Shown one piece after another: positions 1 to 64,000 of a stretch of DNA of 64,000 nt. Position numbers and translations under genes: made by a program. Position 1 is the first letter of the stretch. The number at the start of each line of letters is the position of its first letter. Below the pieces are notes generated by a model, which made no database searches, was not told the origin of the DNA, and saw only the letters and a program-made list of their open reading frames with translations. The DNA is from Pedobacter zeae (lineage in GTDB: Bacteria; Bacteroidota; Bacteroidia; Sphingobacteriales; Sphingobacteriaceae): assembly GCF_014196715.1 (NCBI RefSeq), contig NZ_JACIEF010000004.1, positions 124,001 through 188,000 of the forward strand, written 5' to 3'.

Positions 1-3000
1 TACTGGTAAAAGGAAATAAAAAAGCTACATCAACCGATTTGTCGGGGCATTTTAGCATTGATGCCAGAACTGGCGAAACCCTGGTTTTCAGTTCTATAGG
101 CTTTATTGCACAGGAAATCCAGGTTTCGGGACCAAACTTAGAGGTAGTGTTAAAAACCGATTCGAAAAACCTGAACGAAGTTGTGGTTACGGCACTGGGT
201 GTCCGCAAAGAGAAAAGGAACCTTGGTTACGCCATTCAGGAAGTTAAAGGAGCAGATCTGGTTAAGGCCAGGGAACCAAACCCGGTAAACGGCCTTGTTG
301 GTAAAGTAGCGGGTTTAACCGTTGGTGTATCATCTGAGCTTTTGGGCAGATCGGCACTCTACCTTCGTGGTAACAACGTCAATCTGGTGGTGGTAGATGG
401 GGTACCGATTAACTCTGATACCTGGAACATCAACCCGGATGATATTGATACCTATACCGTATTAAAAGGTCCGGCTGCGGCTGCACTATATGGCTACCAG
501 GCATATAACGGAGCTTTGTTGATCACGACCAAAAAAGGAAAACTGAATGATAAAAACATAGTGGTAGAATTTAATTCGAGCACTCAGTTTAATAAAGGAT
601 TTATCGCCTTGCCCAAAAGTCAGGATGAATACGGCCCGGGAGAACACAGTGCCTATGCATTTGGTGATGGAAAAGGCGGGGGCTTAAATGATGGCGATTA
701 CGACATATGGGGGCCAAAATTCGAAGGCCAGTTAATTCCTCAGTATGATAGCCCCATTGTAAATGGTGTGCGCCAGGGTACGCCATGGGTAGCCCGCGGA
801 AAAGACAATTTAAAGCGTTTTATCGAAACCGGATTGCTTTCTGCCAACAACATTGCTTTATCTTCAGCAACCGATAAATACAATTTAAGGGTTTCCATTT
901 CCAACAATTATCAAAAAGGAATTATTCCAAATACACAGCTAAACATTAATAACTTTAATGTAAGTGGTTCTTATAACATTAGCCCGAAATTAAGGGCCGA
1001 AGCCTATATTAACTACAACCGTCAGTTTTCTGATAATATTCCGGATGTAAATTACGGTCCGAACAGTGTGATTTACAACATGACGCTATGGGGCGGAGCC
1101 GATTGGAATATCGACGATATGAGAAACTATTGGCAACCGGGCAAAGAAGGCATCCAATCTGTTTATGCCGAGTACCAAAGGTATCATAACCCTTACTTTA
1201 TGTCGTACGAATGGTTGCGTGGACATCAAAAGAACGATGTTAACGGTTATGCCTCTTTAAACTGCAATTTTACCAAGGGTTTGGATGTGATGCTGAAAAC
1301 GCAGATTTCTACCTACGACCAGCTAAGGACAGAAAAAATGCCGTTCTCTGCGCATCCATATGGTCGTGAGGAAGGGCTCGGCGATTACCGCGAAGACCGC
1401 AGGAGCATGTTCGAGAACAATACCCAATTGATTGTAAAGTTTAATAAAAATATTGACGATTTATTTGAAGTGAGCGCCTTTGGCGGTGGTAATGCCCGTA
1501 ATTTCAGCTATAATTCCAGTTTTACTACTACCGATTACTTAAACGTTCCGAACGTTTACAACTTCTCCAACTCTAAAAATCCCGTAAAAGCGTTTAATTT
1601 TAACTCGAAAATGTTGGTGTTAAGCGCATTTTATTCGGTCGACATCAGCTTTAAAAAATTCCTGAACGTTAATACAACGGGCCGTGTAGATAAAAACTCG
1701 GCACTTCCACCGGGAAACAATTCGGCTTTTTACCCTTCGGTATCTTTAAGTTCGGTTGTATCCGATTATGTTAAGATGCCAAGCTTTATTTCTTTCGCCA
1801 AGCTGAGGCTTTCTTATGCAAACGTAAAAGATCCGGGATTGGGTACGCTTGAGTATATCGGGGCAACGCCATTGCAAACTTATCCACTGGGCTATGGTGC
1901 AGAATATACTTCTTCTTATGGCGGCCCTGGTTATGGCCTTTCATCGCCGTATAGTGTAAGGCCAACCTATAATAACCAAACCGGAGCCTATTATACCAAC
2001 AACCTGATTGATCTCAATGCGGTTAAAGCCCAGAGCAGGACAAATTACGAAGGCGGTATCGACCTTAAGTTCATCAAGAACAGGTTAGGTTTCGAGGCTA
2101 CTTATTTCAGGTATATCGACGGACCAAAAATTATCAAACAAAACATTTCTCCTGCAACCGGTTATCAAACCAACACCATCAACGGTCGTAAAACCCAAAA
2201 CAGCGGCGTTGAACTAAGCTTGTCGGGTACACCGATTCTCAACGATAAATTTGGCTGGGATGTACTGGTGAACTGGTCTACTTACAAGCAGATCTATAAA
2301 GAGCTTGCCCCTGGCGAAACCTATGTTGACCAGTTCTTTAAGGCCGGCGACCGTATCGATAATATTTATGGTTCCGTATTGGCTAAAACACCGGGCGGAC
2401 AAGTGATACATACCTCAAGCGGTACACCTATTTCTTTACCGGTAAATCAGTTGTTGGGGCACGCCGATCCGAACTGGGTATGGAGCATCAATAATAAGTT
2501 CAGGTATCAGAATTTCTCTTTCAGCTTCCAGTTGGATGGAAAAGTGGGTGGCGTAATGCAGGATTATGTGCGACTCAAATCTTTCCAGGGTGGCCGTCAG
2601 ATCGAAACTGTTCAGGGTAAAATGGGCGAAGCCAGGTACCAGGATTATTTGCATGTAAACGATAAAAATTACAAGGGAACCTGGGTAGGGGATGGTGTAG
2701 TAATTGCAAATGGGGCTAAACTCAATTTCGATCCTGTTACAGGCGTAATTACCAATTATGGCGATCTTGTCTTTGCTCCGAATACCACACCACAATTGCT
2801 TCAGGATTATTTAGGTGTTTTTTACGGTGCCAAAGAAAATACAATGATGAGCCGTACATATGCCAAATTGCGTGAAGTAACCCTGGGTTATCAGTTGCCT
2901 AAAAAATTATTGGAGCGCACATTTATCAAATCGGCTAACATTTCGGTAGTAGGACGCAACCTGTTGTACTTTATCAATTCTACTTATAACGATGTGGATG

Positions 3001-3089
3001 TAGACCAGTATTCGGGTAGAGAGGGTACTTCTACGCTGCAAACACCAACTACAAGAAGTATAGGCTTTAACCTTAATGTTACTTTTTAA
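1..3089 (+). CDS. SusC/RagA-family TonB-linked outer-membrane protein, 5'-truncated
   Basis: The reading frame is open from base 3 and reads LVKGNKKATSTDLSGHF before any internal start, so the true start and signal peptide lie outside the window. What remains is the end of the carboxypeptidase-like N-terminal domain (GETLVFSSIGF), the NEVVVTALG TonB-box-like segment, a plug domain (VVVDGVPINSD, then VLKGPAAAALYGYQAYNGALLITTKKG) and a long beta-barrel ending in NLNVTF with a terminal aromatic residue. SusC proteins form the outer-membrane channel of SusCD importers, which take up glycans or peptides with TonB energy. The SusD partner follows 19 bases downstream. No enzyme lies beside the pair, so the substrate cannot be inferred. 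Confidence 0.95.
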   Translation, partial: LVKGNKKATSTDLSGHFSIDARTGETLVFSSIGFIAQEIQVSGPNLEVVLKTDSKNLNEVVVTALGVRKEKRNLGYAIQEVKGADLVKAREPNPVNGLVGKVAGLTVGVSSELLGRSALYLRGNNVNLVVVDGVPINSDTWNINPDDIDTYTVLKGPAAAALYGYQAYNGALLITTKKGKLNDKNIVVEFNSSTQFNKGFIALPKSQDEYGPGEHSAYAFGDGKGGGLNDGDYDIWGPKFEGQLIPQYDSPIVNGVRQGTPWVARGKDNLKRFIETGLLSANNIALSSATDKYNLRVSISNNYQKGIIPNTQLNINNFNVSGSYNISPKLRAEAYINYNRQFSDNIPDVNYGPNSVIYNMTLWGGADWNIDDMRNYWQPGKEGIQSVYAEYQRYHNPYFMSYEWLRGHQKNDVNGYASLNCNFTKGLDVMLKTQISTYDQLRTEKMPFSAHPYGREEGLGDYREDRRSMFENNTQLIVKFNKNIDDLFEVSAFGGGNARNFSYNSSFTTTDYLNVPNVYNFSNSKNPVKAFNFNSKMLVLSAFYSVDISFKKFLNVNTTGRVDKNSALPPGNNSAFYPSVSLSSVVSDYVKMPSFISFAKLRLSYANVKDPGLGTLEYIGATPLQTYPLGYGAEYTSSYGGPGYGLSSPYSVRPTYNNQTGAYYTNNLIDLNAVKAQSRTNYEGGIDLKFIKNRLGFEATYFRYIDGPKIIKQNISPATGYQTNTINGRKTQNSGVELSLSGTPILNDKFGWDVLVNWSTYKQIYKELAPGETYVDQFFKAGDRIDNIYGSVLAKTPGGQVIHTSSGTPISLPVNQLLGHADPNWVWSINNKFRYQNFSFSFQLDGKVGGVMQDYVRLKSFQGGRQIETVQGKMGEARYQDYLHVNDKNYKGTWVGDGVVIANGAKLNFDPVTGVITNYGDLVFAPNTTPQLLQDYLGVFYGAKENTMMSRTYAKLREVTLGYQLPKKLLERTFIKSANISVVGRNLLYFINSTYNDVDVDQYSGREGTSTLQTPTTRSIGFNLNVTF

Positions 3090-3108
3090 TCCTCAAAATA
3101 TTAAGATC

Positions 3109-4674
3109 ATGAAATCATTATATAAAATCCTGTTTCTTTTCTTGGCTGTTGCTGTTTCCAGTGGCTGTAAGAAAGATTTTGAAGAGAATTTTAAAAACCC
3201 GAACCAGGCCGAACACGTTCCACCAAATTTGTTACTCAACGGCATCCTTTACGATATGTACGAGGCACCATTCTCAAGCACGGAAAGATGGAACCAATAC
3301 ACCGCAGCCAATTACTATTATTATGCTACTAATAATTACGATTGGACGGGTGCTTCTTTAGATTACACTACTTTAAAAAATGTAGTAAAAATGGAAGAGG
3401 AAGCCAATCGCCTTGGTGGTGCGGTAACCAAACCTTATCTGGCCCTGGCTAAATTTTTTAAGGCCTACTTTTTCGTGAAGATGAGCTTAAAAGTTGGCGA
3501 TCTGCCCATGAACGATGCTTTAAAAGGTTTCTCTAACCTCACGCCAAAATACGACACCCAAAAAGATATCTTCAGGCAATCGTTAACCTGGCTGGAAGAA
3601 GCCAATAATGACCTTACAACCCTAATCGCAGCAGGTAACAATGAATTGAAAGGCGATATTTACCTTAAAAACGACCTCGTTGCCTGGCAAAAAGTTGTAA
3701 ATACCTTTCGTTTAAGAACCTTGATCCAGTTAAGCAACCGGGTTGATGATGCTGATTTGCAGGTAAAACAACAATTTGCATCGGTAGTGGCTAGCCCTGC
3801 AAAATACCCGCTAATGGGTAGCATGGCCGATAATTTACAGTTTGTATACAACGAGAGCTTTAACAAATACCCTAATAACAAAGATAATTTTGGTAATGAT
3901 GCCTTGCGCTATAACATGGCAGGCACCTATTTGAACACGCTTTCGGCTTATAAAGATCCACGGGCTTATATGGTTGCAGAGCCTGCAAGGGGTATTGCCG
4001 AGGCCAATGGTTATGCCATTACCGATTACCGCAACTTTGTTGGTGCAAATTCGGGCGAAGACCAGGGCGTAATGTTGGATAAAGTACAAAAAGGCCTGTA
4101 CTCGCTTATTGGCCGTTATAGGTATTATAGTGGCTACACTGCAGAAAATACATTCATTATTGCTTATCCCGAATTGTGTTTCATCATGGCCGAAGGCATA
4201 AACAGGGGTTGGGCTAATGGGGATGCCGAAAGCTGGTACAAAAAAGGAATCCAGGCTTCTCTTGCTTTTTATGGCATTCATGACGGCAGTAACGTAGTTA
4301 TTTTCCTTAAAAAGGATGGCAAGCTTGGCGAATTTGAAACTTACAACGTTAATTTCACGTTCGAAACCGATTATTATGCGCAACCTGTTATTAAATATGC
4401 AGGGAATACCTCAGAAGGTTTAAAGCAGATTTTAACCCAAAAATACCTTGCCTATTTTCGTAATTCGGGATTTGAAGCCTATTATCAATATCGCCGTACA
4501 GGAATTCCTCAGTTTCTAACCGGCCCCGGAACAGGTAATAGCGGCAGGATTCCCAAGCGTTTTCAGTATCCTGATATTGAAAGAACAACCAATGGCGAAA
4601 ACCTTAAACAGGCATTGATGCGTCAATTTGGTGGAAGCGATGATATTAACCAGGCTCCATGGATTGTTAAATAG
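3109..4674 (+). CDS. SusD/RagB-like nutrient-binding outer-membrane lipoprotein
   Basis: 521 residues from the ATG at 3109. An in-frame upstream start at 3076 would overlap the SusC gene and bury the signal peptide. The N-terminus (MKSLYKILFLFLAVAVSSGC) is a lipoprotein signal with cysteine at residue 20. The body looks like the SusD-like branch often paired with peptide- or oligosaccharide-type SusC proteins (NPNQAEHVPPNLLLNGIL near the N-terminus, YPELCFIMAEG in the TPR-like region, YFRNSGFEAYYQYRRTGIP near the end). It should be the lid that captures ligand over the preceding SusC channel. A strong terminator follows. Confidence 0.93.
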   Translation: MKSLYKILFLFLAVAVSSGCKKDFEENFKNPNQAEHVPPNLLLNGILYDMYEAPFSSTERWNQYTAANYYYYATNNYDWTGASLDYTTLKNVVKMEEEANRLGGAVTKPYLALAKFFKAYFFVKMSLKVGDLPMNDALKGFSNLTPKYDTQKDIFRQSLTWLEEANNDLTTLIAAGNNELKGDIYLKNDLVAWQKVVNTFRLRTLIQLSNRVDDADLQVKQQFASVVASPAKYPLMGSMADNLQFVYNESFNKYPNNKDNFGNDALRYNMAGTYLNTLSAYKDPRAYMVAEPARGIAEANGYAITDYRNFVGANSGEDQGVMLDKVQKGLYSLIGRYRYYSGYTAENTFIIAYPELCFIMAEGINRGWANGDAESWYKKGIQASLAFYGIHDGSNVVIFLKKDGKLGEFETYNVNFTFETDYYAQPVIKYAGNTSEGLKQILTQKYLAYFRNSGFEAYYQYRRTGIPQFLTGPGTGNSGRIPKRFQYPDIERTTNGENLKQALMRQFGGSDDINQAPWIVK

Positions 4675-4695
4675 CTTAAACATAAGCGCTCTTGT

Positions 4696-4738
4696 AAAAA
4701 AGGGCAGATTACCCTTTACGGGTAGTTTGCCCTTTTTT
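4696..4738 (+). terminator. Intrinsic terminator, probably bidirectional
   Basis: Long inverted repeat: left arm 4696-4714 (AAAAAAGGGCA...TACCC), loop TTTAC, right arm 4720-4738 ending in a T run. A-rich and T-rich flanks on both sides allow it to end both the SusCD transcript and the convergent hydrolase transcript. Confidence 0.9.
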
Positions 4739-4763
4739 GTTTTTTCTGCAAGATAAGCTCTTT

Positions 4764-6146
4764 TTATTTTTCCAGCTTTTTTATCATTTCTGCAGAATTT
4801 TTGTTCATTGGATTTAAATCAAGCGATTTTTGATAGCTGGTAAGCGCCAGCGCCGCTTCTCCTTTGCTATAGAAACATTCTCCTATCAATTCGTAACCAT
4901 ACGATAAATCCTCTTTACGCGCCTGCAGTGCTACAGCAGTATTAAACAGCAGGATGGCCTCATCAATTTTTTTTCTTCGCTGAAGGTACTTGCCTGTACT
5001 GATCAGGTCTCCAATTTCAAAGCTAAAATCAAATTGTTCCTGGGCTTCATTCTTCAATTTTCTGTAGTAAGACATTCCGGAAGCTGTATCTGTAAGCATC
5101 CTGTCGCGGATGGCAAGGTAAAGTGACTTTTTGGGGATGGCGAAATTTTGTCCTCCGAGCGCCTGTAATATAGCTGTCTTCAATGGCCATACTTTCATTT
5201 GCTGGTTGTTGGTCATCATGATGATAACGATACTGTCCCTCACATTACTATAATAAGCTGCTTCGTAATTGCTGTTAGAGCCCTGATGCTGATGCCACAA
5301 TAACGTATCATTCCTGAATTCGGAGGTTCCGATACTGCTCTCTCCACCCGGAAATGCTTGAGAAAGCTCGCGGAAGGATGAGGGATTGATAATTTTATTA
5401 TTATCCAATGCGACAATCCATTTATACAGGTCGTTTATGGGCAACCTCACCCAACCTTTCGTTTGTTGTTCATAAACGGTAGTTCTACCTTGTTCGTCAA
5501 AAGCTTGAGCCATTCCTTTTGCATCCACCGGATAGTCGACCAAAGAGGAGCGCATACCTGCAGGTTTCAAAAGGTATTTTTCCAGGAATTTCGCATAACT
5601 CAATCCGCTCACCTTTTCAATGATCTTTCGTTGAAGCGATACGTTAACCGCATTGTAGATATATAAACTACCCGGTGTACTCTTAAGTGATTTCAGCCGG
5701 AGTAAACTCTGGTAGATCAAACTGTCATTACCGTCGCCGGCTGGCCCGAAAACCGGTATGCCACTGGTGTAATTAATGAGGTGCCTGATTTTAACCTCAT
5801 TGGCCCAGCTTGGAAACTCAGGGAAATATTTTGCGAGCTTATCGTCGAGCGAAAGTTTTCCTTTTTCGTTCAATAACATCATCGCCACCCCATTGAATTC
5901 TTTACTCACAGATCCAATATCAAAGCGTAAGTCCTTTTTCATCGGCAGGCTTTTAGCACCATCGGCAAAACCAAAGGATCGTTCATAAATCACCTTTCCA
6001 TGCTTGGCGACTAAAATATTCCCATTAAAAATACCCCTTTGATAGGCCACCTTCATAATGGAATCGATAGACTTGTTTACGTTAACTTGCGAATACCCTA
6101 AAGCAGTAACTAAGAAAAAAACTGGGAAAATGATCAATTTCTTCAT
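4764..6146 (-). CDS. Secreted serine hydrolase (beta-lactamase/class C-like fold) with C-terminal TPR
   Basis: 460 residues from the ATG whose first base is 6146. A start 16 codons upstream would place charged residues before the signal peptide (MKKLIIFPVFFLVTALGYSQ). The catalytic SxxK motif is S79-V-S-K82, and a C-terminal HQG matches the family's HxG/KTG triad. At the position of the usual YxN motif the protein reads Y164-N-A166, so the Asn appears replaced. The last ~70 residues (AILLFNTAVALQ, GECFYSKGEAALALTSYQKSLDLNP) are a TPR pair. The family includes D-alanyl peptidases, esterases and amidohydrolases; the substrate is not predictable here. Convergent with the SusCD pair. Confidence 0.88.
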   Translation of the reverse strand: MKKLIIFPVFFLVTALGYSQVNVNKSIDSIMKVAYQRGIFNGNILVAKHGKVIYERSFGFADGAKSLPMKKDLRFDIGSVSKEFNGVAMMLLNEKGKLSLDDKLAKYFPEFPSWANEVKIRHLINYTSGIPVFGPAGDGNDSLIYQSLLRLKSLKSTPGSLYIYNAVNVSLQRKIIEKVSGLSYAKFLEKYLLKPAGMRSSLVDYPVDAKGMAQAFDEQGRTTVYEQQTKGWVRLPINDLYKWIVALDNNKIINPSSFRELSQAFPGGESSIGTSEFRNDTLLWHQHQGSNSNYEAAYYSNVRDSIVIIMMTNNQQMKVWPLKTAILQALGGQNFAIPKKSLYLAIRDRMLTDTASGMSYYRKLKNEAQEQFDFSFEIGDLISTGKYLQRRKKIDEAILLFNTAVALQARKEDLSYGYELIGECFYSKGEAALALTSYQKSLDLNPMNKNSAEMIKKLEK

Positions 6147-6289
6147 GGAATATTTTTCTATAGGACGCACAAAGATCCTTTTTGTTGCATCCAATATATT
6201 CCGTAAAATAACCTGAACTGGAACCTTTGCGATTACGCTATGGCCAATCCTATCATCGGTACAGGGTAATTAAAAGCTTTGCATCCATC

Positions 6290-6652
6290 TTAGGCCATCA
6301 TTTCTGAAGCACACACAAGCAGGTCATCAATATTAAAGGGTTTATGCATAAAGCCATCTGCTCCGCACTCCCTGGCTAAAATATCCCCGTTTGATTCTGC
6401 AGATATCAGTAAGATGGGGGTTTTATCCTCTGGATATTGCAATTTGAACAGGCGGCACAACTCGTTACCATTATATTTAGAACCTACAAGCCTGATATCC
6501 GTTATAATTAACTGAAAATTTTGTTCACTCATGTACACGGGATCAGGCGCAATGGTAAGTAGTGTAGTACGGTAATCGGCCAACTCGAAGATGACTCCAA
6601 ACAGTTCACTAATTTCCTGATCATCCTCTATGATGAGTACATGTTTTTCCAT
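6290..6652 (-). CDS. Single-domain CheY-like response regulator
   Basis: 120 residues that make one receiver domain with no output domain. The acidic pair is D10/D11 (IIEDD), the phosphoacceptor is D52 (IITDIRL), S84 is in the Ser/Thr switch position, and K104 sits in HKPF. All conserved residues are present, so it should be phosphorylatable. No histidine kinase lies nearby; it would act through protein contacts or as part of a phosphorelay encoded elsewhere. It is divergent from the dikinase gene, sharing a ~400-base intergenic region. Confidence 0.93.
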   Translation of the reverse strand: MEKHVLIIEDDQEISELFGVIFELADYRTTLLTIAPDPVYMSEQNFQLIITDIRLVGSKYNGNELCRLFKLQYPEDKTPILLISAESNGDILARECGADGFMHKPFNIDDLLVCASEMMA

Positions 6653-6962
6653 CGCTTTTCGATTTTAATTGATTCCAATACGGTCAAAGCGATCGATTAG
6701 TGAAGGCGATAAGAGTATCTGGGGTTATAAACGCTAAACTTCCTGGATAGTTTTACCTGGCAATCGATTTCTTATAATTAGGGTGATGGAAGTAAGTTTA
6801 GATTTCAAGTTGCTTCCTTGCTATGCAGCGGTTCCTGCCCTTATTTGATTTATCACCTGAACATCCTCGTTATTATTGGAAGCCAGAAAATAACTCATTC
6901 GTTGTAAGGATAACGCCAACTGTATAATCAATATTGCGTTTTGAAAAATATAGTTAAAAAAC
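6653..6962. other. Intergenic region between response regulator and dikinase genes
   Basis: No convincing gene. A 70-codon minus-strand frame here has no family resemblance and covers the promoter region of the dikinase gene. The region probably holds the two divergent promoters; only the rightward one is recognisable. Confidence 0.5.
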
Positions 6963-6994
6963 GTTGATTTCGTGGTTTTTAGCTTATATTTTTG
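6963..6994 (+). promoter_or_regulatory. Bacteroidota-type sigma-A promoter of the dikinase gene
   Basis: GTTG at 6963-6966 followed after 20 bases by TATTTTTG at 6987-6994, matching the -33 TTG / -7 TAnnTTTG consensus of the phylum. Predicted transcription start is around 7001, giving a ~50-base leader before the ATG at 7050. Confidence 0.55.
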
Positions 6995-7049
6995 GATTTG
7001 TCCCTTAAAAAGAAGGACACATAGGGGCAACATTTCTACCAGTTAAAAC

Positions 7050-9680
7050 ATGAAAAATATGGGTAATTACGTCATTGGTTTTGAGGAAATCGATAGATCA
7101 GACATTTTAAAAGTTGGAGGCAAAGGTGCCAATTTAGGTGCGCTGTCGAAAATTGAAGGTATAGCGGTACCTGGTGGTTTTTGCATCAGCACTGAAGCCT
7201 ACAGAAAGCTTGTAGAAAACCATCCTGAAATCAGGGTTTTACTGGATCAATTGACAAATCTTAAAGCAGAAGACCGCCTGGCGATTACCGGAATCGGTTC
7301 AAAAATCCGGTTTGCCATAGAAAATCTGCCTATCCCCCGGGAGATTACCCGCGAAATTGAAATTTACCTTGGCCACTATAATGAAAATGAGCCGTTTGCA
7401 GTAAGATCAAGCGCTACAGCAGAAGATTTACCTGCTGCGTCGTTTGCTGGTCAGCAGGATACCTATTTGAATATCCTGGGCAAAGAGGCAATTTTGAGGC
7501 ATATCAGTAAATGCTGGGCCTCTTTGTTTACCGATCGTGCCATTACTTATCGCATTCAGAACGGCTTTGATCATCATAAGGTTCAAATTTCGGTCGTTGT
7601 ACAAAAAATGATTTTCGCCGAAGCGGCAGGAGTAATGTTTACGGCCGACCCCATAACCGGTAACCGCAAAGTACTATCCATTGATGCCGGTTTCGGCTTA
7701 GGCGAAGCCATGGTTTCGGGTTTGGTTAATGCCGATAATTATCAGGTTTGCGATGGTCAGATTGCGGATAAGAAAATACCCGCCAAGAAACTGGCCATCC
7801 GTTCACTGAAAGATGGAGGGACAAAAGTACAGGAGCTGCCATCGGAGCTGCAAGCCCGGCAAGTGCTTAATGATGAGCAAATTTTACAGCTTGAAGCACT
7901 CGGGAGAAAAATTGAAACACATTTCGGCAGCCCACAGGATATCGAATGGTGCTGCATTGGGGGTATCTTTTATATTCTGCAAAGCAGGCCGATTACTACT
8001 TTATTTCCTGTGCCCGAGGCGGGCAATAAAGAAAAACATGTTTACATTTCTGTTGGTCACCAGCAAATGATGACCGACCCCATGAAACCTCTTGGACTCT
8101 CCTTATGGCAGTTAAGGGCCGGCAGGCCGATGTATAAAGCCGGTGGAAGGTTATTTGTAGATGTAATCGATAGCCTGGCCACCGCTACAGGAAGAAAAAA
8201 TTTACTGGAAGCCATGGAACAGCACGACCCGCTGATCAAAGATGCATTGGTTACCATAATCGAAAGAGAAGGTTTTATAAAATCACTGCCTGATGATGGG
8301 ACAGGCGTTTTAATTGCCAAGAGCACCAAAGGCTTATCGTCTGCTGAAATTTTGGAACAGGCGGGAAGCGACCCTGCAATTGTTTTTGAGCTGATTAAAC
8401 AGAGCGAAGAATCAATAGAAATATTAAAACGGAATATCCAAACGAAATCAGGACCGGAACTATTTGATTTTATTCTGGAAGACATTGAGTTATCGAAAAA
8501 AATGGCGTTTGATTCGGAACACCTTAAGGTCATCATCGCAGCGATGAATGCTGCATCATGGACCAATGAGAAGATGGATAAATGGTTAGGCGAAAAAAAC
8601 GTATCCGATATACTTTCACAATCCGTATCGAATAATATCACTTCAGAAATGGGTTTGGCATTACTGGATGTGGCTGATGTTATTCGCCCTTTCCCTGAAA
8701 TTATCAATTATTTACAGGAGGTTAAAGACGATCGGTTTTTAGAGGAGTTACCCCGGTTTAATGGCGGAACCATGGTTAAAGAGGCAATTGAAGACTACCT
8801 GAATAAATATGGCATGCGCTGCGCAGGCGAAATTGATATTACCAACACCCGTTGGGGAGAAAAACCATCGATCTTGATTCCGGTCATACTCAGCAATATC
8901 AAAAACTTTGAACCTTATGCCGGTAAACAGAAGTTCGATCAGGGAAGGGCACAGGCCTTAAAAAAAGAGAAAGAATTATTGGATAAGCTCACGCTTTTAC
9001 CAGAAGCAGGACAAAAAACCGGGGAAACAAAAGAGATGATCAGCCTGCTCCGCAATTTTGCAGGTTATCGTGAATACCCTAAGTATGCGATTGTTAGCCG
9101 GTTTTACGTGTATAAACAAGCCTTGATAAAAGAAGCAAAAAAATTAATGGAAGCTGGGGTAATTGACGAAAAAGAGGCGATTTATTACCTTACATTTAAT
9201 GAACTAAAGGAATTAGTAGCGACACATCAACTCGATGTAAATCTTATCGCTCGCCGAAAAGAGGAATACCGCTTGTTTGAAAAACTTAATCCACCGCGGG
9301 TAATCACCTCCGATGGCGAAATTATTTCAGGCAGGTATCGCCATCAAAACCTCCCCGAAGGTGCCATTGTGGGTTTAGCAGTCTCTTCAGGGGTGATAGA
9401 GGGGAGGGCACGTGTCATTTTAAAAATAGAAGATGCCGAACTGCAAGATGGAGATATATTGGTAACCACTTTTACCGATCCCAGCTGGACCCCATTGTTT
9501 GTGTCAATTAAAGGCCTGATTACTGAAGTTGGCGGCCTGATGACCCACGGGGCTGTTATTGCGCGCGAATACGGCTTGCCGGCAGTGGTAGGGGTAGAAA
9601 ATGCGACTAAACTGATTAAAGATAAACAGCGCATCAGGCTGAATGGAACGGATGGATATATAGAGATACTGAAAAGTTAA
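7050..9680 (+). CDS. PEP-synthase-family dikinase resembling rifampicin phosphotransferase
   Basis: 876 residues with an N-terminal PPDK/PEP-synthase ATP-grasp domain (GGKGANLGAL at 23-32, VRSSATAEDLPAASFAGQ, MFTADPITGNRK, IEWCCIGGIFYILQSRPIT), a long middle region, and a C-terminal phosphohistidine swivelling domain with predicted catalytic His833 in GGLMTHGAVIAREYG. His at the extreme C-terminus is the order of rifampicin phosphotransferases; classical PEP synthases have the His domain in the middle followed by a PEP-binding barrel, which is absent here. The expected chemistry is ATP-dependent phosphotransfer via phospho-His to a small molecule held by the middle domain. Whether rifamycin is the substrate cannot be read from sequence. 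Starts at 7050 or 7059. Confidence 0.85.
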   Translation: MKNMGNYVIGFEEIDRSDILKVGGKGANLGALSKIEGIAVPGGFCISTEAYRKLVENHPEIRVLLDQLTNLKAEDRLAITGIGSKIRFAIENLPIPREITREIEIYLGHYNENEPFAVRSSATAEDLPAASFAGQQDTYLNILGKEAILRHISKCWASLFTDRAITYRIQNGFDHHKVQISVVVQKMIFAEAAGVMFTADPITGNRKVLSIDAGFGLGEAMVSGLVNADNYQVCDGQIADKKIPAKKLAIRSLKDGGTKVQELPSELQARQVLNDEQILQLEALGRKIETHFGSPQDIEWCCIGGIFYILQSRPITTLFPVPEAGNKEKHVYISVGHQQMMTDPMKPLGLSLWQLRAGRPMYKAGGRLFVDVIDSLATATGRKNLLEAMEQHDPLIKDALVTIIEREGFIKSLPDDGTGVLIAKSTKGLSSAEILEQAGSDPAIVFELIKQSEESIEILKRNIQTKSGPELFDFILEDIELSKKMAFDSEHLKVIIAAMNAASWTNEKMDKWLGEKNVSDILSQSVSNNITSEMGLALLDVADVIRPFPEIINYLQEVKDDRFLEELPRFNGGTMVKEAIEDYLNKYGMRCAGEIDITNTRWGEKPSILIPVILSNIKNFEPYAGKQKFDQGRAQALKKEKELLDKLTLLPEAGQKTGETKEMISLLRNFAGYREYPKYAIVSRFYVYKQALIKEAKKLMEAGVIDEKEAIYYLTFNELKELVATHQLDVNLIARRKEEYRLFEKLNPPRVITSDGEIISGRYRHQNLPEGAIVGLAVSSGVIEGRARVILKIEDAELQDGDILVTTFTDPSWTPLFVSIKGLITEVGGLMTHGAVIAREYGLPAVVGVENATKLIKDKQRIRLNGTDGYIEILKS

Positions 9681-9743
9681 ATTAATCAAACCGACAGTTA
9701 AAAAATGAATTGAAGCGGATTCCGGTGTCGGAGGTTACAAGTT

Positions 9744-9779
9744 AAAGCGTATTCAATAACCCACAGTTGTATACGCTTT
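9744..9779 (+). other. Hairpin downstream of the dikinase gene
   Basis: Inverted repeat AAAGCGTAT (9744-9752) / ATACGCTTT (9771-9779), with an 18-base loop. No T run follows, so it is a weak terminator candidate or an mRNA 3'-end hairpin. The rest of the 205-base gap holds no gene. Confidence 0.4.
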
Positions 9780-9885
9780 GCTCTTCTCTCCGTGCGCCCT
9801 TTGCGATAAAAACCTTTTATTTGTATCATGATTAATACCAATTTTTTGCGGAAACAGCAGTATTTTTATCGCAAGATTAACTAAC

Positions 9886-12021
9886 ATGATGAATAAATAT
9901 TGGCTTACTGTAACAGCTTGTACTTTGGCTTTTACAGCAACTGCTCAGCAAAAAGCTTTAACCGTTAGCGATTATGAAAAAGCGGAAAGTTTTATGAGCT
10001 ACAACACGGCAAGGTATATCGACCACGCCAATGTGCAACCCAACTGGCTCGAAGATGATAAATTTTGGTATAGCACTAAAACCAATGGCACCGAACAGAC
10101 TTTCCTGGTCGATCCTGCAAAAAAAACCAAAACACCCGCTACTGATTTTAAAACTGGCGAAATGCCATCGCGACGTATGGGTGGCCGTAATGAAGTGTTA
10201 TCGCCTGATGGAAAAAAAGCCATTTTAATTAAAGATTATAATCTTTTTGTGAGAGATGTGGCCACTAATAAATTAACGCAGCTTACTACCGATGGCATTA
10301 AAGACTATGGTTATGCTACCGATAACGCAGGCTGGAGACACAGTGATGCCCCAATTTTACGCTGGTCGCCAGATTCAAAAAAGATCGCTACCTTTCAGCA
10401 GGACCAAAGAAATTCAAAAGATATGTACCTGGTAACCACTAATGTTGGGGCACCGGTATTAAAAGCCTGGAAATATCCTTTGCCTGGTGATAAGCAGATT
10501 GCGACCATCAGAAGGGTGATCATTGATGTAGAAAATCCAAAAGTAATTTCGCTTAACATTCCTGCCGATCCGCACCGCGCAACGCTGAGCGACGATATAT
10601 CAAGCAGTGGTACGTTTGATGATATCGATTGGAAAGCCGATGGCTCGGAAGTAGCCTTTTTATCGACTTCGCGTGATCATAAAAACGAAAAATTCCGTAT
10701 TGCCAACGCCACAACCGGTGCTGTAAGGGAAGTTTTCGAAGAAACCGTAAAAACACAATACGAATCGGGTCAGGGTGCCATTAACTGGCGTTACCTTCCT
10801 GCCTCAAAAGAAATTATCTGGTATTCGGAAAGAGATAACTGGGGGCATTTGTACCTATACGATTCCGGTAACGGAAAATTGAAAAACCAGATCACCAAAG
10901 GCGATTTTGTGGTTACGCGGCTGGTTAAAGTTGACGAAAAAGCACGTACACTTTATTTCTTTGCCAATGGCCGCGAAAAAGGCAACCCTTATTTCAGTTA
11001 CCTGTATAAAATTGGTTTTGATGGGAAAAACCTAAGCCTTTTAACGCCAGAAACCGGTAATCACCAGGTTGTATTTTCTCCATCTTTCAAATATTTTGTA
11101 GATAGCTACTCGCAGCCAGATGTCCCTCCGGTTACGGTATTAAGAAGCATCGACGGGAAACTGGTCAGTACTTTAGAAAAAACCGATGTTTCCAGGTTAG
11201 CTGCTACAGGCTGGAAAGCACCAACTCCGGTTTCGGTTAAAGCTAAGGATGGCAAAACAGATATCTATGGCCTGGTTTTTACACCAACAAAAATGGACGC
11301 CAGCCGGAAGTATCCTGTTATTGATTATATTTATCCGGGTCCTCAGGGCGGTAGCGTAGGCAGTTGGTCTTTTGCGGCCTCGCGCGGCGATAACCAGGCC
11401 TTGGCTGAGCTGGGCTTTATCGTGGTGGTAATAGAGGGCACGAGCAATCCCGACCGCTCTAAAAGTTTCCATGATATGAGTTATGGTAATATGGCCGAGA
11501 ATACGTTACCCGATCAGATTGCAGCCATCAGACAGCTTTCGGCAAAGTATCCTATCGATACAACAAAGGTAGGTATCTGGGGCCATTCGGGTGGTGGTTT
11601 TGCTACTGCTGCGGCAATGTTCCGATATCCTGACTTCTTTAAAGTGGGTATTTCCGAGTCGGGAAACCACGACAACAGGAACTACGAGGACGATTGGGGC
11701 GAACGCTATAACGGCCTGGTAGAAAATTCAGATTATGAAGCCCAGGCGAATCAAAATTATGCCAAAAATTTAAAAGGCAAGCTGATGCTGGTTCATGGAT
11801 TAATGGATGATAACGTGCCGCCATACAATACGTTATTGGTTGTAGAGGCGCTTGAAAAAGCAAACAAATCATTCGACCTGGTTATTTTTCCAAACAGCGC
11901 CCACGGGTATGGCACTTACTCGCCTTATATGATGCGCCGCCGTTGGGATTACTTTGTACAAAACCTTTTGGGTGCAGAACCACCTAAAGATTACCAGATG
12001 AAAGGGCCATTGGCAAGATAA
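9886..12021 (+). CDS. Secreted S9 family peptidase with DPP IV-type beta-propeller
   Basis: 711 residues. The signal peptide is MMNKYWLTVTACTLAFTATA, followed by an eight-bladed-propeller-type DPPIV_N region (LRWSPDSKKIATFQQD, DIDWKADGSEVAFLST, IWYSERDNWGHLYLYD) and a C-terminal alpha/beta-hydrolase domain. The predicted catalytic triad is Ser568 (GHSGGG), Asp641 or 642 (LVHGLMDDNVPP) and His673 (NSAHGYG). The family cleaves dipeptides or short peptides, often after proline, in the periplasm. The Glu-Glu motif of strict dipeptidyl peptidase IV is not obvious, so exact specificity is open. Monocistronic, with its own terminator. Start at 9886 or the adjacent ATG at 9889. Confidence 0.93.
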   Translation: MMNKYWLTVTACTLAFTATAQQKALTVSDYEKAESFMSYNTARYIDHANVQPNWLEDDKFWYSTKTNGTEQTFLVDPAKKTKTPATDFKTGEMPSRRMGGRNEVLSPDGKKAILIKDYNLFVRDVATNKLTQLTTDGIKDYGYATDNAGWRHSDAPILRWSPDSKKIATFQQDQRNSKDMYLVTTNVGAPVLKAWKYPLPGDKQIATIRRVIIDVENPKVISLNIPADPHRATLSDDISSSGTFDDIDWKADGSEVAFLSTSRDHKNEKFRIANATTGAVREVFEETVKTQYESGQGAINWRYLPASKEIIWYSERDNWGHLYLYDSGNGKLKNQITKGDFVVTRLVKVDEKARTLYFFANGREKGNPYFSYLYKIGFDGKNLSLLTPETGNHQVVFSPSFKYFVDSYSQPDVPPVTVLRSIDGKLVSTLEKTDVSRLAATGWKAPTPVSVKAKDGKTDIYGLVFTPTKMDASRKYPVIDYIYPGPQGGSVGSWSFAASRGDNQALAELGFIVVVIEGTSNPDRSKSFHDMSYGNMAENTLPDQIAAIRQLSAKYPIDTTKVGIWGHSGGGFATAAAMFRYPDFFKVGISESGNHDNRNYEDDWGERYNGLVENSDYEAQANQNYAKNLKGKLMLVHGLMDDNVPPYNTLLVVEALEKANKSFDLVIFPNSAHGYGTYSPYMMRRRWDYFVQNLLGAEPPKDYQMKGPLAR

Positions 12022-12048
12022 TTTTTTAGCTACTGTATTTTTTGATTG

Positions 12049-12081
12049 AACCCCAAAAGTTGTAAAAAGCTTTTGGGGTTT
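12049..12081 (+). terminator. Intrinsic terminator of the S9 peptidase gene
   Basis: Perfect 11-bp stem AACCCCAAAAG (12049-12059) / CTTTTGGGGTT (12070-12080), with a 10-base loop, followed by T-rich sequence. Confidence 0.88.
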
Positions 12082-12845
12082 ATCATTTATATCGAAGCAA
12101 ATGCAGTTTCCTGTAGGTTTGCCGGGTTTGATTAAAGAGAAGGAACCAATTAAGTTCCGATGACCTAAAAGGTATTTTGTGCTTCGAAAAGCTTTTCTTA
12201 ACCTGTTTATTACTTGATTACTACTTTGCTAAACCGCCCCGATCATCAGCTTGGAACAGGCAACAAATTCCTTTGTAACATTTATCGTAATAAATTATGC
12301 TCCTTTTTATGGTTTTATATAATTTATAAGTTATCTTCATATTATAAAATGGATAAGAAGTGTAGACTTAACCGTTCAACACCGACACTTAATCATTACG
12401 TTAACCAAATACTAAACTAAATAACAATAGCTCAGGTGCCTTATTTATAGGGTTCCGGTTCATTGTACCTGGAATTATGAGACAAGTGAAACTTTTCATC
12501 TTTTTATCTCACCCACTTTCTTCCATTACCGGACGACCACAACCTATTGCAGATCATTTTTCGAATCAGGTAAATGATGTGTGCGATGGCCAAAATACCC
12601 TAACGATATGCTGCCCACTTGTAAATGGTGGTAAATATGAGTTAAAAAACGGACAGCCATTTAGTTATCACAAATGCCGGGAACGATCCCGGAGATTCGT
12701 ATTGCTAGATCTGCGCATCGTATAAAATAATATCATCAATTAATATGAACAAAAAAAGGAAACCATGAAACACACACCACCTTAAGATCCGAAGATACTA
12801 AATCGTTAAACGCTCCTATTTTCTAACCAATTAATTAAATCAATT
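12082..12845. other. Long intergenic region upstream of the second SusC gene
   Basis: About 760 bases without a convincing gene. Two plus-strand frames (12214-12420, 12477-12725) have unlikely composition and no family features. A 12-bp perfect palindrome GAAAAGCTTTTC lies at 12186-12197. Two tiny ORFs overlap as ATGA just before the SusC gene: 12745-12768 (MNKKRKP) and 12765-12785 (MKHTPP). I could not find a clear TAnnTTTG promoter box. The region probably contains the SusC promoter and a long leader. Confidence 0.45.
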
Positions 12846-15800
12846 ATGAACATGACTTTACCAGGCAATTCGTCTGTTTTACTCCAAAAACAGAAATTGT
12901 ATTCATTAAAGAAACTGATGGGCTTGAGCCTCCTGATGCTCCTATTGAGCACAGCCGCGATAGCCCAAATTACCGTAAAAGGTATCATATACGATAGCGA
13001 TAAAACGCCTTTGGCGGGTGCAACCGTACAGGTTACCGGTACAAATACAAGAACCCAAAGCGATGCTGAAGGTAAATATCAGATTACAGCTCCCGGAACG
13101 GCCCGGCTAACAGTAAGTTTTGTGGGTTATGAATCACAGACGGTAAATATTAATAATCAAACCCTGCTAAACATTACTTTAAGTTCGCTCAACAATTTAG
13201 AGGCTGTTGTGGTTATTGGTTATGCATCTGTAAGAAAAAATGATTTAACGGGTGCTGCAACAACGGTATCGGCCAAAGATTTTAACAAAGGCCCGCTAAA
13301 TGCACCTGATCAGTTGATACAGGGTAAGGTTGCAGGCGTACAGATGATCAATAACAGCGGCCAACCAGGTGGCGCATCTACTGTCCGCATTAGGGGGAAC
13401 TCAGCCATTACGGGAACCGGACAGCCCCTTTATGTGATAGATGGGGTAGCACTTGACGGGCGTTCGGCCAGGCCTTCAACCAGTGCAGGTATCGGTACAG
13501 CGCCAGATGGTAACCCTTTAAACTTTATCAACCCGGCAGATATCGAATCCATGGAGATATTAAAAGATGCATCGGCTACAGCAATTTATGGCTCGCGTGC
13601 GGCATACGGTGTGGTTTTGATTACCACTAAAAGAGGGAAATCAGGAGAAACCAAAATTGATGTAAGCGCCTCGGCAGGTATAAGCAATATTGCCAAAAAA
13701 GTTGATGTGTTAACGGGAGATGAGTACCGTGCAGCATTATCGAAATACAACCTCACCGCAGGTAATTTCGGTACCAGTGTTGATGCTTTGGACGCGATTA
13801 CCAGAACGGCCTATAACCAAAATTACTCGGTTGGCATCAGCGGCGGCACCAATGGTAACACCTTCCGCGTTTCACTCGGTTATCAGGACCAGCAGGGAAT
13901 TATCAAAACAACTGATTTTAAAAAATACAGTGCGGGCTTTAATGGCAATTTCAAATTCCTCGAGAGCAAAAAGCTGGGTTTGGATGTTAATATGATCAGC
14001 AATCAATACCTCGAAAGTGTAGCGCCCATTACCACCGATGCAGGTTTTACAGGAAGTTTAATTTCGCAGGCACTATCGTGGAACCCTACCCAATCCTTTT
14101 ACAATCCTGATGGGAGTTTATTTATAGATTATGGTTCCACCACGATTAATCCTTTGGCTGCTCTGGCTGCAAATAGCGATAAATCGAAAGTTTCAACCAT
14201 TTTAGGGAGTGTTTCTCCATATTATAAAATTACACCCTGGTTAGAGTACCGCATGCTGGCCAGCGTAAATTACAGCACAGGTATTAGAAGAGCCTCTACC
14301 AGGAGTACCTTAAATCTGCAGGGTATACAGCCCTCAGGCACTTTTCTTGGCGGTTATGCGAGCTACTCCAACAACGAGTTAATTACGCAACAGTTTACCA
14401 ATACCTTAAATTTTAATAAGGAAATTGTAAGCAAGCTTAACCTGAACGCCATTTTGGGTTACGAATATTCTAACTTTATCAACAAAGGGGCAACCAACAC
14501 GGCAACCGGTTTTGGTGATATAGCTGCCGATTATACCGATGCTTTTCAAACCACTGCCCCGGCCAACCGTACATTTTCTACCTTCAACAATCCTACTACA
14601 CAATTACAGTCGTATTTCGCAAGGGCAATTTTTAATTACGATAACCGGTATATTTTAACTGCTACGTTTAGGGCCGATGGTTCTACTAAATTCGGTAAAT
14701 CAAACCGGTATGGTTATTTCCCTTCTTTTGCAGCGGCCTGGGATATCAGAAAGGAAAGTTTCATGTCTGACATCCAATGGCTGGACCTGTTAAAGTTACG
14801 TGTGGGTTATGGTAAAACCGGTAACCAGGATTTTCCTTCAGGTTCTGCACAGCTCCGCTACGATTTTGGAAATGCGAACGGTTCGCCGATTTTAACGCCC
14901 ATTAATAATGAAAACGCCGATTTAAAATGGCAGTCAGACAAACAAGCTAACGTAGGTATCGATTTCGGCCTCTTTAAAAACAGGTTAACAGGATCGGTTG
15001 ATTATTTCAATAAAACAACAAAAGATCTGTTATTCCCACAAATTGCATTTTCTCCGGCAGTTGGGGGCAATGTGCCAACATGGGTAAATTTACCTGGACA
15101 GATCATTAATAAAGGGCTGGAGCTTACCTTAAATGGTACCGTTATCGAACAGGATAACTTTAGCTGGTCTTTAGGGGGTAATGCTACTTTTATTAACAAT
15201 AAAGTACAGAACATTAATGGCATTATTAAAACAGGTTCGTTAAACGGGCAGGGCTTGAGTGGTGTAACCACCGAGGTAATCCAAAACGGGCTACCGCTTT
15301 TTGCCATGGTTACCCGCCAGTATAATGGTCTGGATGCCGGTGGGTTTTCGAAATATACCGACGACGGTTTTACCGCTTATTATGTAGGCAACCCCAATCC
15401 AAAAGTAATTTTGGGTTTAAGTACAAACTTAAGGTATAAGAAGTTCTCATTTACGGCAAATTTTAACGGCTCGTTTGGCCAGGATATTTACAACAATACC
15501 GCAAACTCGGTACTGGCGATATCCAACCTGGGTGCCCAGCGCAATATTTCTGCCGCTTTGATCAACTCGCCTATACAAGAGTCGCTTGCCAATCCGATCG
15601 CCGCTTCATCGAGGTATATCGAAAAGGGCAATTACCTAAAATTGGCCAATGCCACGCTTAACTACAACATTGGCAACATCGGTAAATCGATAAAATCGCT
15701 AAATGTTTATGTTAACGGACAAAACCTGTTCGTAATTACAAATTATACTGGCTTTGATCCGGAGGTGAATGTGAACAAAGGGGTGAGCGGAGTTCCATCT

Positions 15801-15869
15801 GCAGGTATAGATTATACAGCTTACCCAACAGCAAGGACCTTCAATTTTGGTGTTAATTTTTCCCTTTAA
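12846..15869 (+). CDS. SusC/RagA-family TonB-linked outer-membrane protein
   Basis: 1007 residues. A short N-terminal tail precedes the signal peptide (KKLMGLSLLMLLLSTAAIAQ), so the start may be this ATG or the next at 12852. Then come the carboxypeptidase-like regulatory domain (VKGIIYDSDKTPLAGATVQV), a TonB-box-like segment (LEAVVVIGYASVRK), the plug (VRIRGNSAITGTGQPLYVID, SMEILKDASATAIYGSRAAY) and a beta-barrel ending in FNFGVNFSL. There is no STN domain, so this copy is not expected to signal to a FecR anti-sigma. The SusD partner follows after 18 bases. Expected role: TonB-driven import of an oligomeric nutrient across the outer membrane. Confidence 0.95.
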   Translation: MNMTLPGNSSVLLQKQKLYSLKKLMGLSLLMLLLSTAAIAQITVKGIIYDSDKTPLAGATVQVTGTNTRTQSDAEGKYQITAPGTARLTVSFVGYESQTVNINNQTLLNITLSSLNNLEAVVVIGYASVRKNDLTGAATTVSAKDFNKGPLNAPDQLIQGKVAGVQMINNSGQPGGASTVRIRGNSAITGTGQPLYVIDGVALDGRSARPSTSAGIGTAPDGNPLNFINPADIESMEILKDASATAIYGSRAAYGVVLITTKRGKSGETKIDVSASAGISNIAKKVDVLTGDEYRAALSKYNLTAGNFGTSVDALDAITRTAYNQNYSVGISGGTNGNTFRVSLGYQDQQGIIKTTDFKKYSAGFNGNFKFLESKKLGLDVNMISNQYLESVAPITTDAGFTGSLISQALSWNPTQSFYNPDGSLFIDYGSTTINPLAALAANSDKSKVSTILGSVSPYYKITPWLEYRMLASVNYSTGIRRASTRSTLNLQGIQPSGTFLGGYASYSNNELITQQFTNTLNFNKEIVSKLNLNAILGYEYSNFINKGATNTATGFGDIAADYTDAFQTTAPANRTFSTFNNPTTQLQSYFARAIFNYDNRYILTATFRADGSTKFGKSNRYGYFPSFAAAWDIRKESFMSDIQWLDLLKLRVGYGKTGNQDFPSGSAQLRYDFGNANGSPILTPINNENADLKWQSDKQANVGIDFGLFKNRLTGSVDYFNKTTKDLLFPQIAFSPAVGGNVPTWVNLPGQIINKGLELTLNGTVIEQDNFSWSLGGNATFINNKVQNINGIIKTGSLNGQGLSGVTTEVIQNGLPLFAMVTRQYNGLDAGGFSKYTDDGFTAYYVGNPNPKVILGLSTNLRYKKFSFTANFNGSFGQDIYNNTANSVLAISNLGAQRNISAALINSPIQESLANPIAASSRYIEKGNYLKLANATLNYNIGNIGKSIKSLNVYVNGQNLFVITNYTGFDPEVNVNKGVSGVPSAGIDYTAYPTARTFNFGVNFSL

Positions 15870-15887
15870 TCTTTTAATTATAATCAT

Positions 15888-17396
15888 ATGAAAAATCAAT
15901 ATATTTTCACTTTTGCGATGGTTGCCCTGAGTTTTTCGGGCTGTACCAAGCTGGATGAAAACCTGAATGGCCAGGTTGGCAGTGGAGCCGTATCGTCAAA
16001 TAATGTTGCGGGAGTATTGGGGGCCACATATGCCGCAATGATTGGTCCTTACCAGGCACCATGGAACTGGTCTGCTTTGCAGGAGGTTACATCAGACGAA
16101 ATTATTGTGCCTACGCGTGCAGGCGACTGGGATGATAACGGTGCCTGGCGGGCATTGCACTTACATAAATGGGCACCAGATCATACCCGGATTTCTGATG
16201 TTTTTAGGGATTTGAACAGCATCTCTTATGTGGCTACAAGTGTTTTAAATGCCAGCCCGAATGCGGTTCAGGCAGCACAGGCACGTTTTTTACGTGCATT
16301 TGCGCAGTTTTCTGTTTTAGACGGCTGGGGGCAGGTTCCGTACAGGGATCCGGGAGAAGGTGTTACCAAACCATCGCGTGTTCGGAATGCTGCCGACGAA
16401 ATTGCCTATTTAATCAGCGAATTAAATGCCATTATCCCCGATCTGCCTAATGGACCGGCAAATGTTGCCAATAAAAATGCCGCCAGAACCCTTTTAATGA
16501 AAATTTACCTGAATAAAGGTGCTTTTTTAAACCGCAGCACGCCAACTTTCGACCCTGCTGATATGGCCAAGGTTATTTCACTCGCTGATGAAATAGCAGC
16601 TGGCGGTTATGTGCTCACCCCGAACTATTTTGATAATTTTGCGCCAACAAACGATGTGCTTTCAACCGAAAACATTTTTACCGCGCAAAATTTAGGAGGT
16701 GTGAGTGGGAGCGATTTAGATGGACAATGGAAATGTACCACACACTATAACCAGGATCCGAGTGGTTATAATGGTTTTTCAACCCTGTCTAACTTCTACG
16801 CCAAATTCGAAGCATCTGATAAAAGAAGGGGAGGATCCTACGCCGGACAAACCAATATTGCCGGGGTTAGGATTGGATTTTTGGTTGGGCAACAGGTAAA
16901 CCAGAACGGCGTGGTATTAAAAGACCGTAAAGGCAATCCCTTAGCCTTCACACCAGAGGTAAGTATTATCGAAAGAGATCCTAACCATTTGGAAGTGGCA
17001 GGTATCCGCGTAATCAAATACCCGATTGATTATGCCAACGCCGGATCTAAAAAGCCTGATAACGATTGGGTTTATTTCCGCTATGCCGATGTATTATTGA
17101 TGAAAGCCGAAGCACAGTTGAGAACCTCGCAACCAGCACAAGCCTTAACTATTGTCAACTCGATCAGAACTGTAAGGGGAGCATCAGTTTTGCCAAGCCT
17201 TACATTGGATATCCTGCTGGATGAACGCGGCCGGGAGTTGTACTGGGAAAGCTTTAGAAGACAGGACTTAATCCGTTTCGGGAAATTTCTTGCCGCCTGG
17301 CAGGAAAAACCTGCAAGTGAAGCTAAATACCTGCTTTTTCCTATTCCCGACAATCAATTGGGTAATCCTAATCTGATACAAAATCCTGGGTATTAA
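15888..17396 (+). CDS. SusD/RagB-family nutrient-binding lipoprotein
   Basis: 502 residues with lipoprotein signal MKNQYIFTFAMVALSFSGC (Cys19). Typical SusD landmarks are the helical TPR-like core (QARFLRAFAQFSVLDGWGQVPY), the RYADVLLMKAEAQLR helix, and the terminal LFPIPDNQLGNPNLIQNPGY that ends most canonical SusD proteins. It should cap the SusC channel encoded just upstream. The convergent gene downstream is a trehalase, which hints at but does not prove an alpha-glucoside ligand. Confidence 0.95.
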   Translation: MKNQYIFTFAMVALSFSGCTKLDENLNGQVGSGAVSSNNVAGVLGATYAAMIGPYQAPWNWSALQEVTSDEIIVPTRAGDWDDNGAWRALHLHKWAPDHTRISDVFRDLNSISYVATSVLNASPNAVQAAQARFLRAFAQFSVLDGWGQVPYRDPGEGVTKPSRVRNAADEIAYLISELNAIIPDLPNGPANVANKNAARTLLMKIYLNKGAFLNRSTPTFDPADMAKVISLADEIAAGGYVLTPNYFDNFAPTNDVLSTENIFTAQNLGGVSGSDLDGQWKCTTHYNQDPSGYNGFSTLSNFYAKFEASDKRRGGSYAGQTNIAGVRIGFLVGQQVNQNGVVLKDRKGNPLAFTPEVSIIERDPNHLEVAGIRVIKYPIDYANAGSKKPDNDWVYFRYADVLLMKAEAQLRTSQPAQALTIVNSIRTVRGASVLPSLTLDILLDERGRELYWESFRRQDLIRFGKFLAAWQEKPASEAKYLLFPIPDNQLGNPNLIQNPGY

Positions 17397-17409
17397 TTTA
17401 ATACTCGCC

Positions 17410-17468
17410 AACAGAGGCTGCAACTATTAGCATATTTATGATGATTGCTTTTGGTTCAGCCTCTGTTT
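17410..17468. terminator. Hairpin between convergent SusD and trehalase genes
   Basis: 11-bp arms AACAGAGGCTG (17410-17420) and CAGCCTCTGTT (17457-17467), with a 36-base loop, followed by TTTTC on the plus strand. It is a plausible terminator, though the loop is long. Confidence 0.5.
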
Positions 17469-17481
17469 TCTTAACTAATGA

Positions 17482-19056
17482 TTATTTTTTCAGCAGCCTT
17501 AAAAGTACGCCGTTTGTCCAGCCAAAGCCATCCTGAAGGGGATATTCTCCACCGCCCCCTTTACTGTTCGGCTGTACCACATTGTATTTCTCCATCAGTT
17601 TCCCGGTTTCCTGAAATACAGAAATATTCAGTTTTATCCATCGGCTGGTCACCGAATCGGCCAATTTATCATAACCATAATTACGCAACCCGGTAATACT
17701 GATATATTGGAGCGGTGCCCATGCATTGGGTGCATCCCATTGCTCTTTTGTGGTGGTTAAGGTGGTAATTAAACCTCCTGTTTTAAGAAAATTCCTTTCC
17801 AGTTTTTCTTTAACAGCTTTAGCCTGTACCGGTGTTGCCAGGTTGAAATACAATGGAAATGCTGCCGCCAGTGTGAGCTGCCTTGAAAATGACTGGTTTT
17901 TCCAATTATAATCCGTAAAAAAGCCCTGTTTTTTGTTCCAGAAATATTTAAGGATGGCTTTTTTACGAAGATTAGCTTTTTTGGTAAATAAAGCAGCTTT
18001 TGTTTGGTTGCCCACTTCGCTGTTTGCTTTAGCAATGGCAATTTCAAGATTATATAATAAAGTATTTAAATCAACCGGGAGCAGATCAGTAGTAATAATC
18101 TGGTTGTAATTTTTACCATCGGCAAACCACCTGCTGCTAAAATCCCAGCCCGATTCTGCTGCAGCGCGTACGTTTCTGAGAAATGTGGCCGGAGCCTGTT
18201 TGGTTAATTTAGCGGCTTCAAAATCCTCCCTGTACGATTCTTCGCGGGGCCGATCGCTGGCATCGTGGTAACGGTTTAAAATAGTGCCATCAGTAAGTTT
18301 TACCACATGGTTTATCGCTTTGCCATTTTTTAACTGCCCTGCCCCTTTCATCCAGAAATGATATTCTTTTTCCAGTACATCCTTATAATCTGCAAGTGTT
18401 ACATCCTTGTTATGCTGGGTAAGCAACTGAACCATTGCCGCAAAAAATGGCGGTTGCGAACGTGTCAAATAATAAGTGCGGTTTCCATTAGGAATAAAAC
18501 CATATTTATTGATGAGATAAGCGAAATTATCTACCATATCTTTTATGGTTTTTATTCTGCCGGCCTTTTGCAATCCAAGCATTGTAAAATAGGAATCCCA
18601 ATAATAAATTTCCCTGAACCGGCCGCCGGGAACAATATAGGGCTTTGGTAATGGCAGCAACGATGTTTGGTAGGCAGCAACCGTATCAGGATCTCTTTTT
18701 AAAACCGTCCACAAGGTATCCAGGTGTTTTTCAATGCCCGCACTGATATCAGATTGATAAGTTGCCTGATGGCTTTCCGGAATATTAAAATATTCATTTA
18801 CAAAAGCTTTTAAGTCGAAATTTCGGGTGTTTTTTAAAGTATTATAAGCCTTCATGATATCTGAAGGACTCTTTTTTGGAATGGCATCAGCAAAAGATTT
18901 ACTGTCAGGATAAATTCTTGCCATTTGAACTTTCTCAAATAAATCAGGATAGGTTTGCCTCGGACTTAATTCGTTCTGTGCAAATAACCGGCTGGAAATA
19001 AATAACAGGCAACTAAGCATCATCATTTTGATGCCGGGCATGTTTGATCTCATCAT
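17482..19056 (-). CDS. treA: Periplasmic alpha,alpha-trehalase, GH37
   Basis: 524 residues. Both trehalase signatures are present: PGGRFREIYYWDSY at 144-157 and QWDAPNAWAP at 439-448. The predicted catalytic acid/base pair is Asp305 (ESGWDFSSRW) and Glu504 (GGGGEYPLQDG), at spacing close to the characterised E. coli enzyme. A hydrophobic N-terminus ending SSRLFAQ is a signal peptide, so the enzyme should hydrolyse trehalose to glucose in the periplasm. The annotated start has several Met options within the first 13 codons. It faces the second SusCD pair and shares a short intergenic region with a divergent NAD(P)-binding protein gene. Confidence 0.95.
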   Translation of the reverse strand: MMRSNMPGIKMMMLSCLLFISSRLFAQNELSPRQTYPDLFEKVQMARIYPDSKSFADAIPKKSPSDIMKAYNTLKNTRNFDLKAFVNEYFNIPESHQATYQSDISAGIEKHLDTLWTVLKRDPDTVAAYQTSLLPLPKPYIVPGGRFREIYYWDSYFTMLGLQKAGRIKTIKDMVDNFAYLINKYGFIPNGNRTYYLTRSQPPFFAAMVQLLTQHNKDVTLADYKDVLEKEYHFWMKGAGQLKNGKAINHVVKLTDGTILNRYHDASDRPREESYREDFEAAKLTKQAPATFLRNVRAAAESGWDFSSRWFADGKNYNQIITTDLLPVDLNTLLYNLEIAIAKANSEVGNQTKAALFTKKANLRKKAILKYFWNKKQGFFTDYNWKNQSFSRQLTLAAAFPLYFNLATPVQAKAVKEKLERNFLKTGGLITTLTTTKEQWDAPNAWAPLQYISITGLRNYGYDKLADSVTSRWIKLNISVFQETGKLMEKYNVVQPNSKGGGGEYPLQDGFGWTNGVLLRLLKK

Positions 19057-19130
19057 ATTGCTGTTTTATTAAATATAATTAATTATCTTCTTTCTACCTC
19101 AACAAAGTAAAAAGAAATCCAATTGCTTAA

Positions 19131-19159
19131 TTTGGCAAACAAAGATTCGCTTATCTTCG
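19131..19159 (+). promoter_or_regulatory. Candidate promoter of the NAD(P)-binding protein gene
   Basis: TTTG at 19131-19134 and, after 17 bases, TATCTTCG at 19152-19159 (one mismatch to TAnnTTTG). The start codon lies 25 bases downstream. Confidence 0.4.
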
Positions 19160-19184
19160 TTTTGATTTATAAAATAAACTTCCG

Positions 19185-19856
19185 ATGGGAAAAACCAGAG
19201 ATCAAAATCAGGTAATCATTACCGGGGCTACAGGAATGGTTGGCGAAGGTGTATTGATGCAATGTTTAAACAGTACTGAAATTAGCCGTGTTTTAGTTGT
19301 AAACCGCAAGCCCTGTGGTTATACCCATCCAAAACTAAAGGAGATTATCCATCCTGATTTTTTTGATTTTTCGCAGATTGAAGATCAGCTCTCGGGCTAT
19401 AATGCCTGTTTCTTTTGTTTAGGTATTACTTCAGTAGGTGTTGATCAGGAAACTTATTATAAAATGACCTATACGTTAACCATGCATGTTGCAGAAACAT
19501 TAAGCAGACTCAATAAGAATATGACTTTCTGTTATGTTTCTGGCGGTGGAACCAACGAGAATAGCCGTTTGAAATGGGCACAGGTAAAAGGCAAAACAGA
19601 AAATGATTTAGCAAAACTACCTTTCGAACAGGTTTTTAATTTCCGCCCGGGTTTTATCAAGCCGTTACCAGGCCAAAAATATGCACATAAATTCTATAAA
19701 TACATTAACTGGTTATTTCCTATTGGTAGGGCCATCTATCCAAATGGCTTCTGTACCATGGCTGAGCTGGGCCGTGCAATGATCAATACGCTAAGCCACA
19801 ACGATGAAAGGCGGATTTTAGAAGGTAAAGACATCATTGCTTTAGCTAAAGAATAA
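19185..19856 (+). CDS. NAD(P)-binding Rossmann protein (HTATIP2-like/atypical SDR)
   Basis: 223 residues. The dinucleotide-binding glycine motif is ITGATGMVGEGV near residue 13, and FCLGITSVG and YVSGGGTNE follow the pattern of atypical short-chain dehydrogenases of the HTATIP2/NAD(P)H-binding type. The canonical YxxxK is not evident, and the segment after the third strand reads SRLKWAQVKGKTE. Likely a cytoplasmic redox or sugar-nucleotide-like epimerase relative of unknown substrate. Stands alone, divergent from trehalase. Confidence 0.82.
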   Translation: MGKTRDQNQVIITGATGMVGEGVLMQCLNSTEISRVLVVNRKPCGYTHPKLKEIIHPDFFDFSQIEDQLSGYNACFFCLGITSVGVDQETYYKMTYTLTMHVAETLSRLNKNMTFCYVSGGGTNENSRLKWAQVKGKTENDLAKLPFEQVFNFRPGFIKPLPGQKYAHKFYKYINWLFPIGRAIYPNGFCTMAELGRAMINTLSHNDERRILEGKDIIALAKE

Positions 19857-19931
19857 GCCCAGATACTCTTTAAGTATCCGAGCTCATCTTCAGCTGGTTT
19901 AAGGATTTAGTTTAGGTTATTGTTTTTGGGT

Positions 19932-20696
19932 TTAATATAGTACGGCTGTTGCGTCTTTATCTTTTTGCGATAAAACGGTTGCACCCGAGCCGCATTGGCC
20001 ACCGTTCATGAGCGACTGGGAATCTGTTCCGGTAACACCAGGAACATTTGTCGCAGTTGACTCGCCTTGGGCTGCCCAGTTGGTATGCCTGAATGAGATG
20101 CAGTGGCCAAATTCATGGCAAATGGTTCTGGCACGTTGAGCAAACGAATTACCTGCAATATAACTTTTGTTGATTTTGATTAAAGCACCTGCACTTCCAC
20201 CTGATGGGAATTGGCCCTGACCACAAACCCCAGATCCTAAATTTTCATCTTTGATCAGGATGTCATATGGAGCTGTAGTTACAATATTAAAGCGTAGAGT
20301 AGAGCCAGATACGCCATTCCATTGCGCAATCGCACTATTAATCTCGCTGCTCATGGAAGTCATAGATGGATCTACAAAAACCCTGATGTTTAATTTATTG
20401 GTGCTGTTCACAATGCTTCCGGTATAATACTGCTCGGTTTTTGGTGCAGTAGCACTGGCCGGGATGCTCATGTTTTTAGGAAATATAATATCTTCTTCAA
20501 CAATATATTCATTTCCATTATCGACAATGCTCGATTCGGGGAAGCCCAGGTTTTTAATGTGCTGTAAAACCTTATCGGCATTTTTTACAGTTTCTTGTGG
20601 TTCTGGTGTTAAGGTTTCCTGGTTTTTTTTACATGCTGCAAATACAACTATTGCAACCATCGCTAAAGCAGCGATCTTTTTTAGGTTTTTTTTCAT
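19932..20696 (-). CDS. Lipoprotein zinc protease of the M57/dual-action HEIGH type
   Basis: 254 residues with a lipoprotein signal ending VVFAAC (Cys22). The zinc-binding motif HEFGHCISFRH at 194-204 supplies His194, Glu195 and His198, with the R-H that marks this family of Bacteroidota metallopeptidases. A Gly-rich, Cys-containing stretch (GSGVCGQGQFPSGGSAG) precedes it and C-terminal NGGQCGSG may form a disulphide with it. It should be anchored in the periplasm or on the surface; substrate unknown. Its promoter carries a palindrome (see 20734-20757), so expression is likely repressor- or activator-controlled. Confidence 0.88.
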   Translation of the reverse strand: MKKNLKKIAALAMVAIVVFAACKKNQETLTPEPQETVKNADKVLQHIKNLGFPESSIVDNGNEYIVEEDIIFPKNMSIPASATAPKTEQYYTGSIVNSTNKLNIRVFVDPSMTSMSSEINSAIAQWNGVSGSTLRFNIVTTAPYDILIKDENLGSGVCGQGQFPSGGSAGALIKINKSYIAGNSFAQRARTICHEFGHCISFRHTNWAAQGESTATNVPGVTGTDSQSLMNGGQCGSGATVLSQKDKDATAVLY

Positions 20697-20733
20697 TAGA
20701 TAATAGGTTAGTTAATCCTTAAGAGCTGATAAA

Positions 20734-20757
20734 CAAATGTAACAGAACGTGTTACAT
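20734..20757 (-). promoter_or_regulatory. Promoter -7 box overlapped by a palindromic operator
   Basis: On the minus strand TACATTTG (20734-20741) is an exact TAnnTTTG box ~38 bases before the metalloprotease start. It is overlapped by a perfect inverted repeat ATGTAACA-N5-TGTTACAT at 20737-20757. A symmetric site sitting on the -7 box is what a dimeric repressor site looks like. Confidence 0.55.
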
Positions 20758-20874
20758 AAATTTTAAGCCAACCTCGAATTTTACATGAAAACTTAATCTA
20801 TATTGTTTGTGGCTGTTTAAAACAAATGTTGTATTTAAAAATTTACACGAATAGTCTGTTTTGCCGATATTTAT

Positions 20875-20931
20875 TTAGGTTAAACCTAAGCTAAAATGTA
20901 TGTTATAACCCGGATAAATACAGGTTAAACC
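20875..20931. repeat. Two copies of AGGTTAAACC between divergent genes
   Basis: AGGTTAAACC at 20877-20886 and 20922-20931, with a degenerate third copy AGGTTAGAAC near 20949. The first is part of a 7-1-7 palindrome TTAGGTT-A-AACCTAA at 20875-20889. The 350-base gap around it otherwise holds no gene and separates the protease and DinB genes. Confidence 0.4.
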
Positions 20932-21047
20932 AGTACAAAATCAACAGGTTAGAACAAATGGAAAAATATTTTTTATTTTGATTTTTACACTGCCATAGGG
21001 TTGTCAGTGGTGTGTGCTTTCTTTGTTTAACTAAAAAACAAAAAGCT

Positions 21048-21572
21048 ATGATACAGGAACAATTAACCGCTGAAACAATGGAAGAAACTTCCCTTGTGTA
21101 TTTAATGAAGAATTATGCAAACTATAATTTTTGGGCCAATTTAACCTTGGTAAACTGGTTAAAACCCCATCCCGAAGCCTTATTGGAGCAAGAAGTATTA
21201 TCGAGTTTTAAAAGTGTAAAACTAACGCTCGCGCACATCCTGCAGGCGCAGGAGTATTGGTATTCTATACTGACCAAAACAGAATTTAAATTCAGGGAAT
21301 ATGGAAGCTTAAATGACATTTTTGATTCCCTGTTGAAACAGTCAGAAAACCTTGCTACATATATTACAGCAATAGGCGAAAATAAATTTAATGAAAAAAC
21401 AGAAATTCAAAGCCCCTGGTTTACTTCTGATTTTGAGAATTTCGAATATGTGCTGCATGTTTTTAACCACAGTACCTATCACCGTGGCCAAATCATTACC
21501 ATTTGTCACAATTTAGGGATAACAGGTGCACCCATGACCGATTATAACTTTTATAATGTAGTGGCGAAATAA
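21048..21572 (+). CDS. DinB-family four-helix protein
   Basis: 174 residues from the ATG at 21048; a GTG 12 codons upstream gives an implausible Cys-rich leader. The sequence matches the DinB/YfiT metal-binding helix-bundle pattern: YANYNFWANLTLVNWL at the start, ILQAQEYWYSIL with a histidine just before, and NHSTYHRGQIITI near the C-terminus, whose histidines complete the metal site. Members act as metal-dependent thiol transferases or hydrolases; function is unassigned here. Monocistronic, followed by a terminator. Confidence 0.85.
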   Translation: MIQEQLTAETMEETSLVYLMKNYANYNFWANLTLVNWLKPHPEALLEQEVLSSFKSVKLTLAHILQAQEYWYSILTKTEFKFREYGSLNDIFDSLLKQSENLATYITAIGENKFNEKTEIQSPWFTSDFENFEYVLHVFNHSTYHRGQIITICHNLGITGAPMTDYNFYNVVAK

Positions 21573-21590
21573 GATATGGCGGGTTATAGT

Positions 21591-21639
21591 GGCTTGTCAG
21601 AGAAGCGCATTCAATATCGTTCTTCTGACAAGCCTTTTT
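21591..21639 (+). terminator. Intrinsic terminator of the DinB gene
   Basis: Perfect 10-bp stem GGCTTGTCAG (21591-21600) / CTGACAAGCC (21625-21634), extended by partial AGAA/TTCT pairing, then TTTTT. Confidence 0.85.
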
Positions 21640-21659
21640 GCCTGTTAAGTTGCCGTTAA

Positions 21660-21839
21660 TTATTTTTTATTATCGTGTTTCCTTTGGTTGTCCTTATTGG
21701 AAGTTTGATCTGACCTTTGGCCACCACCATTGGTGATTCCCTGGATTTTTTTATCGGTTTTAACATCGTGGTTAGCCCGGTCGGCTATTGAACTGCCTTG
21801 AACTGTTGGATTGTTTTTTGGTGTGCCCGTATTTTTCAT
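21660..21839 (-). CDS. Small hydrophilic protein, 59 residues, probably disordered
   Basis: An intact frame from the ATG beginning at 21839 to the TAA at 21660-21662. It starts MKNTGTPKNNPTVQGSS, continues IADRANHDVKTDKKIQG, has a Gly-rich NGGGQRSDQ segment and ends NQRKHDNKK. It has no hydrophobic segment, no cysteine and no aromatic residue, and is rich in Asn, Lys, Asp, Gln and Gly. This composition is typical of small stress-associated or intrinsically disordered proteins of the phylum and quite unlike a random frame. No signal peptide. It lies alone between a terminator and an apparently empty region. I cannot assign a function. Confidence 0.6.
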   Translation of the reverse strand: MKNTGTPKNNPTVQGSSIADRANHDVKTDKKIQGITNGGGQRSDQTSNKDNQRKHDNKK

Positions 21840-22164
21840 AACTCAAAAGATTTAGTAAATAAATAGCAGAGCGCTATCATAACAACCAAAGTGGAATTGG
21901 ATATGTTTTGATTTTTTTGAGTTAGGTTTAAATCAATTAATCCTTATTTCGAACGAAATGCTCTGCGAAGCTCAATCTGATTAAATAGCGCTCTCCGGTT
22001 TCATCATGCTCCAGTCGAGATAACGAACGTATAAAAAATCAATGAACAATTCCCATAACGGCCAAATATGAACTGTCGGCCAGTGAGAAAGAGGTCATCA
22101 ACTCATTTACAGATAAACTATGGCCGAATGAACCATTGACCGATGAACTACTGACTAATACTCC
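21840..22164. other. Intergenic region with degenerate ATGAAC/TTGACC-type tract
   Basis: No gene seen. From about 22111 to 22160 the sequence becomes a low-complexity series of related words (CGAATGAACC, ATTGACCGATGAAC, TACTGACTAATAC), a style of decayed intergenic repeat also visible elsewhere in this window (58815-58850, 60655-61095). Confidence 0.4.
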
Positions 22165-22866
22165 CTAGTACAGCAAAAATATAGTAGGTTGTTTGTGCAG
22201 GTCTATATTTTCTTTGCGCCAGTTATAAACACTTTGGGTTTTAATGAATTCATCTGCAGCGGTAAGGTTACTGGCTACACAAAGCTGGGTATGGGGTTTG
22301 CAGCTTTTTAACACCTCTTCTAAAAGCTGGTTATTGCGGAATGGTGTTTCAATAAAAATCTGTGTTTGTTTATAACGGCTGGCCGATAGATCAAGATCTT
22401 TGATCCTCTTGGAGCGTTGCTCTTTATCAATAGGCAAATATCCCCAAAAGGCGAAACTCTGTCCGTTAAAACCTGAGGCCATTAAGGCCAGTAAAATCGA
22501 ACTTGGCCCTACCAGCGGAACTACTTTGATGCCGCGTTTATGCGCCTCCGCCACAATATCCGCGCCCGGATCGGCCACTCCGGGGCAACCCGCTTCACTC
22601 ATTAAACCCACGTCTTTTCCAGCAGTAAGCGCTGTAAAAAATTGCCCTAAATCCTTCCGGTTATGTTTACCATAATCGTGTACAATTAAATCTTTCTGAG
22701 GAGTTTTTAGCCCAGCCTCTTTTAAAAAGCGACGGGCGGTTTTACTATTTTCGACAATGTAGGTATCAATCTGGTTAATGGTATCAACCAGGTAAGGGGT
22801 AAAAGTTTTATGTGCTACCTCTTCGGCCAATGGTACAGGAATAAGGTATAAGGTGCCTTTTTGCAT
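22165..22866 (-). CDS. Tetrapyrrole-methylase-fold SAM-dependent methyltransferase (RsmI-like)
   Basis: 233 residues from the ATG at 22866; the upstream in-frame Met nine codons earlier overlaps the promoter box. TP_methylase features are the N-terminal GTLYLIPVPLAEE, the SEAGCPGVADPGADIVAEAH loop, and VPLVGPSSILLALMASGFNG for SAM binding. It resembles RsmI (16S rRNA 2'-O-methyltransferase of C1402) but has an atypical N-terminal motif and lacks RsmI's C-terminal extension, so it may be the RsmI paralogue common in Bacteroidota rather than RsmI itself. Monocistronic. Confidence 0.85.
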   Translation of the reverse strand: MQKGTLYLIPVPLAEEVAHKTFTPYLVDTINQIDTYIVENSKTARRFLKEAGLKTPQKDLIVHDYGKHNRKDLGQFFTALTAGKDVGLMSEAGCPGVADPGADIVAEAHKRGIKVVPLVGPSSILLALMASGFNGQSFAFWGYLPIDKEQRSKRIKDLDLSASRYKQTQIFIETPFRNNQLLEEVLKSCKPHTQLCVASNLTAADEFIKTQSVYNWRKENIDLHKQPTIFLLY

Positions 22867-22870
22867 GCTA

Positions 22871-22878
22871 CAAAAATA
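22871..22878 (-). promoter_or_regulatory. -7 box immediately before the methyltransferase ATG
   Basis: On the minus strand TATTTTTG is an exact TAnnTTTG match ending four bases before the ATG at 22866. Transcription from it would start at or next to the start codon, predicting a leaderless mRNA. No good -33 TTG is visible. Confidence 0.4.
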
Positions 22879-23143
22879 CACAATAAATGGCATTTAAGTT
22901 CTAAATCGTACAGATCTGGCAAAACTATCTATTTTGTAAGCAAATGTGTAGCAAATTTTATTTCTAACTGACTTATTTTCTGCACAATTAAAAATAGGCT
23001 TAAAGCGTTAGATATTAGTTAAGTATGCCCTGAAAGGTAATATTTGCGGGAAAAGTTAGAAACTATGCATGCATATTAAACCTTCTGAATTTTTGGTGCT
23101 CTAATTGATACATAGTTGATAGGTTATTAAAATAAACATACAA

Positions 23144-24709
23144 ATGAAAACACTGAAATCTGCGGCACTTGTGCTGGGGCTGTTTGGGCTCCTTGCCGGA
23201 ACCACAACCCTTGTCAGGGCACAAGACTATTCAAACGATTACCGGAACGATGGTTATAGTACCGGCAACATCTCTTTACAGACTTTTTACGATGAGCTTT
23301 CGCCCTACGGCACCTGGATACAGGACCCACAATATGGTTATGTTTGGCGTCCGGATGTAGATCAAAGTGATTTCCGTCCGTATTATACAAACGGACGTTG
23401 GGTGATGACAGAATATGGTAATACCTGGGTTTCTAATTACGATTGGGGCTGGGCACCTTTCCACTATGGCCGCTGGGTAATTAACAGCTACAGGCAATGG
23501 ATTTGGTTACCTGATACCAATTGGGGACCGGCATGGGTAGATTGGAGAAGTGGCGATGGTTATTACGGATGGGCGCCAATGGCACCAACCATTAGTATTA
23601 ATTTAAGCTTTGGCCGCCGCTATGTAGTACCTGAGTTTTGCTGGAACTTTATTCCACAGCGCAATATTTATGTGAGTGTATTCCCAAGATACGATTACGG
23701 ACGCAATAATGTATACATCCGCAACACCACCATCATCAATAATACTTATGTATATAACAGAAGAACTTATTATGGCGGACCAAGGATTGAAGATATCAGG
23801 CGTGCAACTAATAGGGACGTAACAGTTTACCGTTATGCGCAAAGTTCAAGACCAGGCGCAAGCAGGGTAGGCGACAGAGAGGTTTCTATTTACAGGCCTA
23901 GGCCAGAGCGTAACGTAGATAACCGCAATGCTGCGCCAAGAAGATTTGAACAGGGAAATGCAGGTTTGAGTAGAAACGGAAGAAACGAGGGGTATGCCAA
24001 CCGTGCTCAAAATGGGGGTAATCCGGGCAATAATGATAACCGTTTCGGATCAAGAGATAGCCGTAATTCTACACAGCCGGATAGAAATAACAACACTATA
24101 GGTCGGGACAATAATAACAGGGATGCTAACGGACGTTTTGGCCGTGGAGGTATGAATGGTATCGATAACGGAAACAGGGCAGATAATGCAAACCGTGGCC
24201 AGGATCAACAACGTTTAGAGCAGATAAGGCAACAGCGTAATCAGGACCGTATGAGCGTAGATCAACAACGTTCGCAACGTGATATGCAGCCACAACGTGG
24301 CCAGGATGACCAACAACGTGCTCAAATGGAGCAATTAAGGGCACAGCGTAACGAGCAGATGCAGCAACAACGTAATGAACAAATGCAACAGCAGCGTGCA
24401 CAACAAGCCCAGCAACAACAGCAAGAGAGGGCACAACGCGATGCACAGGTTCAACAGCAACGCAACGAGCAAATGCAACAACAACGTGCTCAAATGGAGC
24501 AACAAAGGGCGCAACGTAATGAGCAGATGCAACAGCAACGTGCCCAACAACAGCAGGAAAGGGCACAGCGTGATGCACAAATGCAGCAACAGCGTAACGA
24601 GCAAATGCAACAGCGACAAGAACAAAGAAGAATGGAAGCCCCACAACAACGTGGTGGTGGCGGTGAAAGGAGTGAAGGCGGAAGACCATCAAGAGGTGGT
24701 AGAGGATAA
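23144..24709 (+). CDS. Secreted DUF6600-like protein with long Gln/Arg-rich C-terminal tail
   Basis: 521 residues. The signal peptide is LKSAALVLGLFGLLAGTTTLVRAQ. The folded part (about residues 40-200) is full of Tyr/Trp-Gly motifs such as YGTWIQDPQYGYVWRP, WGWAPFHYGRWV and DGYYGWAPM, the pattern of DUF6600/YXWGXW-type proteins. From about residue 260 the chain is Asn/Arg/Gly rich and from about 350 Gln/Arg rich with repeated NEQMQQQRAQ-like words, ending in a Gly/Arg tail. It is likely periplasmic or outer-membrane associated with a disordered basic tail that could bind anionic polymers; that is inference. Followed by a terminator. Confidence 0.8.
   Translation: MKTLKSAALVLGLFGLLAGTTTLVRAQDYSNDYRNDGYSTGNISLQTFYDELSPYGTWIQDPQYGYVWRPDVDQSDFRPYYTNGRWVMTEYGNTWVSNYDWGWAPFHYGRWVINSYRQWIWLPDTNWGPAWVDWRSGDGYYGWAPMAPTISINLSFGRRYVVPEFCWNFIPQRNIYVSVFPRYDYGRNNVYIRNTTIINNTYVYNRRTYYGGPRIEDIRRATNRDVTVYRYAQSSRPGASRVGDREVSIYRPRPERNVDNRNAAPRRFEQGNAGLSRNGRNEGYANRAQNGGNPGNNDNRFGSRDSRNSTQPDRNNNTIGRDNNNRDANGRFGRGGMNGIDNGNRADNANRGQDQQRLEQIRQQRNQDRMSVDQQRSQRDMQPQRGQDDQQRAQMEQLRAQRNEQMQQQRNEQMQQQRAQQAQQQQQERAQRDAQVQQQRNEQMQQQRAQMEQQRAQRNEQMQQQRAQQQQERAQRDAQMQQQRNEQMQQRQEQRRMEAPQQRGGGGERSEGGRPSRGGRG
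24320..24628 (+). repeat. Internal repeat coding for Gln/Arg-rich tail
   Basis: A unit beginning GCTCAAATGGAGCAA at 24320 recurs at 24488 (168 bases, 56 codons later) with a shortened second copy. It encodes AQMEQ(L/Q)RAQRNEQMQQQ followed by an ERAQRDAQ segment. Built from smaller CAACGTAA/CAGCGTAA words. Confidence 0.75.
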
Positions 24710-24713
24710 ATAG

Positions 24714-24745
24714 AAAAAGTCCCGATGAAAATCGGGACTTTTTTT
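24714..24745 (+). terminator. Intrinsic terminator of the DUF6600-like gene
   Basis: Perfect 13-bp stem AAAAAGTCCCGAT (24714-24726) / ATCGGGACTTTTT with GAAA tetraloop and T run. Its A-rich left flank also suits the convergent SusCD operon. Confidence 0.93.
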
Positions 24746-24794
24746 GTTCCGGCTGAGACGGATTTTAAGAAGATCGAAAATTATTCGTTAATGT

Positions 24795-25751
24795 TTATTT
24801 TACTTTAAAAACCTGGAATTCGGCTAAGTGCGTATAACCCTGAGACCCTTCGGTCATTTCCAATTTCAGGAACCTTACTTTAGTGGGGGCATCGAGCTCG
24901 TAGTTCTGTAACGCTTTTAAACTGGGATCCATGGCTTTAGCTGTTAAAAGATCAGTCCAAACGGCGCCATCAATGCTTCCTTTCAGGTTAAATTTGGTAA
25001 ATCCTGTATTGTTGTTGTTGCGGGGAGCCATAGATATGCTGGTTACATTGGTTAGCGCAAGCATATCCACCTGGATCCAATGTGGGTAAGGTAAAACAGA
25101 GGGTGAATATTGCGAATGCCAGAAAGTTGTCAGGTCGCCGTCCAGTATACTGGAAAGTGATCCATCGCCAGCCTGAGTGCTTGATGCCGTAAGCGCCCAT
25201 CCTGTTCTGTCTGCAAGAATCTCAGGAGCTTTATACTTCACGGTGGTGATAAACATCGTTTTCAACAAAGGATTAATCTTATATCCCGAGGCATCAATAA
25301 TACTTAACGGCAACATGTACACTTTGTTGGGATCCAGGTTTTTAGAATTATATTTTAAAGAAACCAGGTTGGAAGTAATTGCTCCGCTGGGGATGGTTAC
25401 ATCCAGGCTGCTAATGGTGTAAGCACTTTCGGGAAGTTTTAAATAAGGGCTAAGATTTTGGCTGGTGCGCACAACATTTACACTATCAAAGGCTTTATCA
25501 TCTATCTTAAATTTCACTGTAATATTATTTAGCGGCAAACCTACAGCGGCGAAGGATGCACCAAAATTGTAAGATACCACGGTATCTTTTGCCGGATAAA
25601 CGGTTATTTTTTGTGCATTAGCCTGTCTGGAAACATACACCAATGCGTTTTCTTTACTGTCTGATTTTTCAAGGTATGCTTCTTCTTTCTTACATGCACT
25701 CATCGCTGTAAGAACGGCTATGATACAGGGCAATATTTTATATAGTTTCAT
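24795..25751 (-). CDS. Lipoprotein with DUF1735 and C-terminal F5/8 type C (discoidin) domain
   Basis: 318 residues from the ATG at 25751; a start 40 codons upstream would overlap the SusD gene. The lipoprotein signal ends VLTAMSAC (Cys19). Residues ~40-170 match DUF1735 (VYVSRQANAQ, VNVVRTSQNLSPYLKLPESAYTIS), a domain that occurs in SusCD accessory lipoproteins. Residues ~180-318 are an F5/8C jelly roll (GDGSLSSILDGDLTTFWHSQ, PHWIQVDM, VRFLKLEMTEG). Likely a surface glycan-binding protein. Last gene of the sigma/anti-sigma/SusCD operon, starting 16 bases after SusD. Confidence 0.88.
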   Translation of the reverse strand: MKLYKILPCIIAVLTAMSACKKEEAYLEKSDSKENALVYVSRQANAQKITVYPAKDTVVSYNFGASFAAVGLPLNNITVKFKIDDKAFDSVNVVRTSQNLSPYLKLPESAYTISSLDVTIPSGAITSNLVSLKYNSKNLDPNKVYMLPLSIIDASGYKINPLLKTMFITTVKYKAPEILADRTGWALTASSTQAGDGSLSSILDGDLTTFWHSQYSPSVLPYPHWIQVDMLALTNVTSISMAPRNNNNTGFTKFNLKGSIDGAVWTDLLTAKAMDPSLKALQNYELDAPTKVRFLKLEMTEGSQGYTHLAEFQVFKVK

Positions 25752-25767
25752 ATAACATAGTTTTAAG

Positions 25768-27609
25768 TTAATATCCCGGAAGCTGAACAATTTGTTTGTT
25801 CCTGTCCATTTCATTCTGGCGATAAGGGAGGAAATAAAATTTACGTTGCCACAGAACCCTGGTGGTTGCAACTACACGTTTGTAAAAAGCAGGGTCAGAC
25901 AAAGAAGTACCGGCATCGATGTTCATGCCATAAAAATCGCCACCTTGTTTCGAACCCATTTCATCGGGGATTTTCCACCGGCGAACATCCCAAAACCTAA
26001 TGCCCGATTCGTAGCAGAGCTCGATTCGTCTTTCCAGGCGGATTTGTTTCCGCATTTCGGCCTGGCCAAGGTCTGCCGGAATTGCTGGTATGCCTCCACG
26101 TGTACGTACCTCATTCAGGTATTTTAACACATCGGCATGGCCCGGCTGCGATTCGTTCAAAGCCTCTGCATAACTTAAATACAATTCGGCCATCCTGATC
26201 AGCATAGCCGGGCGTGCGGGGTTGCTTCCGGTGCTTAAATTGGTATTGGGATGGATGTTTTTTCTGGCTGTATACCCTGTTTTTGGATAATCCCGTGCAT
26301 TTGCTTTTTTGCCCGATGCTGCCGTAGAATAATAAGTAACATAGGTTTGTCCTGCAGCAGGAACCACCGGTATCACAGCCCCGCTAAAGGTGACATCGAC
26401 ATAAAAACGGGGCTCTCTTCCAACATACATATTATTTGTTCCTGCCGAATAATAAGGTGTTGCGGTGTTGGTGAACGTTGTTTCATTATAGGAAGGCGTT
26501 TCTTTAATACCGCGCCCATTTTCCATCCTGAAATCGTCAACCAGTTCCTGTAGCACACCAATACCGTTCCAGCCATTGCCGGATAGGGAATTTTTTGGCG
26601 CACAGTGCTGAGACCAGCCAGAATGCACGTTGGTTGCCCTTCTTAACCAAACCCCTTCTTCTTTCCAGCCATCCCAAAACATATCCCTGGTCGAATTAAA
26701 TCCCTGCAGAAATAAGTTGGCATTCTGTTTTATAAAAAGTTTATGGCCCTGGGCCGCATTCAGATCAATGGCTCTTTTCATCGCCTCGGCAGCGGCCGTC
26801 CAACGGGTAGGATCGTACGTTTGGTTAAATAATTGTTTTCCGTCAAAGTTCTTCCAGTCTGCAAATTCTGAATTCCCGTTGAACAGCGGGCTGGCATGTG
26901 CCAGTAAAATCTGCGCTTCAATTGCTGCGGCTATAGGTATTGTAATCCGGCCTACCTGATAATCATCAACGGTGTTGGAACCGGTAAGGTGTAAGCTCGT
27001 CAGGCTGGCTTCCGATGCACGCATTTCATTCAGCACAAACTTTACACACTCATCCCAGGAACTTCTAGGAATTTGAAAGTTATCATTGGGTAAGCCCGAA
27101 ACCAAGGGGGCAATGGCTGCCGGACCCACTTCTTTCATCAGTAACCAGTGGTAGTAAGCCCTTAAAAAACGGGCTTCTCCTTTATATTCTTTTACAATGG
27201 ATTCACCGTTCTGTTGTTCTAAAAGCTCCTTACATTCATCAACCCTTTCCAGAAAAATGTTAATGTTCCGGATCAATTGGTAATAAGTTTCAAAACGTGT
27301 TGGCGAATTATCGCTGGTTACTGCCCCGGAATTGATGGTCAGGGCATTACCTGTTCCCCAATTGGCATACTCCAGCTCATCGCAGGTACCTGCATACTGA
27401 TAGCCATAAGGCTGATCCCATATATCCTGTATACCTGCATACAGGCTAAAGAACCAGCGTTCGGTATTGGCCCTGTTCGAAAATACTTTATCAATGGTAT
27501 TAATATTATCGGGTACGGTATCAAAATAGCCTTTTTTACAACTTGTTGGTAAAAAAAGGAAGGGTATTAATAGCGCCAGAATTAATTTTTTTGCGAATCT
27601 GTTTTTCAT
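25768..27609 (-). CDS. SusD/RagB-family nutrient-binding lipoprotein
   Basis: 613 residues, with lipoprotein signal ending FLFLPTSC (Cys24). SusD landmarks are GEARFLRAYYHWLLMKEVGP, IRMAELYLSYAEALNES, RRIELCYESGIRFWDVRRWK and the terminal DRNKQIVQLPGY. It is longer than the other SusD proteins here, mainly through a middle insertion. It starts two bases after the SusC stop, so the pair is translationally linked. Expected to bind ligand at the cell surface for the SusC channel. Confidence 0.95.
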   Translation of the reverse strand: MKNRFAKKLILALLIPFLFLPTSCKKGYFDTVPDNINTIDKVFSNRANTERWFFSLYAGIQDIWDQPYGYQYAGTCDELEYANWGTGNALTINSGAVTSDNSPTRFETYYQLIRNINIFLERVDECKELLEQQNGESIVKEYKGEARFLRAYYHWLLMKEVGPAAIAPLVSGLPNDNFQIPRSSWDECVKFVLNEMRASEASLTSLHLTGSNTVDDYQVGRITIPIAAAIEAQILLAHASPLFNGNSEFADWKNFDGKQLFNQTYDPTRWTAAAEAMKRAIDLNAAQGHKLFIKQNANLFLQGFNSTRDMFWDGWKEEGVWLRRATNVHSGWSQHCAPKNSLSGNGWNGIGVLQELVDDFRMENGRGIKETPSYNETTFTNTATPYYSAGTNNMYVGREPRFYVDVTFSGAVIPVVPAAGQTYVTYYSTAASGKKANARDYPKTGYTARKNIHPNTNLSTGSNPARPAMLIRMAELYLSYAEALNESQPGHADVLKYLNEVRTRGGIPAIPADLGQAEMRKQIRLERRIELCYESGIRFWDVRRWKIPDEMGSKQGGDFYGMNIDAGTSLSDPAFYKRVVATTRVLWQRKFYFLPYRQNEMDRNKQIVQLPGY

Positions 27610-27611
27610 GA

Positions 27612-30600
27612 TTAGTTAAAATTAGCACGTAAACCTAAATTGAAAGTTGAAATGTTTGGATAAGATGCCCCACGGCCATCACCCAGTTCGGGATCCCAAA
27701 ACTTCCATTTTGAAAAAGTGACCAGATTGGTACCGTTGGCGTAAATTCTCAGCTTTTTAACGGCAACTTTACTCAATGCTTTAATATCAAAAGTATAGCC
27801 TACCTCAGCGCTTTTCAAACGGATGTAATCTGCACGTTTAACCCACCAGGTACTAGAATCGTAGTTCGTAGTGACATCCTGGTTGGTAGATAAGCGTGGA
27901 TAAAATGCATTTGGATTAGGGTTATCTACCGTCCAGCGATCGGTTATTTTGGCATACATGTTTCCAAAAGTAGCGCCCTGCGAGAAAGGCGTTGTTCCCG
28001 TACCTCCGCTATAGCTGAAATCAACCTGACCTGCGCCCTGGAAAAAAAGTACAAAATCAAATCCTTTATAGCCTGCTCCGATGTTTAAGCCATATAAAAT
28101 TCTTGGGGTACTGCCATAACCAATGGCCTGCTGGTCAAATGTCGAAATGATACCATCCCCATTCAGGTCTTTATAGCGGATATCGCCGGGGCGTACATCG
28201 CCTGCCTGGGTTGGTGCATTGTCGATTTCATTCTGATCCTTAAATAAACCCATGGCTACGTAACCAAAACGCTGACCGATGGCGTGTCCGGTACGGTTAA
28301 GCCATGGGTATTGCCATGGGGGTAAACCATCAAAAATGTTCTTGTTCTCGTTCATGTTGAAGGTTCCCCTGAAAGTCACAAATCCACCTGTAAAACTTTT
28401 ATTATAACTTAAAGTCAGGTCGATACCACGGTTCGCTGTTTTACCCACATTTACATAAGGGATATTGGTGTTGGTAAATCCGGAAATGTATGGAATGGTG
28501 TAATTCTGAAGTAAGATGCCGTTTCTTTTCTCTTTAAATAACTCCACAATCAGTTGAAGATCATCTTTCAAGAAATTAATTTCAATACCGAGGTTGTGCC
28601 TGAAACCGGTTTCCCATTGTACGTCGCTACCGATTCTGTTTTCCTGATAACCGGTGTAAGCCCTGTCTGCTCCCGGAATACCGAAAGTATAAGAAAATGC
28701 ATCACCTAAGGTTGACAAGAATAAGAATCGGGAATTGGTATTGCTGTTACCCGTTAGGCCATAGGTATAGCGGAATTTCAGGTAAGATACAATGTCTTTA
28801 ACGGGTTCGAAAAACTTCTCTTTCGAAGCTACCCAACCCGCACCTACTGAAGGAAAGAAACCAAAACGTTTGCTCGGAACAAAGTTCTCAGATCCCGAAT
28901 AACCAAAGTTGGTCTCAATAAAATACTTGTCTTTATAACCATAATTTGCCCTTCCCACCAGCGAACGCTGCCTGAACGGTATAGAACTGATCAGATCGGT
29001 GGCATTTCCATTCACATAGTCGGATTGATTGAAAAGCAACAGGCCTGACACATCATGATTACCGTATTTTCTCGAATAGTTAAGGGAAGTTTCGGTATAA
29101 AATCTTCTGTTGCTGTTCCGGTCGGCCGAAAAGCCCAATACATCCGAACCGGTTTCGGCAATTCTGGTAATAAGCTTGCCGTTAGCATCGCGGCCCGTGG
29201 CCAGGTAAGATTGCAGGGTTCTTGACCGGGTTAAGCTGCTTCCATTAACGGCATCGAAAGCAAACATGGTCGAAAAAGATAATCCTTTGGTGAGGAAGTC
29301 CAGCTCCTGAATGACTTTGATATTACTCCTGACAGTATTTGAGTAGGTGTTTGAATAGCCGTTGGCCACCAGGTAGTAGTAGGGATTAAACGGAACACCA
29401 GGATATTTAGGCCACTGGCCGTTTGAATAAATAGGAGGTACCACGTGTGGTGCCTGCTGCGTAGCATAATCGAAAATTGCATTTACACCAGCTGACGGAG
29501 TATTATAATTGGTAATAAATCCGTTAATTCCGAGTTCAAGATTGGTGCTTTTGGTTACCTTAACACTTACGTTACTGTTAAAATTAAACCTGTCGAGCTT
29601 TAAGGTCGAATTAAAAGATTGTGCTTCGGCCTGTTTAAACATCCCTTTCTCGGTATAATAACCTGCCGATACATAATATTTGGCGGCATCTACACCACCG
29701 CTTACATTCAGATTGGCTCTGCTGGCACTCGAAAAATCATTAAACAGGTAATCGTACCAGTTCACATTCGGATATAAATCAGGATCTTCTCCGCTGGCAT
29801 GTTTCGCTATCACAGCCGGATCATATTGTGGCGTTCTTCCCCTGGTAGATAAACCTTCATTATACAAAGTCATAAAGGTGGGCGCATCTATAAAGTTTGG
29901 AAGCTCCGTAAATTTTGAACGAGAACTGTTTAGTTCCACATTGATATTGGGTTTCCCTATTTTACCTTTTTTGGTATTGATGAGGATGACACCATTGGCA
30001 CCTCTCGTACCGTATACCGCGGTAGCTGTTGCATCTTTTAATATAGTGAAACTTTCTACATCCTCAGGGTCGATATTGTTGATTGGCCGGTCGGGAACAC
30101 CATCTACCACAAGTAGTGGCGATTGCGGGCTACTGGCAAAAGTTGCAATACCACGGATAAAAATATTGGCTCCATCTGCACCGGGTGCCCCACCGCGTTG
30201 CGTAGATATTACACCGGCCAGGCGTCCGGCCAGTGCGGTGGTTAAATCCCTTACCGGGAGTTTTAGCTCTTCGGGTTTAATGGTGGCCTGGGCACCAACC
30301 ACACTTACCTTTTTCTGCCGTCCAAAGCCAATAACAGCAATTTCGTTCAAACTTCCTGATTCCGGCTCCAAAACGACATCGATATCTACCCGGTTCCGAA
30401 CCGCTACTTCAACGCGTTTATATCCAACGTAAATAAATTCAAGCGAGTCAGTAGCCTCAACATCTATGGCATATTTTCCATTTAAATCTGTTAAAACGCC
30501 ATTTTTAGTATGCCGTACCCGAACAGTAACGCTCGAAATAGGCAGGCCTAGTTCATCCTTAACCGTTCCGCTAACCTTATATTTTGCTTGTTCAAGAACG

Positions 30601-30995
30601 GGTTTTAGGGCTGCGGGCCTTTGGTCAGGCAGGGGCTGTTCTTTTTTGGTGATTACGATAGTTCGCTCATCAATCGTAAACGCCAGCGCTTGGTTCATCA
30701 GGCAGGCTTTCATTACCTGATCTAATGGGGTATTGTTAAAATCAGCATCAAGGGTGCGGCTGGTTTTTAGTATTTTCGGGAGGTAGAAAACATCGTAGCC
30801 CGTTTGCCGCTCAATCTCTTCAAATACCCTGGCAATACTCACGTTTTGTTGTTTAAATGTTAGTCGTTGTGCGTAGCTGACAGCACTGACCTGCATGATC
30901 GTTACAATGAGCAATAACGCCGTTAATTTCATAATTCGCAGGATTTTAGGTATAAAGGAATAGCCCCCTAATATTCTTAGGTAAAATTTATACAT
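27612..30995 (-). CDS. SusC/RagA outer-membrane transducer with N-terminal STN signalling domain
   Basis: 1127 residues. The signal peptide MKLTALLLIVTIMQVSAVSYA begins at residue 22; the upstream start with MYKFYLRILGG is the form commonly seen for this class, so either is possible. Residues ~45-110 are an STN (secretin/TonB short N-terminal) domain (FKQQNVSIARVFEEIERQTG, TPLDQVMKACL), then a carboxypeptidase-like domain (VSGTVKDELGLPISSVTVRV), a plug (VVDGVPDRPINNIDPEDVES) and a barrel. The STN domain contacts a FecR anti-sigma in the periplasm, and the matching FecR and ECF sigma genes lie just upstream, so this protein both imports ligand and reports its presence. Confidence 0.96.
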   Translation of the reverse strand: MYKFYLRILGGYSFIPKILRIMKLTALLLIVTIMQVSAVSYAQRLTFKQQNVSIARVFEEIERQTGYDVFYLPKILKTSRTLDADFNNTPLDQVMKACLMNQALAFTIDERTIVITKKEQPLPDQRPAALKPVLEQAKYKVSGTVKDELGLPISSVTVRVRHTKNGVLTDLNGKYAIDVEATDSLEFIYVGYKRVEVAVRNRVDIDVVLEPESGSLNEIAVIGFGRQKKVSVVGAQATIKPEELKLPVRDLTTALAGRLAGVISTQRGGAPGADGANIFIRGIATFASSPQSPLLVVDGVPDRPINNIDPEDVESFTILKDATATAVYGTRGANGVILINTKKGKIGKPNINVELNSSRSKFTELPNFIDAPTFMTLYNEGLSTRGRTPQYDPAVIAKHASGEDPDLYPNVNWYDYLFNDFSSASRANLNVSGGVDAAKYYVSAGYYTEKGMFKQAEAQSFNSTLKLDRFNFNSNVSVKVTKSTNLELGINGFITNYNTPSAGVNAIFDYATQQAPHVVPPIYSNGQWPKYPGVPFNPYYYLVANGYSNTYSNTVRSNIKVIQELDFLTKGLSFSTMFAFDAVNGSSLTRSRTLQSYLATGRDANGKLITRIAETGSDVLGFSADRNSNRRFYTETSLNYSRKYGNHDVSGLLLFNQSDYVNGNATDLISSIPFRQRSLVGRANYGYKDKYFIETNFGYSGSENFVPSKRFGFFPSVGAGWVASKEKFFEPVKDIVSYLKFRYTYGLTGNSNTNSRFLFLSTLGDAFSYTFGIPGADRAYTGYQENRIGSDVQWETGFRHNLGIEINFLKDDLQLIVELFKEKRNGILLQNYTIPYISGFTNTNIPYVNVGKTANRGIDLTLSYNKSFTGGFVTFRGTFNMNENKNIFDGLPPWQYPWLNRTGHAIGQRFGYVAMGLFKDQNEIDNAPTQAGDVRPGDIRYKDLNGDGIISTFDQQAIGYGSTPRILYGLNIGAGYKGFDFVLFFQGAGQVDFSYSGGTGTTPFSQGATFGNMYAKITDRWTVDNPNPNAFYPRLSTNQDVTTNYDSSTWWVKRADYIRLKSAEVGYTFDIKALSKVAVKKLRIYANGTNLVTFSKWKFWDPELGDGRGASYPNISTFNLGLRANFN

Positions 30996-31060
30996 TTGGT
31001 TTGTCTTGTTTTAGGTTAAAAAATAGTTTGCAAGCTAATTTTACTCAGGCAAGTCATTCG

Positions 31061-31085
31061 CTGGAAGTGTTGGTCGCACTTCCAG
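31061..31085. other. Hairpin between FecR and SusC genes
   Basis: Perfect 9-bp arms CTGGAAGTG (31061-31069) / CACTTCCAG (31077-31085), with a 7-base loop. The T run follows on the plus strand, opposite to the operon, so it is not an obvious terminator for FecR; it may be an mRNA-processing or partial read-through element in the 204-base gap that should also hold the sigma-dependent SusC promoter. Confidence 0.45.
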
Positions 31086-31199
31086 TTTTTATTTTAACCT
31101 CGCCTGAAAGAATCTTTTTGTTAATGGTGTTCTGATTTCTTCATGTCTGGTTCTTTTTAATAGATTAGTTTAGTTGATATAATAATTAATTGGCTCTTG

Positions 31200-32372
31200 T
31201 TATTCTACAACGATTTCCCGCCCTTTTACCGTAAACTTGAATGCCTTGGCCAGTTCCATTTTTTTCAATACCTGGTTAATGTTTGCATATTTGGAAATTC
31301 GTCCGCCCAGTAGCTCGTTTTTCAGTTCCGGCCGCTTATAAATAACCTGTACATTATACCACCTGGCTACCTCAAGCATACCTGCCTCCAGTGTTTTATC
31401 TGTGAAACGGAAAACACCATTTTTCCAGGCAATAGCATATTCTGTGTTTACTTTATCAACCGAAATGTCGGCTCCATTCACTGTTGCCTGTTCTCCGGGA
31501 ACAATAATTTTTTGATTTGTCTTATTTTTAATTTTAACACTTCCTTCCAGTAAGGTGGTTTTTGCTGTTGATTCATCCCCGTAAGCATTTACATTAAAAT
31601 GTGTGCCCAATACTTCTACTTCCTGACTGCCTGTTTTAACAATAAAAGGATGTTTTTTATCTTTTGCGATTTCAAAATAGGCTTCACCAACCAGGCTAAC
31701 TGAACGTTTCCCGGAATGAACCAAAGCGGTGCTGTACGAAAGGCTTGAGGCAGCGTTTAACCAAACCAGAGACCCATCAGGTAAACGAACCTGATAGGTT
31801 TCTCCATTGTTGGTAGAGAGTGTATTGATCTGATCAGGAAGCGTTGTTCCTTTTATTTCATAAATCAATAGGCCATTTTTAGTTTTGGTAATGCTTACAC
31901 CAGCCTCATTTGCGAGTTCGCCATTTACAGCATCCGATAATTTAATTGTTTTGCCATTAGCCAGCTTAAGTGTTGCACCTGTTGAACCTGGTACAATGTG
32001 TGAGTTTGCATCGGTGAACTCGGCCGAACCGGCATTTTGCTTCAAATAGAACAGGCTGGCACCGAATATAAGAATAGCCAATGCAGCAGCAATTCCTATC
32101 CAATATTTCGGCCTTCGCTGAGATTGTGGTAAGGGATATATATTTTCGCTTTGTATTTTAGAGAGAATTTCTTCACCATCGCCAAACAGCAAAACCGCTG
32201 GACTGAATTCATTTTCATCAAACTCGTCCCAATAGCGCTTAAGCAAGCTTTTAACCTGTTCTTTATGACAGGGATCGGCCATTAGCAGTAAAAATTCTTC
32301 CTTTTCTTCAGTAGAATTTAGGCGCTGCAATTGCCGATTGAATAAAAAATTCAATCTCTGGTTTTCAGTCAT
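31200..32372 (-). CDS. FecR-family anti-sigma factor
   Basis: 390 residues in the usual order: cytoplasmic N-terminal anti-sigma region, one transmembrane helix at ~90-110 (YWIGIAAALAILIFGASLFY), a periplasmic FecR domain (YQVRLPDGSLVWLNAASSLS, VSLVGEAYFEIAKDKKHPFI, VEVLGTHFNVNAYG) and a C-terminal DUF4974 STN-like domain (FTDKTLEAGMLEVARWYNVQ). It should hold the ECF sigma factor inactive until the STN domain of the downstream SusC engages it. Starts 77 bases after the sigma gene. Confidence 0.96.
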   Translation of the reverse strand: MTENQRLNFLFNRQLQRLNSTEEKEEFLLLMADPCHKEQVKSLLKRYWDEFDENEFSPAVLLFGDGEEILSKIQSENIYPLPQSQRRPKYWIGIAAALAILIFGASLFYLKQNAGSAEFTDANSHIVPGSTGATLKLANGKTIKLSDAVNGELANEAGVSITKTKNGLLIYEIKGTTLPDQINTLSTNNGETYQVRLPDGSLVWLNAASSLSYSTALVHSGKRSVSLVGEAYFEIAKDKKHPFIVKTGSQEVEVLGTHFNVNAYGDESTAKTTLLEGSVKIKNKTNQKIIVPGEQATVNGADISVDKVNTEYAIAWKNGVFRFTDKTLEAGMLEVARWYNVQVIYKRPELKNELLGGRISKYANINQVLKKMELAKAFKFTVKGREIVVE

Positions 32373-32449
32373 ATCTGGTTAGGATTCTGGCGAATCATCA
32401 CTAAAGACGCAGAGAAATAAAAATCGGGATATAAAAAAAGAAAAAAGAT

Positions 32450-33034
32450 TTAATTTATACCCAGGATAACAGAAATGGTTACCGCGGTATGTAATTTTAG
32501 AAATTTAGATACCGATTTGGTTGCCCATTGCTGGTATTTTTTAACAGACTCAATAGATATTCCCATCTCTCCTGCTATTTCCCGGCTTTTTAGCCCCTGC
32601 TGGCGAAGTTGCAATACCCTTTGCTGGGAAGGAGGCAATTCTGCAATAGCCTTGATCAGGATATTCTGATATTCCTGGTCTAAATTAAAAACTTCTTCAC
32701 CGTTATTAAGGCTCAGCACTTCTTCTGCATATAGCTGGTTATGTTTTTTATCTTTAACCATCCGGCGAATGGCACTGATGGTATAATTGCGTGTTACAAT
32801 AAAAAGATAAGCCGTGAATTTATTCAGATTAGGTAATATTTCCCTGTTTTCCCATACTTTCAAAAATACATCCTGTACCGTCTCTTCGCAGGTCTCCACC
32901 GATTCTAGCATGGTGTAAATGTATTTGATTAAAGGACCATGGTAGGCACGAAACAATTGGGCAAAGGCAATCCCATCGCCTTTTGCTATTTCCAGTAGCA
33001 ACTCTTTTTCGTTCGGAAGAGGTTTAATCGCCAT
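32450..33034 (-). CDS. ECF sigma-70 factor (FecI-like)
   Basis: 194 residues. Region 2 reads LIKYIYTMLESVETCEETVQ with DVFLKVWENRE, and region 4 is a helix-turn-helix LPPSQQRVLQLRQQGLKSRE with IAGEMGISIESVKKY. The C-terminus is hydrophobic (LHTAVTISVILGIN), as in many Bacteroidota FecI-like factors. Together with the FecR protein and STN-SusC it forms a cell-surface-signalling cascade that should switch on SusC, SusD and the DUF1735-F5/8C lipoprotein when ligand is bound. Confidence 0.96.
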   Translation of the reverse strand: MAIKPLPNEKELLLEIAKGDGIAFAQLFRAYHGPLIKYIYTMLESVETCEETVQDVFLKVWENREILPNLNKFTAYLFIVTRNYTISAIRRMVKDKKHNQLYAEEVLSLNNGEEVFNLDQEYQNILIKAIAELPPSQQRVLQLRQQGLKSREIAGEMGISIESVKKYQQWATKSVSKFLKLHTAVTISVILGIN

Positions 33035-33170
33035 TTTTAGTTTCGCTGTAAGATAAAACTAAGTATTTTTAATTAAGTGCAAAAAATAAATTTACGTTAA
33101 TACGGTAATCATCAGCCATAAAATAGTGATCTCTTTTTCCCAGGTTAATTAAATATAGAGCATATGCCCC

Positions 33171-33797
33171 TTATTCCTGGCCAGCTGCTGCACGCAGGTT
33201 ACTCAGGTCGTTTCCCCTGAAAGTGGTTTTGGCATTTGGGTGCAGGTTTTCCGGATCGAGTAAAAATGTGCTGATCCCCAGCTCCAGCCCATATTTGATT
33301 TCCGATTCGGCATCGTCGCCAATAATGAGAATTTCCTCTTTGTTAAGGTGATGGCGATCAATGAACATTTTAAAAGCTTCCTTTTTATTGGTGATGGAAA
33401 CGTCTACCACATGTACTTCTTCAAAATCATCGGCAATGCCCAGCATTTTTACTTTTGATTGCTGCTGTTTTGGAAAACCTGCAGTTATAATAAATTTCCG
33501 GCCAATCAGGCTTTTAATGTGATGATAATCATCGCTTGGTTTTAATGGCTGGGTTACTTCCCTGTTCTCGAGGTACGAAATTACTTCTGGCATCACTTCT
33601 TCCCTAAAACCGTATTTTTTAGCCACTTTTAGAAATGGTACCCTCAACATTTCCTGTTTGGCAAGTTGAAAATCTTCTTTGCTGATGCCTAAATCCAGTC
33701 TTTCTAAGAAACGGTATAATTCGCCCATCAGCTGTTCTTCGTTTGCTTTGGTAAAATAAATAGTATTGTCCAGGTCTATAAAAAATATGCGCTTCAT
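33171..33797 (-). CDS. HAD-superfamily hydrolase, nucleotidase-like
   Basis: 208 residues from the ATG at 33797; a longer frame would begin 25 codons upstream inside the divergent promoter region. HAD motif I is FIDLDNTIYF (nucleophile Asp8, acid/base Asp10), motif II is likely FIITAG and motif IV is EILIIGDDAESEIKYG. The helical cap lies between motifs I and II, as in pyrimidine 5'-nucleotidase and YjjG-like phosphatases. Probably a cytoplasmic phosphatase on a small phosphorylated metabolite. Divergent from the YtxH gene, 78 bases away. Confidence 0.88.
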   Translation of the reverse strand: MKRIFFIDLDNTIYFTKANEEQLMGELYRFLERLDLGISKEDFQLAKQEMLRVPFLKVAKKYGFREEVMPEVISYLENREVTQPLKPSDDYHHIKSLIGRKFIITAGFPKQQQSKVKMLGIADDFEEVHVVDVSITNKKEAFKMFIDRHHLNKEEILIIGDDAESEIKYGLELGISTFLLDPENLHPNAKTTFRGNDLSNLRAAAGQE

Positions 33798-33875
33798 TAT
33801 GGATTGGTTTTTGTGATATAAAAAAAATAAAAACACCTGTCGGTTAAATATGTTTAATAAGTAAATTACCAAGAC

Positions 33876-34103
33876 ATGAAAAAAGAGACAAAAATTATAG
33901 TTGGCGTTTTAGCCGGAGCAGCATTAGGAGCAACCATCGCATTGGCATTATCATCAGATTCTACCAGCGATCTGAAAAGCAAAGTGTCAGATTTTTTTGC
34001 TGATCTTTTAAGTGCTTCAAAAGATAAACTGGCAGGACTGGCAGATAAAGCCACAAGTGTTGCAGACAAGGTTAAAGATAAAGTAGCAGAAATAAATGCT
34101 TAA
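33876..34103 (+). CDS. YtxH-domain small membrane protein
   Basis: 75 residues. An N-terminal hydrophobic Gly/Ala-rich helix (IIVGVLAGAALGATIALAL) is followed by a charged amphipathic coil (KSKVSDFFADLLSASKDKLA, then repeated ADKxT/VKDK words). This is the YtxH pattern of stress- or envelope-associated small proteins. Probably anchored in a membrane with the coil outside it or in the cytoplasm. Own terminator directly downstream. Confidence 0.9.
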   Translation: MKKETKIIVGVLAGAALGATIALALSSDSTSDLKSKVSDFFADLLSASKDKLAGLADKATSVADKVKDKVAEINA

Positions 34104-34114
34104 AGAATTGGAGG

Positions 34115-34138
34115 TGCCGGAAATATCCGGCATTTTTA
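34115..34138 (+). terminator. Intrinsic terminator of the YtxH gene
   Basis: Stem TGCCGGA (34115-34121) / TCCGGCA (34126-34132), loop AATA, T run after. Confidence 0.88.
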
Positions 34139-34166
34139 TTCTATTATTTCTAACCACACCATCTTG

Positions 34167-35567
34167 ATGAACATTGCTTTTCATGGTGCCGCCCGTACAG
34201 TTACGGGGAGTAAGCACCTTATTACATTAAAAAACGGTATCCAGATATTATTGGATTGTGGCTTGTTTCAGGGAATGGGCCACGTTACAGATAAATTAAA
34301 TGATTATTTTGGTTTCGATGCCAAAAGGATTACCTACATGATCCTGTCGCATGCCCACATAGATCATTGCGGTCTGCTGCCCAAATTGGTTGCAGAAGGT
34401 TTTGAGGGTAAAATTTTCTGTACAGCGGCAACAATGGACCTCGCCCGCATCCTGATGATGGATTCTGCGAAGATCCAGATGCAGGATGCTGAATATGCCA
34501 ACCGCCACCTGCACCATGGCGAAGAAATGGAGGAAGCGCTTTATACAGAAGACGACGTTATTAAAACTGTGGGGCAGATGAAGGTAGTGGAATATGAAGA
34601 AGATTTTGAGATCGAACCGGATATACGTTTAAAATTTACAGATGCCGGTCATATTTTAGGCAGTGCTGCCGTTCACCTCACCATTACCGAAGATGGCAAG
34701 CCCACACGGATTACTTTTTCGGGAGATGTTGGCCGTTATGGAGACCTGCTTTTAAAAAGTCCACAGCAGTTTGATCAGGCCGATTACATTTTAATGGAAT
34801 CTACCTATGGCGATTCGCTGCATAAAGATCTCGATCCGATAGAAAACATGCTGTTGGAGATCATTAACAATACCTGTAAAATAAAAAAAGGTAAAGTAAT
34901 TATCCCTGCGTTCGCCGTTGGCCGTACCCAGGAACTGCTTTATGCTTTAAACGGATTGGAACTGAAAGGTAAATTACCCGATGTTCCTTATTATGTTGAT
35001 AGTCCTTTATCGTCAAAAGCTACAGAAATTCTTAAGAACCATCCTGAAGTGTATAATAATGGGGTTAAAGAAACCTTAAAAATAGATCATGATGTGTTCG
35101 GTTTTAAAGGGCTGCGTTTTATTGAAAGTGTAGAAGAATCGAAGGCTTTAAATGAAGATCCTAGGCCTTGTGTAATTATTTCGGCATCAGGTATGGCAGA
35201 GGCAGGCCGTGTAAAGCACCATATCCGGAATAATATCGGTAATCCCAAAAATACTATTTTAATGGTGGGTTATTGTGAACCAAATTCGCTTGGTGGCAAA
35301 TTAATCGCCGGACAAAAAGTAGTGGAGATTTTCCGTGAGGAATATGAAGTGAAAGCTGAAGTACAATCAATTAAATCGATGAGTGCACACGGCGATTATG
35401 AAGATTTATTACATTTCTTATCCTGCCAGGATCCCGCAAAGGTAAAACAGCTGTTTTTGGTACATGGCGAATACGAAGTACAGCAGCATTTTGCCACCAG
35501 GTTAAAAGATAATGGGTTTAAACATGTAGCCATACCAGAATACCACCAGGTGTTTGAGTTGGCCTAA
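34167..35567 (+). CDS. Metallo-beta-lactamase-fold beta-CASP RNase-like protein
   Basis: 466 residues from the ATG at 34167. Zinc ligands are HAHIDH at 62-67, with the further motifs DAGHILGS, FSGDVGRYGD and the C-terminal beta-CASP motif MSAHGDYEDLL. The N-terminal GAARTVTGSKH and the RVKHHIRNN segment are standard for the CPSF-73/YpfP-type bacterial beta-CASP group. The family includes RNA endo- and exonucleases, so a cytoplasmic role in RNA processing is expected. It is monocistronic, with ~200 bases before the next gene. Confidence 0.93.
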   Translation: MNIAFHGAARTVTGSKHLITLKNGIQILLDCGLFQGMGHVTDKLNDYFGFDAKRITYMILSHAHIDHCGLLPKLVAEGFEGKIFCTAATMDLARILMMDSAKIQMQDAEYANRHLHHGEEMEEALYTEDDVIKTVGQMKVVEYEEDFEIEPDIRLKFTDAGHILGSAAVHLTITEDGKPTRITFSGDVGRYGDLLLKSPQQFDQADYILMESTYGDSLHKDLDPIENMLLEIINNTCKIKKGKVIIPAFAVGRTQELLYALNGLELKGKLPDVPYYVDSPLSSKATEILKNHPEVYNNGVKETLKIDHDVFGFKGLRFIESVEESKALNEDPRPCVIISASGMAEAGRVKHHIRNNIGNPKNTILMVGYCEPNSLGGKLIAGQKVVEIFREEYEVKAEVQSIKSMSAHGDYEDLLHFLSCQDPAKVKQLFLVHGEYEVQQHFATRLKDNGFKHVAIPEYHQVFELA

Positions 35568-35756
35568 AATTAATTGCTCGTCTGGATTACAAATCCAGAC
35601 CTCATTTCACAATTTTAAATCTGGTTCAATAAAGATTACAAGAACTTAATTCTTAAAACGGATTTGCAAATCCCGACTAACTTATAACTTATTTGTTGTA
35701 ATTATGGTTTTTTATTGCTCATTTTCTTTAAACTTTAGTCTTTAAGCTTTCCTCCC

Positions 35757-35764
35757 TATCTTTG
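35757..35764 (+). promoter_or_regulatory. -7 box immediately before the methyltransferase ATG
   Basis: TATCTTTG is an exact TAnnTTTG match that ends four bases before the ATG at 35769, predicting a leaderless or nearly leaderless transcript. CTTTAG about 20 bases upstream is a poor -33 element. Confidence 0.45.
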
Positions 35765-35768
35765 CCAC

Positions 35769-36455
35769 ATGGATGTTTTTGGTAAAGCGTTAACAGATAT
35801 ATACAGGACAGGCGAGGCTGATACCCTTTGGTTACACAATTCTTACGGAGAGGCTGAAGAAATGCCTTTGGAGTTTTTCTTTCGCGATGATGAAGATATG
35901 CCAGTGCTGGAACTTCAGGCTTTGCACATGTGCAGCGGCAAGGTATTGGATATTGGTGCCGGTGTGGGCAGCCATGCTTTACTTTTGCAGGCTTTTAACA
36001 TCGATGTTACGGCCATCGATATTTCGGAAGCTGCGGTAAACATTATGAAAGACCGTGGCGTAAAAAAGGCATTTGTACAGGATATTTTTACCTACCGCGA
36101 GAAATTTGATACTGTTATTATGCTCATGAACGGTATAGGTCTTACTGGAACATTGCCAGGTTTTAGGGATTTTCTGATCAAGTTAAAAGACCTGATCAAC
36201 CCGGGTGGACAGGTGATTTTCGATTCTTCGGATATTGCTTATTTATATGAGGATATGCCAAAGCCTGAAAACCAATATTACGGCGAAGTATCTTACCAGT
36301 ACGAATATAAAGGCGAAAAAGGCAACTGGTTCAACTGGATTTACATAGATGAAGAAACCATTAAACATACTGCAAAGGAAACAGGATGGGATGCTGAACT
36401 GATTTTCGATGATGGAGAAGATCAATATTTAGTCAAATTGACTTTAGCGCAATAA
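35769..36455 (+). CDS. Class I SAM-dependent methyltransferase
   Basis: 228 residues. Motif I is VLDIGAGVGSH at 59-69, followed by VTAIDIS (acidic end of strand 2) and VIMLMNGIGLTG and PGGQVIFDSSD for strands 4 and 5. The N-terminal LHNSYGEAEEMPLEFFFRD and the C-terminal region give no specific substrate clue. Cytoplasmic, since there is no signal peptide. The next gene lies ~70 bases downstream with its own promoter-like box. Confidence 0.88.
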   Translation: MDVFGKALTDIYRTGEADTLWLHNSYGEAEEMPLEFFFRDDEDMPVLELQALHMCSGKVLDIGAGVGSHALLLQAFNIDVTAIDISEAAVNIMKDRGVKKAFVQDIFTYREKFDTVIMLMNGIGLTGTLPGFRDFLIKLKDLINPGGQVIFDSSDIAYLYEDMPKPENQYYGEVSYQYEYKGEKGNWFNWIYIDEETIKHTAKETGWDAELIFDDGEDQYLVKLTLAQ

Positions 36456-36505
36456 TCTTAAAGTCATAAAGCTTTTTGGGCTAATATTTTAGATAAGCAG
36501 GCTCA

Positions 36506-36513
36506 TACATTTG
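36506..36513 (+). promoter_or_regulatory. Candidate -7 box of the flavin oxidoreductase gene
   Basis: TACATTTG is an exact TAnnTTTG box 13 bases before the ATG at 36527. The nearest TTG lies 27 bases upstream, longer than usual spacing. Confidence 0.4.
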
Positions 36514-36526
36514 TGATATACGAATT

Positions 36527-37531
36527 ATGAGCAATACAAAAATAAAGCTAAGTGTATTAGATCAATCGCCGGTTCGCAAAGGTGTTACTGCCCGTCGTGC
36601 CATTGAAGAAACTACTATCCTTGCACAAGAAACCGAGCGGTTAGGTTACCACCGTTTTTGGGTTTCAGAACATCACAATACCACGAGTTTAGCTGGCTCA
36701 ACGCCCGAGGTCTTAATTGCGCATTTGGCCAATCATACCAAAATGCTGAGAATAGGCTCCGGCGGTATCATGCTGCCTAACCATAGTGCGTTAAAAGTGG
36801 CAGAAAGTTTTCGTCTACTGGAGGTAATGCATCCTAACCGGATCGATCTGGGGATGGGCCGGGCACCTGGTACCGACCGCATTACGGCTTCGATGCTTAA
36901 TCCATCAAATAATTGGAGTGAGCAGGATTTTGTAGAACAGCTGCGCGAATTGCAGCACTACCTTCATGATACCTCTGATGGCGGCATTCAGGCAAAAATA
37001 AAGGCAATACCCATTGCTGAAACCGTTCCACAGCAATGGCTGTTGAGCAGCAGCGGACAAAGTGCTTTATTTGCGGCCCACTTCGGAATGGGGTTTTCTT
37101 TTGCACATTTTATTAATCCGCATGGAGGACCACAGGCTATTCAATACTACCGGGAGCATTTTAAGCCCTCGGTTGATTTAACAAAACCCGTTGAAAATGT
37201 GGCTCTTTTTGTTTTTTGCTCGGAAGATGAAGAAAAGGTAAAGCAACAGGAGGCTTTAATGGCTTATCGTTTTCTCCAGCTGGAAAAGGGCGGGGGACTA
37301 ACCTCAGTGGGTTGGAATGATATTAAAGATATCAGGTATACCACGATAGAGCAGGAGCGTATAAAAGCCAATAAACCGCGAATGATTTACGGCACACCGG
37401 CAGTAATAGAAGAGCGGCTTTCCAAACTGGCCGCTGATTATGCTGTTGATGAATTAATGGTGGTTACCATTACTGAACATTTTGAAGACCGGATAAAATC
37501 GTATCAGTTGCTATCAGATTTATTTCTGTAA
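36527..37531 (+). CDS. LLM-class flavin-dependent oxidoreductase (luciferase-like, YhbW type)
   Basis: 334 residues. The bacterial-luciferase-like TIM barrel is shown by LSVLDQSPVRKG, GYHRFWVSEHHN, TKMLRIGSGGIMLPNHSAL, RIDLGMGRAPGTD and GMGFSFAHFINPHGG. Members of this YhbW/MsnO8-like group are FMN-dependent monooxygenases, often annotated as alkanal-monooxygenase-like, with unknown substrates. Cytoplasmic. A hairpin terminator separates it from the convergent outer-membrane protein gene. Confidence 0.92.
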   Translation: MSNTKIKLSVLDQSPVRKGVTARRAIEETTILAQETERLGYHRFWVSEHHNTTSLAGSTPEVLIAHLANHTKMLRIGSGGIMLPNHSALKVAESFRLLEVMHPNRIDLGMGRAPGTDRITASMLNPSNNWSEQDFVEQLRELQHYLHDTSDGGIQAKIKAIPIAETVPQQWLLSSSGQSALFAAHFGMGFSFAHFINPHGGPQAIQYYREHFKPSVDLTKPVENVALFVFCSEDEEKVKQQEALMAYRFLQLEKGGGLTSVGWNDIKDIRYTTIEQERIKANKPRMIYGTPAVIEERLSKLAADYAVDELMVVTITEHFEDRIKSYQLLSDLFL

Positions 37532-37540
37532 TATAATCGC

Positions 37541-37576
37541 AATTCCGGGGTTCGTTGAAACACAAACCCCGGAATT
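37541..37576. terminator. Hairpin between convergent genes
   Basis: Perfect 12-bp arms AATTCCGGGGTT (37541-37552) / AACCCCGGAATT (37565-37576), with a 12-base loop. There is no long T run, but its position and strength fit a bidirectional terminator. Confidence 0.7.
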
Positions 37577-37600
37577 AATATTCAGGATTGACAGCACACT

Positions 37601-40375
37601 TTAAAAATTAAAAAACGTTTGCCTTCCGCCTACTTTTTGTCCAAAATTCTGGATGTTATAAGTGAGGGTAAGCATGCCGTATCTGCCCAGGTTATTACTT
37701 TGCGTATCAATAATGCTATTACCGGTAATCTGGATACTCCTGCGCACATTGCTCTGCAAAATATCATTAACCGAAAATTTTAATTGCGCCCTGTCGTTTT
37801 TCATGAACAGGTAAGTAAGAGCGGCATTCCAGTATTTAATGTTATTGTTATAGCCCGCAATTTTTTGATTATTGATGGTTAACGAATAGCTGGTTTCGAA
37901 AACCAGTTTTTTAGGGTAACGGATAATCAGTTCAGATGTACTTTGGTGGGTATTGTAACTGATGTTGGTATAAAAACTATCGTCGTACTTACTGCGGTTT
38001 AGGTTTACCGAATACGACTGGTTAATCTCAACCTTATCGTTCAGGTTTAGCCTCAAGCTCCCATTTGGCCCTACGTTAAATACATTCGCATCACTTTGGA
38101 TATTGTTTACAATAACAGGTGTATGATCAAAACTGGCCCAGAAACCCAATCCAACCTTTAAGCTTGTTTTATCTTTCCTGAAATCTTTTGAAATGTTAGC
38201 CCCTCCCTGAAAGTTATAAATACCGCTCATGTTGATTGGATTAACCGTTTGAACACCGTTATTGATGGTAATGGTATTCACTATCCCATTTTTGGTAAAA
38301 TTACCATAACCATAAAGATTATAGTTGATTAAGCTTTTCGGATCATACTTATACATGTTCATGCTTAAGTTCTGCGTTCTTGCCGGAAGCAGGTTTGGGT
38401 TTCCATTCCTGATGTAAAATGCGTTGGTATTATCGGCCACGGGCTGAAGGTAACTTACATTGGGCTCTGTAAACCTTGCAGAATAATTGAATGAGAAAAT
38501 TTTGTACTTAAACTGGAATGTTGGCCAGATAAAGTTGTATCGTTGATCGATATCGGCCGCATTTGTAAAACGGTTATTGAGCAAGATATAGTTATGCACC
38601 AAACCAGGTTGAACGTAGAGATCCTTCGTTATTTTATACCTCACACTTACATTGGTATTGGTTTTAAATCCTGCCTGCTTAACGGTTTGCGATAAATTAG
38701 GTACGACAATGTCGTACAGTTGATTGGCCGGGTTGCGGTAAAAGGTATTTAAAGCATTTTCATTGTTGATGATGTTTCCACTTGCATCTACTTTAAAATT
38801 CAGTTTTTTGCCAATGGGTTCGGTATAATTGGCATAAACATAAGCCCTGAAATTATCGATGGTATTGTTCCTTAACTGGTCAATTTCTGTGGTAGAAGGA
38901 ACAAGGTAAAAAATACTGTTGCTTCTGTTATAGTTAACGATGGGATTTGGGTTAGCCGAAATATCAGTACCCAGGTTAAATGATCGTCCTGTTTTTTTAA
39001 AATCCTTACTCAAATCGGCTCTTATCTGGTATTTATTGGTAGAACTGTTTCGATCATTAACATTCTCGAGGGTATTGATCAATTGGTTATTTGCATTGTT
39101 GTTGCCCGAAGAAACTTTGCTTACGGAGTTGTTGGAGTTTAATACTATTGCCGGTTCGATAGTAAGTTGTGTTAAGGAGTCGATCTGCCAATCTAATTTT
39201 CCGCCTATGGTGTGTTTTAAGATTAGGGAACTGGTATTTTCATTGGCGTTGGTAATCAGCCTGTCGCTACCTAGTGTCTGGTTGGTATTGGTGAGTTTCT
39301 CCAGGAGGTTGTCCGACCGGCCAAAAAAATACTGTGTATTAAATTTAATGCCTTTTTTATTAATGGTATTAAAATTAAAACCGCCACCCGACGAAGTTTG
39401 AATACCGTTATAACTTCCCCCAAAACTAATGCCGTTGAATTCGAAATAGCCTCCGGAGGTCATCATCATGGAGTTTATGCCACTCCGGTTAAACCCACCT
39501 ATACGTTGCACATCGTTAGGGTTAAAGCCCGGTTGATTGATGTTATTGCCGTAAGCCAATACACTTACCTGTGTGGTATCTCTAAAAAAGTTCATCAATC
39601 CACCGGCCTGGTAAAGGCTTCTCTGTCCGCCACCGGCATATAATTTTCCAAAAGCTCCCTTTTTAATGGCTTTTTTCAGCTTTAAATTAATAACCTGTGG
39701 AATTTCTGATGCGGTTAAATCCGGATCTCGCCTTTTGGCCTGCTTATCATCCACCACCTGTACTTTATCAATAATATTGGCTGGCAGGTTTTTGGTTGCA
39801 ATCTGTTGGTCGCCACCAAAAAATTCTTTTCCATCAACCAGGATTTTACTAACGGCCTTCCCATTAACCTGTATTGAGCCATCAGGTGCTATGGCCACGC
39901 CGGGTAATTTTTTCAAAAGGTCTTCTACCACTGCTGATGGCAGGGTTTTAAATGATTCTGCATTAAACTCGATCGTATCTTTGCGTACGATAACAGGTGG
40001 CCGTTCAGCCGAAATTACAACCTCATTTAAATCATTTGCTTTGACCGAAAGGTACAGGGTGCCAAGGTTTAAAGTCGGGTTTGCGGCAGTTAGTTCTACT
40101 TCCTTTCTAAAAGTTCCATATTGCCATGCCGTTACCACTAAGCGGTATTTTATGCCCGTGGCAAGGCCATTGATTTTAAAAAGACCTTTATCATCTGAAA
40201 GTTTATAAGTGGTTAATACGCTGTCGCCAACTTTATAAACCGAAACAGTAGAATAATTTAAGGTAACTTTATGATTGGCACTATCGGCTAATATCCCGGT
40301 AATGCTTCCGTTTTTTTGTGCAAACAGGTTAAAAATAATTAAACTAAAGGCAAGCGAGAGTAAGAGTTTTTTCAT
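37601..40375 (-). CDS. Outer-membrane beta-barrel protein with N-terminal carboxypeptidase-like and plug domains
   Basis: 924 residues. The signal peptide is MKKLLLSLAFSLIIFNLFAQ, then a carboxypeptidase-regulatory-like domain (GSITGILADSANHKVTLNYS), a plug-like region (PGVAIAPDGSIQVNGKAVSK, ILVDGKEFFGGD, IDKVQVVDDKQA) and a TonB-receptor-like barrel of the OMP_b-brl_3 type ending RQTFFNF. This class lacks a SusD partner and is common in Bacteroidota; the transported ligand is generally unknown. Direct repeats upstream (40505-40564) may regulate it. Monocistronic. Confidence 0.9.
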   Translation of the reverse strand: MKKLLLSLAFSLIIFNLFAQKNGSITGILADSANHKVTLNYSTVSVYKVGDSVLTTYKLSDDKGLFKINGLATGIKYRLVVTAWQYGTFRKEVELTAANPTLNLGTLYLSVKANDLNEVVISAERPPVIVRKDTIEFNAESFKTLPSAVVEDLLKKLPGVAIAPDGSIQVNGKAVSKILVDGKEFFGGDQQIATKNLPANIIDKVQVVDDKQAKRRDPDLTASEIPQVINLKLKKAIKKGAFGKLYAGGGQRSLYQAGGLMNFFRDTTQVSVLAYGNNINQPGFNPNDVQRIGGFNRSGINSMMMTSGGYFEFNGISFGGSYNGIQTSSGGGFNFNTINKKGIKFNTQYFFGRSDNLLEKLTNTNQTLGSDRLITNANENTSSLILKHTIGGKLDWQIDSLTQLTIEPAIVLNSNNSVSKVSSGNNNANNQLINTLENVNDRNSSTNKYQIRADLSKDFKKTGRSFNLGTDISANPNPIVNYNRSNSIFYLVPSTTEIDQLRNNTIDNFRAYVYANYTEPIGKKLNFKVDASGNIINNENALNTFYRNPANQLYDIVVPNLSQTVKQAGFKTNTNVSVRYKITKDLYVQPGLVHNYILLNNRFTNAADIDQRYNFIWPTFQFKYKIFSFNYSARFTEPNVSYLQPVADNTNAFYIRNGNPNLLPARTQNLSMNMYKYDPKSLINYNLYGYGNFTKNGIVNTITINNGVQTVNPINMSGIYNFQGGANISKDFRKDKTSLKVGLGFWASFDHTPVIVNNIQSDANVFNVGPNGSLRLNLNDKVEINQSYSVNLNRSKYDDSFYTNISYNTHQSTSELIIRYPKKLVFETSYSLTINNQKIAGYNNNIKYWNAALTYLFMKNDRAQLKFSVNDILQSNVRRSIQITGNSIIDTQSNNLGRYGMLTLTYNIQNFGQKVGGRQTFFNF

Positions 40376-40504
40376 GTATGGTTTTTAAATAAGGAGCCTG
40401 AAAGTATGAGCTATTTTTTTACAGAATCAATAAATGTGACGAACCTGACCAAAAATGTGATGGATAAGGTTTGTTTAAAAAAAGCTGACACAAAATTTTC
40501 TGAA

Positions 40505-40564
40505 ATGTTGCATGTAAATATATAACTAATACTTTAGTTTAAAGCTAAACCGATTATGTTGCAT
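40505..40564 (-). repeat. Direct repeats ATGTTGCAT upstream of the beta-barrel gene
   Basis: ATGTTGCAT at 40505-40513 and again at 40556-40564, 51 bases apart, both followed by GTAAAT/TTACAAAT-like sequence. They lie 130-190 bases before the start at 40375. Confidence 0.35.
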
Positions 40565-40601
40565 TTACAAATAGCCACAGAAAAATTACAATCTTAAAAA
40601 C

Positions 40602-40630
40602 AAAAAAGCCCCATTGCATTGCAAGGGGGC
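40602..40630 (-). terminator. Intrinsic terminator of the TraB-like gene
   Basis: On the minus strand a 10-bp stem with one mismatch (GCCCCCTTGC / GCAATGGGGC; plus-strand arms 40621-40630 and 40608-40617), 3-base loop, then T6 (A6 at 40602-40607). Confidence 0.85.
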
Positions 40631-40650
40631 CAATGGAGTAGATGATTAAT

Positions 40651-41727
40651 TTATTGCAAATCGTTATAATTAATAATTTTTACTGCAGGATTTTTGGCCA
40701 GGATTTCTTCCATCCATTTACGGTGCGAGGCACCAACGCCTACAATAACCCTTTTGGCTCTTTTGGCCTTTGCCTGATCAACGATGTTTTTGCACATCCC
40801 TTCATTTCTTAACATCCATTGTGCAATCATTGCTTTTACCGATTCGGTAGGGAAGCCCGCATAACCATAAAAATGAGGGCCACCATAAAAGTTCCAGGCT
40901 TCGTCCAACACACCATATTTCACTGTGTTCATGCCTGCATACGGATCGGCATTAAAAACTTTCGATTCTTCTTCACTATAACTCCAATAGGTTTCTATAG
41001 CTTTAACCGTTGCTGCTTCAGCTGAAGTGCTGTCGGCCTTGGCTTTATTCATCATGATTTTGTACAAAGAATCGGTTTTAGCCCAAGCCTCGCTCCAGGG
41101 TTTATCATAAGTCTGGCAATCCATTTTATAAATCTGATTCTGGCCCAATTGGTAAATAAGTGGAAAATGGATCTTGCTATATTCGCTCGCTGGCCGGTAT
41201 AAACCTGCTTTTTTTAAGGAATCCAGGCTGCCAAACATTTTGGCATACTCAGCCTGTTCTTCTTTACCGAAACTGTTTTTCATATAATTTTCGAGGAGAA
41301 AAATCTGATATTCAGCATTTGCCCTATCCCAGTTTTTAGCATAATTAACTGCTAAATTCATACGGGTTTTATGATAGTAGGCAAAAGACTCAAGTGCTCT
41401 TTGATCTTTTTTAATCTGAGCAGTAATGTTTTTAGGCTTTTCCGGATTTAGTTTTTCGATGTAATCGTGACCTTTTTTAAAAACTTTCACGGCCCAATTG
41501 CTTTCTTCAAGTTTGGCGTAATCGGCCTCGGGTAAATATTCACCAAAAACCATATCCGGGTTAAAGTTTTTCAGCTTATCGATAATGGCCTGAAAATTTT
41601 GTGTCGATTTAGAATTATTGTGGGCAGAGCCTACTATAACAATTTCGATCTGATTTTGGGCCTTTGATTTAAACGCGATTGCGGTTAACAATAAAAATGC
41701 AAGGCTAAGTTTTTGTATGGTTTTCAT
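40651..41727 (-). CDS. Secreted TraB/TIKI-like protein (DUF5694 type)
   Basis: 358 residues from the ATG at 41727; an upstream Met eight codons earlier precedes the signal peptide (KLSLAFLLLTAIAFKSKAQ). Two GxxH motifs, GSAH at 33-36 and GASH at 332-335, together with Glu63 in MVFGEYLPEADY, are the layout of the TraB/PrgY/TIKI metalloprotease superfamily, which DUF5694 proteins resemble. Location would be periplasmic. Two direct repeats with a two-turn spacing lie upstream, suggesting specific regulation. The peptidase assignment is inference; function in bacteria is not established. Confidence 0.78.
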   Translation of the reverse strand: MKTIQKLSLAFLLLTAIAFKSKAQNQIEIVIVGSAHNNSKSTQNFQAIIDKLKNFNPDMVFGEYLPEADYAKLEESNWAVKVFKKGHDYIEKLNPEKPKNITAQIKKDQRALESFAYYHKTRMNLAVNYAKNWDRANAEYQIFLLENYMKNSFGKEEQAEYAKMFGSLDSLKKAGLYRPASEYSKIHFPLIYQLGQNQIYKMDCQTYDKPWSEAWAKTDSLYKIMMNKAKADSTSAEAATVKAIETYWSYSEEESKVFNADPYAGMNTVKYGVLDEAWNFYGGPHFYGYAGFPTESVKAMIAQWMLRNEGMCKNIVDQAKAKRAKRVIVGVGASHRKWMEEILAKNPAVKIINYNDLQ

Positions 41728-41783
41728 CTTTGTTTCGTTTTGTTGATTCAAAGATGGACAGATGCATTTGCCAGCTATATTTA

Positions 41784-41814
41784 ATTATCCCAAAGCCTCA
41801 ATATATTATCCCAA
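41784..41814 (-). promoter_or_regulatory. Two direct repeats spaced 21 bp upstream of the TraB-like gene
   Basis: ATTATCCCAA at 41784-41793 and 41805-41814, exactly 21 bases apart, so on the same face of the helix. An inverted TTGGGATA lies at 41860-41867. The pair sits 57-87 bases upstream of the start at 41727. This geometry resembles sites for regulators that bind direct repeats, such as LytTR-type response regulators. Confidence 0.45.
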
Positions 41815-41899
41815 TTGGGTAAAAAAGAAATTTGGGTGTTAATACATTAGAATTAAACGTTGGGATAGCGGTTTAAGCTTTTCGTCCTGTATATAAGGC

Positions 41900-43039
41900 T
41901 TATTCCATTAGTTTTTGGTTAAAACCAACTATCAGTTTAAAGAGGTCATTATACTTGGTAAGGGGCAGGGTTTCGGATTTATCAAATATATCATGGTAGG
42001 CTGAAGGACCGCCCTGGGTGTAAATGAAAAATGCTGGAACACCTTTTTCGGTAAAAAAATAATGATCGCTATTGGCTGCTTTACCCCTCGGATTGATTTT
42101 GGAAATGTAGTGATGTTCATTGTTTACAGCATTAAGCTGTGCAAAGGCTTTTGGGTAAACAGGTGCATTAACCACGGTCATTCCCGACTCGCCTGTTCCA
42201 ACAAGGTCGAGGTTAAGGAGGAACTTAATGTTGCCCAATGGAATCAGCGGATTTTCTACAAAATACCTCGATCCTAAAAGGCCCGATTCTTCTGCCGCAA
42301 AACAGATGAAACCAATGGAGTAAGGCTGGGGGTGTGCCGCATAATATTTAGCTAAACTTAACAGGGTAGCCACGCCAGCGGCATTATCATTTGCACCGGG
42401 GAAAAAGGTATCAGCGCCCATTCCACCCAAATGATCGTAATGCGCGGTAATAATTAAAAGCGAATCAGGATATTGAGTTCCTTTAACCAGGCCGCAAATA
42501 TTGGCAGCCTGGAAATCAGGGATAAATTTGTTTTCGATATCTACGCTGATTTCTTTTGGAATAGCAGTGAAATATTTTTTATTAACCTGGATGTTGGTTA
42601 CCTGTCCCACTTCTGTAGCTGCCGACCAGGTAAGTTTATCTTTTAAAGAAATGATTAATGTAGGGGTAGCCTGGTAATTAAGGCTGTCGATCGGTGTTAA
42701 GCTGGCTTTTTGTTTAATGCCCGGACTTTCGTTAGTGATGATAAAATCTTTACCGGGAACAAGTTTTTGGCCATTAATGGCGACCATCATTTTTCCGGGA
42801 AACGTATTTACAGAAAAAGCAAAATATTGCTGGTAGTGAGCACCCATTGGCAATAAACCGATTTTTTGATAAGTATCAGCAATATAACCGGCTGCTTTTT
42901 TCATGCCGTCCTTTGTATATCCCCTGCCCCAGAATGTTTTTGAGGTTAGGGTATTTATCACACTACGGGTGTAAGTAGAATCCTGCGCAAAACTGTTTAC
43001 GGTACAAAACAGAAAAATGAAGAAACTGAATTTTTTCAT
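41900..43039 (-). CDS. Secreted M28-family zinc aminopeptidase
   Basis: 379 residues. The signal peptide is MKKFSFFIFLFCTVNSFAQ. M28 metal ligands are visible in order: AHYDHLGG (His), GANDNAAGVATLL (bridging Asp), CFAAEESGLLGS (catalytic Glu and ligand Glu), NLDLVGTGE (Asp) and NSDHYFFTEKGVPAFF (His). All are present, so the protein should be active, removing N-terminal residues from peptides in the periplasm or outside the cell. It is separate from the iron operon upstream by ~175 bases. Confidence 0.94.
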   Translation of the reverse strand: MKKFSFFIFLFCTVNSFAQDSTYTRSVINTLTSKTFWGRGYTKDGMKKAAGYIADTYQKIGLLPMGAHYQQYFAFSVNTFPGKMMVAINGQKLVPGKDFIITNESPGIKQKASLTPIDSLNYQATPTLIISLKDKLTWSAATEVGQVTNIQVNKKYFTAIPKEISVDIENKFIPDFQAANICGLVKGTQYPDSLLIITAHYDHLGGMGADTFFPGANDNAAGVATLLSLAKYYAAHPQPYSIGFICFAAEESGLLGSRYFVENPLIPLGNIKFLLNLDLVGTGESGMTVVNAPVYPKAFAQLNAVNNEHHYISKINPRGKAANSDHYFFTEKGVPAFFIYTQGGPSAYHDIFDKSETLPLTKYNDLFKLIVGFNQKLME

Positions 43040-43214
43040 GCCGGAATTTAGTAAAATAAAACCGAGGAAAAGGTGATCGTGAGCCTGAATTTATTGCAGG
43101 GATCTGATAGATGCTGAAATGAATGCAGCATGATGGTGATTGAAAATAAAAAATGGTTGAGGCTTAACAGCTCCTGCCATTAATCCATCAACCATTAGAT
43201 ATAAATTAATCTTA

Positions 43215-44153
43215 TTATTTTACCAGGTAAGGCTGTAAAGCTGTTTTAATTTTTTCTTTGTTCTGTGCTGCCGTCCATTTTTCTTTGATAGATTGATCGC
43301 CTAAACTAAAGAGCGTTTCGTAAAGCAATTTACCATTTGCCATCGTCTGTACTTTGAAGGTATTCTGAGATCCGATAATATCAGCCCAAACGCCACGCAC
43401 ATCGGCCCAGTAAGATTTTTGGCCGGCCCACCATTTTTGTGCATTAGCAAAAGTTTTAGGATCTATTTTGGTAAATTCTTCGTAACCTTTTTCAACGGCT
43501 AAAAGTTTATCGCCACTGGCAGCGCGAACAATCTTTTTATTGTCCTGCTCAAACATCCAGCCATCTTTGGTTATGGTAATTCTGCTGCCGCGGTTTAATA
43601 CATTATAATCTTTACGCACGGTAGATTCTCGCCTTGGTAGCGGAGAATCGGTTTCGCTCGACCACGCATCGTGACCGCCAACATGGCTCCAGGTACCATA
43701 ACCCTGGTAACGCGGACTATCGTCTACCTGATACACTTTTTGTGTCCATTTACCTTTTACATCAGCTGGTGTTAAATTGCCTTTTTTCCATGCATTATCC
43801 TGGGTATAAAGCATAATATCGGTATCTTCATACGTCCAGTCCTGGCGCCAGTGTTTAATTACGGTGGTATCGTTAATAGCCAGCAGGTGTTGTATCACAA
43901 TTCTTTTAGGCTCATCAACAATAATTTCGGCCCATTCATTGCCATGGCTTTCGTAAGGTTTACTGAATTTATAATTTGGATCGGGTGCAGTCACTTCACC
44001 GTAATTGAAATTCACTTCATAGAATCCCGCTAATGATTTGATGGCCTTTCTATCTTTTTCCAATTTTTCTTCCGGAGTATCTACTTTTGTTTGTGCGCTG
44101 GTATTAAGGGCAATTAAGCCGGTTAATACCAAAATTAGGTTCAAAAATTTCAT
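43215..44153 (-). CDS. DUF6607-family secreted protein in the iron-uptake operon
   Basis: 312 residues, signal peptide ending LIALNTSAQ. The mature protein is rich in Trp, Tyr, Asp and Lys (HWRQDWTYEDTDIMLYTQD, YQGYGTWSHVGGHDAWSSET, KWWAGQKSYWADVRGVW), with no transmembrane segment, and looks like the DUF6607 family. Function is unknown. It is the last gene of a four-gene minus-strand operon headed by a siderophore-type receptor, 22 bases after the PepSY gene, so a role in handling metal or siderophore in the periplasm is a reasonable inference only. Confidence 0.78.
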   Translation of the reverse strand: MKFLNLILVLTGLIALNTSAQTKVDTPEEKLEKDRKAIKSLAGFYEVNFNYGEVTAPDPNYKFSKPYESHGNEWAEIIVDEPKRIVIQHLLAINDTTVIKHWRQDWTYEDTDIMLYTQDNAWKKGNLTPADVKGKWTQKVYQVDDSPRYQGYGTWSHVGGHDAWSSETDSPLPRRESTVRKDYNVLNRGSRITITKDGWMFEQDNKKIVRAASGDKLLAVEKGYEEFTKIDPKTFANAQKWWAGQKSYWADVRGVWADIIGSQNTFKVQTMANGKLLYETLFSLGDQSIKEKWTAAQNKEKIKTALQPYLVK

Positions 44154-44175
44154 TTTTATTATTAATTAGGGGTGG

Positions 44176-45378
44176 TTAATTTTCCGCAATGGCGGGATTT
44201 TTCTTCTTTTTCTTTTTGCCCCACCAGATAATAAAACCGGTGATGGGTAAACTTGCTGCAATTAAACTGGCAAAAAATGCCATTATTTTTCCGGGCAGGC
44301 CTAAAATAGCCCCAACATGGATATCATAGTTCATCCCGATAAGTGCTTCACCCGCATTTTTATCGCTTTGGTTTTTACGGGCGAGCAATTTGCCTGTGTA
44401 CTGATCGAGTAGCAGGACATCGAAATTCCAATAGGTTTCTTCGCCCTTATAGCCGGTTGCATAAATGGTTGCTGTACCACCTTCGGCTGGCGACATCCCG
44501 ATGCGATCTGCATCTTTAAAGGTTTTTTGAGCGTTTTCGAAAGCCACATCAAACGGAATGGCTTTAATGGTTTTGGTCGAATCTGATTTAGCCTGTATTT
44601 CTTTGGGTGGTTTAGTGCTGCCTGATGCCACTACATACACCGTTTTTTGGAACCATTGAAAGGCCCATACCAGGCCTGTTAGTGCCAGCATCAGGCAAAT
44701 GATCATCACATAAAAACCCAACACGTTGTGCATATCATAATTGATACGTTTAAATTTCGCCTTCCATTTAATTTTGAAACTTTTATCGAAGTTCGATTTT
44801 TTGAGGTTTTTAGGCCACCACATTACCATACCCGAGATTAAAAGAAAAACAAAAATGATGGTACTCCAACCAATAATCTGCTGCCCGATAGGGTGATTAA
44901 TGAGAAAACTCCAGTGCAGCATTTTAACAATACTGAAGAACTCGTATTTATTGTCGGAAACTAAGGTAACTTTGCCCGTGTAGGGGTTAATGAGCACAAG
45001 ATCGTAATATTCTATCGAATCGAAATACCAAAATGCTTTAGGATCGCCAGGTTTATAAGTATTAAACTCCCAGGCCCGGTCGGCTTGGGCATAGCTCGAA
45101 ATGAAAGTAACCTTTTTCTTTCCGCCTAAGGCTTTTTCGGCAGTAGCTTTTAATGTGCTTAAAGGAACTGTTTTTTTATCTGCGGGTACCTCAACAAAAA
45201 ATTCTTTTCTATGGATAAACTCGGTAATTTCTTTCTGAAAGGCAAAAATACATCCGGTAATGCCCAAATGAAAAACCACAAGACCCGATGCTATACCCAG
45301 CCATAAGTGCAGCCAATCGCTCATTCTTCTTATCTGCGATTTCTTGTTTTTTTTCTGTAGAGGTTTTGTTGGCGACAT
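44176..45378 (-). CDS. PepSY-associated transmembrane protein, probable siderophore-iron reductase
   Basis: 400 residues with four membrane segments (LHLWLGIASGLVVFHLGITG, IIGWSTIIFVFLLISGMVMW, VLGFYVMIICLMLALTGLVW and a last one before WWGKKKKKK) and two periplasmic PepSY regions. Histidines at the helix ends (WLHLW, VFHLG, LHWSFLINHP, DMHN, DIHVG) could ligate haem. Family members next to ferric-siderophore receptors, such as FoxB- or PiuB-like proteins, are implicated in iron release from siderophores at the inner membrane. The operon context supports that role here. Confidence 0.87.
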   Translation of the reverse strand: MSPTKPLQKKNKKSQIRRMSDWLHLWLGIASGLVVFHLGITGCIFAFQKEITEFIHRKEFFVEVPADKKTVPLSTLKATAEKALGGKKKVTFISSYAQADRAWEFNTYKPGDPKAFWYFDSIEYYDLVLINPYTGKVTLVSDNKYEFFSIVKMLHWSFLINHPIGQQIIGWSTIIFVFLLISGMVMWWPKNLKKSNFDKSFKIKWKAKFKRINYDMHNVLGFYVMIICLMLALTGLVWAFQWFQKTVYVVASGSTKPPKEIQAKSDSTKTIKAIPFDVAFENAQKTFKDADRIGMSPAEGGTATIYATGYKGEETYWNFDVLLLDQYTGKLLARKNQSDKNAGEALIGMNYDIHVGAILGLPGKIMAFFASLIAASLPITGFIIWWGKKKKKKNPAIAEN

Positions 45379-45450
45379 TAAGCTTTATTTAATAAAGAAC
45401 CGATTGGTAATTTTGGCTATCAATTGGCTGAAGATTTAGGTTAACTTCTC

Positions 45451-46161
45451 TTAGTTAACTGCGGTAGTATAAGTTACCAAATGCCAGGTTTTTTCGTAAT
45501 CCTGCCCGTTCAGTTTGCCCGGTGTTTTATCTTCGGCAAAAGCCTCCAGAAAATAATTTCCTTTTGCAACCGGGTTGAAAGTAAATTTACCATTTGCATC
45601 AGTTTCGGCAGGCTGGCCTTTTTTATCAGGACCAACAAGGGTTAATTTCTGGTTTGCAAAAGGAGTTTTGTTGTAAATAACTTCATGAACAGCAGTTTCG
45701 CCAGCTTTTAAAGCGTGTTTATCGGGCCTGATGGTTAAAGCCGCATCAGCGGGATATACCTTATTTATTTTTAACGTACCAACAGCAACATCAGCAAAAG
45801 CATAATACTCGATTTTTGCTTTTTCGTAAACAGTAGCCACCTCGTGTACAACAGAAAGTTTATAAGTTCCGTCCTGATCGGGTGTAAAACGGGCCTTATA
45901 AAAAAGTACATCCGGCGAAGTTGTTAAAATTGTTGTGGTACCATTGGGAGCCGTTAAAACCAATTTGAAATCTTTCAGGTTGCTGAACCACTTGGCTGCG
46001 GTATCACGCTCGTTGCTTTCGTATTCTCCAAAAAAAACTTTTACGTCCTGTGTTTGTCCTTTTTTGCCTGTTGCCGGGGTTTCTATCCATAAAGCATGTG
46101 CAAATACATTCGAGATACTAAAGGCAAGAAATAATGCCAATAATGAGATTTTAGTTTTCAT
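45451..46161 (-). CDS. DUF4198-family periplasmic protein in the iron-uptake operon
   Basis: 236 residues. The signal peptide is MKTKISLLALFLAFSISNVFA, and the mature protein starts HALWIETP, a His-containing start common to DUF4198 proteins, which occur next to metal transporters. It is built from beta-sandwich-like repeats (VKVFFGEYES, LSVVHEVATV, LTLVGPDKKGQPAETDANGK). It probably binds metal or supports the receptor encoded directly upstream. A perfect 8-1-8 hairpin sits five bases before the start codon (46167-46183). Confidence 0.85.
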   Translation of the reverse strand: MKTKISLLALFLAFSISNVFAHALWIETPATGKKGQTQDVKVFFGEYESNERDTAAKWFSNLKDFKLVLTAPNGTTTILTTSPDVLFYKARFTPDQDGTYKLSVVHEVATVYEKAKIEYYAFADVAVGTLKINKVYPADAALTIRPDKHALKAGETAVHEVIYNKTPFANQKLTLVGPDKKGQPAETDANGKFTFNPVAKGNYFLEAFAEDKTPGKLNGQDYEKTWHLVTYTTAVN

Positions 46162-46166
46162 TTTTT

Positions 46167-46183
46167 CCGGTTTTTAAAACCGG
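46167..46183 (-). promoter_or_regulatory. Hairpin just before the DUF4198 start codon
   Basis: CCGGTTTT-A-AAAACCGG on the minus strand (perfect 8-bp arms, one-base loop; a functional RNA loop would open to 3 or more bases), ending five bases before the ATG at 46161. It occupies the ribosome-loading region, so it may tune translation or protect an mRNA end inside the operon. Confidence 0.4.
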
Positions 46184-46222
46184 CAGCAGCTGATCTGACC
46201 CAGGTGCTCCCGGTTGATTTTA

Positions 46223-48661
46223 TTAAAATTTATAAGTTAAGCTGCCGGTAAAGGTTCTTAAATCCTGTGGATTCATGGTGCTGTAACCTGTCCAGTATTT
46301 TTGATTGGTAAAGTTGTCTACTTTAGCACCGATCCTAAACCTTGGATGATCATAGAATACCGATGCGTTAAAAACTTCGTAAGCCGGCAATATAAATACA
46401 CCCTGACTTACGCTGTTTACAATTTTGTTATCGCTGGCGTAGTTACCACCGGCACCTAAACCAAAGCCTCTTAAAGAACCTGCAGCAAACTTGTAACTGA
46501 TCCATAAGTTTGCCGAGTATGGCGAAGCCGAATAAGCATCGCGTCTCCCTTCAACATCGGGTGAAGCATTTTGCAGGCGGTTATCATTATAAGCAAAACC
46601 CGCAATAATGTTTAAACCATTTAAAGGGTTGGCTACAATTTCTGCTTCGATACCTTTGCTGATTTTGTTACCATCCTGGATCTGTGCGTTTGGATTTAAT
46701 GGGTCTCCGTTATAACCCCTTACAATATCTTTAACCTTGATGTAATAATAAGATACCGATCCGGTTAGTTTACCATCAAACAGGTTGCTTTTAACTCCGC
46801 CTTCTATCTGGTTAGCTTGCTCCGGCTTAAATGTATCACCTTTATAATCTATACCATTAATGTTGTTAAAACCGTTCTGATAATTGGCAAATAACGATAG
46901 CTGATCCTTAATCGGCTGGAATACCAGGCCGAATTTAGGAGAGAAAACCGTTTGTTTGTAAGCTCCCTTTGGAGCGGAGCCTGCACGATCAGAATTGCCC
47001 TTGTTATCAAACCTGTCTACCCTTAATGCGGCTAAGGCAATTAATCTGTCTGTTAAATTAATTACATCTGAGGCATAAGCGCTATAAGTATTGGATTTGA
47101 AGTTAATCGGGTATGTGGAATAAGGATTTGCCGCATAAAATGCAGCTAAATTAGCCTCAGTAAAATTATTGTAATTGGCACCCGTTCCGTTTTTATTTGT
47201 GATATCAAAACTATCGATCGAATAAAACAGCTGATCAGAATTCTGGCGCAAATAATCCAGACCTAAAACCAGTCTGTTTTTGATTGAACCCAGGTTAAAA
47301 GTACCGTTAAAATTTTGTTGGATTTCGTAGTTGTAAAGTTTACTGTTATCTGTCGATTGATCTGCCCTTGAAATGAAGTCGGCGCCTGGTGCAGCGGCCG
47401 GATTGCCTAGCAGTGGATAGTTATTTGGCACCAGGAACAGGTAAGTGCCACGGCCGTTGGAAAAACTATAACTGGATGAAAAGCTGGTGTGTGATGACCA
47501 GTTTTCGTTAAATTTATAATTCGCCTGGCCAAAGAAATTCGTACTGTTATATTTTTGCTTCATCGCATCACCGGTAAACGATTTATCGTAAGGTATACCA
47601 GACTGATCAGCCCGGTCAAAACCAAGGTCTTTTACCGGAAAATAGAAGAAAACAAATGGCTTTAAAGTGTTTTTACCATTAGAAATTTCCGCATCCAAGG
47701 TAAAATCCAGCTTATCGTTTACCTTATAAGCTAAACTGGGTGCAACAAAGAAACCCCTGTCGAATACATTTTGCTGGAAAGAGCCTTTGTAATTATAGGA
47801 AGCATTTAAACGTGCGTAAATGTGATTATTTTTATCAACCGGGAAATTAAAATCGGTGCTTACCCTGTTTACATCATAGCTACCGGCCGAGTAGGTTACC
47901 TCTCCGCCCAAACCCTCAAAAGGTTTTTTGGTAATGCGGTTAATTAAACCTCCATAAGAAGTTAAAGTACTCCCGAATAGGGTTGCAGATGGGCCTTTAA
48001 TTACTTCAACACTTTCTATATTTGCCGCATCATTACGGCTGGTTATATTACCTACAATTCCGTTCCTCAATTTCGATTGAACAATAAAACCCCTCGATGC
48101 ATAGTATGCACCGCCATCGCCTCCACGACCGGTTGATTCCCACATTTTTTGTATACCTACCGCATTACGCGTTGCATCATCGACCGAGAATATTAATTGA
48201 TCGTTAAACGTTTCTTTAGTAATGGTGGTGTAAACCTGTGGGTTTTCTAAATTGGTGATTGGCATTTTAGAAACGTAATCACTCTTTTGTGCACCGTATT
48301 TATTGGCTTTACCTTTATTGATATTGACCTCGTTGAGTTGATTGGAATTCTGGCTGATGACAAAATCAACCGTTTTGTTTTCGCCTGCGGTGATCATAAC
48401 TGATTTTTCTATACTCTGAATACCAACACCTGATACCCGTAAGATATAAGAACCCGGTTTAACCCTTTGTATTTCGAAGATACCCTTATCGCTGGTCACA
48501 TTTCCAAGGCCTTTCCCTTTCAAACCTACCGAAATATAAGCTGCCGGTTTACCATCTGATGTGGTTACCTTACCGCTAATCGTAGAATATTGTTGTGCAA
48601 AGGAGAGCAAGCTGGAAAAAGCTAAAAGAAAAGTTAAACTGGAAAGTTTGATGTTAAACAT
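46223..48661 (-). CDS. TonB-dependent ferric-siderophore-type outer-membrane receptor
   Basis: 812 residues. Signal peptide ending SSLLSFAQ, a carboxypeptidase-like domain (ISGKVTTSDGKPAAYISVGL), a TonB-box region (NQLNEVNINKGKANKYG), a plug (NAVGIQKMWES, GGAYYASRGF, SVEVIKGPSATLFGSTLTSY) and a 22-strand-type barrel ending RTFTGSLTYKF. The plug and barrel spacing is that of siderophore receptors, not SusC. It heads the operon with DUF4198, PepSY and DUF6607 genes and is preceded by two copies of a 19-bp Fur-like palindrome, which supports iron-responsive control. Confidence 0.93.
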   Translation of the reverse strand: MFNIKLSSLTFLLAFSSLLSFAQQYSTISGKVTTSDGKPAAYISVGLKGKGLGNVTSDKGIFEIQRVKPGSYILRVSGVGIQSIEKSVMITAGENKTVDFVISQNSNQLNEVNINKGKANKYGAQKSDYVSKMPITNLENPQVYTTITKETFNDQLIFSVDDATRNAVGIQKMWESTGRGGDGGAYYASRGFIVQSKLRNGIVGNITSRNDAANIESVEVIKGPSATLFGSTLTSYGGLINRITKKPFEGLGGEVTYSAGSYDVNRVSTDFNFPVDKNNHIYARLNASYNYKGSFQQNVFDRGFFVAPSLAYKVNDKLDFTLDAEISNGKNTLKPFVFFYFPVKDLGFDRADQSGIPYDKSFTGDAMKQKYNSTNFFGQANYKFNENWSSHTSFSSSYSFSNGRGTYLFLVPNNYPLLGNPAAAPGADFISRADQSTDNSKLYNYEIQQNFNGTFNLGSIKNRLVLGLDYLRQNSDQLFYSIDSFDITNKNGTGANYNNFTEANLAAFYAANPYSTYPINFKSNTYSAYASDVINLTDRLIALAALRVDRFDNKGNSDRAGSAPKGAYKQTVFSPKFGLVFQPIKDQLSLFANYQNGFNNINGIDYKGDTFKPEQANQIEGGVKSNLFDGKLTGSVSYYYIKVKDIVRGYNGDPLNPNAQIQDGNKISKGIEAEIVANPLNGLNIIAGFAYNDNRLQNASPDVEGRRDAYSASPYSANLWISYKFAAGSLRGFGLGAGGNYASDNKIVNSVSQGVFILPAYEVFNASVFYDHPRFRIGAKVDNFTNQKYWTGYSTMNPQDLRTFTGSLTYKF

Positions 48662-48671
48662 GTTAATATTT

Positions 48672-48690
48672 ATTTGGATTAATTCTAAAG
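48672..48690 (-). promoter_or_regulatory. Fur-like 19-bp box, proximal copy
   Basis: ATTTGGATTAATTCTAAAG (plus strand), matching the distal copy at 15 of 19 positions and located 10 bases upstream of the receptor start. As a palindrome it is weaker than the distal copy (6 of 9 arm positions). Confidence 0.5.
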
Positions 48691-48729
48691 AGAAGCAAAA
48701 TAACGATACAAAATCGGCTTATCCAAATT

Positions 48730-48748
48730 ATTTTGAATTATTCTAAAT
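48730..48748 (-). promoter_or_regulatory. Fur-like 19-bp palindrome, distal copy
   Basis: ATTTTGAATTATTCTAAAT (plus strand) is a 9-1-9 inverted repeat with 8 of 9 arm positions paired. Its size and AT-rich symmetric form resemble ferric-uptake-regulator sites. It lies 69-87 bases upstream of the siderophore-receptor start and 58 bases from the proximal copy. Confidence 0.55.
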
Positions 48749-49118
48749 AGAGTAAATGGAGTTGGTATTCAGTCTGGTGCAGTCGGGGCACTATTCATGC
48801 CCTAAAAGATTAGTTTAACGTTTTAGCCGCTGATTTTCTTAGATTTTTCCGGCTATTTTTATAGAAATCTACCTGCAGATTTATTGTTTGGATTTAGTTC
48901 TAAAAATGGCAGAAAATGTGATTTTTTAGCTTAAATGTGTCATTCTGGTCAATATAGGCATATTTTAAGCTGTAAAAGCGGGGTGTTGAAGAATTAAATG
49001 TTAATTAATGTTAAATTTTTAGGTTAAAATATGGTTTTATTTAGCTAAAAAGTAATTAAATGCCAAGTAAAAAAGTTGATACTTTAGCCGGAAATCAAAC
49101 CTAACTAACTAATCATCA
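48749..49118. other. Intergenic region between iron operon and fourth SusCD locus
   Basis: 370 AT-rich bases without a gene. A weak TACTTTAG box lies near 49080, close to the SusC start, but no -33 TTG is at the right distance. A short TTAATTAATGTTAAATTTTTAG-like AT-rich tract is the only other structure. Confidence 0.4.
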
Positions 49119-52100
49119 ATGGAAAAAAATTCTACAAGACATGCCTATGTGAAATTTTTAACGGCCACATTATTTTATCTGCTCATCCCCTGGCTGGCTT
49201 TTGCCCAGAAAACAATCAGGGGAACAGTTTTAGATCAGTCTAATAAACCCATTCCAGGGGTTTCTATTATCGAAAAAGGTACAAAGAATGGTACTTCTAC
49301 CAATGCCGATGGAAAGTTCAGCCTAACGGTTCAGAAAGAGGGTGCAATTGTTGTTGCCAGGATAGTGGGCTACCGTTCGACGGAAAAAGCAGCTCCGGCA
49401 AGTGGTACAGTAAACTTCTCTTTGGAAGAAGATAATAATACACTGGATGAAGTGGTTACTATCGGTTATCAAAAAATTACAAGAAAGAAAACTACAGCTG
49501 CGATTTCCAGTATTTCCTCTAAAGAGTTGGCCAATTTGCCATCCGCAAGTTTTGATCAGTTGCTACAAGGTAGGGTATCGGGTGTAAATGTTCAGAATTT
49601 CACCGGTCAACCCGGAGCAGCACCTACTGTATCTGTAAGGGGTAATTCGTTGGTTAGCAGGGGTTACGACGAATTTAATGTAATAAATTCACCCCTTTAT
49701 GTAGTTGATGGTGTTCCGCAACCAACCGAAACCTACGTCGGACCAGGTGTAGGAACAGGTCAGAATTATCTGGCCGGCATCAACCCAACAGATATCGAAT
49801 CTATCGATGTATTAAAAGATGCTTCCGCAGCTGCCATTTATGGGTCGCGTGCAGCCAATGGGGTTATCTTGATAACAACGAAAAAAGGGCTTAGCGGTGA
49901 ACCCCGAGTTTCTATCAATGCTTATGCAGGTTTGACCCAAAGGCCAAAGTTGAGAGATGTAACACTTGGAACTACCGAGAGGAGGCAGAAAATGGATATT
50001 TTGCAAAGGCAACTGTCTTATAATGACCTGAAACAGCTTCCCTACATTTTGACTGATAGTTTAAATCCCGCTTATAATGGTAATACAGACTGGCAAGATC
50101 TTTTTTATCAGTCCGGAAAAATCACTAACGGCGATTTAAGTGTGAGTGGTGGTGGCGCGAATGGAATGGTATACAGGTTTAGTGGAGGATACTATGATGA
50201 ACAAGGTATTATTAAAGCCACTGGTTTCAAAAGGTATTCAGGTAGATTAAATCTGACAACCAGAGCCATGAAAGAGAAATTAATGATTAATCCCATTATT
50301 GCCTACTCGAGATCGGATTTTTCAAGAGGTAATGGGAATGGTAGTAGCCCTATTAATTTAGGGGCGGGCAATATGCCTTCATCATTATTAAATCTGGATG
50401 AAGATAAAAAAGCCCTTTTGTTAGGTGCCTACGATGAGAGTTTGGATAAAAACATCAGCAATCAACTTACGCTAAATTTAAATTTAAGTTATGAGTTTAA
50501 TAAGCACCTAATGCTCACATCTCAGTCCTCTTATTTGTTAAATACTGCCAGGAGGGATTATAGCAGGACCAGTATATTGAATAATGGTCAGGGAAATTCA
50601 TCATCGAGCTACGCTGATAATGGCATCAATGCACTAACGTCTAATTTTTTATCGTATAACAATCAGTTTGGTAAACATTCCGTGAGTGTTATTGCCGGGC
50701 AGGACATTCAATATAACCAGTTCCAGAATACATCTGCTTCAGGTTATGGAGGTCCATCAGATAACATTCAAGTGGTAAGCGGGTTTCAGCAATCAAGGAT
50801 TTCAGCTGGTTCCGACTATCAGGCTTATGGACTCCTTTCGTATTACGGACGTTTGGCTTATGATTTCGATGGTAAGTATTTACTTTCGGCAAGCGCCAGG
50901 GCAGACGGTTCATCCAGATTTGGTAAAAACAATAAATGGGGATATTTCCCGTCAGCATCTGTTGGGTGGTTGGCTTCAGAAGAAAACTTTATGAAAAACT
51001 GGGTAAATAACCCATTCACGCTAATCAAACTGAGGGCCAGTTTAGGAACATCAGGAAGTTTACCTAATAATAATTATCTACAATACAACTTGTATTCCGT
51101 AAATAATGGCGGGTTTAATGGAAATGGCGGGGCGACATCTTATAATGGTACAACTGCTATTACACCGAATTTAAGTGATGGTGCAGCGCAAAGTAACCTT
51201 AGCTGGGAAAAATCCCTTCAATGGAATATCGGTACCGATATGGAAATCAAAAATGGCAAGTATGCACTATCGTTTGACGTATATAATAAAGAATCTTCTT
51301 TACAGTTGTTTAGCGTAAACCTCCCACTAACAACAGGTTACGATAGGGCGTTAACGAATTCCATAGGCGTCAGAAATTCAGGTGTGGAGTTAACAGTTTC
51401 TGCTAATCCGATTGAAGGAAACTTCAAATGGTTTACAAGAGTTAACGCCTCATATAATAAAAATCAAATTATGAATTTGCCAAATGGTGGAAGAGATCTC
51501 ATTTTAAGTGGAGACAGATTTGATAAATCTCACATCCTTTCAGTTGGAAGCCCAATAAATGCATTTTATCTTTATAGGACAAATGGCGTATTTTCGAGAA
51601 CAAGCGATATACCTGTTAACCCTTTTACAGGAGAGTTATATAGGAATAGTAATGGTACGTACCAAGCAGGTCAATTTTATCTAGCTGATCTTGACGGAGA
51701 TGGCTTCATCGATATTTTTAATGATGGTATCAATCCCGACAAAGCGCCGATTGGCGATCCCAATCCAAAAATTACAGGAGGCTGGACCAATGATTTCAGT
51801 TACAAGAACTTTTCATTGAACATATTCTGTACTTTCACTTTCGACAGGGATGTATTAAATTTATTTGAATCAGATCGTTTTTCCAACTCAACAGATGGTG
51901 ACCCTGTAAATAGATTTGCCGCATTTTCAACTCCGGATCTAAGCAAAATAAACATTTGGAGAAACCCCGGAGATCAGGCAGACTACGCTAAATATGATTT
52001 GGGAAGTTATCGTTACTATTACACCGGTGCCCAGACATTTTTCCTGGAAAAAGGTGGTTATTTCAGAATCAGAAGTATAAATTTTGGTTACAATTTTCCG

Positions 52101-52286
52101 GCTAAAACGCTTAAAAAATTGGGTTTAAATAAATTAAAGCTTTTTGCAATCGCAGATAATGTTTATATGTTCCAGCAGTCTAAACGCCTTCCCGATGCTG
52201 AAAACGTAAATCCATACGGGGAATATAATGGCGCGGGATATCCTATCCCAAGAAAATATACACTTGGTTTGGAAATTCAATTTTAA
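49119..52286 (+). CDS. SusC/RagA-family TonB-linked outer-membrane protein
   Basis: 1055 residues. The signal peptide is FLTATLFYLLIPWLAFAQ after a charged tail. Carboxypeptidase-like domain (IRGTVLDQSNKPIPGVSIIE), TonB-box segment (LDEVVTIGYQKITRKK), plug (SVRGNSLVSRGYDEFNVI, LYVVDGVPQPTETYVG, IDVLKDASAAAIYGSRAANG) and barrel ending KYTLGLEIQF. There is no STN domain. It heads a four-gene plus-strand operon with SusD, a FAS1 lipoprotein and another lipoprotein, with no glycoside hydrolase or peptidase, so the ligand is unknown. Confidence 0.95.
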   Translation: MEKNSTRHAYVKFLTATLFYLLIPWLAFAQKTIRGTVLDQSNKPIPGVSIIEKGTKNGTSTNADGKFSLTVQKEGAIVVARIVGYRSTEKAAPASGTVNFSLEEDNNTLDEVVTIGYQKITRKKTTAAISSISSKELANLPSASFDQLLQGRVSGVNVQNFTGQPGAAPTVSVRGNSLVSRGYDEFNVINSPLYVVDGVPQPTETYVGPGVGTGQNYLAGINPTDIESIDVLKDASAAAIYGSRAANGVILITTKKGLSGEPRVSINAYAGLTQRPKLRDVTLGTTERRQKMDILQRQLSYNDLKQLPYILTDSLNPAYNGNTDWQDLFYQSGKITNGDLSVSGGGANGMVYRFSGGYYDEQGIIKATGFKRYSGRLNLTTRAMKEKLMINPIIAYSRSDFSRGNGNGSSPINLGAGNMPSSLLNLDEDKKALLLGAYDESLDKNISNQLTLNLNLSYEFNKHLMLTSQSSYLLNTARRDYSRTSILNNGQGNSSSSYADNGINALTSNFLSYNNQFGKHSVSVIAGQDIQYNQFQNTSASGYGGPSDNIQVVSGFQQSRISAGSDYQAYGLLSYYGRLAYDFDGKYLLSASARADGSSRFGKNNKWGYFPSASVGWLASEENFMKNWVNNPFTLIKLRASLGTSGSLPNNNYLQYNLYSVNNGGFNGNGGATSYNGTTAITPNLSDGAAQSNLSWEKSLQWNIGTDMEIKNGKYALSFDVYNKESSLQLFSVNLPLTTGYDRALTNSIGVRNSGVELTVSANPIEGNFKWFTRVNASYNKNQIMNLPNGGRDLILSGDRFDKSHILSVGSPINAFYLYRTNGVFSRTSDIPVNPFTGELYRNSNGTYQAGQFYLADLDGDGFIDIFNDGINPDKAPIGDPNPKITGGWTNDFSYKNFSLNIFCTFTFDRDVLNLFESDRFSNSTDGDPVNRFAAFSTPDLSKINIWRNPGDQADYAKYDLGSYRYYYTGAQTFFLEKGGYFRIRSINFGYNFPAKTLKKLGLNKLKLFAIADNVYMFQQSKRLPDAENVNPYGEYNGAGYPIPRKYTLGLEIQF

Positions 52287-52296
52287 TTTTAATACT

Positions 52297-53817
52297 ATGA
52301 GACAGCACTTAAAAACTTTAAGCATATTAAGTTTAGTTATATTATTAACTCCACTTATTTCTTGTAAAAAATTATTGGAGCAGGAACCTAAAAACTCTAC
52401 TTATCTAGAAAAATTTTGGAAATCAGCAAGCGATGCAAGAAGTGCCTTAGCAGGTAATTATGCATTGCTCCGTAATGCTTGTACAGATAAGGAAAACCGT
52501 TACTATCTGTATGGAGATGCCATTGCCAAAAATTATTTTACCATTCAGTATACTGGGGATGGGCTTGAAGGCATACAAAATGGTGATTTTACGTTTCAAT
52601 ATAACCTAAACTCATTGGCTAATTACACGCTATACTATAAAACGATTGCGATGTCTAACATCGTTATTGCTAATGTAAGCAAGATGACTAATGCCCAACT
52701 TAAAGATACAGATGATCCGGCAGCGTTTAAAAACAACATCATGGGTCAGGCAATGTTTATCCGTGCTTTAAGCTATTTTATGATGGTAAGGGTTTGGGGC
52801 GATGTGCCTTTGGTTACTACAGCTTATGACGATCCAATCACTGCGCCACAGCTTCCTAGAAGCTCGAGAGCAGATGTGATGAAGCAAATTGAGACAGATT
52901 GCAGAAGTGCCATCAATTTATTGACCTGGAATTATATTAACATTGGCGATGCAAAAGTGACCGCCAATAAAGGGTCAGCATATGCTTTATTGGCCCACCT
53001 ATATCTATGGAGGGCTACGATGTCTGATGTTAGCCAAGATACACCAAATTTAACTGACGTAAATAATGCAGATACTACAATTACTACTTTAATACAAAAA
53101 GGAGGATATAGCCAAACGGATACTGCAAATTATAAATCAACTTTTGTAGGACGTTCTAGTGACGGAATATTCGAAATCAACATGAGTGAGAATACATTAG
53201 AAGGTTCTAATTCCAGTATCGGTACGAGATTCCTTAGCGGTGCGTATATCAATACATATTCTAATAATCCAAGATTTTATGTTGTTCCACGTTATCTGTC
53301 GGATCAGTTTGGGTCAAATTCTAAAGATATTCGCTTTACTAAAAATTTTGATCTCTCAAATCCTGAAAGACCAATTTGCACAAAATATAGCAATGTAATT
53401 TATAGAAACCCCGGACAGAAATTAGATGCTTACTTGAGTAATAACATGATTATTTTCCGTTTAAGTGACATGAAGTTGCTGAAAGCTGAAATTGCGTTAT
53501 ACAAAAATGATGCAGCCACCGCGACTACTGTTATCAATGAATTCAGAACAAGGAATAATCCTAATCCTACACTTGTACCAAATGGACTTTCTGTAAGTAG
53601 AGTAATGGATGAGTATATCAAGGAGAGAAGTAAGGAAATGTATCTTGAAGGACACTTGTTCTTTGATCTTTTACGTACCAGGCGCTATGGTAATGTTGTG
53701 GATTGGCTTACGGAAACCAGATTTAGAAGAGAAGGGTTTTATTGGCCAGTGGATCCTGCACTATTCAGGGAAAATCCAAATCTTAAACAAACAACCTATT
53801 GGTTAGGAAAAGTTTAA
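52297..53817 (+). CDS. SusD/RagB-family nutrient-binding lipoprotein
   Basis: 506 residues from the ATG at 52297, ten bases after the SusC stop; a start inside the SusC gene would hide the signal. Lipoprotein signal ends LLTPLISC (Cys22). SusD landmarks: FKNNIMGQAMFIRALSYFMM, VRVWGDVPLVTTAYDDP, RLSDMKLLKAEIALYKND and YIKERSKEMYLEGHLFFDLL. Canonical partner of the preceding SusC. Confidence 0.95.
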   Translation: MRQHLKTLSILSLVILLTPLISCKKLLEQEPKNSTYLEKFWKSASDARSALAGNYALLRNACTDKENRYYLYGDAIAKNYFTIQYTGDGLEGIQNGDFTFQYNLNSLANYTLYYKTIAMSNIVIANVSKMTNAQLKDTDDPAAFKNNIMGQAMFIRALSYFMMVRVWGDVPLVTTAYDDPITAPQLPRSSRADVMKQIETDCRSAINLLTWNYINIGDAKVTANKGSAYALLAHLYLWRATMSDVSQDTPNLTDVNNADTTITTLIQKGGYSQTDTANYKSTFVGRSSDGIFEINMSENTLEGSNSSIGTRFLSGAYINTYSNNPRFYVVPRYLSDQFGSNSKDIRFTKNFDLSNPERPICTKYSNVIYRNPGQKLDAYLSNNMIIFRLSDMKLLKAEIALYKNDAATATTVINEFRTRNNPNPTLVPNGLSVSRVMDEYIKERSKEMYLEGHLFFDLLRTRRYGNVVDWLTETRFRREGFYWPVDPALFRENPNLKQTTYWLGKV

Positions 53818-53834
53818 CTATTAGTAATTAAATC

Positions 53835-54521
53835 ATGAAAAAATATATCATAGCTGTAATAGCGATTATAACTGCCGCATTTACATCCTGCAAAAAGGAT
53901 AGCTACAAAAATGATGGGGGTGTTAGTAATGCCTTTGTCAATATGACAACATATGACTATCTGAAATCTAATCCAAAGTTTGATTCCTTAGTTAAGGTTA
54001 TTGACCGGGCAGGTTTAAAAGATGCTGTAAATGGAAATATAACTTTCTTTGTTACGACAAATTACGGAATTGTAGACTACGTTGCGGCGAAGAAGAATCA
54101 ACAGGCTATAAAAATTGGTAAGGAAAACTTTGATTTTGGGATTAAAGACATTCCTTCTCAAGAATTGAGCGATTCCTTGAAAACGTACATGTTTGCAGGT
54201 AAAATTAACCGTGATCAAATGACAGTTACGGGTAAACTTTATGATAGTATGCTTGGTTCAATTCCTAATGTACAGTATCTGATTAAGTTGAGAAGGACTT
54301 TTGATTTTAACGCTTATGTCAGTAATGTAGATTATGTAACCTATACCAAAGTGATTGGTACCAGGGATGACCGTGAGCCAAATCAGGATGCTATTCCGGA
54401 TAATCAAAAGGATAAGGCTGTTGATTGCCAGACTTCAGGGATTATTACTACAACTGGAATCGTGCATGTGCTCAATGGAAACCATAGGTTGTTTTTTAAT
54501 GCCCAGTCGTTAGGTAACTAA
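53835..54521 (+). CDS. Fasciclin (FAS1)-domain lipoprotein in a SusCD operon
   Basis: 228 residues, lipoprotein signal ending ITAAFTSC (Cys19). The body matches a divergent FAS1 domain: MTTYDYLKSNPKFDSLVKVI at the start, DAVNGNITFFVTTNYGI in the middle, and the closing IITTTGIVHVLNGNHRLFF corresponding to the H2 motif. FAS1 domains mediate adhesion or carbohydrate contact; next to SusCD the protein is probably a surface-exposed accessory binding lipoprotein. Starts 17 bases after SusD. Confidence 0.83.
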   Translation: MKKYIIAVIAIITAAFTSCKKDSYKNDGGVSNAFVNMTTYDYLKSNPKFDSLVKVIDRAGLKDAVNGNITFFVTTNYGIVDYVAAKKNQQAIKIGKENFDFGIKDIPSQELSDSLKTYMFAGKINRDQMTVTGKLYDSMLGSIPNVQYLIKLRRTFDFNAYVSNVDYVTYTKVIGTRDDREPNQDAIPDNQKDKAVDCQTSGIITTTGIVHVLNGNHRLFFNAQSLGN

Positions 54522-54567
54522 GACTGTCCGTGAAAAACAATATGTTAAACCTCAACAATGTATAATT

Positions 54568-55548
54568 ATGAAAACAAAATATATTTTAGGTTTTTTTGCA
54601 TTGCTAAGCATGGCAGCATGTAAAAAAATACAACAAGGCTTTCAAAGTGATGCTATTCGATATAAGGATAATAATATCTATGCTAAAAGAGGCTTGATTT
54701 TATATCAATCTGATAGGATAAATGCCGATGGCTCTACACCGCCATATACATTTAAACTGCTAAATCTTCGACGCGAGGATGGTTCTCCTGCCCCTGCTCA
54801 ATTTAATACTGAGTATGAAATTACGACGTTTAAACCCGGGATGTCATTTGATGCCACTACAGATACCACTGTAGCATTGCTGAACAAAAAAAGAGAAACT
54901 GTTAAGCGACTGCCTATGTACTTTAATGAAACCAGTGGTCAGCTTACTTTTAATAAGGCTTCGGCAAATTTACCCTTAGGTAAATACTACTTTGATGTAG
55001 AAATGACAAATGTGACGGGTACAAAATTATTTCCTAAGTTGGCTACAATAAATGTGGTAGATCCTGAATTGGAAGATCTTTTTGTAGTAACTGATAATGT
55101 TGCCAATGGATTTAATGATGTAACCGGGGCGGTAACAGCAATGCGTAACCCAACCATTACCTGTACCAAAATATCAAATTCAGGTGCACGTGCAATTTTG
55201 AAAATGGTTGATAAGAACGGCCGTACATTCAATCCAAAAGCTGGCGAAATCATTCAAAGGGGAGACCGTCCGGTTTTTGAAAACTATGCCAAGTTTAACC
55301 CCGTTATCAAAACGGATACTGCGATGATCTGCGATTTTGAAGTGGCGCCATTTCCGTTAACAAAGTATGTAACGCCTACAACCGATTGGGGATTCCTAAT
55401 GTATTACAGAATACCTAGTCAATATGTTACTATTGATAATTTTCCATCTTCACCTGGTTTCTCTGTAAACCCAAGATGGTCATGGCAACTTAAGTTAGAA
55501 GGTACTTATGTTATTCAAATTAAATTTAATGATGTAACAAAAAAATAA
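54568..55548 (+). CDS. Accessory lipoprotein of the SusCD operon (DUF5007-like)
   Basis: 326 residues, lipoprotein signal MKTKYILGFFALLSMAAC. The mature part is beta-rich with paired segments that read like two immunoglobulin-like domains (YTFKLLNLRREDGSPAPAQF, LPLGKYYFDVEMTNVTGTKL, WSWQLKLEGTYVIQIKFNDV). It looks like the DUF5007 family found with SusCD and FAS1 genes, though I hold that assignment loosely. Likely surface ligand binding. Last gene of the operon, followed by a strong terminator. Confidence 0.7.
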   Translation: MKTKYILGFFALLSMAACKKIQQGFQSDAIRYKDNNIYAKRGLILYQSDRINADGSTPPYTFKLLNLRREDGSPAPAQFNTEYEITTFKPGMSFDATTDTTVALLNKKRETVKRLPMYFNETSGQLTFNKASANLPLGKYYFDVEMTNVTGTKLFPKLATINVVDPELEDLFVVTDNVANGFNDVTGAVTAMRNPTITCTKISNSGARAILKMVDKNGRTFNPKAGEIIQRGDRPVFENYAKFNPVIKTDTAMICDFEVAPFPLTKYVTPTTDWGFLMYYRIPSQYVTIDNFPSSPGFSVNPRWSWQLKLEGTYVIQIKFNDVTKK

Positions 55549-55565
55549 TAGTACGAAATACATAA

Positions 55566-55602
55566 AAAAAAGGCAATTTTCACATCGGAAATTGCCTTTT
55601 TT
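55566..55602. terminator. Bidirectional intrinsic terminator
   Basis: Arms AAAAAAGGCAATTT and AAATTGCCTTTTTT around a short loop, with A run left and T run right, between the convergent operon and DUF4397 gene. Confidence 0.92.
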
Positions 55603-55620
55603 ATTCATATAAAAATCCGG

Positions 55621-56322
55621 TTATTTGATCAATACCGCCTGTAAGCTCAATGGGCGTTCCGTGTCATTTGCAGGTGTTACCAAACCACCGCAAATGATAT
55701 CGTAATGATAACCAGCGGTAAAGCTGGTGCTCACAGAAGTGGCTTTAACCGCGCCTGTCGACGTTTCTTTCGCATCAAACGAATAGGTGCCGGCATCTAT
55801 AGTAATAAAACCACTGGCACTTTTGTAAGCTTTATTGCTGATTAAGGCCGTGGTTGCACTGGTTTTTGCCAGGTCAAGAGCGGGTGCATCTGGCGATAGG
55901 TTGATGAAACGGATATAAGCTTTATCTGTTGATGGAGTAGAGAGGTCATCGCCAACAGTATAAATATCCAATGCCCCGGGTTTGTTGATTAAATAGGCGG
56001 AATAATACGTTGATGGACTTAAAGTAACCGTTTTAGTTAATACACTTTCAGTGCTGCTGGCCGTAGTAAATTTTAAACTATAAGCACCCGACGTATACGA
56101 GGTATAGGAAGTTGACCCACCAAATGGCAAAGCCGCCGAATTAACCATAGTACCATTAAAATAAGCGTTATAAGTTGCCAGCGAAGGAGAAGTGTTAATT
56201 ACCCGGATATAGGATAAATTAGGATCGGCAGTTTCGGCCTTTTTACAGGAAGTAAGTACCGTAAAAGCAAGCATGACAAATAAAAAAAGAGGGCTAAAAT
56301 AACGTGGGGTAGAGTTCTTCAT
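55621..56322 (-). CDS. DUF4397-domain lipoprotein
   Basis: 233 residues, lipoprotein signal ending FTVLTSC. Two repeated beta-sandwich units open with the DUF4397 motif: YIRVINTSPSLATYNAYFNG and YIRFINLSPDAPALDLAKTS. Such proteins are envelope-anchored and of unknown function, often several per Bacteroidota genome. Monocistronic, convergent with the SusCD operon. The 350 bases upstream of it hold no gene on the minus strand. Confidence 0.88.
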   Translation of the reverse strand: MKNSTPRYFSPLFLFVMLAFTVLTSCKKAETADPNLSYIRVINTSPSLATYNAYFNGTMVNSAALPFGGSTSYTSYTSGAYSLKFTTASSTESVLTKTVTLSPSTYYSAYLINKPGALDIYTVGDDLSTPSTDKAYIRFINLSPDAPALDLAKTSATTALISNKAYKSASGFITIDAGTYSFDAKETSTGAVKATSVSTSFTAGYHYDIICGGLVTPANDTERPLSLQAVLIK

Positions 56323-56618
56323 CGTGTTTTAAAATTTGATTTAATAATTAAGGAACATCACTAAAACGACTGCCTGGCAGCATTCGCTACAGCATTACAA
56401 ATATTGTACTTTATACAGCATTTAGTATGTTAAATGTTGTTAAGCAGATGTTAAAATAAGACGTTCTTTTTTAACAACCTTAACGCAGGCAAGGAAGGTC
56501 ATCATAAAATTAATGTTGAGCCAACTAATTCTTAACAGGAATATGCCCCCTCGAACCCCGATTAAGTCAGATTAATTTAAAAAAAACAAAAGCTTAACAT
56601 AAAAAAATCATGATAATA
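56323..56618. other. Intergenic region between DUF4397 gene and arginine operon
   Basis: About 300 bases without a gene; it should carry the divergent DUF4397 promoter. I see no clear box for it. Confidence 0.45.
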
Positions 56619-56649
56619 TTGTGTAACTCGATTTTTATTTAAACCTTTG
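56619..56649 (+). promoter_or_regulatory. Candidate promoter of the arginine operon
   Basis: TTG at 56619-56621, 20-base spacer, AACCTTTG at 56642-56649 (one mismatch to TAnnTTTG). It would give a leader of about 250 bases before the first gene, long enough for attenuation or riboswitch-type control. Confidence 0.45.
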
Positions 56650-56687
56650 CACCTCAATAGAGTTAAAGCTATTTGAATACGCAAGAA

Positions 56688-56822
56688 ATGATTAAACAGA
56701 TTTTACATAAACTTTCAGTTTCCCCGGCACAAATGCTGTGCGGGAAAGGTTTGTTTATTAATCATTGTCAACCCGTATTCTATTCTCCCATAAGCCGGCA
56801 AAATTTCACTCCACGTATTTAG
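56688..56822 (+). CDS. Possible 44-residue leader ORF with internal hairpin upstream of the arginine operon
   Basis: An intact frame starting MIKQILHKLSVSPAQMLCGK and ending SRQNFTPRI with a TAG stop. It overlaps an imperfect hairpin at 56719-56747 (TTTCCC and GCAC paired with GTGC and GGGAAA around a 7-base loop). It is not rich in arginine codons, so a classic attenuator peptide is unlikely; it may be chance. The remaining leader to 56906 holds nothing else I recognise. Confidence 0.25.
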   Translation: MIKQILHKLSVSPAQMLCGKGLFINHCQPVFYSPISRQNFTPRI

Positions 56823-56906
56823 TACCTATACTAAACGTAACGAGGAATTGATCCTCTCTAAAAACCCAATTAACAAGAATACTTATAATTTTTCGTTAGA
56901 AAACGA

Positions 56907-57605
56907 ATGGATATTAACGAATTTATAGTGCAAGTTGCACTTCCTGAACATCGTGTATTTGCCGAAGAAATTGTAACCGAGATGGCCGAGTCTGCTAAAG
57001 CACGTGGCACCGGTATAGCCAAGCGTTCGCCGGAGTATGTTGCAGGCAAAATGGTCGAAGGTAAAGCTGTAATTGCTTTCCACATGGATGGTACATGGGC
57101 GGGGTTCTGCTATATCGAAACCTGGAGCCACGGACAGTTTGTAGCCAACTCAGGATTAATCGTTTCCCCTAAATTTAGGAAAGCCGGTTTGGCACATGCC
57201 ATTAAACAGAAAGTTTTCGAGCTTTCCAGAAGTTTATACCCAAAGGCAAAGATTTTTGGTTTAACCACCGGTTTGGCCGTAATGAAAATCAATTCCGATC
57301 TCGGGTACGAACCGGTTACCTATTCTGAACTTACCCAGGATGAGGAATTTTGGAAAGGCTGCCAAAGCTGTGTAAACTTCGAGATATTGAAAATGAAGGA
57401 GCGTAAAAACTGCATGTGTACAGCCATGCTTTACGATCCGGCTACGCAAAAGCACGATGCCGCCAAGAAGTTTGCCGAAGAACTGCAGAAAAAACCCAAA
57501 TTATACGAGCGCTTTATGCGCATTAAACAGCGCTTGGTTGTTAAACCTAAACCCAAAACCGGCTTAAAAGCCCTTTTATTTTTATTTACCTTTTTATTTA
57601 AGTAG
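56907..57605 (+). CDS. GNAT N-acyltransferase, probable N-acylglutamate synthase (first step of arginine synthesis)
   Basis: 232 residues. Acyl-CoA-binding loop FRKAGLAHAI at 90-99 follows strand VANSGLIVSPK. After the GNAT core four cysteines (C152, C155, C169, C171; CQSC and CMC) could bind a metal. The C-terminus is basic and then hydrophobic (LKALLFLFTFLF). As first gene of the arginine operon, one base before argG, it is the likely enzyme that acylates glutamate with acetyl- or succinyl-CoA; it is unrelated to the kinase-fused ArgA of proteobacteria. Role assigned from context. Confidence 0.82.
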   Translation: MDINEFIVQVALPEHRVFAEEIVTEMAESAKARGTGIAKRSPEYVAGKMVEGKAVIAFHMDGTWAGFCYIETWSHGQFVANSGLIVSPKFRKAGLAHAIKQKVFELSRSLYPKAKIFGLTTGLAVMKINSDLGYEPVTYSELTQDEEFWKGCQSCVNFEILKMKERKNCMCTAMLYDPATQKHDAAKKFAEELQKKPKLYERFMRIKQRLVVKPKPKTGLKALLFLFTFLFK

Positions 57606-57606
57606 C

Positions 57607-58800
57607 ATGAAAAAAGTTGTTTTAGCATTTAGCGGAGGCTTAGATACCTCATTTTGTTGTATTTACCTGGCAAAAGACCGTGGGCTGGAAGTTCACTCGG
57701 TGATTGTAAATACCGGTGGTTTTTCTGATGAGGAATTACAGGAAATTGAGAAAAGGGCTTATGCTTTAGGTGTAAAATCGCATGCTGTGGTAGATGAAAC
57801 GGAAGGTTATTATGACGACTGTATCAAGTACCTGATTTTTGGCAACGTACTTAAAAATGCGACTTATCCACTATCCGTGAGTGCAGAACGCGTAAGTCAG
57901 GCAACCGCTATTGCCAATTATGTTAAAAAAATCGGGGCTGATTATGTGGCCCATGGCAGTACCGGCGCAGGTAATGACCAGGTACGTTTCGACATGATCT
58001 TTAATATCCTCATCCCTGGAGTAGAGATCATTACCCCGATCAGGGATTTAAAGTTATCACGCGAAGCAGAAATAGAATACCTGGCTCAACATGGAGTGGA
58101 ATATAGTGCCGAAAAAGCAAAATATTCAATTAATAAGGGGTTATGGGGAACTTCGGTAGGAGGAAAAGAAACGTTAACCTCTCACGAAACCTTGCCGGAA
58201 AGTGCCTGGCCAACACAGGTGTCGGAAACCGGATCGCGTAGGTTAGAACTAACTTTCGTGAAAGGCGAACTGGTAGCTATTGACGGTGAAACATTAGCTC
58301 CGGTTAGGGCAATCCAAAAATTACAGGCCATTGCACAGCCTTTCGGTATCGGAAGAGATATCCATGTGGGAGATACCATTATCGGCATTAAAGGCCGTGT
58401 TGGTTTCGAGGCCGCCGCACCGGTTATCATTATTAAAGCACACCATACTTTAGAGAAGCATACTTTAACCAAATGGCAGTTAAGCTGGAAAGAACAGTTA
58501 TCTTCTTTTTATGGCAACTGGTTGCACGAAGGGCAGTTTCACGATCCGGTTATGCGGAACATAGAAGCATTTTTAGCCGACACGCAAAAATTTGTGAGCG
58601 GTAAAGTATTTGTAGAACTGTTACCGTACCGTTTCCAGATCATCGGAATTGAATCAGACCACGATTTGATGAGCAATAAATTTGGTAGCTATGGCGAAAT
58701 GAATAATGCCTGGAGCGGAGAAGATGTTAAAGGTTTCTCCAAAATATTTGGTAATCAGGTAATGATCTGGCATAAAGTGAATAGCGAGGCTGAAGGCTAA
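57607..58800 (+). CDS. argG: Argininosuccinate synthase
   Basis: 397 residues. The ATP-pyrophosphatase loop AFSGGLDTSFCC at 8-19 marks the N-type ATP-PPase fold; ADYVAHGSTGAGNDQVRFD and ITPIRDLKLSRE are ArgG hallmarks. It joins citrulline and aspartate with ATP in the cytoplasm. It is close to the family length (about 400). It begins one base after the upstream GNAT stop, so the two are co-translated. Confidence 0.97.
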   Translation: MKKVVLAFSGGLDTSFCCIYLAKDRGLEVHSVIVNTGGFSDEELQEIEKRAYALGVKSHAVVDETEGYYDDCIKYLIFGNVLKNATYPLSVSAERVSQATAIANYVKKIGADYVAHGSTGAGNDQVRFDMIFNILIPGVEIITPIRDLKLSREAEIEYLAQHGVEYSAEKAKYSINKGLWGTSVGGKETLTSHETLPESAWPTQVSETGSRRLELTFVKGELVAIDGETLAPVRAIQKLQAIAQPFGIGRDIHVGDTIIGIKGRVGFEAAAPVIIIKAHHTLEKHTLTKWQLSWKEQLSSFYGNWLHEGQFHDPVMRNIEAFLADTQKFVSGKVFVELLPYRFQIIGIESDHDLMSNKFGSYGEMNNAWSGEDVKGFSKIFGNQVMIWHKVNSEAEG

Positions 58801-58852
58801 AAGCTTGAAGGCGTAAGGACTTGATACTCGATCCTTAATACTTATACTCAAA

Positions 58853-59203
58853 ATGAATAAAATCCTGTCAAAAGAAAATTGTATAAACCATTATAAATGG
58901 GGCGATAACTGTGATGGATGGAATTTTGTAAGCAAACCTGAAGCCATTATTAAACAGGAGTTAATGCCAGCTCAAACGGCCGAGAAATTACATTTCCATA
59001 CCTATGCAGAGCAGTTTTTCTTTATATTGAAGGGACAGGCAACTTTTTTAGTTGAAGGAGAAAAAATTAGGGTGGAGGCCAACAAAGGTTTACAGATTAA
59101 AGCTGGCGATAAACATAAAATTATAAATGATGGTGTTGATGATTTAGAATTTATTCTTTTCTCCTACCCATCAACCCAAAACGACAGAACGGATTGTGAA
59201 TAA
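58853..59203 (+). CDS. Small cupin-domain protein in the arginine operon
   Basis: 116 residues forming one cupin barrel. Metal-binding motif 1 is LHFHTYAEQFFFILKGQATF (two His and a Glu) and motif 2 contains the His of GDKHKI. The protein has no signal peptide. The cupin family is functionally diverse; nothing in the sequence links it to arginine synthesis except location. Its stop overlaps the GTG start of the next acetyltransferase by eight bases, implying coupled translation. Confidence 0.88.
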   Translation: MNKILSKENCINHYKWGDNCDGWNFVSKPEAIIKQELMPAQTAEKLHFHTYAEQFFFILKGQATFLVEGEKIRVEANKGLQIKAGDKHKIINDGVDDLEFILFSYPSTQNDRTDCE

Positions 59204-59666
59204 TATTACGATAAAGCAAATAGGATTAACCGAGGCCCATCTTGTGATCGGTCTGTTTAACCAATATCGTATGTTTTACAATCAGTTTTCGGATATCGGG
59301 ATGGCCACCGCTTTCATCGGCGAACGTTTGCAGCATAACGAATCCATTATATTTTTAGCCATAAACCAGGATACGGAACAACCCGTTGGTTTTACCCAGT
59401 TGTATCCTAAATACTCGTCGATAAGGCTGGATAAAAACTGGATACTGAACGACTTGTATGTTGCTGAAGATTACCGCAAGCAGGGGATCGGCAGAAAACT
59501 GATTAAAACCGTTATGGATTTTGCCAGGACCAAAGGATCTACATTTGTACAATTGGAAACCGCTATCGACAATTTTACTGCACAACAGCTATACGAAAGT
59601 ATCGGTTTTGTAAAGCAGCAAAATGACGAAGATTTTTTTCTTTATAAAATAGCACTAAACTCATAG
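59196..59666 (+). CDS. GNAT family N-acetyltransferase, GTG start
   Basis: 156 residues, starting MNNITIKQIGLTEAHLVIGL from a GTG at 59196 inside the end of the cupin gene. GNAT motif A is LNDLYVAEDYRKQGIGRKLI (Q/RxxGxG/A loop RKQGIG) and motif B is FVQLETAIDNFTAQQLYESI. It ends two bases before argC. Substrate unknown; the tight coupling to cupin and argC suggests it acts on an intermediate or a small amine in the same cells. Confidence 0.9.
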   Translation: MNNITIKQIGLTEAHLVIGLFNQYRMFYNQFSDIGMATAFIGERLQHNESIIFLAINQDTEQPVGFTQLYPKYSSIRLDKNWILNDLYVAEDYRKQGIGRKLIKTVMDFARTKGSTFVQLETAIDNFTAQQLYESIGFVKQQNDEDFFLYKIALNS

Positions 59667-59668
59667 AG

Positions 59669-60652
59669 ATGAATAAAATTAAAGCAGGAATAATCGGTGG
59701 TGCAGGTTATACAGGAGGCGAAATGTTACGCATCCTTATTAACCACCCAAATGTCGAAATTGCTTTTGTAAACAGTACCAGTAATGCAGGGAACCTGATT
59801 TCTGATGTGCATACTGATTTGGTAGGTGATACCGATTTAAAATTTGTAAGCAACATTGAGCAGGATATTGATGTATTGTTTCTATGCGTGGGCCACGGCG
59901 ATGCGAAAAAGTTTTTAGCTGAAAACCCGGTCAGCGAAACTATTAAAATCATCGATTTATCACAGGATTTTAGGTTGCATCAGAAATCGACATTCGAAAA
60001 CCGCGAATTTGTTTACGGATTGCCCGAACTGAACCGCGACAAAATTAAAACAGCTAAAAATATTGCCAATCCGGGCTGTTTCGCAACATGTATCCAGTTA
60101 GGGTTATTGCCTTTGGCTGAAAAGGGATTGATCCGGAAAGAGGTCCACATCAATGCAACTACCGGTTCAACCGGAGCCGGACAAAGTTTGGCTGCCACTT
60201 CGCACTTCAGCTGGAGAAACAATAATCTTTCTGTTTATAAAGCATTTGAGCACCAGCACCTGAACGAGATCAGCGAAAGTTTATTGCAGTTACAGCCCTC
60301 ACTTTCAGAGGTTTTAAACTTTATCCCTCAGCGCGGAGCTTTTACCCGCGGCATTTTGGCTGCAATGTACCTGGAAACTGATTTAACTTTAGAAGAAGCA
60401 CAAAACATTTACGAAGAATATTATAGTGCCCATCCTTTTACACATGTTAGCCGGAAAAACATCGATTTAAAACAGGTGGTAAATACCAATAAAGCGTTGG
60501 TTCATGTAGAAAAACATGGAGGTAAATTATTTATCATCAGCATTATCGATAACCTTTTAAAAGGTGCCAGCGGACAAGCGGTTCAGAATATGAATATCAT
60601 GTTTGGTCTGGAGGAAACCGCAGGACTTAGATTGAAGGCAGCTAATTTTTAA
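59669..60652 (+). CDS. argC: N-acyl-gamma-glutamyl-phosphate reductase
   Basis: 327 residues. NADP-binding GGAGYTGGE at 10-18 and the active-site Cys137 in ANPGCFAT. Also INATTGSTGAGQ and FIPQRGAFTRGI, typical of ArgC. Reduces the acyl-glutamyl phosphate made by ArgB to the semialdehyde. Given the ArgF' specificity residue in this operon, the natural acyl group may be succinyl. Confidence 0.97.
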   Translation: MNKIKAGIIGGAGYTGGEMLRILINHPNVEIAFVNSTSNAGNLISDVHTDLVGDTDLKFVSNIEQDIDVLFLCVGHGDAKKFLAENPVSETIKIIDLSQDFRLHQKSTFENREFVYGLPELNRDKIKTAKNIANPGCFATCIQLGLLPLAEKGLIRKEVHINATTGSTGAGQSLAATSHFSWRNNNLSVYKAFEHQHLNEISESLLQLQPSLSEVLNFIPQRGAFTRGILAAMYLETDLTLEEAQNIYEEYYSAHPFTHVSRKNIDLKQVVNTNKALVHVEKHGGKLFIISIIDNLLKGASGQAVQNMNIMFGLEETAGLRLKAANF

Positions 60653-60654
60653 CG

Positions 60655-61084
60655 AAGGTAAAGGGTATAGGGTTTAAGGCATGAGGTAAAATAATGAGAG
60701 ATTACAAAAAACTTGACGTTTGGAAAAAGGCACATGAATTGAATATGTTCATCAAAAAGAATATTGCAACTCAATTTCCAAAAGAGGAGAGATTTGAATT
60801 GACCTCGCAACTTACCAGGGCTTCCTTATCTATACCTTTGAATATTGTTGAAGGATGTGGAAGATTTACAGATAAAGATTTTGCACATTTTCTAGATAAT
60901 GCTTTAGGTTCTGCTAACGAGATAGATTATTGTTGTTTATGTGCTTCTGAATTAAAGTATATAAGTGAAGATGATTATCTAAAAGTGAACCAATCAATTA
61001 ACGAAGTTAGGGCAATGCTAATTTCATTTTTAAAATTTTTGAGAAGTGGAGGGAAAAAACCTTAAACCCTATACCTCAAACCTT
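60655..61084. repeat. Inverted repeat enclosing the S23-family gene
   Basis: Left arm GGTATAGGGTTTAAGG at 60664-60679 and right arm CCTTAAACCCTATACC at 61060-61075 are perfectly complementary over 16 bases. After a wobble pair and a small internal loop, AAGGT (60655-60659) pairs with ACCTT (61080-61084). The right arm contains the stop codon of the enclosed gene (61063-61065). A further copy of the word follows (CCTTAAACCTCAAAT). Confidence 0.85.
60694..61065 (+). CDS. S23-family four-helix-bundle protein (23S rRNA intervening-sequence type)
   Basis: 123 residues: YKKLDVWKKAHELNMFIK, FPKEERFELTSQLTRASLSI, PLNIVEGCGRF, and ANEIDYCCLCASELKYIS. These match the S23/IVP family, proteins encoded inside intervening sequences of 23S rRNA genes and related to the Avd accessory protein of diversity-generating retroelements. 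It is basic and likely binds nucleic acid. It sits between argC and argD, where it has no known metabolic role, and is framed by a complementary repeat that would put the ORF in the loop of a long mRNA stem. Confidence 0.92.
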   Translation: MRDYKKLDVWKKAHELNMFIKKNIATQFPKEERFELTSQLTRASLSIPLNIVEGCGRFTDKDFAHFLDNALGSANEIDYCCLCASELKYISEDDYLKVNQSINEVRAMLISFLKFLRSGGKKP

Positions 61085-61100
61085 AAACCTCAAATCAAAT

Positions 61101-62231
61101 ATGCAATTATTCGACGTTTACCCACTTAACGATATAGAAATAACCAAAGCAGCAGGCAGTAATGTTTGGGATGCTAACGAACAACAATATTTAGATTTAT
61201 ATGGCGGACATGCTGTGATTTCAATTGGGCATACCCATCCGCATTATGTAAGCCGTTTAACCGATCAGTTAAACAAGGTTGGTTTTTATTCCAATTCGGT
61301 TAAAATTCCTTTGCAGGTACAATTGGCCCAGAAGCTTGGCGAAATATCTGGCAAAAAAGACTTCCAGTTATTTTTATGTAACTCAGGAGCTGAGGCCAAT
61401 GAAAATGCACTAAAACTGGCCTCCTTTTACAATGGAAGGAAAAAGGTAATTGCATTTACAGGTGCTTTCCACGGGCGTACCTCACTGGCAGTGGCTGTAA
61501 CCGATAATCCTAAAATCGTAGCTCCGGTTAACCAGACCGAAAATGTAATCTTTTTGCCTTTTAATAATGAAATTGCTTTAGAGGAAACTTTTAAAGCGCA
61601 GGGCAATGATATTTCGGCAGTAATTATAGAAGGTATACAAGGTGTAGGTGGTATTAAGGAGGCTTCAAAAAGTTTCTTACAAAAAATCCGTGCGCTTTGT
61701 GACGAATATAATGCCGTTTACATTGCCGATAGCGTACAATGCGGCTACGGACGCACAGGCTCGTTCTATTCGCATGATTATGCTGGCGTAGAAGCAGATA
61801 TATATACCATGGCAAAAGGAATGGGTAATGGATTTCCCGTGGCCGGGATTTCTATTGCGCCTAAATTTAAACCTTGGCATGGCGAGTTAGGCACCACTTT
61901 CGGGGGTAACCACCTGGCATGTGCTGCGGCTTTAGCGGTTTTGGAAGTGATAGAAAAAGATAACCTTATTAAAAATGCTGAAGAAGTAGGTAATTACCTC
62001 ATTGCAGAACTTAAAAAATTTGAGCAGGTAGTAGAAGTACGCGGTCGTGGATTAATGATCGGAATTGAATTGCCTTCTGAACTGGCACATGTTAAAAAAG
62101 AGTTATTGTTTACTTACCATATTTTTACCGGAGAAGCAAAACCAAATGTAATCCGTTTATTGCCTGCATTAAATTTGACTAAAGGACATGCTGATGAGTT
62201 TTTAGCAGCGTTTAGTAAGTTGGTGAAATAA
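61101..62231 (+). CDS. argD: N-acylornithine aminotransferase (class III PLP)
   Basis: 376 residues. The PLP-binding Lys239 is in TMAKGMGNGFPVAG, with pyridine-nitrogen Asp210 in IADSVQCGYGRTG, where most ArgD proteins have DEVQ (Ser replaces Glu211). NSGAEANENALKLA and TGAFHGRT are also present. Transfers an amino group to the acyl-glutamate semialdehyde. Operon position between argC and argF' fits. Confidence 0.94.
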   Translation: MQLFDVYPLNDIEITKAAGSNVWDANEQQYLDLYGGHAVISIGHTHPHYVSRLTDQLNKVGFYSNSVKIPLQVQLAQKLGEISGKKDFQLFLCNSGAEANENALKLASFYNGRKKVIAFTGAFHGRTSLAVAVTDNPKIVAPVNQTENVIFLPFNNEIALEETFKAQGNDISAVIIEGIQGVGGIKEASKSFLQKIRALCDEYNAVYIADSVQCGYGRTGSFYSHDYAGVEADIYTMAKGMGNGFPVAGISIAPKFKPWHGELGTTFGGNHLACAAALAVLEVIEKDNLIKNAEEVGNYLIAELKKFEQVVEVRGRGLMIGIELPSELAHVKKELLFTYHIFTGEAKPNVIRLLPALNLTKGHADEFLAAFSKLVK

Positions 62232-62398
62232 AGCAGATAACGGGTAGGTAGAAGGCCTTGGATGCAAGGGCTAAGAATTGTAAATTAAAAAATTAAATCA
62301 GGCGGTATCAATCGCAATTATAAATTTTGAGCGCTGGAAGATGGAGTAATAACAAATCCTCACCCCTCCGGCACTCAACCTTTAATCTCATAAAAAAG

Positions 62399-63373
62399 AT
62401 GAACTTGTTCACCTCCGTACACGATGTTCCAAGCATCAAACAGTTTGTAAATGATGCGCTTGCATTAAAGGAAAATCCTTTTGCATACCAGGATTTAGGT
62501 AAAAACAAGACTTTGGGTCTGGTTTTTATGAACCCGAGTTTACGTACCCGCTTAAGTACGCAAAAGGCAGCCTTAAACCTGGGCATGAATGTAATGGTAA
62601 TGAATATGGATAAAGAGGGCTGGGCTTTAGAAACACAGGATGGTGTGGTGATGAATGGTACAACGGTTGAACACATCCGCGAAGCTGCAGCTGTAATGGG
62701 CCAATACTGCGATATTTTGGGTTTACGTTCTTTCCCGAAGCTAAACAACCGGGAAGAGGATTACAGCGAAGATTTCTTTAATAAATTTGTTAAATACTGC
62801 GCGGTGCCTGTAGTAAGTTTAGAGAGTGCAACACGTCACCCATTACAAAGTTTTGCCGATATCATTACCATTCATGAAACCTGGACAAAAAAGCCTGACG
62901 GACGTAAACCAAAGGTAGTTCTGGCCTGGGCGCCACATGTTAAGGCTTTGCCACAGGCGGTACCAAATTCTTTTGCCGAGTGGATGTGTAAAGCACAGGA
63001 AGAAGGCATGATCGATTTTACGATAGCCCAACCAGAAGGTTACGAACTTTCGGAAGATTTTACACCCGGAGCAAATATCCAGTATAATTTAGAGGAAGCT
63101 TTATCCGGAGCAGATTATGTGTATGTGAAAAACTGGAGCAGTTATAAAGAATACGGTAAAGTATTAACTTACCCTGATGGCTGGATGATGAATAATGAGA
63201 AGTTGAAATTTACCAATGATGCCAAAGTAATGCACTGCTTACCGGTACGCCGTGATTTGGAATTATCATCCGAAATTTTAGATGGGCCAAACTCGTTGGT
63301 GATCCACGAGGCAGGTAACCGCTTATGGGCTGCACAGGCGGTAATTAAAGCGATATTGGAAGAATTGAAATAA
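62399..63373 (+). CDS. argF': N-succinylornithine/N-acetylornithine carbamoyltransferase
   Basis: 324 residues from the ATG at 62399; a longer frame upstream reads through non-conserved sequence. Carbamoyl-phosphate loop SLRTRLST at 47-54, HPLQSFAD and HCLPVRR are present. The specificity position, Pro90 in the Bacteroides fragilis succinylornithine enzyme and Glu92 in the Xanthomonas acetylornithine enzyme, is Val90 here (GTTVEHIRE). Published substitutions of that Glu by Pro, Ser, Val or Ala gave succinylornithine activity, so the succinyl substrate is favoured. Confidence 0.93.
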   Translation: MNLFTSVHDVPSIKQFVNDALALKENPFAYQDLGKNKTLGLVFMNPSLRTRLSTQKAALNLGMNVMVMNMDKEGWALETQDGVVMNGTTVEHIREAAAVMGQYCDILGLRSFPKLNNREEDYSEDFFNKFVKYCAVPVVSLESATRHPLQSFADIITIHETWTKKPDGRKPKVVLAWAPHVKALPQAVPNSFAEWMCKAQEEGMIDFTIAQPEGYELSEDFTPGANIQYNLEEALSGADYVYVKNWSSYKEYGKVLTYPDGWMMNNEKLKFTNDAKVMHCLPVRRDLELSSEILDGPNSLVIHEAGNRLWAAQAVIKAILEELK

Positions 63374-63408
63374 TAGTTTTTGTCCAAATTAACCCCAGAT
63401 AAAAAGGA

Positions 63409-63465
63409 TAACCACAGATACTTTTTTATGCCTAATCTAGGTTTATCTGTGCACATCTGTGGTTA
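63409..63465. repeat. Inverted repeat between argF' and argB
   Basis: TAACCACAGAT (63409-63419) and ATCTGTGGTTA (63455-63465) are perfectly complementary over 11 bases, with inner AGATAAA/TTTATCT-like words. It forms a hairpin with a ~35-base loop and no ORF, inside the 108-base gap. Confidence 0.7.
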
Positions 63466-63481
63466 ACTACTAAAATAGATT

Positions 63482-64000
63482 ATGAAACAACTCACTATCA
63501 TAAAAATCGGTGGAAACGTAATCGATAATTCAGAAAACCTGCATCAGTTTTTATTGGATTTTACAGCTTTGCCCGGAGATAAAATTTTGGTTCATGGCGG
63601 AGGTAAAATTGCAACCGAACTGAGCGAATCGTTAGGCATTGAGGCTAAAATGATTGAGGGTAGACGGATTACTGATATCGAAACCTTAAGGATCGTAACG
63701 ATGGTTTATGCTGGCTTAATCAATAAAAACATGGTAGCGCAATTACAGGCAAAAGGCAGCAATGCTATTGGTTTGAGCGGCGCAGATGGAAATGTAATCA
63801 AAGCAACCAAGCGGCCGGTAAAGGCAGTAACTTACGGCAATGAGCCCGGACCGTTAGCCGGTTCAGTAATCGATTATGGTTATGTGGGCGATCTTGATGA
63901 AAATTCGGTGTCATCGGGTACTTTACATAGTTTGTTGAATGCTGGCCTGGTTCCGGTACTATGTGCCATTACCCATGATGGGAATTCACAGTTGCTTAAT
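63482..64000 (+). CDS. argB: N-acylglutamate kinase, 3'-truncated by the window
   Basis: 173 codons are in the window with no stop. MKQLTIIKIGGNVIDNSE carries the substrate-phosphate Lys8 and the Gly-rich loop, ILVHGGGKIATELSE the second Gly loop, and IGLSGADGNVIKA the amino-acid-kinase core. It phosphorylates acyl-glutamate, the second step of the pathway. Remaining arginine genes (argE-type deacylase, argH) are expected just outside the window. Confidence 0.95.
   Translation, partial: MKQLTIIKIGGNVIDNSENLHQFLLDFTALPGDKILVHGGGKIATELSESLGIEAKMIEGRRITDIETLRIVTMVYAGLINKNMVAQLQAKGSNAIGLSGADGNVIKATKRPVKAVTYGNEPGPLAGSVIDYGYVGDLDENSVSSGTLHSLLNAGLVPVLCAITHDGNSQLLN

Follow-up and report, generated by a model that had tools for sequence, protein, structure and literature searches.

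The window, by which we mean the whole 64-kb stretch of DNA that was analysed, carries an S23/IVP four-helix-bundle gene in the gap between argC and argD. The features of the locus are as follows.

59669–60652, plus strand: argC, the operon neighbour upstream of the S23 gene (TIGR01850, above cut-off)
60655–60691, plus strand: left (upstream) arm of 5.3 degenerate heptamers, AAGGTAA AGGGTAT AGGGTTT AAGGCAT GAGGTAA (profile and sequence)
60664–60679, plus strand: left half of a 16-bp perfect inverted repeat, GGTATAGGGTTTAAGG (sequence comparison)
60694–61065, plus strand: S23/IVP four-helix-bundle gene, 123 aa (PF05635, TIGR02436)
61057–61094, minus strand: right (downstream) arm of 5.4 heptamers, the same word on the opposite strand (profile)
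61060–61075, minus strand: right half of the 16-bp perfect inverted repeat, the complement of GGTATAGGGTTTAAGG (sequence comparison)
61101–62231, plus strand: argD-type acetylornithine transaminase gene, the downstream neighbour (TIGR00707, E 1e-104, below cut-off)
62232–62398, plus strand: putative remains of a second, type-C S23 cassette, lying between argD and the gene for N-acetylornithine carbamoyltransferase ("argF") (similarity to intact cassettes)

The S23 protein matched PF05635 (23S_rRNA_IVP, E 5e-36), the sole Pfam family found on it, and TIGR02436 (four helix bundle protein, NCBIfam). Its AlphaFold model (pLDDT 96) matched the solved entries 2GSC (gene XCC0516, TM up to 0.96 by target length) and 2RLD. 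The gene stands in sense direction in a protein-coding operon and not in a 23S rRNA gene, and an Rfam search of positions 58800–64000 gave no match at gathering score. The nearest named relatives of the protein were ten Pedobacter loci with 95–99% identity, and PF05635 was present in at least 116 of the 148 sampled genomes of the phylum, Bacteroidota. Median dN/dS of S23 in the clade was 0.046 over 71 pairs; as judged from sequence comparison, the protein is under purifying selection.

The preliminary description had placed the S23 ORF inside a 16-base perfect inverted repeat with an outer 5-bp extension and had noted that the right arm covers the stop codon. These coordinates were confirmed: the stop codon (61063–61065) lies inside the right arm, and the arms at 60655–60679 and 61060–61084, including the outer AAGGT/ACCTT extension, are 84% complementary over 25 nt. 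No other perfect inverted 16-mer pair with a loop of 0–600 nt exists in the window, and 60 dinucleotide shuffles of the window gave zero such pairs with a loop of 50–600 nt. What had been missed is the nature of the arms, both of which are heptamer arrays of about five degenerate units each. The unit counts of 5.3 and 5.4 come from a profile built from other clade-A S23 genes, with the gene of the window left out.

The layout was then compared across 273 S23 genes, matching the 220 nt upstream of each gene with the reverse complement of a stretch made up of its last 24 nt and the 220 nt that follow; a score above 13, the 99th percentile of dinucleotide shuffles, was taken as a pass. The set comprised 125 genes of the genus (two of 127 had no 220-nt flanks and were left out) and 148 later genes from a phylum sample and from named loci (177 S23 ORF hits, reduced to 170 genes by dropping identical copies and short flanks, less 22 whose protein the genus set already contained). 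The genes are best-scoring hits and not a random sample, the genus set is a part of the S23 genes of the genus, and the named loci (best 80 of 81) were found with the window's own protein and are thus biased to the arg clade. An inverted flank match was found in 190 of the 273 genes and a direct match in 37, with 83 genes below the inverted threshold. After clustering at 70% identity, the cluster median exceeded the threshold in 80 of 112 clusters for inverted and in 9 of 112 for direct flanks; within the genus, 89/125 genes passed in inverted and 23/125 in direct orientation. Among control genes, 0/39 of the window passed, and for those from 220 kb of the same genome (hereafter the own genome) the numbers were 4/160 inverted and 9/160 direct. 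Complementary arms around other S23 genes, a check that the preliminary description had proposed, are therefore a recurring architecture (190/273 versus 4/160).

This layout also extends to loci unassigned to Bacteroidota, where 16 of 17 S23 genes passed the inverted test and the sole miss was the cyanobacterial L360. Eight of these genes are cyanobacterial, four are from Verrucomicrobiota, two lie in one unclassified bacterium (L358), and the rest are from MAGs (one each gammaproteobacterial, acidobacterial and Dojkabacteria); there were 19 such loci, of which L361, L364 and L366 were dropped in the removal of duplicates and short flanks. On two cyanobacterial plasmids (L368 and L370, of Pseudanabaena galeata and Anabaena sp. 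90), S23 with inverted heptamer flanks is located between cas6 and cas4 of a CRISPR locus. One of the few exceptions is L273, an S23 gene with a strong direct flank match (score 53) and not an inverted one.

The period of the flanks is seven in most cases. In the genus set, the match fraction was 0.489 at lag 7 and 0.454 at lag 14, with 0.25–0.32 at other lags, and of the 101 later genes that passed, 89 had their best lag at 7 and 10 had it at 8. A period of 8 fits better in 24 of the 190 passing cassettes and in two of the twelve profiled S23 clades. Arm length was measured by leaving each gene out of its own profile, excluding the period-8 clades and arms that did not beat their own shuffled flank; the median was 4.7 units for 93 upstream arms and 5.0 for 94 downstream arms, and the clade medians fell between 4.4 and 5.2 units in 10/10 period-7 clades. 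When rounded, upstream arms had five units in 41/93 and four in 32/93, and downstream arms five in 50/94 and four in 22/94. Five was also the mode of both arms among the 166 passing period-7 cassettes (67 upstream, 83 downstream).

The arms have a fixed polarity. The gene-sense arm contains more G than C in 168/190 genes (71/82 clusters), and the unit contains AG in 165/190 genes versus CT in 43/190. The comparison shows that both arms point inward at the S23 gene and that the upstream arm carries the AG-containing word on its gene-sense side. The solved S23 entries 2GSC and 2RLD have five chains each, and the reference title of 2GSC speaks of five four-helix bundles; from these numbers we infer one heptamer per S23 subunit.

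The word itself differs between S23 lineages. Among the 190 passing genes there were 123 distinct consensus units, and the clade words include AAGGTTT, AAAGACY, GAAGGYT, AGTATCA, AGATKTG, AGTCCGA, GAGTTTG and others. For ordered pairs of genes, we matched the first gene's upstream arm to the second gene's downstream arm. With S23 proteins at least 70% identical, arms matched in 66% of 618 same-site pairs and in 54% of 300 different-site pairs; at 55–70% identity, 3% of 370 pairs at the same site and 7% of 388 at different sites did so, and below 55% identity the values were 0–3%. Arm matching follows S23 identity and not the shared site, which means that the heptamer word moves with the protein, whatever the site. 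This comparison shows that S23 protein lineage and heptamer word are coupled.

The argC–argD junction gives an example, as three protein types with different words were found there among genomes whose argC C-terminal part is more than 90% identical to that of the window, and further S23 types occupy it in more distant genomes. Over a larger distance, 14 S23s from Chitinophagaceae and other non-Pedobacter relatives (69–76% identical) matched Pedobacter clade-A arms in a mean of 43% of pairings, versus 1.3% (0.013) with the other Pedobacter arms. Two of these 14 match clade-A arms not at all, and seven fail the threshold with their own two arms. The word is thus conserved between families in part.

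S23 genes of the genus occupy few sites: argG–argC, argC–argD, argD–argF, metH–metF, aguB–aguA, folP–dacA, a hydroxyacyl-CoA dehydrogenase–thiolase–acyl-CoA dehydrogenase set, a place upstream of 3-methyladenine glycosylase, and some others. The names argG, argC, argD, carbamoyltransferase, aguB, aguA, metF, metH, tag and thiolase were checked by NCBIfam, several of them as best hits below cut-off on gene pieces only, and the rest were assigned by eye. S23 is co-directional with both neighbours in 115/125 genus genes versus 76/163 control genes. Where a clade-A cassette follows argD, its upstream arm encodes a new argD C-terminus, e.g. KGVGHKV (L134, L289, L294, L298 and similar).

An argC match was found in 59/59 genus genomes. 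The argC–argD gap contains S23 sequence in 30 of 38 S23-bearing genomes and in 0 of 21 S23-less ones; in all 21 of the latter it is a short gap of 32–122 nt, and all of these come from a separate clade. The comparison of junctions with and without the cassette, suggested in the preliminary description, thus gave a short gap without S23 in every S23-less genome. By eye, the gap of G042 holds a hairpin with type-B-like arms and no gene, that of G020 an S23 remnant, and that of G015 is short and plain. REP-like hairpins of the TCATGCTGAG or TCATACTGAG type were seen by eye in this gap in G007, G030, G055 and G056. At the same junction of G039 (L098, 1857–2399), a gene matched NF047646, REP-associated tyrosine transposase, with E 1.2e-15, which is below cut-off, and a Pfam search of this gene gave no match.

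The next gap of the window appears to hold a cassette in decay. Positions 62232–62398 aligned with an intact type-C cassette over its 3' end and right arm, with a score of 38.5 (shuffled maximum 15.3), and five of six comparisons of the argD–argF gap with intact type-C cassettes beat the shuffles, the exception being L090. A check of this gap for inverted arms found none (score 6.0), and its reading as a decayed type-C cassette comes solely from similarity to the intact ones. Among 32 distinct argD–argF gaps, five contain an S23 remnant with a right arm (L296, L302, L336, L339 and L340, by eye) and four a probable decayed type-C cassette (the window together with L292, L334 and L337, the relatives by eye). 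Several decay stages were seen at this junction in relatives. In the gap after the carbamoyltransferase gene (63380–63481) we noticed by eye that ataaccacagata ... tatctgtgcacatctgtggttaact form an imperfect inverted repeat, an intergenic hairpin unlike the S23 arms.

The preliminary description had suggested a mobile element of IVS type. In 55 of the 79 loci found with the window's protein, among them loci of Chitinophagaceae and Saprospiraceae, argC or argD lies within the fetched flanks (up to 3 kb), which indicates long-term operon faithfulness and argues against frequent random hopping. No transposition was seen in the comparisons of S23 loci. The S23 clades are largely operon-specific and seem to have been inherited mostly in place.

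Arrays also occur away from S23 genes. In the own genome the pattern CCTTAAACCCTATACC was found 237 times at up to 3 mismatches, versus 88 times for the pattern read backwards. For each of three words tested, the cognate repeat was dispersed in genomes with that S23 lineage; in the own genome its arrays often formed small convergent pairs that lack the gene. The medians of the three words were 44 versus 7, 13 versus 0 and 17 versus 0 in the 38 S23-bearing and 21 S23-less genomes; since a tree of argC and argD pieces groups all S23-less genomes in one clade, this difference counts as a single phylogenetic contrast. Within the 38 S23-bearing genomes, the cognate word was commoner where the cognate S23 was present (p=0.014, 0.0002 and 0.0014, kinship uncorrected), in a test with false negatives, as the genus S23 genes were taken in part, the best-scoring ones. 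The six tests of non-cognate word and S23 gave p of 0.057–0.53. S23 copy number and array counts were weakly correlated (Spearman 0.13–0.32).

The best pattern matches in the own genome were taken as 21 solo sites; these had 44 arrays with a median of 3.9 units, five units being commonest (15/44), and shuffled copies of the sites gave 0.36 arrays per site. Neighbouring array pairs were convergent in 12 cases and divergent in 2, and 11 of the 12 convergent pairs had a loop shorter than 60 nt, two of them overlapping. A strict period detector run on 284 kb reported 12 intergenic arrays of period 7, with 30 of period 4, 10 of period 5, 2 of period 6 and zero of periods 8–12. It found one inverted partner at threshold, and the word-based searches gave more pairs. 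Other arrays were noticed in these searches. Longer CCCTAAA arrays, telomere-like, perfect and reaching about 21 units, where the S23 arms are degenerate and have about five, are located at G000:C1:874147-874204 and G000:C3:864696-864760 in the own genome and at G028:C1:170302-170450 in a related one. A TTTGGCG heptamer array of the own genome (L215:5258-5327) is possibly related to the flanks of L004, the S23 gene that lies between trigger factor and clpP in the same genome.

The preliminary description had compared the arms with the stem-forming ends of rRNA intervening sequences and suggested that the S23 protein could bind the stem. RNA folding of the cassette region gave z = -4.1; the comparisons of arms, however, did not show that pairing is what selection keeps. 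In 23 clade-A cassettes, with two junctions pooled, standard pairs made up 0.859 with own arms versus 0.866 with permuted arms (p=0.93), and A:C mismatches recurred at several stem positions. Among same-site relatives at least 70% identical, own arms scored 15.54 versus 15.15 for crossed arms (n=95, p=0.16). The subset with an own score above threshold gave 17.31 versus 16.13 (n=68, p=0.0005), a selection biased towards own arms. Swapping arms among relatives of 45–90% identity gave 15.42 for own versus 10.82 for swapped arms (122 genes, p=2.7e-19), and we rejected this as pairing evidence because clades with different words were mixed. Selection appears to act on the heptamer word and not on arm pairing.

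The likeness to the intervening sequences (IVS) of 23S rRNA, on which the preliminary description was built, was upheld by comparison with Coxiella burnetii. As Warrier et al. (2016, PMC4990558) describe it, the Coxiella IVS has an S23-family ORF between inverted ends, tandem GACAGAT heptamers directly upstream of S23p, in numbers that differ from strain to strain, and a terminal stem of 28 bp that RNase III cuts. The heptamers beside the ORF and the inverted ends are shared with the window's cassette. The cassette differs in its position at a protein-coding operon junction, in having heptamers on both sides, and in the many words tied to protein lineage; the Coxiella ORF was judged in that paper to be decaying under reductive evolution, whereas the S23 here is under purifying selection. 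Of the features of a 23S rRNA IVS, the cassette thus has the S23/IVP ORF and the complementary ends, and it has neither the insertion in a 23S rRNA gene nor a stem kept by base pairing (p=0.93; p=0.16 unselected, p=0.0005 in the subset picked by own score). Flanking ORFs and short rRNA motifs were used to look for S23 inside 23S rRNA in the fetched loci, and no case was seen, so the Coxiella paper is the one source of the rRNA comparison. The same paper still calls the function and origin of rRNA IVS unclear more than 25 years after their discovery (PMC4990558).

We consider it likely that the S23 gene and the two inverted heptamer arrays form one module, consisting of a small protein and its own recognition repeat. 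The best reading is that this module is kin to the 23S rRNA intervening sequence and resides in mRNA operons. The coupling of word and lineage suggests that each S23 protein recognises its own DNA or RNA word, and the cassette would then be an element of IVS type that is faithful to its site, with a protein that recognises its own arrays and probably aids their maintenance or spread. As to mechanism, an S23 pentamer would bind an arm of its own word, as DNA or RNA, with one heptamer per subunit, and two pentamers on the inverted arms could hold the cassette ends together. Such a two-ended hold would suit an element able to protect, copy or correct its cassette and to seed solo arrays. In a 23S rRNA IVS, arms of this anatomy yield the RNase III stem; the present cassette sits in the arg operon.

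The main rival in our ranking, though rather unlikely, is that S23 is a domesticated regulator that binds the arms in mRNA or DNA and tunes the downstream genes, here argD. The co-directionality with both neighbours (115/125 versus 76/163), the presence of argC or argD near S23 in 55/79 loci including Chitinophagaceae and Saprospiraceae, and the dN/dS of 0.046 would all suit a host function of this sort. It accounts poorly for the patchy presence, with 0/21 genomes of one clade carrying S23 at argC–argD, for the replacement of one word and protein type by another at a single junction, for the many cognate-word arrays away from S23 genes, and for relics formed by deletion. Less probable still is an intervening sequence at the level of mRNA, in which pairing of the transcribed arms would let RNase III or another nuclease excise S23 and split the argC and argD messages. 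The stable predicted stem (z = -4.1) agrees with it, but the arms show no compensatory covariation and the A:C mismatches recur at several stem positions.

That the arms are plain simple-sequence repeats, slippage-prone heptamers piling up in intergenic gaps with S23 genes merely among them, we regard as very improbable. Heptamer arrays are indeed common in such genomes, and the longer perfect CCCTAAA arrays exist as well. Against this, control genes of the own genome rarely show the layout (4/160), the inverted polarity is fixed, the distribution of arm length is narrow, and the word is matched to the protein, partly over family distance; the arm pairings argue against words that follow the genome or local base composition.

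Beyond the module of one protein and its repeat, we might speculate that S23/IVP is an unrecognised class of modular sequence readers, with the classical rRNA IVS as one landing place of a much larger protein-repeat system that spread heptamer arrays through many bacterial genomes; this wider proposal is tentative and may well prove wrong. A pentamer would read five tandem heptamers that share an AG core and differ in their lineage-specific other letters, and the code by which the family recognises single- or double-stranded nucleic acid would have diverged. As an orphan family PF05635 is widespread, and a cognate heptamer for each lineage offers it a testable function. Provided that each subunit reads one heptamer, recognition could be decoded from dozens of natural protein and word pairs (80 clusters). 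The link between S23 and heptamers would place rRNA intervening sequences inside a wider protein-repeat system, and it offers a possible origin for the heptameric repeats of Xanthomonas, Nostoc and Beggiatoaceae.

The logic of the S23 module, not its chemistry, is comparable to that of REP repeats and RAYT transposases. In the REP/RAYT system, a protein lineage has its own dispersed short intergenic repeat, which also flanks the protein gene. S23 resembles REP or REPIN with RAYT in having a protein lineage with its own dispersed intergenic repeat; it differs in being a four-helix bundle and no Y1 (HuH) transposase (PF05635 as the only Pfam family, and structure), and its unit is a heptamer array and not a REP palindrome.

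The fold is shared with Avd of diversity-generating retroelements (4DWL, and the DGR complexes 8UB7/8UBE). Foldseek matches of the S23 model to these entries had TM of 0.71–0.78 by query and 0.79–0.88 by target, with E of 0.05–0.5 and weaker; 4DWL gave 0.77/0.88 with E 0.05. At the sequence level the NCBIfam match to Avd (3.7e-5) is below cut-off and identity is about 10%. No reverse transcriptase was seen by eye among the 31 neighbour clusters of the 125 genus S23 genes. The resemblance of PF05635 to Avd was pointed out in PMC10053308, according to which Avd works in a retroelement ribonucleoprotein.

Heptameric intergenic repeats are known in cyanobacteria as STRR. Intergenic heptamers have been described without S23 in Beggiatoaceae (TAACTGA), Xanthomonas (GGGAATC) and Nostoc (GGGGAYT) (PMC4692102, PMC4679880). 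Like the S23 arms these are period-7 arrays, with inverted pairs in Xanthomonas, and the terms "S23" and "four helix" are absent from the main texts of both papers. Among the matches listed in the open-access literature there was no general link of S23 genes to heptamer arrays. In two strains of Flavobacterium columnare, a four helix bundle gene is reported between the guanylate kinase and nicotinate mononucleotide adenylyltransferase genes (PMC5524665), which would be another operon-like site of the kind occupied by S23 here.
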